Shown: positions 1 through 41,122 of the stretch, piece after piece
How the letters are laid out: every line of letters begins with the position of its first letter
Numbering within the stretch: position 1 is the first letter of the stretch
Source: Paraburkholderia ginsengiterrae
GTDB taxonomy: Bacteria > Pseudomonadota > Gammaproteobacteria > Burkholderiales > Burkholderiaceae
DNA length: 41,122 nt
Direction: 5' to 3'
Assembly: GCF_001645125.1 (NCBI RefSeq)
Contig: NZ_LXKA01000346.1
Span: 1 to 41,122 of the forward strand
Translations under genes and position numbers: made by a program
Notes under the pieces: model-generated
What the model was told of the DNA's origin: nothing
The model's database searches: none
Seen by the model: the letters and a program-made list of their open reading frames with translations, nothing else

Positions 1-987
1 GGTAGCGGTGGATCAGGTAGCGGTGGATCAGGTAGCGGTGGATCAGGCAGTGGCGGATCAGGCGGAGATGGATCGGGTAGTGGCGGATCGGGCAGCGGCG
101 GCACAGGCTCAGGAGGGGATGGCGGTAGTAGCGGAGGGACAGGTGGGCATCATGGTGGCGATGGCGGCCACGGTGATGGCGGCCACGGCGATGGCGGTCA
201 CGGTGATGGTGGCCATGGCGATGGCGGTCACGGTAATGGCGGTCACGGTGATGGCGACCACGGCGATGGCGGTCATGGCGCCGGCGGTCACGGCGATGGT
301 GGTCACGGCGATGGTGGTCACGGCGATGGTGGTCACGGCGACGGTGGCCACGGTGATGGCGGCCATGGAGATGGTGGTCACGGTGATGGTGGTCATGGCG
401 CCGGCGGTCACGGCGATGGTGGTCACGGCGATGGCGGTCACGGCGACGGTGGCCACGGTGATGGCGGCCATGGCGATGGTGGTCACGGCGATGGCGGTCA
501 CGGCGACGGTGGCCACGGCGACGGTGGCCACGGTGATGGCGGCCATGGAGATGGTGGTCACGGCGATGGCGGTCATGGCGCCGGCGGTCACGGTGACGGC
601 GGCCATGGCGACGGTGGTCACGGCGACGGCGGCCATGGCGACGGCGGTCATGGCGACGGCGGTCACGGTGACGGCGGTCATGGCGCCGGCGGTCACGGCG
701 ACGGTGGCCATGGTGATGGCGGTCATGGCGATGGCGGTCACGGCGCAGGCGGTCATGGCGACGGCGGTCATGGCGACGGTGGCCACGGCGATGGCGGTCA
801 TGGAGCAGGCGGTCACGGCGATGGCGGTCACGGCACAGGCGGCCGTGGTGATGGTGGTCATGGCGACGGCGGCCACGGCGGCAAAGGCAGCAGCGGTTCC
901 GGCGCCGGCAACGCGGGCCAGGGTCACGGAGGCGGCTACGGCTCCGGCTCAGGCTCAGGCGGTCACGGCGGCGGCAACGGCCACTAA
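1..987 (+). CDS. Glycine/histidine/aspartate-rich pentapeptide-repeat protein (5'-truncated by window)
   Basis: Frame 1 is open from the first base to the TAA at 985-987, with no start codon in the window, so the N-terminus lies upstream. The visible 328 residues begin with Ser/Gly pentads (GSGGS type). From about residue 55 they become about 48 copies of a GGHGD pentad, with Ala, Asn or Thr sometimes replacing Asp. The end is a non-repetitive Gly/Ser tail finishing GGNGH. Regular His and Asp at fixed spacing in a glycine background suggests an extended metal-binding or surface/matrix protein; that is inference. I recognise no named family. The other frames over this DNA are also open (the +2 frame to 1564 and a long minus-strand frame), but only because the DNA is a 15-bp repeat; frame 1 gives the coherent low-complexity protein and a sensible stop. 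Confidence 0.72.
   Translation, partial: GSGGSGSGGSGSGGSGSGGSGGDGSGSGGSGSGGTGSGGDGGSSGGTGGHHGGDGGHGDGGHGDGGHGDGGHGDGGHGNGGHGDGDHGDGGHGAGGHGDGGHGDGGHGDGGHGDGGHGDGGHGDGGHGDGGHGAGGHGDGGHGDGGHGDGGHGDGGHGDGGHGDGGHGDGGHGDGGHGDGGHGDGGHGDGGHGAGGHGDGGHGDGGHGDGGHGDGGHGDGGHGDGGHGAGGHGDGGHGDGGHGDGGHGAGGHGDGGHGDGGHGDGGHGAGGHGDGGHGTGGRGDGGHGDGGHGGKGSSGSGAGNAGQGHGGGYGSGSGSGGHGGGNGH
163..882 (+). repeat. 15-bp tandem repeat array, about 48 units
   Basis: Each unit encodes G-G-H-G-D/A. Units differ mainly at third codon positions (GGC/GGT, CAC/CAT, GAC/GAT), so the protein repeat is better conserved than the DNA repeat, which points to selection on the protein. A related 15-bp Ser/Gly array occupies roughly 1-60. 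The copy number could vary between strains by slippage. Confidence 0.85.
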
Positions 988-1379
988 CGAAGCAACGTCA
1001 AGGAGGCCATCGCGCGGAGGGCGGGAAACCCGGCCTCCCGCCGATGGCATCACGCAAAACGCGCGGACCGTCCACACCCCAGCGGCCCGCGCGCTCCATC
1101 AATCACTGAGTCCACGACCAGCGCGTCATACAGTGCGCCAAGCAAACAAGTTCAGTCATCGAAAGCACTCGCCAGAATCGGATTCCTCTCTCGCCCAACG
1201 ACTCGCAGACAACATCCCGCGTCGACCGTCAAACCCCGCAGCCGGCTCACAACAGACACCTCCCACTTACGCACACCCAGCCGCTCGTGTTCAAATACCG
1301 CGGTCCAGCCCGCCCATGTCGAAGAGAACAATCGACGTAGCGGGCACATCGCAACGATCCATTGACCACGGAGTGCGCG
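988..1379. other. Gene-free stretch with one strong stem-loop (1006-1048)
   Basis: No convincing gene lies between the repeat protein and the nitrilase. At 1006-1048 an outer GCCATCG/CGATGGC stem encloses a further G-rich/C-rich stem, starting 18 bases after the upstream stop codon. No T-run follows, so it is at best a weak or Rho-assisted terminator, or a 3' stabilising hairpin. I see no clear promoter for the nitrilase gene in the remainder. Confidence 0.45.
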
Positions 1380-2234
1380 TTGAATCTCAAACAGGCATCG
1401 TTACCGCAAACCTCGTTGCGTATTGCAGCCGCCCAGGCGCAGCCCGTTTGCGGCGACGTCGCGGCCAACATTGCCAGAACCGCCGAACTAACCATTCTGG
1501 CCGCGACCCGCGGCGCGAAAGTGGTGGTGTTTCCCGAGAAATTCCTGAGCGGCTACGAACCTGACCTGATCGCAAGCGACCCCGCGAAATACGCGTTCGA
1601 CGCAAACGACGCGCGGCTCGAACCGATTCGGCAAGTGTGCCGGCAGCACGAGATTGCCGTGATCGTCGGTGCCGCGACGCGTGGCGCGGGTGGCCTGCAC
1701 ATTTCTTCGCTGGTGTTCAGCCGTTCCGGCGAGCAACTCGAGCCGTATCACAAGCAATACCTCTACAGCAGCGAGACAAAGTTCTATCAGCCGGGCACGC
1801 AAGGCCGCATGCTGGAAATCGATGGATGGCGGCTCGCACTCGGCGTCTGCTATGACTCGGGCTTTCCGGAGCACGCACGGCTCGCGGCGGTCAACGGCGC
1901 GCATGCATATCTGGTGAGCGCGCTCTTCAGCGTGAAGACGGGCTATCACCAGTCGCGTATCTGGATCCCCGCACGTGCTTTCGACAACACCCTGTACGCG
2001 CTATTGTCGAATCACGTTGGCACAACCGGCGGTTGGGACACGTGTGGTGCGAGCGCAATCTGGAGTCCGTATGGCGACGTCGTCGCGCAAGCGAGCCGTG
2101 ACCGCGAAGAAGTGATTACCGCGCTACTCGATCCGGCCGTGCTGGCCGGCGTCCGCGAGCACGAAACCATGCTCGCGGACTTCAACGCGCGCGGCGTCGA
2201 GGCAACTGACTACGCGATACAACGTCTGGACTAA
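1380..2234 (+). CDS. Carbon-nitrogen hydrolase (nitrilase superfamily)
   Basis: Predicted cytoplasmic C-N hydrolase that cleaves amide or carbamoyl C-N bonds through a Glu-Lys-Cys triad. The triad is visible: Glu53 in FPEKFLSGYE, Lys125 in EPYHKQYLY and Cys157 in LGVCYDSGFPE. The length, 284 residues, is normal for the superfamily. No ATG is suitable. A TTG at 1380 has GGAG seven bases upstream; an in-frame TTG at 1362 would add six residues but has no ribosome-binding site, so I prefer 1380. The gene stands alone, followed by an independently started FKBP gene. The exact substrate cannot be read; omega-amidase, carbamoylputrescine amidase or a generic amidase are all possible. Confidence 0.88.
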   Translation: MNLKQASLPQTSLRIAAAQAQPVCGDVAANIARTAELTILAATRGAKVVVFPEKFLSGYEPDLIASDPAKYAFDANDARLEPIRQVCRQHEIAVIVGAATRGAGGLHISSLVFSRSGEQLEPYHKQYLYSSETKFYQPGTQGRMLEIDGWRLALGVCYDSGFPEHARLAAVNGAHAYLVSALFSVKTGYHQSRIWIPARAFDNTLYALLSNHVGTTGGWDTCGASAIWSPYGDVVAQASRDREEVITALLDPAVLAGVREHETMLADFNARGVEATDYAIQRLD

Positions 2235-2358
2235 CGCGCGACACTTTCCTTCGCTGGAACAGACCGTCCGGCGAGACAGTTTTCTTCGTTTTACCCGATG
2301 GTGGTGCGTCACATGCGATCCGTTACAATGGGACGCACTTCCCACCTGGAGACTTGCT

Positions 2359-2763
2359 TTGAAATCTATTGTTGCTCTGCTGGCTGCGACTGTTCTTTCT
2401 TCAACGGCTATGGCCGCCGGGCCGACTACCGAAAAACTGCCTTCCGGCGTTGTGGTTGAACACCTGACGGTGGGCACGGGCGCTCAACCCGCTGCTGAAG
2501 ACGTCGTGAAGGTCAACTACCGCGGCACGCTGGCTAACGGTACCGAGTTCGATAGTTCGGCGAAGCACGGCGGCCCGGCCACTTTCCCGCTGAATCGCGT
2601 GATTCCGTGCTGGACGCAAGGCGTGCAGAAGATGAAGGTGGGCGGCAAGGCAAAACTGACTTGCCCCGCAGCTACCGCATACGGTGAGCGCGGCGTCGGT
2701 CCGATTCCGCCGAACAGCGATCTGACCTTCGAAGTCGAACTGGTCGGCATCGTCAACAAGTAA
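2359..2763 (+). CDS. Secreted FKBP-type peptidyl-prolyl cis-trans isomerase
   Basis: Catalyses cis-trans isomerisation of X-Pro bonds during folding of exported proteins. The 134-residue product starts at TTG 2359 with GGAG at 2348-2351, spacing seven. The first ~20 residues form a signal peptide ending AMA, so the mature enzyme is a single periplasmic FKBP domain of about 114 residues. Family motifs are present: VKVNYRGTLANGTEFDSS, the FPLNRVIPCWTQGVQKM segment and the C-terminal AYGERGVGPIPPNSDLTFEVEL. It lacks the N-terminal dimerisation domain of FkpA/Mip, so it is the minimal form. It is monocistronic, with a strong terminator immediately downstream. Confidence 0.93.
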   Translation: MKSIVALLAATVLSSTAMAAGPTTEKLPSGVVVEHLTVGTGAQPAAEDVVKVNYRGTLANGTEFDSSAKHGGPATFPLNRVIPCWTQGVQKMKVGGKAKLTCPAATAYGERGVGPIPPNSDLTFEVELVGIVNK

Positions 2764-2788
2764 TTCTCGAAAACGAGAACCGAGACTA

Positions 2789-2825
2789 AGCCCCGCTTAG
2801 GCTACGCCAGCGGGGCTTTTCTTTT
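2789..2825 (+). terminator. Rho-independent terminator of the FKBP gene
   Basis: Nine-base-pair stem AGCCCCGCT (2789-2797) with AGCGGGGCT (2809-2817), an 11-base loop, then a T-rich tail to 2825. It starts 26 bases after the stop codon. Confidence 0.9.
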
Positions 2826-2863
2826 ACCGGGCATCGAATCTGCCCACTGACACGCATGCTGCA

Positions 2864-3325
2864 ATGAAACGCGACGACAAAGCGGTACAGGTGGCCACGA
2901 TCGGATTCACCGGCAAGAGCGCGCAGGAGTTTTTCGACCTGCTGAAAAACGCACATGTGCGCACGGTTCTCGACATCCGCCTGAGTAACACGTCGCAACT
3001 CGCCGGCTTTGCGAAGAAACAGGATCTGCCTTTCTTCCTCGACAAAATATGCGGCGCCGGCTACGTGGAAATGCCGGAGCTGGCGCCCGAGCCGGACCTG
3101 TTCAAGCGCTACAAGGCGAACGAAATGAAGTGGGACGAGTTCGCCGCCGCCTACGTCGACGTCATTGCGAAGCGCCGCGTGGAAAGCAATCTGGACATCG
3201 ATCTATTCCGCTCGGCGTGCCTGCTTTGCAGTGAACATTTACCTCATCACTGTCACCGGCAGATCGCGCTCGAATACCTGAATTCACAGTGGAATAGCCG
3301 CCTGAAAATTACCCACCTGACCTGA
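2864..3325 (+). CDS. DUF488 family protein
   Basis: A 153-residue cytoplasmic protein of the DUF488 family. Hallmarks are an early TIGFTGKSAQEF segment, a VLDIRLSN motif and a late Cys-rich signature, LLCSEHLPHHCHR, followed by a predicted helix. The family has conserved Cys and His residues that look like a metal or active site, but its reaction is not established. The start has only a weak ribosome-binding site (GCATGCTGCA before the ATG). It lies just after the FKBP terminator and appears to be its own transcription unit. Confidence 0.85.
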   Translation: MKRDDKAVQVATIGFTGKSAQEFFDLLKNAHVRTVLDIRLSNTSQLAGFAKKQDLPFFLDKICGAGYVEMPELAPEPDLFKRYKANEMKWDEFAAAYVDVIAKRRVESNLDIDLFRSACLLCSEHLPHHCHRQIALEYLNSQWNSRLKITHLT

Positions 3326-3373
3326 TCGCCCATTCAATGGGGGCGCATTTCCGAAGAGCGAGAAAGCCGGATC

Positions 3374-3604
3374 TCACTCGGTCGACGTAAAGAGCATGGA
3401 CACATAGACAATAGTGGACACGATCGTAATGCCAACTCCCACGAGGACTTTGGTGCGATTGAACTCCAGCCCGCCGTTAATGGCCACGCCGATACCCACT
3501 ACCGAAGTCAGCGTGCCGATTGTCGCAAGCACGACGTGAGCCTTGCTGCTTATCAACTTGCGCCGAGGCGGACTTGCACCTTCTTTCCATTGCTCGAGTT
3601 TCAT
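3374..3604 (-). CDS. Small two-helix membrane protein, unknown function
   Basis: 76 residues. A charged N-terminus (MKLEQWKEGASPPRRK) precedes two hydrophobic stretches, roughly residues 24-44 and 52-72, so it is probably an inner-membrane hairpin. The start is supported by AAGGA eight bases upstream on the minus strand. It converges on the DUF488 gene with a 48-bp gap. I do not recognise the family, and short length leaves some doubt. Confidence 0.6.
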   Translation of the reverse strand: MKLEQWKEGASPPRRKLISSKAHVVLATIGTLTSVVGIGVAINGGLEFNRTKVLVGVGITIVSTIVYVSMLFTSTE

Positions 3605-3954
3605 TGGAATTATCCTTTTATCGCGTGTAGAGGCCCCAAGTTCTGAATTGGAGGATGTGACCCGGTATGCCCTCGCGCATTACGAACATCTTCCAATTGA
3701 ACCAAGCATAGTCGAGCCGCCGGACAGTGCAAATAATAAACACGGGAAAAAGTGGCACCTGATTGTCACAAGTCTATTTATCAGCATGACGGCTGGACGC
3801 TGGCCAGGGCTGGAAAACAGGACCGCGCGGTGTTTTTTTAAAGTCTCGCCGGGCTCGGTCGTCTACTATCTAGTCACGCGCCGACGCGGCACCGGCCTTG
3901 CCACGCAGTCTGGAAGACGCAACTGTCATTCGTCGCGCATCAGGAGCAATTCCC
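3605..3954. other. Gene-free stretch between divergent genes
   Basis: 350 bp between the starts of the small membrane protein (minus) and the DUF6765-like gene (plus). It must hold both promoters, but I cannot identify convincing -35/-10 pairs. The sequence around 3725-3790 is more AT-rich than the flanks. An ORF running through here in the plus direction (from 3543) has no protein-like character. Confidence 0.5.
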
Positions 3955-5028
3955 ATGAATATCGACTTCCACTATGGAGTGGTGTATATCGCTGCCCGCG
4001 TCGGCGGAATGCCGGCCGGGGATGCCATCACCGTGGCGCACGCCTGCCAGTACGTCGACGACGCGACGACCGCCGGCATACTGCGCTTCAAGGGCGGAGA
4101 GACTTTCGAGCGCTTCGCCACCGCGCACAAACTATTCGATTACGCCACCACGGAAGACGACAAGAACCGTCTGGTGTGGACGCCATTTCATTTCCTGCCG
4201 GCGGCCGAAGGCACGACACTGCACGAAAAAGCCATATGCCGTCCAGATAGCGTGGTCGCGCGCGAGGTCGTGCGGCGGGCGATCCGGCAGCAGGGAACGG
4301 CGACAGGTTTGCACCGCCTCGGTGTGACGCTTCACACGTATGTCGACACCTGGGCGCACCAGGGATTCGCGGGAATTGAAAGCCCGGGGAACCGGGTTCA
4401 TTTGCTGGAAGCGCAGGACTGCACGCGCAAAGGCTGGCTGGCGAGGCTCAAACTCGCCACCGAGCATCTGATTGAACACGTCGAGGAGGATGTCCTTACC
4501 ATCGCGCTACCCGTCGGACATGGCGCCGCTTTGCACTATCCCGATCAGCCGTGGGCAAAATGGCACTATATCGACGGTAGAAACGAGTTCGTCCAGCGGC
4601 ACAATTTGCCGGAATTCGTGCAGGCGGCCGAGATGACGTGCCGAGTAGTGCGTGCTTATCTGGCGAAGCGGGAGGATTTCGAAACGCAGCCCGGCCTGCC
4701 GGACAATGTGAAAGACGTGCTCACGAATCTGCTCGACACCAATCGGAACGAGGACGACAACGCGCGTCTGCTGCACATCCGCAACGTGGTGGAGAGCGGC
4801 GGTATTCCCGGTTTGAAAGAGTCGATTCCCGAGTATGTGCCCAAAGGGGTGGGCTCCTGGAAGTACAAAGCCACTGGTTTGACGCACGACGACGACACCG
4901 GCGACGATCCGGAGTGGACGGAAGCCTTTGAGAATAGCGATTACCGGCTATTTCACGACGCGGTAAAGGAGCACCGTTTCGTGACGACGCAGGAGATTTT
5001 GCCGTCGCACGGATTGCGGATTGCGTGA
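3955..5028 (+). CDS. DUF6765-like protein with His/Asp-rich putative metal site
   Basis: 357 residues, no signal peptide. It opens with MNIDFHYGVVYIAAR, an N-terminus I associate with DUF6765 proteins. Further conserved-looking polar positions are CQYVDDATT (33-39), HF near 79, His120, and the block at 127-135 (HTYVDTWAH). The His-x3-Asp-x3-His arrangement plus N-terminal DFH resembles the metal ligands of zinc-dependent phospholipase C/S1-P1 nuclease folds; that analogy is mine. The start is fixed by AGGAG at 3942-3946, eight bases before the ATG. A longer in-frame start at 3898 has no such site. Function unknown. Confidence 0.72.
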   Translation: MNIDFHYGVVYIAARVGGMPAGDAITVAHACQYVDDATTAGILRFKGGETFERFATAHKLFDYATTEDDKNRLVWTPFHFLPAAEGTTLHEKAICRPDSVVAREVVRRAIRQQGTATGLHRLGVTLHTYVDTWAHQGFAGIESPGNRVHLLEAQDCTRKGWLARLKLATEHLIEHVEEDVLTIALPVGHGAALHYPDQPWAKWHYIDGRNEFVQRHNLPEFVQAAEMTCRVVRAYLAKREDFETQPGLPDNVKDVLTNLLDTNRNEDDNARLLHIRNVVESGGIPGLKESIPEYVPKGVGSWKYKATGLTHDDDTGDDPEWTEAFENSDYRLFHDAVKEHRFVTTQEILPSHGLRIA

Positions 5029-5030
5029 AC

Positions 5031-5048
5031 GGGGCGGCGGGACGCCCC
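5031..5048. terminator. GC hairpin between converging genes (weak terminator candidate)
   Basis: Perfect six-base stem GGGGCG/CGCCCC with a six-base loop, two bases after the stop of the DUF6765-like gene and downstream of the convergent 5130-5435 gene. No T-run follows in either direction, so intrinsic termination is uncertain. Confidence 0.35.
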
Positions 5049-5129
5049 GAATTCCTCCGCTATTGCGCCCATTCATCTGAATGTACCGCGACAGTGTGAT
5101 TGTATGAAGTGACGCTATTCAGCGCCGTT

Positions 5130-5435
5130 TCAATAGCCGTTCCAGTGACGCTCACGCCATTCATGTTCCCGCCACTGCTCGCGGCGCCACTCGTGTTCCC
5201 GCCATTCGCGGCGTTCGCGCCACTCGCGCGCACGCCAGTCGCCGTAGCCGTAGCCGTAGCCGTAGCCGCCGTAGACAACCGGAACCGGAGCCGGTTGCGC
5301 GACATAGACCGGCGGCGACGCAATCACGCCGACTGGAATACCGACTCCAACAGCCACATCCACGTGCGCCGATGCCGCCGACGATGCGGCCAGCACGGCC
5401 AGACCCAATACTGCGCCAACGATCTTTGTATTCAT
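5130..5435 (-). CDS. Small secreted Tyr/Gly- and Arg/Trp-repeat protein
   Basis: 101 residues. A signal peptide (MNTKIVGAVLGLAVLAASSA, then ASA) leads to a Val/Pro-rich stretch, a YGYGYGYGD run and a C-terminal half of repeated WRERREWREHEW units ending HWNGY. The start at 5435 is set by GGGAG eight bases upstream; an in-frame extension to 5555 has no ribosome-binding site and would bury the signal peptide. Proteins of this build are common in Burkholderia genomes as hypothetical envelope proteins. The basic aromatic tail may bind anionic surface polymers, which is a guess. Confidence 0.75.
   Translation of the reverse strand: MNTKIVGAVLGLAVLAASSAASAHVDVAVGVGIPVGVIASPPVYVAQPAPVPVVYGGYGYGYGYGDWRAREWRERREWREHEWRREQWREHEWRERHWNGY
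5241..5273. repeat. Hexanucleotide GCCGTA tandem repeat inside CDS
   Basis: Four perfect GCCGTA copies (5241-5264) and one imperfect copy. They encode the Tyr-Gly run of the minus-strand secreted protein. Changes of whole units would keep the frame and only lengthen or shorten the run. Confidence 0.8.
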
Positions 5436-5934
5436 GATGATTTCTCCCAATACATCGAAGTGCGATGCGTCCGATAACTCCACGTTTGCCAGAGAGCTTT
5501 GCCGCTGACTGACTACGGTTTTGAGTGTAGAAGGACAACCCGGACACAGGTGCAACAGCGCTGCGAGATTGGTAACGCGGGATTACCGAGGCCTGGGGTC
5601 GAGTACTTCGCCGCCGGCGGGATGAGTTAAGCGGGTCGCCATTGCACAATCCCTCTTAATTCGGACCCACGCCAACGCACCAGAACAATAAAATATTCTA
5701 TGACTCTCCTTTGAATCTCCGAATGCTTGCCTATAGTGCAAGTACGAAGTGTCTACGCAGCCGTTCCTCCCACGTATTGGAGAAAACAGGCGGCAGCGGA
5801 GTAAAGGAGACGAAAGTTCGTACTCCACCGGATGCGCAATAGAAGTGGAATCGTGTCTTAATGGCGACGCCAATCTGCCTTTCTTGCGTCATTCGTGGCA
5901 TAGTTCGGTCGATTACCACATAAGGAGCAATCAA
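5436..5934. other. Divergent intergenic region upstream of the H-NS gene
   Basis: About 500 bp between the secreted repeat protein (minus) and the H-NS gene (plus). It contains an AT-rich patch near 5685-5705. The H-NS reading frame stays open upstream to 5749, but the translated extension is not protein-like and lacks a ribosome-binding site. No convincing RNA gene or operator was seen. Confidence 0.45.
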
Positions 5935-6726
5935 ATGCCCACGTTAGAGCAAATCCAAGCAAAGCTTAAGAAGCTCCAGGCGCAAGCTGACATCCTTATT
6001 GCCAGGAAGGCGCAAGGCGCGGTGGACCAGATTCGCGAGTTGATGCTCAAGCATGGCCTGACTACCGCGGATATCGAAGCCAAGGCAAAGGCCGGCCGAG
6101 TCGCCAGAGGATTGCATGGCAACACCGGCAACGGCCACGCAAAAGGCGCCGGCGCCGGTAAGTCAGTGGCGAAGTACCGTGACAATAAAACCGGGGCGAC
6201 CTGGACAGGTCATGGCCGCGCGCCGGGTTGGATTGCCGGCGTGAAAGACCGCACTCAATTTCTGATTGAAGGCGCGAGCGAAACGAAGTCCCCGGCGAAA
6301 TCCGCAGTCACCCGCGCGAAGGGTGGCAAAGGTCAGCCCAAAGGCGCACAACCGCCCAAGTACCTCAATCCGAAAACCGGCGCCACCTGGAGCGGACGCG
6401 GACCGGCGCCCGCATGGCTCGCGACGGTCAAGGATCGCAGCAAATTCCTGATCGACGCCGCGGCGGCAGCTGCCGGCGGTGCCAGCCAGGCCGCCACGAA
6501 AGTCGCGAAGAAGGCCGGCAAGGTGAAGCCGGCAGCGGCCAAAAAGGCGGTCGCAAAGAAGGCAACCGCGGCCACCAGAAAAGTAGCGGCGAAGAAAAGC
6601 GCCGCAAAGCCGGCCGCGAAGAAGCGTGCCTCGGCCAAGTCGGTCCGTAAAGCGCCGGTGCGCAAGACCGCGGTCAAGGTCGAAACCACTGCGACGAGCG
6701 CCGCGGCAACGCCAGCCGGCGCGTGA
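5935..6726 (+). CDS. H-NS family nucleoid protein with two DNA-binding modules and an H1-like tail
   Basis: 263 residues. Residues 1-52 are the Burkholderiales-type H-NS oligomerisation helix region (MPTLEQIQAKLKKLQAQADI onward). Two copies of the H-NS C-terminal DNA-binding motif follow: KYRDNKTGATWTGHGRAPGW at about 80-99 and KYLNPKTGATWSGRGPAPAW at about 142-161. Both carry the minor-groove loop (GHGRAP, GRGPAP). Residues 175-263 are an Ala/Lys/Pro-rich tail with AAKK/KKAVAKK units like histone H1 or AlgP. AAGGAG seven bases before the ATG fixes the start. Expected role: xenogeneic silencing and chromosome compaction, with unusually strong DNA affinity inferred from three basic modules. 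It is followed 22 bp later by an unknown gene. Confidence 0.9.
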   Translation: MPTLEQIQAKLKKLQAQADILIARKAQGAVDQIRELMLKHGLTTADIEAKAKAGRVARGLHGNTGNGHAKGAGAGKSVAKYRDNKTGATWTGHGRAPGWIAGVKDRTQFLIEGASETKSPAKSAVTRAKGGKGQPKGAQPPKYLNPKTGATWSGRGPAPAWLATVKDRSKFLIDAAAAAAGGASQAATKVAKKAGKVKPAAAKKAVAKKATAATRKVAAKKSAAKPAAKKRASAKSVRKAPVRKTAVKVETTATSAAATPAGA

Positions 6727-6748
6727 GCGCGGCAGAGTAGGGAAGTCG

Positions 6749-7234
6749 ATGCCCAGCAATCCTGAAGCACCCCAGCAGGAAGACCAGGTCGTCCTGCTGG
6801 ACTCTGTTCCTCATCCGGCAGCCGATGCCGCCGAACCCTTCATCGTCGCCAGCGACCATCGCCTGATTCTGTGCTATCCAATTGCGGAATCCGACTTTGA
6901 ACGGTTCGGCCCATTCGATCCCGACGACGATCCCTTCTGCGCGGTGTTATTTCCCGACGCGGTGTTTCATCGGCTGGGGCCTCCGGGCGAAGTCGATCTC
7001 GAGGTTCATCCGCTCGCCTCCCAGGGGCTGGCCGGCTACTCGGTTCACGAAGTCATGAATTCGTCGCTCGCCGCCGAACTCGTGGCGATCGCCCCGGCGG
7101 GTTCGGCGCAACGCCATTTCGTCATTACGTTTCTGGAGTCGACGTTCGAGTGCGTGGCGTCGGACCATACGGTCGTCGGCGTCTTCGGCGCAGGCGAGAT
7201 TGCCATGCGGGAGGCGTTTTCGCTGGTCAGGTGA
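6749..7234 (+). CDS. Hypothetical acidic cytoplasmic protein
   Basis: 161 residues, no signal peptide or membrane segment, acidic (many Asp/Glu, e.g. FGPFDPDDDPF near residues 49-59). The predicted fold is mixed alpha/beta, and the sequence has one Cys in RHFVITFLESTFECVASDH. The ATG at 6749 is preceded by TAGGGAAG and lies 22 bp after the H-NS stop, so co-transcription with H-NS is likely. The reading frame extends upstream over the H-NS tail, but that part is a shadow of Lys/Ala codons. I do not recognise a family. Confidence 0.62.
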   Translation: MPSNPEAPQQEDQVVLLDSVPHPAADAAEPFIVASDHRLILCYPIAESDFERFGPFDPDDDPFCAVLFPDAVFHRLGPPGEVDLEVHPLASQGLAGYSVHEVMNSSLAAELVAIAPAGSAQRHFVITFLESTFECVASDHTVVGVFGAGEIAMREAFSLVR

Positions 7235-7262
7235 GAGGAGCGCGCGCAATGCGCCCCGGCGA

Positions 7263-8132
7263 TCACGCAAGAAACGCTCGTGTTTGTCGATAGGCTTGAG
7301 CGAAGCCACGCAACTCCTGTGTAACCGGACGGTCGTCCAGGCGTCGCCGCAACAATGCCTGTTCGATGCTGCGTTCGATCAGTCCGAGCTGGCTGTCGAT
7401 ATAGTCGAGACACAACCGGCGGTTGGGCGCGGAAGTGCCGGCTACTACCCGTAGCGCCGGCACAATGGATAGCGTCAAAAAGCCGCCCACAGGTATGCGT
7501 GCCAAAGCGGCGGGCGATACGAACAGGTCTTTGCGCAGCGATTCGAATACTGCGCGGCCCCATACCTCATTGTCTTGTTCGAGCGCGTTGCGGCGGCGTG
7601 CCAGTGCGTCCTGCGCGTTTGCATCGCTGATGTGGCCTGCCGCGACCATCAGCGCCGCATCGGCCCGTTCGCCCTCCTGAATGCAGTCGGCGCCGAGGTA
7701 GGCCGCGCTCTGCCTCCGTCCGGCCAGCACCAGGTGTTGCAACGTGTCCGGTACGAGCGGATCGAGCGGGACCACTTCGCACGTTACCGGTTTGCCTTGC
7801 AGGTGGATCGAACAGCGGCCGTCGTCCGCGAGCGCGGGGCAGCGTGCCAGAGACGGGTAGTCATAGCCCTGCGTCGTGATGCTGAACGTGTCGCCGGCGC
7901 GGTGCAGCAGCCGGTCCGCGATTGAATCGAAAGCGGCGATGTCAGCTTCGTCGAGCACGGTTTCATACTGACCGGCGCGCAGCCGCTCGCCTCTCCTTCT
8001 GCGCGGCACACGGCCAATCGCAATACAGCCGATGAACCGGTCGCGATGCCGGAACAACTCGGGCAAGGTCATGGCGGGCGGACTATTGCAGCATTTGCCG
8101 CAGGCCGTGCACGCGAACGAGAAAGCGTTCAC
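7263..8132 (-). CDS. YkgJ-type cysteine-cluster protein
   Basis: 289 residues, last gene of the sulfatase operon. The N-terminus carries Cys8, Cys11, Cys14 and Cys15 in CTACGKCCN. Further cysteines follow in the RCPALADDGRCSIH and PVTCEVVPLDP segments. This matches the YkgJ-like putative zinc or iron-sulfur chelating family; the bound metal is unproven. The start is GTG at 8132, overlapping the TGA of the upstream gene (GTGA), so translation is probably coupled; an in-frame extension to 8222 only overlaps that gene. The C-terminal 150 residues are helical with no recognisable motif. Its place beside a formylglycine-generating enzyme suggests a link to metal supply or sulfatase maturation, which is inference. 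Confidence 0.82.
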   Translation of the reverse strand: MNAFSFACTACGKCCNSPPAMTLPELFRHRDRFIGCIAIGRVPRRRRGERLRAGQYETVLDEADIAAFDSIADRLLHRAGDTFSITTQGYDYPSLARCPALADDGRCSIHLQGKPVTCEVVPLDPLVPDTLQHLVLAGRRQSAAYLGADCIQEGERADAALMVAAGHISDANAQDALARRRNALEQDNEVWGRAVFESLRKDLFVSPAALARIPVGGFLTLSIVPALRVVAGTSAPNRRLCLDYIDSQLGLIERSIEQALLRRRLDDRPVTQELRGFAQAYRQTRAFLA

Positions 8133-8929
8133 CACGGCCGGCGCACCGAGTCCTGATACCGCGTCAGAATGAAATGCGCGACGTCGTTCGAATGATAGGC
8201 CGCGACCAGTTGCGCGACCCACGGCTCAGTACGATCGGCGTCGCGCACGGTTAGCACGTTGGCATAGGGGGAACGTGCGTCTTCGAGACCGAGGCTGTCG
8301 CGTGCCGGAAAGAGGCCCGCACGTGCCGCGTCGTCGCTGTCGATCACGGCAAAGGCCACGTGATTCAGCGTGTCGAACAGTTGCGCGCGCGGCACCTGGC
8401 GGATCTTCAGGTTCAGCCGGTTGCTCGTGATGTCGCCGAGCGTCGCGTGCAGACCCGCGCTGTCCCGGAATGTGAGCAGCGTGTAGTTTTGCAGCAGAAC
8501 CAGGGCGCGCGCGGTGCCCTCGCGATCGTCAGGAATCGCAATCGTCGCGCCGCGCTGCAACTGGCCGAGGTTCGTCAGTTTGCGCGAGTACAACGCGATG
8601 GGAAATGTCACGGTGGTGGCGACGCTCGTCAATGCATAGCCATGCTGTTTGCACTGCGCCTCGAAGTGTGGCTCGTCCTCGAAACTTGCTGCATCGATCT
8701 GTTTTGCGGCGAGCGCGGCGTCGATGCGTTCGGGTTGATCGAAGACGACCACGTCCAACGTGAGTCCCTGGCTGGCCGCGACACGACGCACCTGCTCCAT
8801 GATCTGCGTGTGCGTGCCGGGAGTTACGCCCACTTTGACCACCTGCACCTGCGAAGCAGCGGCCAGCGCGTCCTGAGCCGACAAAGCGGCGAGCAGGAGC
8901 GTGGCGGCAAAGAATGAACGTGGCGTCAT
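8129..8929 (-). CDS. MetQ/NlpA-type ABC substrate-binding protein
   Basis: 266 residues with a signal peptide ending DALAA and no lipobox, unlike classical lipidated MetQ. Family features are the VKVGVTPGTHTQIMEQV start of the mature domain, ALAAKQIDAASFEDEPHFEAQ, and IAIPDDREGTARALVLLQ, which resembles the MetQ hinge segment. It probably binds methionine or a related sulfur compound in the periplasm. No MetN or MetI genes are adjacent, so it must use a transporter elsewhere or act as a sensor. ATG at 8929 overlaps the stop of the upstream FGE gene (ATGA) and its own stop overlaps the next gene, showing tight operon packing. The reading frame is open far upstream over FGE, but that is not coding. 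Confidence 0.87.
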   Translation of the reverse strand: MTPRSFFAATLLLAALSAQDALAAASQVQVVKVGVTPGTHTQIMEQVRRVAASQGLTLDVVVFDQPERIDAALAAKQIDAASFEDEPHFEAQCKQHGYALTSVATTVTFPIALYSRKLTNLGQLQRGATIAIPDDREGTARALVLLQNYTLLTFRDSAGLHATLGDITSNRLNLKIRQVPRAQLFDTLNHVAFAVIDSDDAARAGLFPARDSLGLEDARSPYANVLTVRDADRTEPWVAQLVAAYHSNDVAHFILTRYQDSVRRPW

Positions 8930-10011
8930 GAAGCATCCCTCAAGATCGTGCGAAAACCAATGTGCGAAGCGGGCAAATCCGCTTCCTGCTGCTCGCGCGA
9001 GGCCGCGCGATACCGCACGCAGTAGTCGCGCGAGCACAGAAACGAACCACCCTTGATGACCATCGGCGTATCGTGCTTGCGCTCGCGCGGCGCGACCGCC
9101 GCGGTATCGCCGTTGGTGTGCGACTGGTGCGGGCCGGTGTAGACGTCCCTGGTCCATTCCCAGGCATTGCCAATCATGTCGTAGAGCCTGAAATCGTTGG
9201 CGGCGTAACAACCCACCGGTGAAAGACCCACATGACCGTCCTCGTTCGTGTTGAGTACGGGAAACACCCCTTGCCAGTAATTGGCGGTTGGTTTGCCATG
9301 TGCGTCGCGCGGCGCGGTGTCGAGTTCCGCGCCTTCGTGACCCGCCTTGCCCGCGTATTCCCACTCCGCCTCGCCCGGCAGATCGCGGCCGAGCCAGCGT
9401 GCGTAGGCGAGGGCGTCGGCTTGCGTGACCATCGTCACCGGCTGGTTCATGCGGCCCTCGAGATTGCTGCCCGGGCCAGTTGGATGATTCCACGCGGCGC
9501 CTTTCACCCACGTCCACCAGGCCAGATCGCGCGCGTTCATTTCTTCGCGTGTCGGCGTGTGAAATACGACGGCGCCGCCCTGGCGCTCCGAATCGCTGAC
9601 ATAACCCGTCGCGTTGACGAAGGCCGCGAACTGCGCATTCGTCACATCAGTCTGATCGATCCAGAAACCGCCGACGTGCGTCTTGCCGTCGCCGGCGGGA
9701 CGCTCGTCTTCATAGCCGAGCTTGCTGCCGAACACGAACTCGCCGCCTCGCAGATGGACCATGCCGGCCTTCGGATCGTCGCGCCAGTGCGAGGGCAAGC
9801 CGCTGTAGCGCTCGCATTGCTGTTCGGAGCCGAGCGCGGACAGCGGGCGCGAGCGGTTCAGTACGTCGAACGCGCTCGCCTGTTGGCCGCCGCTGAAAAC
9901 CGCGGAAGCGGCTGTCGCGGCGGTAAAGGCGGCAGCGAACGCGGCCACGGCGATTGCCGCGTAAGCGCCGTACAGCGCCGTGCGGCTTGTCAGCTTGAAT
10001 CTAACGGTCAT
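8926..10011 (-). CDS. Formylglycine-generating enzyme (SUMF1/FGE family)
   Basis: 361 residues. It oxidises the active-site Cys of type I sulfatases to C-alpha-formylglycine, using O2 and copper in characterised members. One N-terminal hydrophobic segment (about 13-37) acts as signal or anchor, so the enzyme works outside the cytoplasm. The FGE domain starts at MVHLRGGEFVFGS and includes FWIDQTDVTNAQFAAFV, GEAEWEYAGKAG, LYDMIGNAWEWTRDVY and a final SFLCSRDYCVRYR block. That block holds Cys326 and Cys331, five apart like the two catalytic cysteines of human FGE. This separates it from cysteine-less family members such as EgtB. It lies 34 bp after the sulfatase, its presumed substrate. Confidence 0.92.
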   Translation of the reverse strand: MTVRFKLTSRTALYGAYAAIAVAAFAAAFTAATAASAVFSGGQQASAFDVLNRSRPLSALGSEQQCERYSGLPSHWRDDPKAGMVHLRGGEFVFGSKLGYEDERPAGDGKTHVGGFWIDQTDVTNAQFAAFVNATGYVSDSERQGGAVVFHTPTREEMNARDLAWWTWVKGAAWNHPTGPGSNLEGRMNQPVTMVTQADALAYARWLGRDLPGEAEWEYAGKAGHEGAELDTAPRDAHGKPTANYWQGVFPVLNTNEDGHVGLSPVGCYAANDFRLYDMIGNAWEWTRDVYTGPHQSHTNGDTAAVAPRERKHDTPMVIKGGSFLCSRDYCVRYRAASREQQEADLPASHIGFRTILRDAS

Positions 10012-10045
10012 TGCGTGCTCTCAAGAAATGCTGGCCTGAAGGCAC

Positions 10046-11992
10046 TCAGTAGTAACCGCGCGGACGCAACGGCTCGACGCCGCCGACGCTGCTCATATAG
10101 CTGTTCCACTGCTGCACGAGACCGTCGATCACCGAGGGATTCTGCGTCGACACGTCCTGCGTTTCGCCACGGTCGGCGCTCATGTCGAACAGTTGCCAGT
10201 GGCCATCCACGGGACCGAGCGGCGGTTCTGTCCACAAGGCTTTCCAACGGCCGTCGGCACTGCGCAGATAGCCGCGGCCGTAGGCTTCGTCGCCGAACGA
10301 CGCGGTGTGCACGGTGCTCGCGGCCTGATCGTTCAGCAGCGGCAGCAGCGATTGCCCGGTGACCGGATACACGTAGCGGTTGTTGTAGACCACCTTGCCC
10401 TTGTTCTGATCGACGCCGGTCAGCGTGTTGATCAGCGGCGGCGCGGCCTGGGTGGGCGGCGAAACCTGCGCGACGGCGAGGAACGTGGCGGTGTTGTCGG
10501 TGACGTGGGTGAAGTCGCGCAGCGTCGGCTTCTGCGTGGTTTGCCCCGGCAGATGCACGATCAACGGCGTGGACACGCCGCCTTCTCCGGAATAGCCCTT
10601 GGTCAGACGAAACGGCGTGGCGCTCACTTCAGCCCAGCGCAAACCGTATTGCAGACGTTGCGCGTTCTGCTTGCCGTTGTCGGTGCCGAGCGCCGAATAA
10701 ACCGGTTCCGCGGCGTTGGCGGTGTCGGTCGCGGTCGGGTCGGCGCCGGAGTCGATCGGCCAGCCTTCAGCGCCGTTGTCCGACTGAAACATGATGAAGG
10801 TGTTGTCGTATTCGCCAATGTCCTTCAGATGCTGGATCAGCAGGCCGACGTTGTGGTCGAGATTTTCGACCATGCCCGCATAGATTTCCATGTAGCGCGC
10901 CTGGGCCTTCTTCTCGGCGGGCGAGAGGCTTGCCCATGTCTTGTTGACGGTGCCGGGGCCGTAGTCGGTATAGCCTTGCGCGGCGCTGTGAACCGCGCTC
11001 ACGTATTTCGCGTTCACGGTGCCGTTGTTCGCAGTGGCGGGGCTCGCTGCCAGCGTTTCAGGAGCGCCGCCGTATGGCACGAAGTCGTTCGGAATGATGC
11101 CGAGCGCTTTTTGCCGTGCAATACGCGCATTGCGGATCACGTCGTAGCCGGCGTCGTATTTGCCGACGTAGTTGTGCAGGTAAGGTTCGGGCACCTGCAG
11201 CGGCCAATGCGGCGATGTGTAGGCCGCGTAGGCGAAGAACGGTTTGCCGTCGCCCTTGTTCGAATCGATGTATGAGATCAGGCGCTGCGTGTAGAAGTCG
11301 GTCGAATAGAACACCGCAGGGCTGCCGCCCACGCCGCCGGGCTGCCCTGGCTGGCCGGGCTGAACGTACTGGCCGTCTTCGGTGTAGTTTTTCGATCCGG
11401 CCAGTTCGTGCGCGAAGTGGTTGGTCGCGGCGCCGCCGAGCAAGGCGTAGCTATGCTCGAAACCCCATTGGTCCGGCGTCTGTCCACCGCCCGTCGGGCT
11501 GCCGACAATGCCCGAACCGATGTGCCACTTGCCGGCCATATAGGTGTGATAGCCGGCGTCCTTCAGCAATTGCGCGACGGATAGCGCGCGGTCGTTCAGA
11601 TAGCCTTCATAGCCCGGCAGCCCCTTGCGTTCATCGGTCGGCACACCCATGGTGCCTTCGCCGACCAGATGGTGGTCGGTGCCGGAAATCAGCATGGAGC
11701 GCGTGATCGCGCAGACGGTGCCCGTATGGTGATTCGTCAGGATGCGGCCCGATTGCACGAGCGCGTCGAGGTTGGGCGTATTGATTTCGCCGCCGAACGC
11801 GTGCAGGTCGGAATAACCGAGATCGTCGGCCATGATGTACAGGATGTTCGGCCGCTTCTGCGCGACCACGGGGGCGGGCGCCGGACCGGGCAGATTGTCT
11901 TCACCGCAGGACGCGAGTGCGACGAGGCTGGCGACGGCGGCGCCAATGATGCCGAGGCGAAGAGACGGGCGTTGCGATCGTTGTGTTGTCAT
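10046..11992 (-). CDS. Type I sulfatase, predicted lipoprotein (arylsulfatase family)
   Basis: 648 residues, first gene of the operon. The signal sequence ends in a lipobox, LASC at residues 26-29, so the enzyme is probably lipid-anchored. The alkaline-phosphatase-fold core is clear: PNILYIMADDLGYSD with metal ligands Asp56 and Asp57, MLISGTDHHLVGEGTM, HIGSG, and IMFQSDNGAEGW, then TKGYSGEGGVSTPLIVHLPG. The catalytic Cys94 sits in V-CAITR-S. The consensus is C-x-(P/A)-x-R, so Ile at the third position is unusual. A large segment rich in Gly/Pro (about 220-240) interrupts the core. It probably hydrolyses aryl or alkyl sulfate esters to release sulfate; a phosphonate ester hydrolase activity is also possible in this superfamily. 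Confidence 0.9.
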   Translation of the reverse strand: MTTQRSQRPSLRLGIIGAAVASLVALASCGEDNLPGPAPAPVVAQKRPNILYIMADDLGYSDLHAFGGEINTPNLDALVQSGRILTNHHTGTVCAITRSMLISGTDHHLVGEGTMGVPTDERKGLPGYEGYLNDRALSVAQLLKDAGYHTYMAGKWHIGSGIVGSPTGGGQTPDQWGFEHSYALLGGAATNHFAHELAGSKNYTEDGQYVQPGQPGQPGGVGGSPAVFYSTDFYTQRLISYIDSNKGDGKPFFAYAAYTSPHWPLQVPEPYLHNYVGKYDAGYDVIRNARIARQKALGIIPNDFVPYGGAPETLAASPATANNGTVNAKYVSAVHSAAQGYTDYGPGTVNKTWASLSPAEKKAQARYMEIYAGMVENLDHNVGLLIQHLKDIGEYDNTFIMFQSDNGAEGWPIDSGADPTATDTANAAEPVYSALGTDNGKQNAQRLQYGLRWAEVSATPFRLTKGYSGEGGVSTPLIVHLPGQTTQKPTLRDFTHVTDNTATFLAVAQVSPPTQAAPPLINTLTGVDQNKGKVVYNNRYVYPVTGQSLLPLLNDQAASTVHTASFGDEAYGRGYLRSADGRWKALWTEPPLGPVDGHWQLFDMSADRGETQDVSTQNPSVIDGLVQQWNSYMSSVGGVEPLRPRGYY

Positions 11993-12150
11993 TGTGCGCG
12001 GACCGGATATGTCGGGCCGCCGATAGTAGCAATGACGTTAAAACGCCCAAAGTTTGATTTCTGCGATGCTATGTTCGATTGCCGATAAAGCCGCTGCGGC
12101 GTGATACCGGATATCACGCATGCACGGTATTGCGCGGCTCGGTCGACGCG

Positions 12151-12693
12151 TTAGTTACCCGGATCGAGCACGGGCTTGTCCGGATCGGCGAGTGTCTTGT
12201 AGGGCAGTTGCGCCGCGTGGGGATTATTCGTCGTGTCGTCGATTACGCGTTCCACGTCGGCGGTTTTCGCGAGTTCGCTGAGGAATGCCGGTTTGTCGAA
12301 GCCGGGCGCAACGCAGCCTTGCACGTAGATGAAACGGCGTTGCAAGGTCAGCCACAGGGTCGACTGTTCGCGCCAGTGCGTGGCGAAGTTGATGTTGGTG
12401 AGGCGCCGCTGTACGGCATCGGCAATCTCCACGTCGTAGAGATACGCGTTCGAGAGGCGGCAGCGCCCCTCGATCCAGCAACTGTTGCCGCGTTCGATCC
12501 GGTAATGACTGTCGTCGAGCCATTCCTGCATGGTTTCTAGCGGACCTAACGGCACCGGGCAGTCGCTGATTGCTTTGGAGATCTGAAAGAACGGGTCATG
12601 GCCGCGATTGACACGCGCCGGTTCGACCTGCGCGTGAGCGGCGGCGCAGCAGATCAGCAGACTCGCCAGCGGCAATCGGATCGGGTATCTCAT
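12151..12693 (-). CDS. Secreted protein with a BON-like domain
   Basis: 180 residues starting at the second of two close ATG codons. GGAG lies nine bases before 12693 but only three before 12699, so 12693 is the better start. A signal peptide ending AHA leads to a Cys-containing N-terminal part (ISDCPVP, NSCWIEGRCRLSNAY). From about residue 88 comes IADAVQRRL, a beta-strand pair LWLTLQRRFIYVQGCV, then FLSELAKTADVERVIDDTT, which fits the helix-strand-helix plan of a BON domain. BON proteins usually bind membranes or maintain the envelope. It is a single gene, converging with nothing nearby. The BON assignment is by pattern only. Confidence 0.68.
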   Translation of the reverse strand: MRYPIRLPLASLLICCAAAHAQVEPARVNRGHDPFFQISKAISDCPVPLGPLETMQEWLDDSHYRIERGNSCWIEGRCRLSNAYLYDVEIADAVQRRLTNINFATHWREQSTLWLTLQRRFIYVQGCVAPGFDKPAFLSELAKTADVERVIDDTTNNPHAAQLPYKTLADPDKPVLDPGN

Positions 12694-12742
12694 CCTCATC
12701 GTCTCCAGGGATCAGGTGTGAAGCGCTGCGTCAGCGGGATCG

Positions 12743-13390
12743 TTACCGGTTCGTGCGCCGGTTCTCGACGGCGAACTTGATCAACTCCGCCTGGCCTTCA
12801 ATGTCGAGCTTGCGTTTCAGATTCAGGCGATGCGTTTCCACCGTGCGCACGGACAGGTCGTTGCGCTGCGCGATCTGCTTGCTCGACAGGCCTTCCGCGA
12901 GTGCGTCGAGAATATCGCGCTCACGCGGCGTGAGCCGTTCAACTGGCGATTGCGTGGCCGACGCCTGAATCAGACGCGCCCCCAGTCCCGCGCTGAAAAA
13001 CGTCTTGCCCTCGAGCACCGCGCTGATAGCCTGAACGATTTCGGTGGCGGGCGAGTCCTTCAGCACATAACCGCTCGCGCCTGCGCGCACGGCCTGGGTC
13101 ACGTATTCGAGGTTATCGTGCATGGACAGCATGAGCACGCGAATCGCCGGGAAGCGCTCATGAAACATGCCGGCCAGCGCAATGCCGTTCATTCCGTTCA
13201 TGCCCACATCCATCAGCACCAGATGCGGCGAGAGGCTCTCGGCGAGTGCGAGTGCTTCTTCCGCGTTGCCCGCTTCGCCGGCGATTTCAAGGTTGCGCAC
13301 CGCTTCGAGACGCGCGCGCAAGCCGTCGCGCACGAGCGGATGATCGTCGACGAGAATCAGGCGGGCGATGGCGGGTGAAGTGTCGTTCAT
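12743..13390 (-). CDS. NarL/FixJ-type response regulator (LuxR HTH)
   Basis: 215 residues. Receiver domain at 1-125 with the acidic pair Asp15-Asp16, phospho-acceptor Asp61 (LVLMDVGMNG), Ser/Thr and Lys in GYVLKDSP. The C-terminal LuxR helix-turn-helix spans LTPRERDILDALAEGLSSKQ to SVRTVETHRLNLKRKL. It lies two bases after the sensor kinase stop, so the two are one operon and cognate partners. The divergently placed DUF3311-symporter genes are the likely target, by analogy with MctSR control of the monocarboxylate transporter MctP in rhizobia. AGGA precedes the ATG by nine bases. Confidence 0.93.
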   Translation of the reverse strand: MNDTSPAIARLILVDDHPLVRDGLRARLEAVRNLEIAGEAGNAEEALALAESLSPHLVLMDVGMNGMNGIALAGMFHERFPAIRVLMLSMHDNLEYVTQAVRAGASGYVLKDSPATEIVQAISAVLEGKTFFSAGLGARLIQASATQSPVERLTPRERDILDALAEGLSSKQIAQRNDLSVRTVETHRLNLKRKLDIEGQAELIKFAVENRRTNR

Positions 13391-13392
13391 AG

Positions 13393-14802
13393 TCAGGATT
13401 CCTGCAGGGCGGGCAAGGCCGGTTCGTTCGATCCGAGCGGCACGCGTGCGGTGACGAGCGTATGTCCGGCCTGTGAAGCAAGCGACAGCGTGCCGCCCAG
13501 CGCTTCGAGCCGCTCGCGCATATTGCGCAAGCCCACGCCCGAGCGCCGGCCGACGAAGGCATGCGTCACATCGAAGCCACGGCCATTGTCCGCGATGTTC
13601 AGCGTGACGGCGTCGTTCGATATTTCCAGAGCCAGCGCCGCACTCGAGGCTTGCGCGTGGCGCACGATATTCGTCAGCGCTTCCTGGGCGATCCGGAACA
13701 GGACCGTGTTGACCGCGTCCGGCAAAATCGCGGCATGGGTGTGAGCGATCTGTGTGAAGCCGATCTCGATACCCGACTGCTCGCTGAGTTCGCGCGTGAG
13801 CTGTTCCAGCGCCGCAGCCACGCCGAGATCGTCGAGCATGGAGGGGCGCAGCGCGTGAGAAATGCGCCGCACTTCACGCAGCGTATCGCCGAGCCGCGTG
13901 AGACTGGTGGCGAGCGCTGCCTCCGCCTCGGGCACGCGCACTTCGCTGCGTTCGAAACGCGTGAGCGCCGATTCGAGCAGCAGTTTCACGGAGACCATCA
14001 TCTGGCTGATGCCGTCGTGCAGTTCACGCGACAGGCGCGCCCGCTCGTTTTCCTGCGACTCCACCACCTGCTGCGCGAGCCGCTTCAGTTTGGCGTCCGC
14101 GCTGCGGTACTCGGTGACGTTGAGCACGAGCGCGCATAGAGCGATCACCGCCAGTCCGGCCACGGCAATTGCGTCGATCCATTTCATCGTGCGGTCGATG
14201 TTGGCGGCCGCGCCTTCGTCGATATGCGCGAGCGTCGAATCCACGTCGTCGAGATAGATGCCGGTGCCGATCATCCAGCCCCAGCGCTCGAGCGGCACCA
14301 CGTAGCCTAGTTTCGAGGCGACCTTGCCCGTCGACGGACGATGCCACAGGTAGCGCACGTAGCCGCCGCCCTGCGAGGCCGCGGCGAGCAGTTGCTGGAT
14401 GACCGGCGTGCCCTGGCTGTCGCGCAGGTCCGAGAGATCGCGTCCTACGAGGTCGGGTTCGCGCGGATGCATCAGCGAACGGCCATGCATGTCGTAGACG
14501 AAGAAATAGCCGTCCTTGCCGAAGTCCATTTTCTCCAGCACGGCGAGCGCACGCGTGCGCAGCAGCGCGTCGTCGCGCGCATTGTCCTGGCCGGCGTCGT
14601 AGAGCGGCGCAATCGCGGTGGTGGCGAGTTCGACGTAATGCTTGAGTTCGATTTCCTTGCTGGCCAGGTACGCGGCCTGGGTGGTCGCATGCTGCGTTGC
14701 GGCGAGCGCGGTGGCTTGCTGGTGCACGCCGATTTCAATGCTCGCCATGGCTGCCAGGAAGGGCACGATCGCCAGCAGGACAATCTTTGCTTTGAGTTTC
14801 AT
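13393..14802 (-). CDS. Cache-domain sensor histidine kinase (HisKA_3 type)
   Basis: 469 residues, inner membrane. Helix 1 (about 5-22) and helix 2 (about 208-228) flank a periplasmic Cache domain. It has the typical FGKDGYFFVYDMHGRSLMHP and VVPLERWGWMIGTGIYLDDV motifs, which in relatives bind small carboxylates and similar ligands. The cytoplasmic part has a HisKA_3 dimerisation domain with phospho-His262 in SRELHDGISQ. The HATPase domain carries NIVRHAQASS, IADNGRGFD and GVGLRNMRERLEALGG. It signals to the NarL-type regulator just downstream. Given the divergent symporter genes, the expected input is an external monocarboxylate such as pyruvate, lactate or acetate; this is inference from context. 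Confidence 0.93.
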   Translation of the reverse strand: MKLKAKIVLLAIVPFLAAMASIEIGVHQQATALAATQHATTQAAYLASKEIELKHYVELATTAIAPLYDAGQDNARDDALLRTRALAVLEKMDFGKDGYFFVYDMHGRSLMHPREPDLVGRDLSDLRDSQGTPVIQQLLAAASQGGGYVRYLWHRPSTGKVASKLGYVVPLERWGWMIGTGIYLDDVDSTLAHIDEGAAANIDRTMKWIDAIAVAGLAVIALCALVLNVTEYRSADAKLKRLAQQVVESQENERARLSRELHDGISQMMVSVKLLLESALTRFERSEVRVPEAEAALATSLTRLGDTLREVRRISHALRPSMLDDLGVAAALEQLTRELSEQSGIEIGFTQIAHTHAAILPDAVNTVLFRIAQEALTNIVRHAQASSAALALEISNDAVTLNIADNGRGFDVTHAFVGRRSGVGLRNMRERLEALGGTLSLASQAGHTLVTARVPLGSNEPALPALQES

Positions 14803-14823
14803 CGGGTGAAAAGACCGCCAACG

Positions 14824-14856
14824 GGCTACGTACTATTACGTAGCCGGCTTACGTAG
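14824..14856. promoter_or_regulatory. Candidate operator: TACGTA inverted and direct repeats
   Basis: A perfect 9-4-9 inverted repeat, GGCTACGTA-ctat-TACGTAGCC (14824-14845), is followed by a third half-element TTACGTAG (14849-14856). It lies in the 171-bp divergent region between the kinase (minus) and the DUF3311/symporter genes (plus). Position and symmetry fit a binding site for the dimeric LuxR-type regulator encoded next door, or for another factor. Confidence 0.6.
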
Positions 14857-14973
14857 TTGCGCGCTTGTAAGGACGCTTACGAAGGCGAATACTACATCCC
14901 CGCGGCATACCGTGCTGCGTGCCGGACCACGAGTCGTGGCGCGCGATGTCAATAATAGACTTAGGAGATGTTT

Positions 14974-15171
14974 GTGGAGACCTCCCAACCCGCCGGCCGT
15001 TCATGGCTCTGGCTGATTCTGCTGATCCCGTATATCGCCTTGTTGTGGCTGCCGTTCTATAACGACACGCGTCCGTCGTTCGTCGGCTTTCCGTTCTTCT
15101 ACTGGTATCAGTTCTTGTGGGTGCCGTTGACCTCGCTACTGATTTACGTCGTGTACCGAGGTGTCAAATGA
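14974..15171 (+). CDS. DUF3311 small membrane protein, symporter partner
   Basis: 65 residues with two membrane helices (about 10-29 and 43-62). It contains the DUF3311 signature FPFFYWYQFLWVPLTSLLIY. DUF3311 genes commonly sit directly before a sodium:solute symporter, as here, and the product is presumed to be an accessory subunit. Start choice: an ATG at 14968 directly abuts the AGGAG (14963-14967) and is too close to use it. The GTG at 14974 has ideal spacing of six, so I start there. Its TGA overlaps the symporter ATG (ATGA), implying translational coupling. Confidence 0.88.
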   Translation: METSQPAGRSWLWLILLIPYIALLWLPFYNDTRPSFVGFPFFYWYQFLWVPLTSLLIYVVYRGVK

Positions 15172-16649
15172 GCGATACGAATCCCGTCAATCCGGTCGCG
15201 ATGACCGTCTTCATCGCGTTCTTCGCGCTCGTCACGGTGATCGGTTTCTTTGCCGCTCGCTGGAAACGCGGCGACCTGACGCAATTGCACGAGTGGGGCC
15301 TCGGCGGCCGCCAGTTCGGTACGGTCATTTCGTGGTTCCTGGTCGGCGGCGACTTCTACACCGCCTACACCGTGATCGCGGTGCCGGCTCTGGTGTATTC
15401 GGTGGGGGCGTACGGCTTCTTCGCGCTGCCGTACACCATCATTGTTTACCCGTTCGTGTTCGCGGTGATGCCGAAGCTGTGGAAGATCTCGCACGCGAAG
15501 AACCACATCACGGCAGCCGATTACGTGCAGGGCGAATATGGCGGCAAGTGGTTCCCGGCGGCCGTCGCGGTGACCGGCATCGTCGCGACCATGCCGTATA
15601 TCGCGCTGCAACTGGTGGGTATGCAGGTCGTGATCAAGGGGCTCGGCGTGACCGGCGAAATGCCGCTGATCGTCGCCTTCGTGATTCTCGCGCTCTATAC
15701 CTACGCAAGCGGCCTGCGGGCGCCGGCCATGATCGCGTTCGTGAAGGACATCATGATCTATATCGTGGTGATCGCGGCGGTGTGGCTGATTCCGGCGAAG
15801 CTGGGCGGCTACGCGCATGTGTTCGACGCGGCCGATACGTACTTCAAGGCCAAGGGCGGCGCGACCGGCATCATTCTGAAGCCCGCGCAGTTCACCGCGT
15901 ATGCGTCGCTCGCGTTGGGCTCGGCGCTGGCCGCGTTCATGTACCCGCACACGATGACGGCGGTGCTGTCGTCCTCGTCGGCGAATACGGTGCGCAAGAA
16001 TGCGATTTTCCTGCCGGCGTACACGCTGCTGCTCGGTTTGATCGCGTTGCTCGGCTATATGGCGATTGCGGCCGGCGTGCACGTCAAGTCGGCGTCGGAC
16101 ATGGTGCCGGCGTTGTTCAACACGCTGTTCCCGTCGTGGTTTGTCGGCTTCGCAGCGGCCGCGATTGCGATCAGCGCGCTGGTGCCAGCCGCGATCATGT
16201 CGATCGGCGCGGCCAATCTGTTCACGCGCAATCTGTGGCGTCCGCTGGTTTCGCCGAACATCTCGCCGGAAAGCGAGGCGTCCACGGCGAAGGTCGTGTC
16301 GCTGGTCGTGAAGTTCGGCGCGCTGCTGTTTATCGTGTTCCTGCCGACGCAGTACGCGATTGACCTGCAACTGCTGGGCGGCGTGTGGATTCTGCAGATT
16401 TTCCCGGCGATCGTATTCTCGCTCTACACGCGGCGTCTGAACACGCCGGGCCTGTTCCTCGGCTGGCTGGCGGGCATCGTGCTCGGTACCGGGTTGGCGA
16501 TTTCGCAAGGTCTCAAGCCGGTGTTCGCCTTGCATCTCGGCGATGCGGTCTATCCGCTGTATATCGGCCTGATCGCGCTGGCGGTGAATATCGTGGTGAG
16601 TTTCGGCGTGTCGGTGCTGTCGCCGCGCAGGGTGGCGGCCACGGCCTGA
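15168..16649 (+). CDS. Sodium:solute symporter (SSS family, MctP-like)
   Basis: 493 residues, about 13 hydrophobic segments, inner membrane. Family motifs include the N-terminal EWGLGGRQFGTVISWFLVGG loop, TAADYVQGEYGG and the ALVPAAIMSIGAANLFTRNLW segment typical of SSS proteins. It probably imports a small monocarboxylate driven by Na+ or H+. This is supported by the DUF3311 partner and the adjacent Cache kinase/LuxR regulator pair, an arrangement like mctP-mctSR. ATG 15168 overlaps the DUF3311 stop; an upstream in-frame ATG at 15117 lies inside DUF3311 and is rejected. A strong terminator follows. Confidence 0.92.
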   Translation: MSDTNPVNPVAMTVFIAFFALVTVIGFFAARWKRGDLTQLHEWGLGGRQFGTVISWFLVGGDFYTAYTVIAVPALVYSVGAYGFFALPYTIIVYPFVFAVMPKLWKISHAKNHITAADYVQGEYGGKWFPAAVAVTGIVATMPYIALQLVGMQVVIKGLGVTGEMPLIVAFVILALYTYASGLRAPAMIAFVKDIMIYIVVIAAVWLIPAKLGGYAHVFDAADTYFKAKGGATGIILKPAQFTAYASLALGSALAAFMYPHTMTAVLSSSSANTVRKNAIFLPAYTLLLGLIALLGYMAIAAGVHVKSASDMVPALFNTLFPSWFVGFAAAAIAISALVPAAIMSIGAANLFTRNLWRPLVSPNISPESEASTAKVVSLVVKFGALLFIVFLPTQYAIDLQLLGGVWILQIFPAIVFSLYTRRLNTPGLFLGWLAGIVLGTGLAISQGLKPVFALHLGDAVYPLYIGLIALAVNIVVSFGVSVLSPRRVAATA

Positions 16650-16676
16650 TGGCCTGATCGTCAGATAGTCTTTGCG

Positions 16677-16712
16677 GAAAAGCCGCGGACCTTGTGGTCC
16701 GCGGCTTTTTTT
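16677..16712 (+). terminator. Rho-independent terminator of the symporter operon
   Basis: Perfect 11-bp stem AGCCGCGGACC (16681-16691) with GGTCCGCGGCT (16696-16706), TTGT loop, flanked by an A-run before and seven T after. The flanking A and T runs make it likely to work in both directions, so it may also end the minus-strand piuC transcript. Confidence 0.95.
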
Positions 16713-16755
16713 ATTGCATGCGCGGTTTGGTGTTGAAGGTCGTTTCAGGCGTGCG

Positions 16756-17439
16756 TCAGGCGTCGGCCCAGCGGCGCAGCAGATTGTGATAGATGCCGGT
16801 GAGACTCACGACCGTGGCGTCGTTGGCCCCTTTCTCCGCGGCCAGACGCTGCACGTCGTTGTCGAGCTGAAACAGGATGGCGCGCTCGCCGTCGTCGCGC
16901 ACCATGCTTTGAATCCAGAAGAACGACGCGATCCGCACGCCACGCGTGACCGGGCTCACGTGGTGCAGGCTCGACGCGGGGTAGAGCACCATGTCGCCGG
17001 CGGGCAGCTTCACGCGATGCACGCCGTAGGTATCTTCAACGCAAAGTTCGCCGCCGTCGTAAGTATCAGGTTCGGCGAGAAAGAGCGTGGCCGACAGATC
17101 GCTGCGAATGCGGAAATCGGTGCCGCGCAATTGACGGATCGCGTTATCGACGTGCGTGCCAAAACCGTCGCCGCCCGCGTAGCGGTTAAAGAGTGGCGGA
17201 AAGACTTTCAGCGGCAATGCGGCGGAAAAGAACCGGGGATTGCGCCCGAGCGCGTCCTGAATCGCGTCGCCCACCGCGCGCGCGGCGGCTGAGCCTTCAG
17301 GCAGTTGCTGATTGCGCTTGGCATGCGCCGACTGTTCGCCGGAGGTCGCCTTGCCGTCGATCCATTGCGCGGCGTCGAGTATTTCGCGGCATTGCGCGAC
17401 CTGCTGTTTGTCGAGTACACCCGGCAGATGCAGCATCAT
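16756..17439 (-). CDS. piuC: Fe(II)/2-oxoglutarate-dependent PKHD-type hydroxylase PiuC
   Basis: 227 residues, the standard length for PiuC/YbiX. The 2-oxoglutarate dioxygenase iron ligands are visible: His96 and Asp98 in GTHVDNAI, and His159 in [13 protein letters not shown]. Arg169 is the probable 2-oxoglutarate contact. PFFNRYAGG-like [11 protein letters not shown] and [18 protein letters not shown] are family motifs. PiuC genes accompany TonB-dependent siderophore receptors, as here, and affect uptake of iron complexes and siderophore-drug conjugates; the reaction catalysed is not established. The ATG at 17439 overlaps the stop of the SEL1 gene (ATGA). Confidence 0.94.
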
Positions 17440-18224
17440 GTGCGCGACTCCTGCGTCGGGATGACGAAGGCGTCTGCACGTGCGGCGACATCCGTACCGA
17501 CGCTGCCAGCGAGCGCCCGAAACGCGCTCACCGGCGAAGCGGCCAGCCACGTCCGCATCTTTCCGATGAACGCAGCGGTCGCGGTATGCGGCACACGCTG
17601 CAACCAATCCAACGCGGTGTCGATCTCTCCGCGTTCCGCCAGCAGGCGCGCGTAGTTGAACTGGCCGCGAAAATCGCCGCCTTCCGCGGCGCGACGGTAG
17701 TGATCGAGCGCGACCTCGGCGTCCGCATCGACTTCCCAGCCGTCTTCGTAAAAGCTGCCGACCAGGTTGATCGACTTCGCGTGACCGAGTTCGGCAGCGA
17801 GCCGGAACCACTGCAATGCCTCGGCGCGATCGCATTCCACGCCGTTGCCGAGCGCCAGCGCCGACGCATAGTTGTACATGCCCCAGTCGAGCCCGGCCCG
17901 CGCGGCGAGCCGGTACCAGTACACCGCCACCGGCGCGCACGCGGCGGTGCCCCAGCCATGTTCATAGCACCGGCCGAGCATGTTCATTGCCATCGGATGA
18001 TCCCGGCGAGCGGCGTGCCTGAACCACGTGAAGGCTTCTTCGGCATTGCGCGGCACGCCGTGGCCGTCGAGCAGATATTGCCCGTACACGGCCTGCGCTT
18101 CGACAATGCCGTTGTGCGCCGCGGCCGCCACCCATGCGGCGGCCTCGACAGGCGGCCCGGAAAGAATCGCGGCGAACTCGTCGTGCGACACATTCGCGAG
18201 CGCCTTCAACGTCACCTGTTCCAT
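17436..18224 (-). CDS. SEL1-like tetratricopeptide repeat protein
   Basis: 262 residues, no signal peptide. About five SEL1 repeats of ~36 residues cover 30-215. Each has the pattern AxxxYGxxLxxGxGVxxNxxEAxxWFxxAAxxG, for example [18 protein letters not shown] and [18 protein letters not shown]. These alpha-hairpin repeats mediate protein-protein contacts. The gene sits between the TonB receptor (10-bp gap) and piuC (4-bp overlap), an arrangement seen repeatedly in Burkholderia-type piu operons, so a role in iron uptake or its regulation is likely. The ribosome-binding site is weak, suggesting coupling to the receptor. Confidence 0.9.
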
Positions 18225-18234
18225 TGCGCGATGC

Positions 18235-20484
18235 TTAGTAGTGCGCGTTGAGCGTCAGGAACGCGGAACGTCCCGGCGCGATCGACGCGTAGTGAGCCGG
18301 ATAGGCCTGGTCGTAATACGTGCGGTTAAAGATGTTCTGCACGTTCAGCTGCAGATCGACCTTCTTGTTGATCCGGTACGTCGCCATGCCGTCGAAGCGC
18401 CAGTAAGAGGGTACCGCGCGCAGATTCGCCGTATCGCCGTAGACCTGGGACATGTAGAACGCGCCGCCGCCGATCGTGAACTTCGGCAGCACGTCGTAGT
18501 TGGTCCACAGGCTGATGCTGTTTTTCGGCGTATTCGGGAACTGGTGGCCGTTATCCGCCGTGTTTTTGCCGTTGTCGCGCAACTCGCTCTTCATGTACGT
18601 GTAGCCGCCGAACACTTGCCACTTGTTCGTCAACTGCCCGGCCACGCCGAACTCGAAACCTTGCACGCGCTTGTTGCCGGCCATCGCGTACTCGTTGTTC
18701 GGCAGCGTGACGCGCGCGTTGGTCGTGTCGATCTGGAACAGGGCGCCCGTCAATGACAGCTTGTTGTTCAGCACGTTCCACTTGGTGCCGAATTCGACGC
18801 TGCGGTTCTTTTCCGGCGCGAGTTGATCCGCGTTCGCGCCGACACCGCCACGGCCCGGCGTCAACGATTGCGTTTCGCTGCCCTGGCCAAGCAGGGCGCC
18901 CGCCGGTGTCGACGAGGTCGCGATCGACGCATACACGCTGCCATTCGAAGCCGGCTTGAAGACGAGGCCGAACTGGTAGTTGAACAGCGTATCGTCGCGC
19001 GAGGTGCGTTTGCCGCCGTTGGCGACCGTGTTGCGGAAGTCGGTTGAGTAGTCGTCGACGCGCAAGCCGATGTTGGCTTGCCAGCGCTTGGTCAGTTCGA
19101 TCGTGTCGAACGCGTACACCGATTTCGTGATCGTGCGCTGCTCGCTCGGATCGTTCGCCTGGGCGACTGAACCTGCCCACGGATCGTTCGGATTCGGCGC
19201 CCACAGGCTCGTGCAGTTATAGCCCGAGGCCGCGCCAATGCCCTTGGTCTTGCAGATTGCGCCGGTCGCGGCCGCCACGAGGTACGAATCGTTCACGCTG
19301 GTTTCGCGCGACACTTCGAGGCCGGTGGTGAAACTGTGCTTCAGGAAACCTGTCTTGAACTCGCCGAACAGTTCGGTCTGGTTCGCGAGGCTATAGACGT
19401 CGCTCGCCCGCGTATTCGCGCGGCGCCACACCATGCCGTTCACCACGTTGCCCTGGCTGTCGTCCGGCTGGGTCCAGATGTAGTCCTGAGTCGATTTCGT
19501 ATAGCGCGTGGTGTTGCGGATCGTCAGATTGCTGTTGATGTCATGCTCGATTCGCACCGTGCCGACATCCGACGTGGTCTTGCGGAAATCGCGGTCGATC
19601 AGGCCGTAGAAGTTGTGACGGTCCACGTTGGCCGGATAGATCGTGCTGACGCTGGCCGGCTTGTTGGTGGTTGTGTAGAGGTACGGAATACCGCTGTCGG
19701 GCAGGTCATCGGTCGAGAGATGGTAGTAGCTCGCCGTGACGCGCGTCGGCGTGCCGAGGCCGTAGGTGAACGACGGCGCGATGCCCCAGCGTTCGTTGTT
19801 GACCGCGTCGCGGCCGGCCACGTCGTTGTTGTGGCTCATCACATTCAGGCGGAATGCCGCGTGATCGGCCATCTGCCAGTTGCCGTCGGCGGTGAAGCGG
19901 CGGTAACGGTCGGTGCCGAGGCCCGCGCTGCCGTCGGCGGAATTGCCGAGATGCGGGGTCTTGGTGATCAGGTTGATGCTGCCGCCCGCGCCGCCGCGTC
20001 CGCCATAGGCGCCGTCCGAACCCTTGGTGACTTCGATGCTTTCGATGTTGAACACTTCTCGCGTGGTGGCGCCGATGTCGCGCATGCCGTCGACGAAGGT
20101 GCTGCCCTGCGCGTCGTAGCCGCGAATGAACGGCCGGTCGCCGAGCGGATTGCCTCCTTCGCCCGCGCCGAAAGTAATGCCCGGCACCGTGCGCAGCGCC
20201 TCGGTCAAGGTCGACGCCCCGGTGCTGTGGATCAGCTCCTGCGGAATCACGGTCACCGACTTCGGCGTGTCGACCAGCGGCGCGGTGAATTTGACCGACG
20301 CCGACTGATCCGTTTTGAAGCCGTGGTCCGCCTCGCTCTGAACGGCGATCGGCGCGAGCTGGCTTTCCTTGTCGGGCGGCGCCGCGCTCGCCGTGCCCTG
20401 GGCGAGGGCGGGGCCGGCAGCCAACATGCTGCACAGTGTCGTGCTGATTTTGCCGAGCTTGGGTTCGTCGGACCGCAACTTCAT
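18235..20484 (-). CDS. TonB-dependent siderophore receptor (Fiu/PiuA-like)
   Basis: 749 residues, outer-membrane 22-strand barrel. A signal peptide ends at GPALAQ. The plug domain starts with PLVDTPKSVTVIPQELIHST and includes ALRTVPGITFGAGEGG, RPFIRGYDAQGSTFVDGMRD and IEVTKGSDGAYGGRGGAGGS. The barrel ends with MATYRINKKVDLQLNVQNIF and a terminal aromatic residue (LNAHY). The plug motifs and the linked piuC gene point to a catecholate-type siderophore receptor of the Fiu/PiuA group. GGGGA precedes the ATG by about six bases. A Fur-box-like palindrome 110 bp upstream predicts repression by iron. Confidence 0.94.
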   Translation of the reverse strand: MKLRSDEPKLGKISTTLCSMLAAGPALAQGTASAAPPDKESQLAPIAVQSEADHGFKTDQSASVKFTAPLVDTPKSVTVIPQELIHSTGASTLTEALRTVPGITFGAGEGGNPLGDRPFIRGYDAQGSTFVDGMRDIGATTREVFNIESIEVTKGSDGAYGGRGGAGGSINLITKTPHLGNSADGSAGLGTDRYRRFTADGNWQMADHAAFRLNVMSHNNDVAGRDAVNNERWGIAPSFTYGLGTPTRVTASYYHLSTDDLPDSGIPYLYTTTNKPASVSTIYPANVDRHNFYGLIDRDFRKTTSDVGTVRIEHDINSNLTIRNTTRYTKSTQDYIWTQPDDSQGNVVNGMVWRRANTRASDVYSLANQTELFGEFKTGFLKHSFTTGLEVSRETSVNDSYLVAAATGAICKTKGIGAASGYNCTSLWAPNPNDPWAGSVAQANDPSEQRTITKSVYAFDTIELTKRWQANIGLRVDDYSTDFRNTVANGGKRTSRDDTLFNYQFGLVFKPASNGSVYASIATSSTPAGALLGQGSETQSLTPGRGGVGANADQLAPEKNRSVEFGTKWNVLNNKLSLTGALFQIDTTNARVTLPNNEYAMAGNKRVQGFEFGVAGQLTNKWQVFGGYTYMKSELRDNGKNTADNGHQFPNTPKNSISLWTNYDVLPKFTIGGGAFYMSQVYGDTANLRAVPSYWRFDGMATYRINKKVDLQLNVQNIFNRTYYDQAYPAHYASIAPGRSAFLTLNAHY

Positions 20485-20595
20485 GTCTATCCCCGTCGAG
20501 TTCTGGTGACCGGGCAGATATCGCGAACCTTACCCGGAAATTCCATGTTTATTACAAAATGTTTGCGGCATGCATTCTATGCAATCAAGTTGTAA

Positions 20596-20612
20596 TTGAG
20601 AAGCGTTCTCAA
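20596..20612. promoter_or_regulatory. Fur-box-like palindrome upstream of the receptor operon
   Basis: Perfect inverted repeat TTGAGAA-GCG-TTCTCAA. It resembles the core TGAGAAT/ATTCTCA of proteobacterial Fur sites. It lies in the 300-bp region between the receptor start (20484) and the stop of the minus-strand oxidoreductase (20785), the expected place for an iron-regulated promoter. The rest of that region is AT-richer and shows no gene. Confidence 0.72.
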
Positions 20613-20784
20613 CAAAAAATATCGAGACGGGTGTGGGCGTGACAGAGCGATCTCAGCGAGTTGATGTAAAAATAGCTGAAAATGGGTGTGGAATGATGGT
20701 GGTTGACGGCGTTTTGACGATGATTTCGAGCCGCTGGTCGGGCGACCGAGCGTGCGTTGCCGGCTTTCTTCCGCCGGCGCGCGA

Positions 20785-22017
20785 CTAGAACCGCTCCACC
20801 CTGAACGGATGCGGGTCCACGACGGTTGCTTCACCGGTAATCATCTCGGCGATCAGACGCCCGGTTATCGGACCCAGCGTCAGCCCGTGATGCGAGTGGC
20901 CGAACGCAAACCACAAGCCCGGGTGGCGCCGCGCGGGCCCGATGATCGGCAGCATGTCCGCCGTGCACGGCCGCCGGCCCATCCAGGCTTCGTCGTCGAG
21001 ACGGTTGGCGAGAGGGAACAGCGCGCGGGCAATCGGCTCGACCGCGGCGAGTTGCGTCGGCGTTTTGGGCGCGTCGCACTCGGCGATTTCCGCGCCTGTC
21101 GTCAAGCGGATGCCGCGCGCCATCGGCGCGAGCAGGTAGCCGTTTTCGACGTCGAGCACCGGATGATTCAGACGCGCGGTCCCTTGTGGCGCGTAGTGCA
21201 TGTGATAGCCGCGTTTCACCGCGAGCGGCAGGCGGTAGCCGAGGCGCGCACTCGCACGATCCGACCACGGACCCAACGCCACGACAACGGACGGCGCCGA
21301 GATCGTTCCCGCTTCCGTATCGACCGCCCAGCCTTCACGCAGCGTGTCCGCGTCGCCGATGAAAAAGCGCCCGCCCAGCGCTTCAAAATGCTTCGCGTAG
21401 GCCGTGACGAGCGCGTTCGGATCGCTCACGGAATCGGAGGCCGGAAAATACAGGCCGCCTTTCAAGGTCTTGTCGAGATCGGGTTCCATCTGCCGCAGGC
21501 GAGCGGGGTCGAGCGATTCGCACTCGACGCCGTATTCCCGATGCCACCGCTCGACAACCCGTGTCTCCGCGTCGAGGCAGGACTCGGTGCGAAATACCTT
21601 CATCCAGCCGATCGGGCGTAAGAGTGCGCTTGCATCGGCGTCGGCGGCCAGCGCGCGATGCTCGCTCACGCAATGTTCGATCAGCGTCGCGTACGACTTC
21701 GCAAGGGCGGCGTGTCGCGCTGGATGCGAGTTGCGCCAGTATTGCCACAGGAATGGGGCGGTCTTGAGGATGGCATCGGCGTGGTAGCGCACGTCCAGCG
21801 ACTGGTTGCGCGCGTAGCGAAGCAACGTGCCGAGGTCGCGTGGAAACGCATAGGGATACACGCCTTCACGCTGGATCAGCCCGGCATTGCCGAACGACGT
21901 CTCGTTGCCGGGCAGCTTGCGATCGACCAGCGCGACCTGGCGGCCGCGCTTCTGCAGATGCACGGCGACGCACACGCCGACAATTCCCGCACCGAGCACA
22001 ACGGTATCGAATTTCAT
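20785..22017 (-). CDS. FAD-dependent oxidoreductase, D-amino-acid dehydrogenase (DadA) family
   Basis: 410 residues, probably a membrane-associated flavoenzyme oxidising D-amino acids or a related amine to the 2-oxo acid. The N-terminus is the FAD-binding Rossmann motif VVLGAGIVGVCVAVHL, then VDRKLPGNETSFGNAGLI, the DadA-like substrate/FAD segment. The C-terminus has GRRPCTADMLPIIGPA and FAFGHSHHGLTLGPITGRLI, typical of DAO-family proteins. The start at 22017 directly precedes the Rossmann fold; an open extension to 22158 is not protein-like. Monocistronic; it is divergent from the DUF3348 gene. The substrate is not readable; hydroxyproline- or glycine-oxidase-like activities are alternatives. 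Confidence 0.87.
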   Translation of the reverse strand: MKFDTVVLGAGIVGVCVAVHLQKRGRQVALVDRKLPGNETSFGNAGLIQREGVYPYAFPRDLGTLLRYARNQSLDVRYHADAILKTAPFLWQYWRNSHPARHAALAKSYATLIEHCVSEHRALAADADASALLRPIGWMKVFRTESCLDAETRVVERWHREYGVECESLDPARLRQMEPDLDKTLKGGLYFPASDSVSDPNALVTAYAKHFEALGGRFFIGDADTLREGWAVDTEAGTISAPSVVVALGPWSDRASARLGYRLPLAVKRGYHMHYAPQGTARLNHPVLDVENGYLLAPMARGIRLTTGAEIAECDAPKTPTQLAAVEPIARALFPLANRLDDEAWMGRRPCTADMLPIIGPARRHPGLWFAFGHSHHGLTLGPITGRLIAEMITGEATVVDPHPFRVERF

Positions 22018-22226
22018 TCTGGTTATAGGCCTTGCCTGAGGTCGCTTCGTCTGAGCACAGCCTTGAAGTGTGTCCATGAGTGGCGGCGCTGTCCAGTCCA
22101 TCCAGGACGGTCCTGAGGCGCGCCGGCCGCGTTGAGAAAACGCTTGCGCGCAGGCCATGAATTGGGCGTCAGATGCCTAGGCGCCGTCAGCGTGTAAACT
22201 GCTGACTTTTTTGTGATATCGGTGGT

Positions 22227-22991
22227 ATGTTGCAAGCCCCCCAGCGCACAGCTCTCAGTGGCCCGGCGCTCATCCGCTTACTGGCTCGCCTCGCGGATGT
22301 CGATGTTCCCGAATCCAGGCAATCGCTCTCGGACCGGCTCAGCCAGTGGCTCGGCTGGACCGACGCCATTGCGCTGTCCTCGGCGCTGAACAGCAATCCG
22401 ACTGCCGTCGCCGCGCACGCGCGCGCGTTCGGCAGCGCGGAGGAGGACGCGTGCGTGCGCGTGCGTGACGCGTTGGCGCAGACCATTACGGGCAAGAGCG
22501 GTTCTGCCGCCGACCGGCGGCGCGTGTCCGGACACGGGTTGGTCAGGACCGCGTCCCGGACTGCGCCCGTCGAGGAAGTGGCCGATTTTGCGGTGTTTCG
22601 CCAGCGCTACCTGACCATCCAGCAGTCGATGGAGACGGACATTGGCAATCTGCGCGGCCGCCTGCGGAGCATGCTGGCCGCCAGAACGCCGGCCATGGCG
22701 CGGCTCGCGGTGGTGGACGCCGTCATGGAGCGGGCGCTGAGCGAGCGTGAGCGGAGTCTGCTGGCGTCGGTGCCCGTACTGCTCGCCGGACACTTCGAGC
22801 GCCTGCGCGAAGCGGAGCAGACGGCGCTGGCCGCCGCGGAAGCCTCGGGCGATGCCGCGCCCGACGCGACGGTCGCGCCCGGTACATGGCAGGAGACGTT
22901 CCGCAAGGATATGCAGAGCGTGCTGCTGGCCGAACTGGAAGTTCGTTTTCAACCGGTCGAAGGGTTGCTCGCCGCCCTTCGCACCTGCTAA
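22227..22991 (+). CDS. DUF3348 protein, first gene of Zorya-like cluster
   Basis: 254 residues, cytoplasmic, largely alpha-helical. It has the DUF3348 features: an N-terminal LSGPALIRLLARLADVDVPE block, a DWLGWTDA-like segment (SQWLGWTDAIALSSAL) and a C-terminal QETFRKDMQSVLLAELEVRF helix. DUF3348, DUF802, an OmpA-like gene and DUF2894 form a recurrent four-gene unit in Burkholderiales and Xanthomonadales. As far as I recall, defence-system surveys place the DUF3348 and DUF2894 genes in type III Zorya (as zorF/zorG; which is which I cannot confirm). It is 10 bp ahead of the DUF802 gene, so one operon. Molecular function unknown. Confidence 0.82.
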   Translation: MLQAPQRTALSGPALIRLLARLADVDVPESRQSLSDRLSQWLGWTDAIALSSALNSNPTAVAAHARAFGSAEEDACVRVRDALAQTITGKSGSAADRRRVSGHGLVRTASRTAPVEEVADFAVFRQRYLTIQQSMETDIGNLRGRLRSMLAARTPAMARLAVVDAVMERALSERERSLLASVPVLLAGHFERLREAEQTALAAAEASGDAAPDATVAPGTWQETFRKDMQSVLLAELEVRFQPVEGLLAALRTC

Positions 22992-23001
22992 TTGGGACAC
23001 C

Positions 23002-25791
23002 ATGTCCAGATATCGTATTGAATTCGTTGTGTTTTTGGCAGGTTTGGCCGCAGTGTGCTGGATCGCCGCCGGCTACCTTGGTTCGAACCCGCTGGCGTTG
23101 GCCGTTACCTTGCTGATCGGCGTCTGCTATCTGAGCGGTGCGCTTGAATTGCACCGCTACAGCCAGGCCACCGGCACGCTCACGCGCGCCGTGACGGACC
23201 TGGCCGGGCCGCCGCCGAGTCTCGCCGCGTGGCTCGAGCCCTTGCATCCGAGCCTGCGCAACGCGGCGCGTCTGCGTGTCGAGGGCGAGCGCGTGGCCTT
23301 GGCCGGCCCGGCGCTCACGCCGTATCTGGTTGGCCTGCTGGTGCTGCTGGGCATGCTCGGGACGCTGCTCGGCATGGTCGCGACGCTGCGCGGCACCGGG
23401 GCGGCGCTGGAAAGCGCGACGGACCTGCAGGCGATCCGCGCGTCGCTGGCCGCCCCGGTCAAAGGGCTCGGTTTTGCGTTCGGCACTTCGATTGCCGGCG
23501 TGGCCACTTCCGCGATGCTGGGGCTGCTGTCGGCGCTGTGCCGGCGCGAACGCATGCAGGCGGCGCAGATGCTCGACGTCAAGATCGCGACGACCTTGCG
23601 CGTCTACTCGCAGTCCCATCAGCGCGAGGAATCTTTCCGGCTCCTGCAGCGCCAGGCCGAGGTGATGCCCACGCTGGTCGACCGTCTGCAAACGATGGTG
23701 GCGGCAATCGAGCGTCAGGGCCTTGCCGCGAGCGAGCAGCAGGCGGCCAGCCAGGATGCTTTCCACAACAAGGCGGAGGCCGCTTTCACGCGTCTCGCGA
23801 GTTCGGTTGAACAGTCGTTGAAGGCGAGTGTGGCCGACAGCACGCGCGCGGCCGGCGCGGCGCTCCAGCCGGTCATGGAAGCCACGATGGCAGGTCTCGC
23901 GCGCGAGACCACCGCGATGCACGGCACTGTCACGCACGCCGTGCAGCAGCAGTTGGACGGATTGACGAGCGGCTTTGAGGCGGCGACGTCGAACGTCGCG
24001 GAGATCTGGAACCAGGCCCTGGCGGGTCACCGGCGTGCGAGCGAGGAACTGGCGCAGCATTTGCGCGCCTCGCTGGACGGCTTTACGGAAACGTTCGAAC
24101 AGCGTTCGGCCGGTTTGCTGGACGGAGTCTCAGCCCGTCTTGATGCTACGGCCGATAGCGTGTCGAAGGCGTGGCACGAGGCGCTGTCGAGACAGGAGAG
24201 CGTCGGCGAAAAGCTGGCGGCAGGTAATCAGCAAGCACTGGCGGAAGCCGCGGCAACTTTTGAACGGCATTCGGCTGCTGCGGCGGCGACTTTCGAGCAG
24301 CACGTGGCGACGACAGCGACGACCTTCGGGCAGCAAGCGGCGACGACCGCTGCGACTCTGGAGCAGCACGTAGCGACGACTGCAGCGACCCTTGAGCAGC
24401 ATTCCGCGGCAGCCGCTGCGGCCTTCGAAAAACATGCGACGTCGGCTGCGGCAGCCTTCGAACAACATTCAACCGCTGCTGCTGCGACTTTCGAGCAGCA
24501 CTCGACCGCTGCTGCGGCGACCTTCGGGGAGCATTCGACTGCGGCTGCGGCGACCTTCGGGGAGCATTCGGCTGCGGCTGTGGCGACCTTCGGGCAGCAT
24601 TCTGCTGCAGCCGCTGCGGCGTTCGAGCAGCATTCGACAGCTGCTGTGGCGACTTTTGGCCAGTATTCGAGCACGGCTGCTGCGGCCTTCGAGCAACACG
24701 CGGCGTCGCTGCTGCGCGGCGTGAATCAGTCGCACGCGGATTTGCAGGCGGCGCTGGCCTCGAAGGACGAAGCGCGGCTTGCTGTCTGGACCGAGACCCT
24801 CGGTGCGACCGCCGCGACGTTGAGCCAGGAATGGGAGCAAGTGGGCGCGCGCACCGCGAGCCGTCAACAGGACATCTGCGACACGCTGGCACAAACCGCG
24901 CGCGATATCTCGGCTCAGACGCAGGCGCACGCGAGCGAAACGATGGCCGAGATCGGCCGGATCGTGGAGGTCGCGGCGCAAGCTCAGCAGGCCGCGGCGA
25001 ATCTGCAGGCAGAACTCGCTGCGAAGGACGAAGCACGCCTCGCCGCATGGACCGGGGCGCTCGATGCGATGGCCTCTGGCTTGAACGAGGCATGGGAACA
25101 GGCAGGCGCGCGCACCGCGAGCCGCCAGCAGGAAATCTGCGAGACGCTCGCGCAAACCGCGCGTGATATTTCGGCTCAGACGCAGACCCATGCGAGCGCG
25201 ACGATCGCCGAAATCGGGCAACTCGTGCAGGCGGCTTCGGAAGCACCCAAGGCGGCCGCCGAAGTCGTGGCCGAACTGCGTCAGAAGCTGTCCGACAGCA
25301 TGGTGCGCGACACGGCGATGCTGCAGGAGCGCAGCCGTTTGCTGGAAACGCTGGAAACCCTGCTCGACGCGGTCAATCATGCGTCCACCGAGCAGCGCAC
25401 GGCGGTGGATGCGCTGGTCGCCACATCGGCGGATCTGCTCGAGCGCGTGGGTACGCGATTCACGGACCACGTCGAGCACGAAACCGGCAAGCTCGGCGCA
25501 GTTGCCGCGCAAGTCACCAGCAGCGCCGTGGAAGTGGCGAGCCTTGGAGAAGCGTTCGGCGGCGCCGTGCAAGTGTTCGGCGAATCGAACGACAAGCTGG
25601 TGGCGCATCTGCAGCGTATCGAAACCGCGCTCGACAAATCCCTCGCGCGCAGTGACGAGCAGCTTGCGTACTACGTCGCGCAAGCGCGGGAAGTCATTGA
25701 CCTGAGCGTGATGTCGCAGAAGCAGATTGTCGAAAACCTGCAGCAGCTCGCCGCCGGCCGGCGTGCGTCAGCCGGAGTTGAAGCCGCATGA
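23002..25791 (+). CDS. zorA: DUF802 protein: MotA/ExbB/ZorA-like channel subunit with long coiled tail
   Basis: 929 residues. Four membrane helices lie at about 6-26, 29-49, 107-128 and 155-180. The third and fourth match the MotA/TolQ/ExbB channel pattern: LVGLLVLLGMLGTLLGMV and APVKGLGFAFGTSIAGVATS. Everything after ~185 is a huge predicted cytoplasmic helical tail. It includes 14 hendecad repeats (417-570) and an 87-residue duplication (581-667, 668-754). This is the architecture of ZorA, the Zorya stator subunit. Start: ATG 23002 with GGGA upstream; the open frame back to 22747 is inside DUF3348. Its TGA overlaps the next ATG (ATGA). Known annotation would be DUF802; the ZorA-like role is my inference from topology, partner and motifs. 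Confidence 0.85.
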   Translation: MSRYRIEFVVFLAGLAAVCWIAAGYLGSNPLALAVTLLIGVCYLSGALELHRYSQATGTLTRAVTDLAGPPPSLAAWLEPLHPSLRNAARLRVEGERVALAGPALTPYLVGLLVLLGMLGTLLGMVATLRGTGAALESATDLQAIRASLAAPVKGLGFAFGTSIAGVATSAMLGLLSALCRRERMQAAQMLDVKIATTLRVYSQSHQREESFRLLQRQAEVMPTLVDRLQTMVAAIERQGLAASEQQAASQDAFHNKAEAAFTRLASSVEQSLKASVADSTRAAGAALQPVMEATMAGLARETTAMHGTVTHAVQQQLDGLTSGFEAATSNVAEIWNQALAGHRRASEELAQHLRASLDGFTETFEQRSAGLLDGVSARLDATADSVSKAWHEALSRQESVGEKLAAGNQQALAEAAATFERHSAAAAATFEQHVATTATTFGQQAATTAATLEQHVATTAATLEQHSAAAAAAFEKHATSAAAAFEQHSTAAAATFEQHSTAAAATFGEHSTAAAATFGEHSAAAVATFGQHSAAAAAAFEQHSTAAVATFGQYSSTAAAAFEQHAASLLRGVNQSHADLQAALASKDEARLAVWTETLGATAATLSQEWEQVGARTASRQQDICDTLAQTARDISAQTQAHASETMAEIGRIVEVAAQAQQAAANLQAELAAKDEARLAAWTGALDAMASGLNEAWEQAGARTASRQQEICETLAQTARDISAQTQTHASATIAEIGQLVQAASEAPKAAAEVVAELRQKLSDSMVRDTAMLQERSRLLETLETLLDAVNHASTEQRTAVDALVATSADLLERVGTRFTDHVEHETGKLGAVAAQVTSSAVEVASLGEAFGGAVQVFGESNDKLVAHLQRIETALDKSLARSDEQLAYYVAQAREVIDLSVMSQKQIVENLQQLAAGRRASAGVEAA
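24250..24711 (+). repeat. 33-bp tandem repeat, 14 units (hendecad coiled-coil array)
   Basis: Fourteen uninterrupted 33-bp units, each encoding an 11-residue AATFEQHSTAA-like unit, with Phe (Leu in units 4-5) at position 4 and His at position 7 in 12 of 14. Eleven-residue periodicity is the signature of right-handed or straight coiled coils. Units are related but not identical at DNA level. Confidence 0.92.
24742..25263 (+). repeat. 261-bp direct duplication inside the DUF802 tail
   Basis: Copy 1 (24742-25002) and copy 2 (25003-25263) each encode 87 residues, beginning LQAALASKDEARLA and LQAELAAKDEARLA and sharing GARTASRQQ and TLAQTARDISAQTQ. They are adjacent with no spacer. This lengthens the helical tail by a fixed module. 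Confidence 0.9.
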
Positions 25792-26435
25792 CCGAGGACA
25801 TCGACGGCGGCGTGGAGCCGGCCGCACCGATATGGCCGGTCTTCGGCGATCTGATGTCGGTGCTGTTGGGCGCGTTCGTGCTGATCCTGGTCGGCGTGAT
25901 CGGCGTGCAACTGGAACTCTCGAGCAAGCTGGAGCAGGAGGTCAAACAGCGTCAGCTGGAAACGCAGCGCCGCAAGACGCTGGAGCAGGCGCTGGCCGGG
26001 CCGCTTGCGGCCGGGCGCGTGACGCTGGTGAACGGGCGTATCGGTATCAGCGGCAACGTGCTGTTCGCGCTGAACTCGGATCAACTGCAGCCGCAAGGCC
26101 GGGATCTGCTGAAGAGCCTCGCCGGGCCGCTCTCCGCGTATTTGCAGACCAACGACGAAATCCTGATGGTGAGCGGTTTTACTGACGATCAGCGTCTGCG
26201 GGAAGGCAACCGGCGCTTTGCCGACAACTGGGAACTGTCGGCGCAGCGAGCGTTGACCGTGACGCGCGCGTTGATCGACGACGGTGTGCCCGCATCGTCG
26301 CTCTTTGCAGCCGCGTTTGGCTCCGGGCAGCCTGTGAGTTCGAATGCCGACGAGCAGGGCCGCGCCAAAAACCGCCGCGTGGAAATCGCGCCGGTCCCGA
26401 GGCCGTCCACCGCAGCGGTGAAACCTCATGAGTGA
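25788..26435 (+). CDS. zorB: OmpA/MotB-like protein, ZorB-type stator partner
   Basis: 215 residues. A short N-terminal cytoplasmic segment precedes one membrane helix (about 18-40) containing Asp21 in PVFGDLMSVLLGAFVLIL. That position matches the ion-carrying Asp of MotB/ZorB stators. A coiled linker (41-75) leads to a periplasmic OmpA-like peptidoglycan-binding domain, with LFALNSDQLQPQGRDLL, GFTDDQRL, NWELSAQRALTVTRAL and AKNRRVEI. It overlaps the DUF802 gene by ATGA and the DUF2894 gene by eight bases, so the three proteins are made together. With DUF802 it should form a 5:2-type ion-driven complex anchored to the cell wall; this is inference from the family. Confidence 0.88.
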   Translation: MTEDIDGGVEPAAPIWPVFGDLMSVLLGAFVLILVGVIGVQLELSSKLEQEVKQRQLETQRRKTLEQALAGPLAAGRVTLVNGRIGISGNVLFALNSDQLQPQGRDLLKSLAGPLSAYLQTNDEILMVSGFTDDQRLREGNRRFADNWELSAQRALTVTRALIDDGVPASSLFAAAFGSGQPVSSNADEQGRAKNRRVEIAPVPRPSTAAVKPHE

Positions 26436-27105
26436 CCACGGCCGCGATGTGGCGAGCGAAGCCCGTGCAACGCTCGACGCCTGGCACGAGCGCGGCGCCG
26501 ATCGTCTGGATCCCGTCCGTTTTCATTTCATCGAGGCGCTGGAGCGACGCACGGCCGGCCACAGCGGCGAGGCGCGGCGCATCCTCGACGAGCGCTTGTC
26601 CGCACTGCTCGAAACGTATGCGGACAATCTCGAAGGCGCGGCATTGGCAACGGAAGAATCCACGGTCCCCGCGGATTCCGCGGAGAGCGCGGCGTTGTCG
26701 ACTGATGAGCCCGCAACGGCAACGCTGGCAGGCTTGCTCGACTACATGGCGAGCCGCGCTCACGACGTGCCTGCGGCCAACGGCTTGCCGCGCGCCGCGT
26801 CGTATCCGGAACTGGCCGCGCTCGATGACTTCAGGCAGATGTGGTCGAAAGTCCGCGCCGAGAAGCAGATGCGCCAGTCGCTGGAGCAGGTGCCGGGCAA
26901 CACCGGTCCGCTCAACTCGAGCAGCCTCGTGCACCGTGCGCTTTCGCTGATGAGCGAGTTGTCGCCGGGTTATCTCACGCAGTTTCTGGGCTACGTCGAC
27001 GCGTTATCGTGGCTGGACCAGATGAATGGTGGCGCCGCCCCAACGGGCAAGGACGCACCACGGGCCGTCAGCGCCGGCAGGAGTGCGCGCGGCAAGGCGC
27101 GCTAG
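26428..27105 (+). CDS. DUF2894 protein, last gene of Zorya-like cluster
   Basis: 225 residues, cytoplasmic and helical. The DUF2894 core is at about 126-195: DDFRQMWSKVRAEKQMRQSL, PGNTGPLNSSSLVHRALSLM and LSPGYLTQFLGYVDALSWLD. The N-terminal half is Ala/Glu-rich and the last 20 residues are basic (SAGRSARGKAR), which might contact nucleic acid; that is speculation. It begins eight bases inside the OmpA-like gene. Together with DUF3348 it is the system-specific partner of the stator pair. Function unknown. Confidence 0.82.
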   Translation: MSDHGRDVASEARATLDAWHERGADRLDPVRFHFIEALERRTAGHSGEARRILDERLSALLETYADNLEGAALATEESTVPADSAESAALSTDEPATATLAGLLDYMASRAHDVPAANGLPRAASYPELAALDDFRQMWSKVRAEKQMRQSLEQVPGNTGPLNSSSLVHRALSLMSELSPGYLTQFLGYVDALSWLDQMNGGAAPTGKDAPRAVSAGRSARGKAR

Positions 27106-27115
27106 CGTCATCCAT

Positions 27116-27144
27116 ACGCCGGGCCATGAATGAATGCCCGGCGT
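27116..27144. terminator. Stem-loop between converging transcription units
   Basis: Perfect nine-base stem ACGCCGGGC/GCCCGGCGT with an 11-base loop, 10 bases after the DUF2894 stop and facing the minus-strand zinc-ribbon gene. The plus side is followed by CTCTTCC, a weak pyrimidine tract. Probable bidirectional terminator. Confidence 0.55.
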
Positions 27145-27168
27145 CTCTTCCTGCGCGGCAGGCCACGC

Positions 27169-27462
27169 TCAATCGAAATCGAATACGTCGAAGATCGAGC
27201 GTTTTTTGCGCTGCGTTCCATATCCCGTTCCATGATCGCCGTGCCCGCGGTTGCGGTCGTATGAATGGTCCCGGTCACGGTGGCCCTCGCGGTTTGCACG
27301 CATGGCAGCGGACGTGTCGGGATGCGCGGCGTCCTGCGCTATCAGCTTGTCGAGTTCGCCGCGATCGAGCCACACGCCGCGGCAATCCGGGCAGTAGTCG
27401 ATTTCAATCGAGCGGCGCTCGGTCATCAGCAAGTCAGTCGTCTTGCAAACAGGGCATTTCAT
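27169..27462 (-). CDS. zf-TFIIB-type zinc-ribbon protein
   Basis: 97 residues. A zinc ribbon at 1-40 has CPVCKTTDL and DYCPDCRGVWLDRGELDKL, the four-Cys knuckle pattern of the bacterial zf-TFIIB domain. The middle is His/Asp/Arg/Gly-rich (HRDRDHSYDRNRGHGDHG), followed by a basic KRKS-like stretch and the acidic-aromatic end FDVFDFD. GAGGAG seven bases upstream fixes the ATG at 27462; the extension to 27534 is rejected. It is downstream of the terC gene on the same strand (68-bp gap). Role unknown, possibly nucleic acid or protein binding. Confidence 0.87.
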   Translation of the reverse strand: MKCPVCKTTDLLMTERRSIEIDYCPDCRGVWLDRGELDKLIAQDAAHPDTSAAMRANREGHRDRDHSYDRNRGHGDHGTGYGTQRKKRSIFDVFDFD

Positions 27463-27530
27463 GATGTCGCTCCTCAAGGGTACAAAGACATCGGGCACGC
27501 GATCCGGCGAGGTGCCCGATCCGGAATAAA

Positions 27531-28301
27531 TCATTTCGTACTGCTGGTCAGCACGCCCGTGCCGGCCACGCGTTTCGATTTCGCGCGGCGCACCAGCAGG
27601 TTCATCGCCTCGACGAATGCGGAGAACGCCATTGCCACGTAGATGTAGGCCTTGGGTACATGCGAGCCGAAGCCCTCCGCAATGAGCGTCATGCCGATCA
27701 CGAGCAGGAAGCTGAGTGCGAGCGTGACGATGGTCGGGTTGCGATCGATAAAGCGCGACAGCGGCTGGGCAGCGAACAGCATCACCATGACCGCGCTGAT
27801 CACCGCGACGAACATGATCGGCATGTGATCGGTCATGCCGACTGCAGTGATGATGCTGTCGACCGAAAACACGATATCGAGCAACAGGATCTGGCCGATC
27901 GCGGCCGCCACCGTCAATTGAGCCGTCGTGGTTGCCTTGCCCTGTGCTTCTTCCGCGTGCATCACGTGATGGTGCATTTCACACGTCGCCTTCCAGACAA
28001 GGAACAGGCCGCCGCCGAGCAGCACCAGATCGCGCCATGAGAACGCGTGGCCGAAGAGCGTGACGGCGGGCGCGGTCAACTGCGCGATCCATGCCACCGT
28101 GCCGAGCAGGCCAAGCCGCAGAACCAGCGCGAGCATGATGCCAAGGCGCTGCGTGTGAGCGCGCTGTGCCTCCGGCAGCTTGTTGCTGAGGATCGAAATG
28201 AAAATCAGGTTGTCGATGCCGAGCACGATTTCCATCACGACCAGCGTGAGGAGCGCGGCCCATGCGGCAGGATCGGCGATGAGAGTGAGCAGGGAGTCCA
28301 T
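27531..28301 (-). CDS. TerC family integral membrane protein
   Basis: 256 residues, about seven membrane helices. The TerC signatures are present: [20 protein letters not shown] in the first helix pair and [17 protein letters not shown] in the middle, with acidic membrane residues that bind Mn2+ in characterised members. TerC proteins export Mn2+ or protect extracytoplasmic enzymes from mismetallation. The start at 28301 is the Met closest to the first helix; the frame is open to 28337 without better evidence. Divergent from an NhaR-like regulator, which may control it. Confidence 0.9.
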
Positions 28302-28372
28302 GGTGTCCGTCAGCGAAGGAATGGTGGTGCGTTGCAATAGCGTTATGATCGCCGACTGGATGCTTCGAATAA

Positions 28373-28416
28373 ATCAGTGATAATCTGATCAACATATCGT
28401 TTTTTTCGACATATCG
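28373..28416. promoter_or_regulatory. Repeats in the terC/LysR divergent region
   Basis: An inverted repeat ATCAG-tgataat-CTGAT (28373-28389) is followed by two direct copies of CATATCG (28393-28399 and 28410-28416), 17 bases apart, ending four bases before the LysR start. Positions suit autoregulation by the LysR protein. No Shine-Dalgarno precedes the LysR ATG, so the second CATATCG occupies that place. Confidence 0.45.
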
Positions 28417-28420
28417 CGCC

Positions 28421-29302
28421 ATGCTCAACTATCGCCATCTGTACTATTTCTGGATCGTCGTGAAGGAGGGCGGCTTTGCGCGCGCGGCCGAGCGCCTCGA
28501 CATGGCCGTTCAAACCATCAGCGCGCAGGTGCGCGAGCTGGAAAAGTCGATCGGACGCCAGTTGCTGAAACCGGCTGGGCGCGGCGTCACGATGACGGAA
28601 GCCGGCGAGTCGGCATTCAATCGTGCGGAGCAGATTTTTCAGCTCGGCGAGGCGCTGCTCGACGAGCTGCGCGAGGCGGGCGGGGAAGGCGTGGCGCGGC
28701 TCGCCGTGGGGCTGTCCGACGGTATTTCGAAGCTGGCGGCGCACGCGCTCCTTGCGCCGGTGCTCGATACGCCGTCGCTCAGGCTCCTGTGTCACGAAGG
28801 CGAGCATGCCGAATTGATGTCCGAACTCGCGCTGCATCGGCTCGATCTGGTGCTCGCCTGCCAGCCGGCGCCGCATAACGCGGACCTGCGCGTGATCAGT
28901 CAGCGCATTGCCGGCTCACCGGTCGACTGGTATGGCCCGGCGGAGATTGTCCGCAAGGCCGCCCGAGCAGGTTTTCCGCAGTGTCTCGCGGACATCCCCG
29001 TGCTACTGCCGACCCGGCACGCGGCGTTGCGCGCGCGGCTCGACCGGTGGTTCGAGACGCACGGTATCCGGCCAAGCATTGTCGGCGAGTTCGAGGATAG
29101 CGCGCTGATGGCGGTATTCGCCGCGCGCGGCCTCGGTGTGTTTCCCCTTGCGGAACTGGGCGCGGAGGACCTGTCGCTGTTGCGGGGCTTGCGCTGGCTC
29201 GGCCGCGCGGATGGCGTGATCGAGGAGATCCACGCCATCCGCTCGCGCCGCGGCCAACATCATGCGCTGGCTTCTCAGGTGGTGGCCGGCGCGCGCCTGT
29301 AA
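28421..29302 (+). CDS. nhaR: LysR-family regulator, NhaR-like
   Basis: 293 residues. The N-terminal winged HTH opens with MLNYRHLYYFWIVVKEGGFA and continues MAVQTISAQVRELEKSIGRQL and AGRGVTMTEAGESAF, close to the NhaR pattern of E. coli (NYNHLYYFW, PQTITGQI). The effector domain runs from about 90. NhaR activates Na+/H+ antiporter genes in E. coli; here no antiporter is adjacent and the divergent neighbour is terC, so ion or metal stress control is likely. The 3' end overlaps the convergent TerB-fold gene by 28 bp. Confidence 0.85.
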   Translation: MLNYRHLYYFWIVVKEGGFARAAERLDMAVQTISAQVRELEKSIGRQLLKPAGRGVTMTEAGESAFNRAEQIFQLGEALLDELREAGGEGVARLAVGLSDGISKLAAHALLAPVLDTPSLRLLCHEGEHAELMSELALHRLDLVLACQPAPHNADLRVISQRIAGSPVDWYGPAEIVRKAARAGFPQCLADIPVLLPTRHAALRARLDRWFETHGIRPSIVGEFEDSALMAVFAARGLGVFPLAELGAEDLSLLRGLRWLGRADGVIEEIHAIRSRRGQHHALASQVVAGARL

Positions 29303-29736
29303 CCGCGCAGCGCGTGTGAAGAGAGGCCCTGCCGGCTGGTGGACGGTGTCAGGTTGGGCCCCCATGCGTTCAACACGGCGGCGAGCAGGGCGATTTCGCC
29401 ATCCGCCAGATAGTCGTCAGCGACCGCCACGGCCACGCACAGGCGAATGACTTTGCGGCGCAACGCCGGATCGTCGATTTCGCCAATCAGGGTGTCGAGC
29501 ATGGTTGCATCGGGATGACCCATCGGCGGCGCGAGCGACATTTGCGCGACCGAGCGGTCCTCGCACAGCGTCTGCACGATCTGCGCGAATTGCTCCGGCG
29601 CAAGACCGAGTTCGCCGGCAATGTTCAACTTCTCCAGCAGGCGCTCTTCCGAACTGCACACATGGCCGTCGGCCGTGATGGCCAGCGCCACGATGCGTGC
29701 GGCGGCTTGAGGGCTATTGCGCGGATAGGTTCGCAT
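29275..29736 (-). CDS. TerB-fold protein of unknown function
   Basis: 153 residues, all-helical. Two acidic motifs typical of TerB-like domains are visible: ALAITADGHVCSSEERLLEKL near 18-38 and AVAVADDYLADGEIALLAAVL near 115-135. These can bind divalent metal. AAGGA eight bases before the ATG at 29736 sets the start; the in-frame extension to 29904 has no support. Its proximity to TerC may be meaningful, since Ter proteins are linked to metal stress, but it is transcribed separately and converges with the LysR gene. Confidence 0.75.
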   Translation of the reverse strand: MRTYPRNSPQAAARIVALAITADGHVCSSEERLLEKLNIAGELGLAPEQFAQIVQTLCEDRSVAQMSLAPPMGHPDATMLDTLIGEIDDPALRRKVIRLCVAVAVADDYLADGEIALLAAVLNAWGPNLTPSTSRQGLSSHALRGYRRAPATT

Positions 29737-29920
29737 GATCGGGATCCTTAAGCGGACAATGTCCGTAGTGAAGATGGATCCCAGTCTGCGGCAGGTTGTG
29801 AGTCGGATAAATCTGCTAATTGTGGATGAACAGTTCGGAAAAAACGAAGTATCGGGAATGGGCCATTCTTCGGATCGCTCCGTAGCGACACGAATCAGGC
29901 CCAAGCGCCGGGTTCGCGCG

Positions 29921-30244
29921 TCATTGCGTGGGTGTGGCCTGCATGGCCGGTTGGTTGTTCATGAGCGCGCTCTTTTGGGCTGCATGCATGGCGGCGACTT
30001 TTCTCTCCGCTTCCTGAATGTCGGCAGGATAGTCACCGTCATCGCCCTGAGACGCGTTATACCCGACGGCCTCCAGTTCTTCGAGTTCATGCCGCACTTC
30101 CGCACGCGTGACCTGATGGGGGGCGGGGGCGGAAGACGACGCTTGCGCGTACACGCCGGTCGAGGTGATCAGCAGTGCGGCGCTGACCATGAGCGCACGC
30201 GAGATGGTCCGGACTGCGAGCGGGTTCTGCGAGATCAGTTTCAT
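29921..30244 (-). CDS. DUF4148 small secreted protein
   Basis: 107 residues. A signal peptide with a long n-region ends at GVYAQ. The mature part carries the DUF4148 pattern: VTRAEVRHELEELEAVGYN, then DYPADIQEAERKVAAMHAAQ. DUF4148 proteins are abundant small periplasmic proteins in Burkholderiaceae and have no known function. GAGGAG seven bases upstream fixes the start. Longer frames upstream are shadows. Confidence 0.92.
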   Translation of the reverse strand: MKLISQNPLAVRTISRALMVSAALLITSTGVYAQASSSAPAPHQVTRAEVRHELEELEAVGYNASQGDDGDYPADIQEAERKVAAMHAAQKSALMNNQPAMQATPTQ

Positions 30245-30451
30245 GTCGATACTCCTCAATATGCGAGCGCATGTTCGAACTCGATTGAAGTCGACAGCAA
30301 CACGCTCTGCATCGGTAAACCCCGAGTGCGGCCTGGTTATTCCCGGAATCGTCGCGCCGGGACGCGGCGGTGCGCACCGGTTGGCGAACGGGAATAAACG
30401 GGCAGGAGCGGTGGTTATACAGACGTGAGGAAACGAATTGAGGTGATCAAA

Positions 30452-30643
30452 ATGGACATTATCGACATGGCGCGTGAGTCGGGGATGGCGGTTGTTCTCA
30501 ATGCCAGAATCGGCCGTGAGGAATACCACAGCGTGTGCGGTTCGCTGTCCGCCTTGCAAAAATTCGCCGAAGCCGTACGCCAAAGCACGGCGAATCACGC
30601 GTCGGGCCGCAAGCGCCGGGACCGGTCCGCGCGTTCCGTCTGA
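30452..30643 (+). CDS. Small hypothetical protein
   Basis: 63 residues starting MDIIDMARESGMAVVLNARI, then an acidic/polar middle and a basic C-terminus (GRKRRDRSARSV). GAGGT lies about nine bases before the ATG at 30452; a GTG at 30425 is a less likely start. The N-terminal part looks like a genuine folded segment and resembles small Burkholderia hypothetical proteins from memory. No partner gene is evident. Confidence 0.52.
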   Translation: MDIIDMARESGMAVVLNARIGREEYHSVCGSLSALQKFAEAVRQSTANHASGRKRRDRSARSV

Positions 30644-30775
30644 CATGATGCGACCACGCAACGTTGCCGAGGGGGCCTTAGGCACGTTGCTATCATCCGG
30701 AAAGCGGCGTTCGATGTCATCGCGCGACGGCACTCGCGGCTGCGGCCGCGCGCGTTCAAACACAGGGACTTTGCC

Positions 30776-31549
30776 ATGCACACTCTGCTGCGCCGTTTCC
30801 AGTTCATCTCAGGCGTGGTTCTGCTGATCTATCTCTTTCTGCATCTGGTCAATCATGCATTGGGGATCTGGTCGCTGGATCTCGCCGGACACGGCCTGAC
30901 GCTGGCGCTACGGCTGTGGCATAGCGTGCCTGGCACGGTGCTTCTCTACGGCGCGGCGCTGATGCATTTTTCGCTGGCGCTGCGTACCATCTACGGCCGC
31001 CGCCATTGGGCGTTGCCGCTCACGGAATGGGTTCGGCTCTGGGCGGGATTGAGCCTCCCTCTGCTGCTGATCCGGCATGCGGTCGCGACCCGTCTCGCCG
31101 CGTCTCTTTACGGCTTCGAGCCCAACTACGAGCGCATTGTGATATCGCTCATCACGAGCGGCACGCAAGGCTTGCAGCTTGCGCTGCTCGCGCCGGGCTG
31201 GTTGCACGGTTGTCTTGGACTCTGGCTGCGCATGCGCCACCACGCCTGGGTGCGTCGCGCGAAACCGGTGCTCGTTGCGTTCCTGGTCCTGTTGCCGCTG
31301 CTGTCCGCCGCGGGTTTCGTGCGCATGAAGCAAGCTGTCATGGCAATCAACGCCGGCCCGCTGCACCCCGATCCCAAGCTGGTCTCGCACCAGGTCGCGC
31401 TCGATACGTGGCGCCACGACATTCTGATGCTGTACCTGTCGCTGCTGATAAGCGCGCTCGTAGCCGGTCAGTTGCGCAACTGGCTGGAACGCCGGCAATT
31501 ACGCAAGCAAACGCGGAGTCTTACGGCGCCGCGTCGCTCGGATTGTTGA
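30776..31549 (+). CDS. Six-helix membrane protein resembling the sensor domain of class III cyclases
   Basis: 257 residues, about six membrane helices. The order and motifs are FISGVVLLIYLFLHLVNHAL, WHSVPGTVLLYGAALMHFSLAL, RRHWALPLTEWVRLWAGLSLP, APGWLHGCLGLWLRMRHHAW and the final LPLLSAAGF. These match, from memory, the N-terminal membrane region of adenylate/guanylate cyclases in Rhizobiales and Burkholderiales, itself related to the succinate dehydrogenase cytochrome b fold. Several histidines lie in helices (His23, His27, His65, His101), suitable for haem. No cyclase or ferredoxin domain follows: the ORF ends normally and overlaps the convergent LysR gene by 29 bp. AGGGA seven bases before the ATG supports the start. 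Confidence 0.78.
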   Translation: MHTLLRRFQFISGVVLLIYLFLHLVNHALGIWSLDLAGHGLTLALRLWHSVPGTVLLYGAALMHFSLALRTIYGRRHWALPLTEWVRLWAGLSLPLLLIRHAVATRLAASLYGFEPNYERIVISLITSGTQGLQLALLAPGWLHGCLGLWLRMRHHAWVRRAKPVLVAFLVLLPLLSAAGFVRMKQAVMAINAGPLHPDPKLVSHQVALDTWRHDILMLYLSLLISALVAGQLRNWLERRQLRKQTRSLTAPRRSDC

Positions 31550-32447
31550 AGCCCATGGACACGACGCACTCCGTGAAGTATTCCGCGGTCGCGCTGAACA
31601 CATGGTCCTTGCGATACATCAGGCTCACGGTCAGTTCGGGCAAGTGTGCGTCGGTGGCGAGGCGCGTCAACATGCCTGAGCGGACGTGCTCGTCGAGAAG
31701 GAAGTCGGGCCACACGCTCACCACGCCGGGCTCGCCGGCGAGTTTTGGGTAGAGCCGCTGCGAGGTGCAGACACTGACACGTTGCGGCTCCTGAGCCGGG
31801 CGGCCGCCGCACAATTGCGACCAGAATTCCGGCCAGCTTTCCCGCGTATGGTTGTAGAGCCAGCGGTCGCGCGACAGAACGTCGAGCCGGGTTTCGCCGG
31901 CGAGCGGATCGCCGCTGCGCACGGCGAGCGATTGTGTCCGCACCGCGACGGGGTCCACCTGGAATTCCGCCGTCACGTCCCGCTGTGCGACGGCGGCGAC
32001 GCAAAGATCGAATGTGCCGTCGCGCAGACCGTCGGTGATCTGCCTCGGCTGACATTCGTACACGTTGACCAGCGAATCGGGAAACCGGCGCCGGAATGCC
32101 TGAATCGCCGCGGGCACGGCGATCGATGCCGCAAGCAGCGACACGCCGATCGACAGCGTGCGCTCCGACGACGACTTCATGTCCTTCAGTTCCTGCTCGG
32201 CGCGGGCAATTTCCGCGACCACCCGGCGCGCCCGGTGCAGCAGCGCTTCCCCGTACGGCGTGAGCCGGACGCCGGCGCCGCTGCGTACGAGGAGCTGCAC
32301 CCCCAGGCGCGTCTCGAGTTCCTTCACGCTCTTCGTCACCGCGGGCTGCGACAGATTCAATGCCTCAGCGGCGGCCATGAGCGTGCCGTGTTCGGCAATG
32401 GCGACGAGCATCCGTAGCTGGGTCGTTTTCATGACTGAGGGCGCCAT
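31521..32447 (-). CDS. LysR-family transcriptional regulator
   Basis: 308 residues. Winged HTH at 10-66 (LRMLVAIAEHGTLMAAAEAL, LSQPAVTKSVKELETRLGVQ, RLTPYGEALLHRAR) and a LysR substrate-binding domain from about 95 (TLSIGVSLLAASIAVPAAIQ). Divergent from the M20 hydrolase and binding-protein genes, which it probably controls. Two starts are possible: 32447, which lies within an inverted repeat, and Met6 at 32432. Neither has a good ribosome-binding site. Confidence 0.92.
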   Translation of the reverse strand: MAPSVMKTTQLRMLVAIAEHGTLMAAAEALNLSQPAVTKSVKELETRLGVQLLVRSGAGVRLTPYGEALLHRARRVVAEIARAEQELKDMKSSSERTLSIGVSLLAASIAVPAAIQAFRRRFPDSLVNVYECQPRQITDGLRDGTFDLCVAAVAQRDVTAEFQVDPVAVRTQSLAVRSGDPLAGETRLDVLSRDRWLYNHTRESWPEFWSQLCGGRPAQEPQRVSVCTSQRLYPKLAGEPGVVSVWPDFLLDEHVRSGMLTRLATDAHLPELTVSLMYRKDHVFSATAEYFTECVVSMGFNNPSDAAP

Positions 32448-32463
32448 AAGCTTTCGCTATGGC
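32443..32463. promoter_or_regulatory. Inverted repeat at the LysR/M20 divergent promoter
   Basis: GCCATA-agctttcgc-TATGGC, a 6-9-6 perfect inverted repeat, with a further CCATAAGG immediately after. It lies between the LysR gene and the M20 gene and fits the spacing of LysR-type regulator sites. Confidence 0.5.
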
Positions 32464-32560
32464 CATAAGGAATTGGAAATCGATCTGCCCGCGCAATCGC
32501 TAGCATGGGTGCCTCATGAGCGCCGTGTCGGCGCGCAAAGTATACAGGGAGGCACCGGGC

Positions 32561-33709
32561 ATGCAGCATACCGAAGCGGAGATCGCGGAACTGGTCGCGT
32601 TACGCCGCGATATCCACGCCAACCCCGAGACGGCATTCGACGAAACGCGCACCAGTGAACTGGTGGCCGCCAAACTGCGGGCGTGGGACATCGAGACGCA
32701 TACGGGAATCGGCAGCACCGGTGTGGTCGGTGTGATTCACGGAAGGCTTGGCCCCGGCCGCTCGATCGCATTGCGCGCGGACATGGACGCGCTGCCGATG
32801 CAGGAAGAAGGCATGCCTTTGCATCGTTCGTTGCGCAACGGCGTATTTCACGGCTGCGGACACGACGGGCACACGGCGATGCTGCTCGGCGCCGCGCGCC
32901 ACTTCAGCAAGCATCGCGAGTTTCACGGCACGCTCGTGCTGGTGTTCCAGCCCGCGGAAGAAACCGGCGGCGGCGCGAACGCCATGCTCGCGGACGGCCT
33001 CGAAACGCGCTTCCCGTTCGACGAAATCTATGCCATGCACAACGCGCCGCATTTCTCGCCGGGCACCTTCGGTGTCAGGGACGGCGCGATGCTCGCCTCC
33101 TGCGACGAACTGCGCATCGAAGTCACCGGCGTTGGCGGACATGGCTCCTCGCCCGAAAAGACGATCGACCCGATTGCCGCCGCCGCGCAATTGATCTGCG
33201 CCTTGCAAACCGTGGTGAGCCGCTCGGTCGATCCGAGCGCGATGGCGGTGCTGAGCATCGGCAGCATTCACGCCGGCACGACGTCGAATGTGATTCCCGC
33301 CCATGCCTCGCTCACCGGCACGCTGCGCACCTTCGACGAGAGCATTCGGTCGCTCGCGAAAAGCCGCATCGAAACCATTTGCGCGGGCGTGGCGAAGGCG
33401 ACCGGCTGCGCAATCAGCATCGAGTTCTACGGCAGCTCGCCGGCGACGATCAACCATCGTGAGCAGGCGGACGCGGCGGCTCGCGCGGCGCAGACGGTGT
33501 TCGGCGCGGCCAACGTGCTGCGCGAATTCGCACCGCTCAACGGTTCGGAAGACTTCTCCGAGTTCCTGCTGCGCCGCCCGGGCGCCTACGTTCTGCTGGG
33601 GCAGGGCGGCGTTTATTGCCACCACCCTGAATTCGATTTCAACGACGACGTATTGCCGCTTGGTGTGCGCTTCTTCGTTGCATTGGCCGAGCAGCGTCTC
33701 GCGGCCTGA
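32561..33709 (+). CDS. M20-family amidohydrolase (hippurate hydrolase/aminoacylase type)
   Basis: 382 residues, cytoplasmic metallopeptidase that removes an acyl group from N-acyl amino acids. Metal and catalytic motifs: RADMDALPMQE, HGCGHDGHTAMLLGAA, QPAEETGGGANAM, AMHNAPHFSPG, GVGGHGSSPEKTIDPI and NGSEDFSEFLLRRPGAYVLLGQG, with CHHPEFDFNDDVLP near the end. Start: ATG 32561 has GGGAGG eight bases upstream; the ATG at 32516 has none. It precedes an amino-acid binding protein by 29 bp and is divergent from a LysR gene, so the operon probably serves uptake and deacylation of an N-acylated or conjugated amino acid. Confidence 0.93.
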   Translation: MQHTEAEIAELVALRRDIHANPETAFDETRTSELVAAKLRAWDIETHTGIGSTGVVGVIHGRLGPGRSIALRADMDALPMQEEGMPLHRSLRNGVFHGCGHDGHTAMLLGAARHFSKHREFHGTLVLVFQPAEETGGGANAMLADGLETRFPFDEIYAMHNAPHFSPGTFGVRDGAMLASCDELRIEVTGVGGHGSSPEKTIDPIAAAAQLICALQTVVSRSVDPSAMAVLSIGSIHAGTTSNVIPAHASLTGTLRTFDESIRSLAKSRIETICAGVAKATGCAISIEFYGSSPATINHREQADAAARAAQTVFGAANVLREFAPLNGSEDFSEFLLRRPGAYVLLGQGGVYCHHPEFDFNDDVLPLGVRFFVALAEQRLAA

Positions 33710-33738
33710 ACACTTCACACACTTTCTGGATCGCTCTC

Positions 33739-34539
33739 ATGAATCTTGTAACGCGCCTTGTGGGCGCGGCCTTTGCTGCGTCCGCCGCCGTCGCCCTTGC
33801 ACTGCCTGTCAACACGTTTGCCGCGGATACGGCAACCCTGCGCTTCGGCACCGACGCCGCCTATCCGCCGTATGAATACAAATTGCCGGATGGCAAGCTC
33901 GCCGGACTCGAGATCGACATCGACAACGCGATTTGCGCGGCGGCCAACCGGAAATGCGAGTTTGTCGTCGGCAGTTTTGATGGACTGATTGCAGGGCTGC
34001 AGTCGCGCAAGTTCGATGCGATTGCCGCTGCATTGGCGCCGACTGCCGCGCGCCGCGCCGTAATGGATTTCACGGTGCCCGTGTATCCGGCGGATATTCG
34101 CCTGGTGGCGGCCAAATCCGCGAAGCTGGCGCCGACTGCCGCGGCGCTCGCCGGCAAACGCGTCGGCGTGCTGCAAGGCTCGACGCAGGCGAATTTCGCC
34201 AAGGCGAATTGGGCGGATCACGGCGTGACGATTGCCGAGTATCAGGATCAGGACAGCGCGTACGCCGATCTCCAGACCGGACGCCTCGACGCCACGCTCG
34301 TACTTGGCCCGGCTGCGCAAGCAGGCTTTCTCAGCAAACCCCAGGGCGCCGGGTTCGCGTTCGCCGGAGACCGCATTCAGGATCCCGCGATTCTCGGCGC
34401 CAGCAGCGTGATCGGCGTACGCAAGGGCGACACGAAGACGCTCGAGATGCTCAACGCCGCGCTAAAGAAAATACACGACGACGGCACGGTCGACCGGCTG
34501 ATGCGCAAGTACCTCGGCGCCGACGCGGTAACGCAATGA
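33739..34539 (+). CDS. Periplasmic amino-acid-type ABC substrate-binding protein
   Basis: 266 residues with a signal peptide ending NTFAA. Family features of HisJ/ArgT-like proteins: LRFGTDAAYPPYEYKLPDGK, GLEIDIDNAICAA, FDGLIAGLQSRKFDAIAAAL, GKRVGVLQGSTQANF and the C-terminal ALKKIHDDGTVDRLMRKYLG. It probably binds a basic or polar amino acid or derivative. No permease or ATPase gene is adjacent, so it depends on a remote transporter. Same operon as the M20 hydrolase, and converges with the kinase gene at 34576. Confidence 0.93.
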   Translation: MNLVTRLVGAAFAASAAVALALPVNTFAADTATLRFGTDAAYPPYEYKLPDGKLAGLEIDIDNAICAAANRKCEFVVGSFDGLIAGLQSRKFDAIAAALAPTAARRAVMDFTVPVYPADIRLVAAKSAKLAPTAAALAGKRVGVLQGSTQANFAKANWADHGVTIAEYQDQDSAYADLQTGRLDATLVLGPAAQAGFLSKPQGAGFAFAGDRIQDPAILGASSVIGVRKGDTKTLEMLNAALKKIHDDGTVDRLMRKYLGADAVTQ

Positions 34540-34575
34540 CGCGCGCGGCACCTCGTGATGCGGCCGGGCCGCCCG

Positions 34576-36069
34576 TCACATAGGGACGCCTGCGGAGTTG
34601 GACCTGGCGGTCACCGGCAGTTCGAAGCAGAACGTCGTTCCCGTTCCCGCGTGCTCGACCAGGCGTATCTGACTGTGATGCAGTTGCAGCATGCGGTGGA
34701 CGATCAGCAAGCCGAGTCCGCCGCCTCGATGCGCGCCGCCGGAGCTGAAGGGCCGCTCGAACAGGCCCGCGCGCTGGTCCGGCGGAATGCCGGGGCCGGT
34801 GTCGCTCACCGTGACCGATACCTTGCCGTCCTTATGCGCAAGATCGACTTCGATTGACCCTTCGGCGGGCGTGTGGCGAATCGCGTTGTCGAGCAGGTTC
34901 GTCAGCACGCGTTCGATCATGCCCAGGTCGGCCGTGACGTTCGGCAGGCGTGGCGGAATGCCGGCCCGCAACTGGATGTGCCGCGCCTCGGCCGGCAACT
35001 CGAATTTCTGGAAAACGTCCTGCACCAGATCGACCAGCGAGAATGGTTCGAGAGCGGGTTGCACATTGCCGTGCTCGAGCCTCGCCAGTTCGAACAGGCT
35101 TTGCGCGAGCCGCCCCACCTTGACGCTCTGTGCGAGCGCGATCGCCAGATAGCGTTTGCGCTCCGCTTCGCCCAGCGTGTCGGATTTCAGCGACAGCGTC
35201 TCCAGGTAGCCGTGCAGCGAGGTCAGCGGGGTGCGCAAGTCGTGGGAAATATTGGCGATCAGCTCGCGCCGCTGCTGGTCTTGCCGCGTCAGCGCGCGCC
35301 ATTGTTCGCCGATGCGGTTCGCCATCTGCGCGAACGTGGCTTCGAGCACGGCAATTTCGTCGCCCCGTCCGGCAGGCGATGAACGCGGCACGTTCGGCTG
35401 GGTGTCAGGCTCGCCCTCCGCATCGAAGCGGCGCATGGCTTCAGTGAGGCGGCGCAGCGGCCGCGTGATCAGGCCGAATGCCATCAGGCCCGCAATCAAT
35501 CCCAGCAGCGCGACCAGCGCCATGGACCACAACGTGGTGCGCAGCACCGAGCTGGCCGCCACGCGTGCAGCGAGCGCGTCATGTTCTTCGCCAAGCAGAA
35601 CCACATACACATAGCCGGACGGCGGCTGCCCGCTCAGTTGCAGCGGCGCGGCGCTGAACACCTTTTTGCCGGCGACGCTGCGCGGATCGTCGCCGAGAAT
35701 GGGTAGCGCCTCGCCCGCAATGAATTGCCGGATCGGCTCGAGGTCCACCCGTTCGCGTTTGACGTGCCCGGCGGGCGCGTCGTCGCCCTCGATGCGCCCT
35801 TGATTGTCGAGCAGATAGACCTCGACGCTGGGGTTCACTCTCATCAGCTGGCCGAACAGCTGCCGGACCGCGTCGGGCCGCAGACCGTTGGCGTCCATGA
35901 GCGACGTGCGGTGGGCAATGTGGTCGGCGAGATTGCGCGACAGACTCTGGATGACCTCTTTCTCGTGCAGATCGCTCGAACGGATTTGCAGGTAGGCCGA
36001 CGCGCCGCAGCAGGCCAGCAGGAGCACGGAAAAAACCAGCGAAAGCCGCTGGGTCAGCGTCAGGTTCAC
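34576..36069 (-). CDS. Sensor histidine kinase (HAMP/HisKA)
   Basis: 497 residues, inner membrane. Helices at about 9-28 and 180-202 flank a ~150-residue periplasmic sensor part. HAMP follows (ITRPLRRLTEAMRRFDAEGE), then HisKA with His276 in LIANISHDLRTPLTSLHGYL. The ATPase domain has LLDNAIRHTP, VSDTGPGIP and GGGLGLLIVHRML. The GTG start at 36069 overlaps the TGA of the response regulator (GTGA), so the pair is coupled; the frame is open to 36249 within the regulator gene but is not coding there. The divergent dipZ-msrA genes suggest it senses envelope oxidative or disulfide stress, by context only. Confidence 0.93.
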   Translation of the reverse strand: MNLTLTQRLSLVFSVLLLACCGASAYLQIRSSDLHEKEVIQSLSRNLADHIAHRTSLMDANGLRPDAVRQLFGQLMRVNPSVEVYLLDNQGRIEGDDAPAGHVKRERVDLEPIRQFIAGEALPILGDDPRSVAGKKVFSAAPLQLSGQPPSGYVYVVLLGEEHDALAARVAASSVLRTTLWSMALVALLGLIAGLMAFGLITRPLRRLTEAMRRFDAEGEPDTQPNVPRSSPAGRGDEIAVLEATFAQMANRIGEQWRALTRQDQQRRELIANISHDLRTPLTSLHGYLETLSLKSDTLGEAERKRYLAIALAQSVKVGRLAQSLFELARLEHGNVQPALEPFSLVDLVQDVFQKFELPAEARHIQLRAGIPPRLPNVTADLGMIERVLTNLLDNAIRHTPAEGSIEVDLAHKDGKVSVTVSDTGPGIPPDQRAGLFERPFSSGGAHRGGGLGLLIVHRMLQLHHSQIRLVEHAGTGTTFCFELPVTARSNSAGVPM

Positions 36070-36812
36070 GATGCGTCCTTCGGTGCGCCGGCGGGCGTGG
36101 GCGTCTCGCCGGGCACGGCGAGCTTGTAGCCGCGTCCCCAGACAGTCAGGATGCGCTCGGGCTGCGCCGGGTCGGCCTCGATCTTCGCGCGCAGCCGGTT
36201 GATATGGGTGTTGACGGTGTGTTCGTAGCCCTCGTGCTGATAGCCCCACACCGCATTGAGCAGATCCATTCGTGAGAAGACTTTGCCGGGATGCTGCGCA
36301 AAGTAGTACAGCAGGTCGAATTCGCGCGGCGTGAGTTCGATCGGCTGGTCGTCGACGGCGGCCTCGCGCGTGAGCGGATCGATCGACAGCCCGGCGATCC
36401 GCAGACTGCCGGCTTCGATCCGGGAATCTTTCGCCATGGCGTCGACGCGGCGCAGCAGCGCTTTCACGCGCGCCACGAGTTCGAGCACCGAGAACGGTTT
36501 GGCGAGGTAGTCGTCCGCGCCCAGTTCGAGGCCGAGAATCCGGTGAACTTCACTCGAACGCGCGCTGGTGATGATGATGGGCGTGTAGCGCGTCATCGCG
36601 CGGGCGCGCCGGCAGATTTCCAGCCCGTCCACGCCCGGCAGCATCAGATCGAGAATCAGCGCGTCCCAGCCGCCTTGCTCCAGCAGGCGCAGCCCTTCGT
36701 TGCCGTCGGCGCTGTGCACGACTTCATAGCGTTCGTCGCGCAGATGAAGACTCAGCACGTTGGCGATGTCGACATCGTCTTCGACGATCAGGATGCGCTT
36801 CGAATGGTCCAT
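36066..36812 (-). CDS. OmpR-family response regulator
   Basis: 248 residues. Receiver 1-120 with Glu11/Asp12, phospho-Asp55 (LILDLMLPG) and Lys in DDYLAKPFS. The C-terminal winged helix covers 145-235 (LTPREFDLLYYFAQHPGKVF, YEHTVNTHINRLRAKI, VWGRGYKLA). GGAAG lies seven bases before the ATG. First gene of the pair, divergent from dipZ with a 221-bp promoter region between them, so dipZ-msrA is the likely regulon. Confidence 0.94.
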   Translation of the reverse strand: MDHSKRILIVEDDVDIANVLSLHLRDERYEVVHSADGNEGLRLLEQGGWDALILDLMLPGVDGLEICRRARAMTRYTPIIITSARSSEVHRILGLELGADDYLAKPFSVLELVARVKALLRRVDAMAKDSRIEAGSLRIAGLSIDPLTREAAVDDQPIELTPREFDLLYYFAQHPGKVFSRMDLLNAVWGYQHEGYEHTVNTHINRLRAKIEADPAQPERILTVWGRGYKLAVPGETPTPAGAPKDAS

Positions 36813-37033
36813 GGTTGGCTTCCGCCGTGGTTTGGGGGCGTGGATCGGCGCAAGGGCACGGCGCTGCCAGCGGCCCCTGCGGCCATGCCGCCATTGTGCA
36901 AAATTTTCCGGCGGCGAGTTATCACAAATAATTTAACTTTTCGTGAGGACTTCGACATCCACGGCGCTCTAGGATGTGGCCACTTTCCACACTAACCGTA
37001 TCAACCGACCCTGACCGAACGCCTGGAGCCGAC

Positions 37034-38929
37034 ATGTTACTCATTGTTCTTGCCTATCTTGGCGGCGCTCTCACGATTCTCAGCCCGTGCATCCTGCCGG
37101 TGCTGCCGTTCGTGTTCGCGCGTGCCGATCAGCCTTTCGTGCGCAGCGGCCTGCCGTTGCTGGCCGGCATGGCGCTGACGTTTGCCCTCGTCGCAACGCT
37201 TGCCGCTGTGGGCGGCGGCTGGGTCACCCAGGCCAATCAGTATGGCCGCTGGGTCGCCATCGTGTTGCTCGCGGTGTTCGGCTTGTCGTTACTGCTGCCG
37301 CGCTTCGCTGATTATCTGATGCGTCCGCTGGTGAGCGCGGGCAACCGCCTGTCCAACTTTGCGCAGGCCGATGGTCAGCAGGTCCGCGCGGGTTCCTCGT
37401 TTCTGCTCGGGATCGCCACCGGCCTGCTGTGGGCGCCGTGCGCCGGTCCGATTCTCGGCCTCGTGCTGACCGGCGCGGCGCTGCGTGGCGCGAGCATCGG
37501 CACGACCTTGCTGCTGGCGGCTTACGCGGCTGGTGCGGCTACTTCGCTGGCGATTGCGCTGCTGATCGGCGGGAAGGTGTTTGCGGCGATGAAGCGCTCG
37601 CTGGGCGCGGGGGAATGGATTCGCCGCGGCATCGGCGCGGCGATGCTGGGTGGCGTGGTGGCGATCGCGCTGGGTGTCGATACGGGCCTGCTCACGCGTG
37701 TCTCGACCGTCGCGACCGGCGGTATCGAGCAGAAACTCGTCGATAAGCTCGCGCCGAAGGGGACTCCGGGCAAGCCGCCAGTCGCAGCTGATCCGGCCGA
37801 TACGTCTGCTACGTCTGCTACGTCCGCTACACCGGACAGCGGTGCGATGACGAACGCCAACGCTGCGGCAAACCCGCCGGTCGACGCCGCTCCGGTTGCC
37901 ACCGCAACGTCCGGCGGCGCGATGATCCGCACCGCCGCCGAAGCGGCACCGCTGCCGGTCGAAGGCGTGTTGCCGCCGCTGGACGGTGCGGTTCAATGGC
38001 TGAATTCGCAGCCGCTCACGTTGCAGGATTTGCGCGGCAAGGTTGTGCTGGTCGATTTCTGGACGTACTCGTGCATCAACTGTTTGCGCACGCTGCCGTA
38101 TGTCAAAGCGTGGGCGCAGAAGTACAAGGATCAAGGGCTCGTGGTAATCGGCGTGCATGCGCCGGAATTCGCGTTCGAGCGCAATATCGACAACGTTAAG
38201 AAGGCCACGCATGACCTCGGCGTCGACTATCCGGTCGCCATCGACAACAACTACGCGATCTGGCGCGCGCTGAACAACCAGTACTGGCCGGCACACTATT
38301 TCGTCGATGCGAAAGGGCAGATCCGCTATCACCATTTTGGCGAAGGCGATTATGCGGAGTCCGAAAAGGTGATCCAGCAACTGCTGGCCGAAGCGGGCCA
38401 TGCGGGCGCCTCGAAGGTCGCAATCGGGCTTGGCAACGCCAGCGCGCAGGGCGTGCAGGCCGCCGCGGACGAAGCCGACATTCAATCGCAGGAGACTTAC
38501 ATCGGGTACGACCGGGCGGAGAACTTCGCGTCGCCCGGTGGCGAAGTGCAGGACAAGGCGCACACCTATGCGGCACCGTCGCAGCCTGCTGTCAACGACT
38601 GGGGGCTGGCCGGCTCCTGGAACGTCGGCGCGGAGCATGCCACGCTGGTGAATGCGTCCGGACGTATCGTGTATCGCTTTCATGCGCGCGACCTGCATCT
38701 GGTGCTGGGTCCGGGCGCGGATGGCAAGCCGGTGCGGTTTCGCGTGAGCGTCGACGGTGCCGCGCCTGGCGCCGCGCACGGTGCCGATGTTGCCGCCGAC
38801 GGCAGCGGCACGGTGACCGGGCAGCGTCTGTATCAACTGGTGCGGCAAACCGGCGACGTCACGGACCACACGTTCTCGATCGAGTTCTTGGACCCGGGCG
38901 TGCAGGCCTTTGCCTTCACGTTCGGATAA
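37034..38929 (+). CDS. dipZ: DipZ-type thiol-disulfide electron transporter (CcdA plus thioredoxin-like domain)
   Basis: 631 residues. Residues 1-225 are a CcdA-like six-helix membrane domain with the conserved cysteines Cys19 (LSPCILPVLPF) and Cys136 (LLWAPCAGPILG). An Ala/Thr/Pro linker (~245-300, including three near-identical SAT triplets) leads to a periplasmic TlpA-like thioredoxin domain with Cys347-x-x-Cys350 (WTYSCINCLRTLP). The C-terminal ~150 residues are the beta-rich DipZ C-terminal domain. It should pass electrons from cytosolic thioredoxin across the membrane. GGAG five bases before ATG 37034 supports that start; Met at 36974 is not supported. An msrA gene follows after 49 bp. 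Confidence 0.93.
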   Translation: MLLIVLAYLGGALTILSPCILPVLPFVFARADQPFVRSGLPLLAGMALTFALVATLAAVGGGWVTQANQYGRWVAIVLLAVFGLSLLLPRFADYLMRPLVSAGNRLSNFAQADGQQVRAGSSFLLGIATGLLWAPCAGPILGLVLTGAALRGASIGTTLLLAAYAAGAATSLAIALLIGGKVFAAMKRSLGAGEWIRRGIGAAMLGGVVAIALGVDTGLLTRVSTVATGGIEQKLVDKLAPKGTPGKPPVAADPADTSATSATSATPDSGAMTNANAAANPPVDAAPVATATSGGAMIRTAAEAAPLPVEGVLPPLDGAVQWLNSQPLTLQDLRGKVVLVDFWTYSCINCLRTLPYVKAWAQKYKDQGLVVIGVHAPEFAFERNIDNVKKATHDLGVDYPVAIDNNYAIWRALNNQYWPAHYFVDAKGQIRYHHFGEGDYAESEKVIQQLLAEAGHAGASKVAIGLGNASAQGVQAAADEADIQSQETYIGYDRAENFASPGGEVQDKAHTYAAPSQPAVNDWGLAGSWNVGAEHATLVNASGRIVYRFHARDLHLVLGPGADGKPVRFRVSVDGAAPGAAHGADVAADGSGTVTGQRLYQLVRQTGDVTDHTFSIEFLDPGVQAFAFTFG

Positions 38930-38978
38930 GCCGGTGCGCACGGCCCGGCTCAACCCTCACTGACCTTAAGGACTGACC

Positions 38979-39719
38979 ATGCGTACGATATTCACCAGCA
39001 CCGCGCCGCTGAAGAAGCGCTTTTCCGTCGCGCGGCTCACGGGCCTCGTTGCCGTTGCTTTGAGCGTCGTGGCTGCACAGCATCTGGCCCATTCGGCGGA
39101 AGCAGCCACCAAAATTCCTCCTCCCGCGCAGGACGAAAAGGCCGGCGCGGCGCACAGTGAAACGGCGGTGTTCGCGGGTGGCTGCTTCTGGGGCGTGCAG
39201 GGCGTGTTCGAGCACGTACGCGGCGTGCGTCAGGTCGCTTCGGGCTACACCGGCGGCGCGGCCTCCACGGCGCAATACGAAACGGTTAGCGAGGGCGATA
39301 CGGGACACGCGGAGTCGGTGCAGATCACCTACGATCCGACGCAGATCACGTATGGACGCCTGCTGCAGATATTCTTCTCAGTCGCACACAACCCGACCGA
39401 GTTGAACCGTCAGGGACCTGACGAGGGCACGCAGTATCGCTCGGCGATTTTTCCCGTGAACGCGGCGCAGCGCGATATCGCCCAATCGTATATCGCGCAG
39501 ATCGACAAAGCGCATGTGTTCGGCGGGCCGGTAGTGACGCGCGTGGAGAACTTCAAAGGCTTCTATCCGGCCGAAAACTACCATCAGAACTTCCTCGCGC
39601 TGCATCCGGACTATCCGTATATCGCGATCAACGATCTGCCGAAAGTGACCGATCTGAAGAAGATGTTCCCGGATCTGTATCGCAACGATCCGGTGTTGCT
39701 CGCGACCACTGCACGGTAA
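38979..39719 (+). CDS. msrA: Exported peptide methionine sulfoxide reductase MsrA, single-cysteine
   Basis: 246 residues. It reduces Met-S-sulfoxide in proteins. Residues 1-42 are a signal peptide with a twin-positive n-region and an AHSAEA cleavage region. The MsrA core starts AVFAGGCFWGVQGVFEHVRG, with catalytic Cys69, then SGYTGG, YETVSEGDTGHAESV, FFSVAHNPTELNRQGPDEGT, YRSAIFP and AENYHQNF. Cys69 is the only cysteine in the whole protein, so the usual C-terminal resolving cysteines are missing. Reduction must come from an outside thiol, most plausibly the CINC site of the co-transcribed DipZ. It is the last gene of its operon. Confidence 0.94.
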   Translation: MRTIFTSTAPLKKRFSVARLTGLVAVALSVVAAQHLAHSAEAATKIPPPAQDEKAGAAHSETAVFAGGCFWGVQGVFEHVRGVRQVASGYTGGAASTAQYETVSEGDTGHAESVQITYDPTQITYGRLLQIFFSVAHNPTELNRQGPDEGTQYRSAIFPVNAAQRDIAQSYIAQIDKAHVFGGPVVTRVENFKGFYPAENYHQNFLALHPDYPYIAINDLPKVTDLKKMFPDLYRNDPVLLATTAR

Positions 39720-40677
39720 CGCATGCGGTTTTGTCAGTCCGGAGTCAGTGCCGGATCATTTGTATTAATATTATTTAAACAGCCAGCAAATGATGGATGG
39801 CCCGAATATTGGCTATCCACTGACAAATCAAAGATTTGCCTTTTCTTCGGCCACGTGAGGCAGAGTCGTTCCATTCGGCGGCATTTGGAAAACCTTCCGG
39901 CACGCCTTACCAAACATTTCCGCTCTTATCACTTATCGCCCTGGCAGGCCGCCACGTTACACGGATGAAACGTTTATAATTTGTCTGCCAAAAACCTCTG
40001 TAATTAGTACCGGATGCAATTCGGAATCGTGCCAGCCGGGTAATGGTTACGTCAGTGGGTTAAGTCAGTGGCCATTGCGCAGTTGCGGGTAATATTTTCC
40101 TGTATCTGGTGGAATGGGGTTCAATGGCACGCTTTAAAGCGCAGCGTAACGAAAGCGAAGAAATTAGGGTGATTATTCGGCATCCTCAATTCATTCGGTG
40201 AATGCGTTGCGCCGCAATTTGCTTGTCAAAATGGGTTTGTCAAATATGGGCGGCGCCGGTTTGTCAGCGCGTGCCTTATCAGGTTTATCGCGTTACGTCG
40301 TCGGCATGGTTTGAACCCTCTCGGGGTGTCTACCCCGGTTGCGCGCCAGGAGAATCGCCTGGCACGGGCCGGGAAGCCGACTGACTTTTTCAGGCAGTGG
40401 GAATGTCCGTTCGAGCGTCGCTACGTGCCACGCCCGGTGATCTCCCTTGCGGATTTTGCTGTGTGATCGCTAACGGTGTGTGTCGAGCGGTCTTTATGCA
40501 AGATTATAGTAAGTTATCCGTAATAAATAAGTGGTGGCAGACACCACATCAGCAATGAACGTGTTCAGCGCGTTCTCTGGTTGACCTCTCTCTATTCAAT
40601 AACGCCAAGGCGGGACGACGGTGATCGATCTCGCTGAATTCTCGGGGAAAACCTGTTCACAGCGATATATACGGACA
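39720..40677. other. Long gene-free region with perfect hairpins and repeats
   Basis: About 960 bp, more AT-rich in parts than the rest of the window (for example 39760-39785 and 40500-40535). No protein-like ORF: the short frames at 39723-39968 and 40202-40384 lack family features. Perfect hairpins lie at 40322-40337 (CGGGGT-gtct-ACCCCG), 40345-40363 (a six-base stem with CCAGG/CCTGG core) and 40531-40547 (GTGGTG/CACCAC). TTGTCA occurs three times at 40223, 40237 and 40261. The region probably carries a regulated promoter and long leader for the downstream secreted protein; an unannotated small RNA is possible. Confidence 0.5.
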
Positions 40678-41122
40678 ATGACGAGATATTTGAAACTACT
40701 AGGCGTGGCGTCGGCGACTGTGCTGGCATCGTTTGCCGCGGAAAACGCGCAGGCTCAGGCGAGCACCATCACTGTCGGCGGCCAGCAATACAAGTTGTGC
40801 GCGCAAGAGAATGGCAATTGTTCCTTTCTTGGAACCGCCTCGGTCGTGTTCGGTGCGGTTCCGCCCAACGCGCCGTCGGTGATGCTGACCGCTCCGCAGA
40901 CATTTAGCAATGGCGTGGGCTGCTATGTCGGCGCGGTTTCGTCGACTGATCCTGCATATGGCTACGATAAGGCGTGCTGGCTGAAGGCAGTGGCCGCAAC
41001 GCCGACGCCGGCTCCTACGCCGACTCCGGCTCCAACCCCGACGCCGACGCCAACACCCACGCCGACGCCGACGCCGACTCCCACGCCGGCCCCAGCACCG
41101 ACGCCCACCCCGACTCCGGCAC
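40678..41122 (+). CDS. Secreted protein with Cys-containing N-terminal domain and Thr-Pro linker (3'-truncated by window)
   Basis: 148 residues visible, no stop before the window ends. A signal peptide (MTRYLKLLGVASATVLASFA, then AENAQAQA) is followed by a ~75-residue domain: ITVGGQQYKLCAQENGNCSF, GTASVVFGAVPPN, NGVGCYVGAVSSTDPAYGY and KACWLKAV. Its four cysteines are probably in two disulfides. I have seen this Cys/FGA/DP/KxCW pattern in bacterial extracellular carbohydrate-active proteins, but the match is from memory. From residue 108 a Thr-Pro/Ala-Pro repeat linker begins and continues to the end, so a further domain lies beyond. The ribosome-binding site is weak (ACGGACA). Confidence 0.75.
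   Translation, partial: MTRYLKLLGVASATVLASFAAENAQAQASTITVGGQQYKLCAQENGNCSFLGTASVVFGAVPPNAPSVMLTAPQTFSNGVGCYVGAVSSTDPAYGYDKACWLKAVAATPTPAPTPTPAPTPTPTPTPTPTPTPTPTPAPAPTPTPTPA
40999..41122 (+). repeat. Thr-Pro/Ala-Pro coding repeat
   Basis: Imperfect 6-bp repeats (ACGCCG, GCTCCG, CCAACC and variants) encode alternating TP/AP dipeptides to the end of the window. Such linkers separate a binding domain from a catalytic or cell-surface domain in secreted proteins. Confidence 0.85.

Follow-up and report, generated by a model that had tools for sequence, protein, structure and literature searches.

Gene content and identity of the operon

The window, that is the whole stretch of 41,122 nucleotides that was analysed, carries at 22227-27105 (+ strand) an intact operon of four genes, all on one strand:

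22227-22991, + strand: DUF3348 protein, 254 aa (Pfam PF11828, 7.1e-93; PADLOC, 4.7e-111)
23002-25791, + strand: ZorA, 929 aa (PADLOC ZorA3, E=0, 1435.6 bits; DUF802, 7.7e-30, in two stretches)
25788-26435, + strand: ZorB, 215 aa (PADLOC ZorB3, 1.1e-118; OmpA, 1.9e-17)
26428-27105, + strand: DUF2894 protein, 225 aa (Pfam PF11445, 1.5e-63; PADLOC, 6e-81)

The initial annotation had placed four genes here, had tentatively named them type III Zorya and had proposed a PADLOC scan. The gene positions were borne out by the open reading frames and by the Pfam and PADLOC matches. When the scan was run on the four proteins, every product matched a PADLOC model of Zorya type III (E 6e-81 or better), all by wide margins, and the tentative name proved to be right. 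Judged from sequence, the operon is almost certainly a complete Zorya type III, a system that has already been described. In PMC8565338 type III is presented as a zor gene pair with DUF3348 and DUF2894 genes on its flanks; the results text of that paper writes 'zorBC', and its discussion has ZorA, ZorB, ZorF and ZorG. The same paper counted 6,401 type III loci and reports that the type III system of Stenotrophomonas nitritireducens protects E. coli against phages. It uses ZorF for DUF3348 and ZorG for DUF2894, and the labels in PADLOC-DB are reversed (DUF3348 is ZorG3, DUF2894 is ZorF3). Because the two sets of labels are opposite, the domain names are used in this work.

The ATG assigned to zorA (position 23002) lies 10 bases past the stop codon of the DUF3348 gene. 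The list of open reading frames gives a longer ZorA frame with a GTG start at 22747; the best PADLOC match, however, starts at the ATG at 23002, which was residue 7 of the query. The overlap between zorA and zorB is ATGA (median 4 bases in relatives, 124 loci), and zorB and the DUF2894 gene overlap by 8 bases (median 8 in relatives, 127 loci). Neither PADLOC nor Pfam detected a helicase or an HNH nuclease in the operon, and no ZorC or ZorD was found among the 10 flanking proteins scanned.

The putative motor core

Hydropathy analysis placed the membrane segments of ZorA at about residues 8-26, 30-48, 109-127 and 158-180, followed by a tail of about 740-750 residues, and a single membrane segment of ZorB at residues 22-40. 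The initial annotation had described ZorA as a four-helix protein with a tail of ~740 residues and ZorB as a protein with one membrane helix, an Asp and an OmpA domain, in agreement with these results. The corresponding features are:

23023-23541, + strand: four membrane helices of ZorA, residues 8-180 (hydropathy; alignment of 121 ZorA)
25848-25850, + strand: codon of ZorB Asp21 (D in 127/127 ZorB)

Both features required of Zorya, the membrane Asp of ZorB and the Ser/Thr ring of ZorA, were present. T121, T162 and S163 of ZorA were invariant in 121/121 loci (117 without repeated contigs). D21 of ZorB was identical in all 127 loci (123 without repeated contigs), and D133, R196 and R197 of its OmpA domain were likewise invariant in 127/127. 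By analogy with the ZorB proteins of types I and II, Asp21 would be the ion-carrying aspartate.

The proposed likeness of ZorA helices 3-4 to MotA and to other ZorA proteins was borne out. These helices matched the PADLOC models ZorA2 (3.9e-8) and ZorA1 (5.3e-7), and in a phmmer search residues 109-196 aligned with a type I ZorA, that of PDB 8VVN (E 6.8e-4). However, the Pfam MotA/ExbB family gave no match to ZorA at E up to 1. The best solved relatives of ZorB include MotB-type proteins.

The ZorAB units of types I and II are described in PMC11890865 as 5:2 complexes with a five-helix rod; they depend on the Asp of ZorB, on binding to peptidoglycan and on the rod itself. The same source reports sodium on the Ser/Thr ring in type I; sodium is absent from its type II model. 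Since the polar ring residues are kept, a sodium-capable site is at most possible in type III.

Repeats, length and helical phase of the ZorA rod

The tail of ZorA is modular and contains the following repeats:

24217-24711, + strand: array of 15 eleven-residue repeats, ZorA residues 406-570 (lag-11 identity 61%)
24727-24987, + strand: 87-residue rod unit, copy 1, ZorA residues 576-662 (lag-87 identity)
24988-25248, + strand: 87-residue rod unit, copy 2, ZorA residues 663-749 (lag-87 identity)

TRF found periods of 33, 66 and 99 in the region of zorA that encodes the eleven-residue repeats. Lag-87 identity was 66% across residues 576-675, and the DNA identity was 73% over 300 bases. Single ZorA proteins from other clades had rod periods of 80, 69 or 62.

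The 87-residue tandem unit equals the step between clusters of ZorA length. Clusters were seen at 697/698, 784/785, 871/872, 958/959, 1045/1046 and 1132 residues, with 23, 10, 10, 10, 2 and 1 members among 124 frames (21, 10, 10, 10, 2 and 1 among the 120 left when repeated contigs are removed); the remaining frames had other lengths. Measured between two conserved anchors, the rods ranged from 297 to 828 residues, and 67 of the 119 had the commonest length or differed from it by an exact multiple of 87. When six doubtful rows were left out, 66 of 113 rods fitted multiples of 87, 29 of them at the commonest length and 37 longer; when repeated contigs were also left out, 63 of 109 fitted, 26 at the commonest length. 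The six rows were L109 and L130, whose ZorA frame ends early, and the deep outliers L055-L058. L032, L100 and L125 (cut or broken) had been left out earlier, and no anchor was present in L099 or L121. The repeated contigs were the pairs L015/L123, L037/L085, L042/L101 and L052/L112.

Where rods differ in length, the helical phase is preserved, at close to 3.64 residues per turn. When 21 differences were collapsed modulo 87, their coherence at 3.64 was 0.71, and not one of 2,000 random sets attained this value. The test gave p 0.001 for the 24 differences that are not multiples of 87, p 0.0105 for all 29 cleaned differences and p 0.001 (1,000 sets) for 34 differences from 119 alignment-anchored ZorA; with 12 differences from 55 anchored ZorA it was not significant (p 0.35). 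Fixed phases of 3.5, 3.6 and 3.667 gave p 0.40, 0.19 and 0.08. All these p values are guides only, because the random sets ignore kinship. The repeat pattern and the phase are compatible with a helical rod, and the phase-keeping length series provides evolutionary evidence for the ZorA tail being one continuous helical rod. No earlier description of such a series was met in a limited literature search.

Fitting the length classes to the trees takes a minimum of 25 changes for rpoB (44 labelled genomes) and of 22 for the operon. Among sister species, some have the same length (all four g224 genomes) and others do not (G002 and G003). With 697-1229 aa in the cleaned set, which covers several genera, type III ZorA is longer and more variable than type I ZorA (667-822 aa, counted from the first start codon in 14 loci of 13 Paraburkholderia genomes); type I thus varies as well, over a narrower range and in a smaller sample. 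According to PMC11890865, component sizes are well conserved inside types I and II. The natural rod-length variants are ready material for testing the effect of length.

The DUF3348 and DUF2894 proteins

Both proteins were predicted to be all-alpha, DUF3348 with mean pLDDT 83.5 and pTM 0.79, and DUF2894, whose second half was weak, with mean pLDDT 73.6 and pTM 0.46. Sequence and fold matches did not confidently name an enzyme or a nuclease in either, a result that leaves room for an enzyme. The initial annotation had called the two proteins effector or regulatory parts. The effector part of this suggestion is weakened: since the models are all-alpha, without a confident fold match, and no enzyme was recognised, DUF3348 and DUF2894 are likelier to be adaptors or regulators. 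According to a proposal in PMC8565338, ZorAB is regulated by the two DUF proteins, which stand in for ZorC, D and E.

A conserved promoter-like block

The sequence immediately upstream of the operon contains one further feature:

22192-22211, + strand: promoter-like block GTGTAAACT-N5-CTTTTT, with a -10-like TAAACT; the T-run starts 7 bases after

The motif TGTAAACT, with one mismatch at most, was present upstream of the DUF3348 start in 109/119 loci (105/115 without repeated contigs). In 97 of the 105 loci the motif stands 23-26 bases ahead of the start codon of the DUF3348 gene. A run of at least four T follows the motif in 105/105 and begins 7 bases past it in 96; a control stretch upstream never had more than 3 T. 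The full pattern has a sole exact copy in the 8.5 Mb of its own genome. With up to 2 mismatches there were 5 hits in this genome (reversed pattern, 7), and the looser GTAAAMT-N6-T5 gave 3 (reversed, 0).

The block may resemble UTP-controlled E. coli promoters. If TAAACT is a -10 element, the T-run would sit at the transcript start. The block may act as a promoter, and slippage on the T-run may control transcription. A sigma-E -35 element was not clearly enriched upstream (8/119 loci against 5.7 in shuffles), and a LexA box was found in 0/119. TTGAC was also considered as a -35 element (39/119 against 11.7) and was rejected: TTTTTTGACTC is a frequent reading of the conserved block, and the excess is therefore no evidence for a -35 element.

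Distribution, inheritance and neighbours

DUF3348 was present in 134 of 145 Paraburkholderia genomes and DUF2894 in the identical 134; zorA and zorB, checked in the fetched loci, were both present in 47/47, the window included. As controls in the same 145 genomes, ZorC (Zorya I) was found in 13 and HsdS in 63. The spread in the genus is thus near-universal. In the family the operon occurred in 172/250 genomes and 11/25 genera, and in an even sample of the class in 7/274, own genome included. Genomes smaller than 6 Mb made up 7 of the 11 without the operon and 3 of the 134 with it. For the nine of the 11 that have an rpoB sequence, the rpoB tree implies five or more changes. One of the three small genomes with the operon, the 5.2-Mb G130 of the same genus, has a damaged copy: ZorA is cut, the ZorB frame is lost near residue 160, and about 1.9 kb separate the two DUF domains, where the window has 3.5 kb.

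A tree of the operon proteins (rod excluded) was compared with the rpoB tree for 44 shared genomes. Sixteen of 41 splits recurred; 1,000 name shuffles gave 0.25 on average and never more than 4. Among the 20 operon splits with SH-aLRT of at least 95, 14 recurred in the rpoB tree and 4 contradicted a supported split of that tree. In the operon tree two genomes from a different family in the class (f14) fell among the Burkholderiaceae and a pair from genus g245 moved, which indicates some transfer of the operon. In these trees, inheritance mostly parallels rpoB, with some transfers.

Matches were found in 27 of 72,556 plasmid records, all of them 0.37-3.5 Mb long, as large as second chromosomes and megaplasmids, and 20 of the 27 were predicted to be non-mobilizable. 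None of 50,697 phage records matched, and none of 20 pattern matches in IMG/VR was confirmed. The ten flanking genes encode a response regulator, a sensor kinase, a symporter, a Sel1 protein, a TonB receptor, an FAD oxidoreductase, a zinc ribbon protein, TerC, LysR and a TerB-like protein. PADLOC matched a single one of the 10 flanking proteins: CARF models hit the response regulator (1.1e-9 and 3.2e-5), a protein to which Pfam assigned Response_reg and GerE. The most widely shared flanking family was present within 9 kb in 27/127 loci, in a survey that used a crude gene caller and included some loci that end early. Since no family exceeded this number, no fifth gene was seen.

Anti-phage systems are usually gained and lost between relatives. 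Patchy presence and an island or mobile context, which are typical of mobile defence systems and do not define Zorya, were not found here. The initial annotation had cautioned that the cluster seems common on Burkholderiales chromosomes, has no defence-island neighbours and may have a housekeeping role; the counts in the genus, the ten flanking genes and the rpoB comparison uphold this caution and put numbers to it. In PMC13064858 the type III Zorya of Ralstonia solanacearum illustrates a defence system that is highly conserved.

Proposed mechanism and alternatives

We consider it reasonably probable that Zorya III is an ion-driven stator with a signalling rod, coupled by DUF3348 and DUF2894 to an anti-phage response. 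By homology to the solved ZorAB of types I and II, the inner membrane probably holds a rotary, ion-driven stator of five ZorA and two ZorB; ZorB would be anchored to peptidoglycan by its OmpA domain. A disturbance of the cell wall, for example injection of phage DNA, might allow ion flow past D21 and the T121/T162/S163 ring, and ZorA would turn or shift. The ZorA tails of ~740 residues would act as a continuous helical-bundle rod that carries the signal to the cytoplasm. There DUF3348 and DUF2894, as adaptors or regulators and not nucleases, could couple it to a response consisting of ion leak and growth arrest or of recruited host enzymes. Phage defence may be the main native role.

This explanation is supported by the type III model matches, the protection of E. 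coli by a relative and the ZorAB I/II structures, and also by the invariant motor residues, the kept rod phase, the co-occurring DUF genes and the overlap of zorA and zorB. It is weakened by the near-core, mostly vertical spread, which differs from that of ordinary defence systems, by the lack of a recognised effector enzyme and of a Pfam MotA/ExbB match of ZorA, and by the weaker phase test in other forms (p 0.35 and 0.0105). It is also weakened by a CRISPRi study of B. cenocepacia K56-2, for which Zorya III is predicted: as reported in PMC12584637, no predicted defence system changed fitness during infection by the one phage used, although transcription of the leading gene or two of Zorya III did change.

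The same spread can be read in another way, which we regard as somewhat unlikely: the main role of the operon may lie in the envelope of Burkholderiales, as a core machine of the Tol/Ton/Mot stator kind for sensing or maintaining the cell wall, with the phage phenotype in E. coli a secondary or over-expression effect. Presence in 134/145 genomes against 13/145 for ZorC and 63/145 for HsdS, recurrence of 14/20 well-supported splits in the rpoB tree and the promoter-like block kept in 105/115 distinct loci all agree with such a function, as do the lack of phage-record matches (0/20 confirmed in IMG/VR), the uniformly large size of the few matching plasmids (27/72,556), the single flanking PADLOC match, of a response regulator to CARF, and the absence of a recognised nuclease. 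Yet the operon is dispensable: 11/145 genomes lack it, and the nine of them with an rpoB sequence call for a minimum of 5 changes on that gene's tree. There has also been some transfer between groups. The close kinship with ZorAB I/II and the protection reported in PMC8565338 also speak against this reading, and core-like defence systems exist, such as type III of Ralstonia solanacearum (PMC13064858). Wide, steady presence argues for a service that the free-living cell can seldom do without; if defence at the cell wall is constantly required, that would fit as well.

A variant of the mechanism, which overlaps the stator-and-rod explanation and which we find quite unlikely, has the infected cell killed by ion leak through ZorAB, the rod merely holding DUF3348 and DUF2894, which shut the channel. 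The invariant residues of the ion path, the lack of a recognised catalytic partner and the proposal of PMC8565338 that the two DUF proteins replace ZorC, D and E and act as regulators of ZorAB are in keeping with it. But a plug alone leaves rods of 297 to 828 residues unexplained, and as types I and II require the rod and the type II effector is the ZorE nickase (PMC11890865), a rod that signals is favoured. That the operon is inert or decaying in this genome is very improbable: the G130 relative has a shortened ZorA region and a ZorB frame broken near residue 160, but in the window the four frames are intact and the promoter-like block is kept, and the motor residues are invariant in the aligned relatives.

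A broader synthesis, which is rather unlikely as a whole, would make type III Zorya a core, mostly vertical envelope machine of the Burkholderiaceae with its own promoter, perhaps with T-run slippage control, and phage defence one of its outputs. The rod would then be an adjustable spacer lengthened by phase-preserving 87-residue modules so that it reaches a target lying at a set depth in the cell. As the system is near-universal in the genus and has no recognised nuclease, Zorya III may show how a cell-wall sensor came to belong, or belongs to this day, to normal physiology. The near-universal spread, together with the promoter-like block and a rod that often grows by whole repeat units, makes an everyday job of Zorya III worth testing.

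Comparison with known systems

Zorya I (ZorABCD) and II (ZorABE) share with type III a MotA-like ZorA with a long tail and a MotB-like ZorB with an Asp and a peptidoglycan domain. They differ in their partners: type I has ZorC and ZorD beside zorAB, and no ZorC (PF15611) match was found in the genome studied here; type II has the HNH nuclease ZorE, and no ZorE or HNH match was found in the operon or in the 10 flanking proteins. The flagellar stator MotAB/PomAB and other 5:2 stators resemble type III in the membrane Asp, the Ser/Thr ring and the OmpA-type domain, whereas the very long ZorA tail and the DUF3348 and DUF2894 partners set type III apart from MotAB/PomAB. The described Zorya type III (PMC8565338; PADLOC ZorA3, ZorB3, ZorF3 and ZorG3) has the same four components, adjacent and on the same strand, and nothing found here bars membership. 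What the operon adds beyond the type III label is the near-core spread in the genus, the conserved promoter-like block and a rod that often varies in 87-residue steps.

In the promoter-like block upstream of the DUF3348 gene (22192-22227), a T-run follows the -10-like hexamer TAAACT and lies at the predicted transcript start. This arrangement is kept in 105 of the 115 distinct loci, and it looks like an initial transcribed region of the slippage type.

The ZorA frame was found to end early in three related type III loci, all from draft genomes (L109, L130 and L099), leaving a gap of 0.8-1.1 kb before zorB. This may be either a break in the gene or a sequencing error.

Just 3' of the operon, at 27531-29904, a LysR regulator sits between a TerC-family gene and one that is TerB-like. 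The TerC neighbour is present at 16 of 127 loci, including the window.

The DUF2894 model also scored above its cut-off in one of the control genomes, that of Corynebacterium glutamicum, which is an unexpected place. PMC6337780 lists XAC3753, a DUF802 protein of Xanthomonas citri, together with XAC3754 among the genes that DSF quorum sensing alters in planta.

PADLOC-DB names the DUF3348 protein (22227-22991) ZorG3 and the DUF2894 protein (26428-27105) ZorF3. These labels are reversed relative to the text of PMC8565338, the paper describing Zorya type III, where ZorF is DUF3348 and ZorG is DUF2894.
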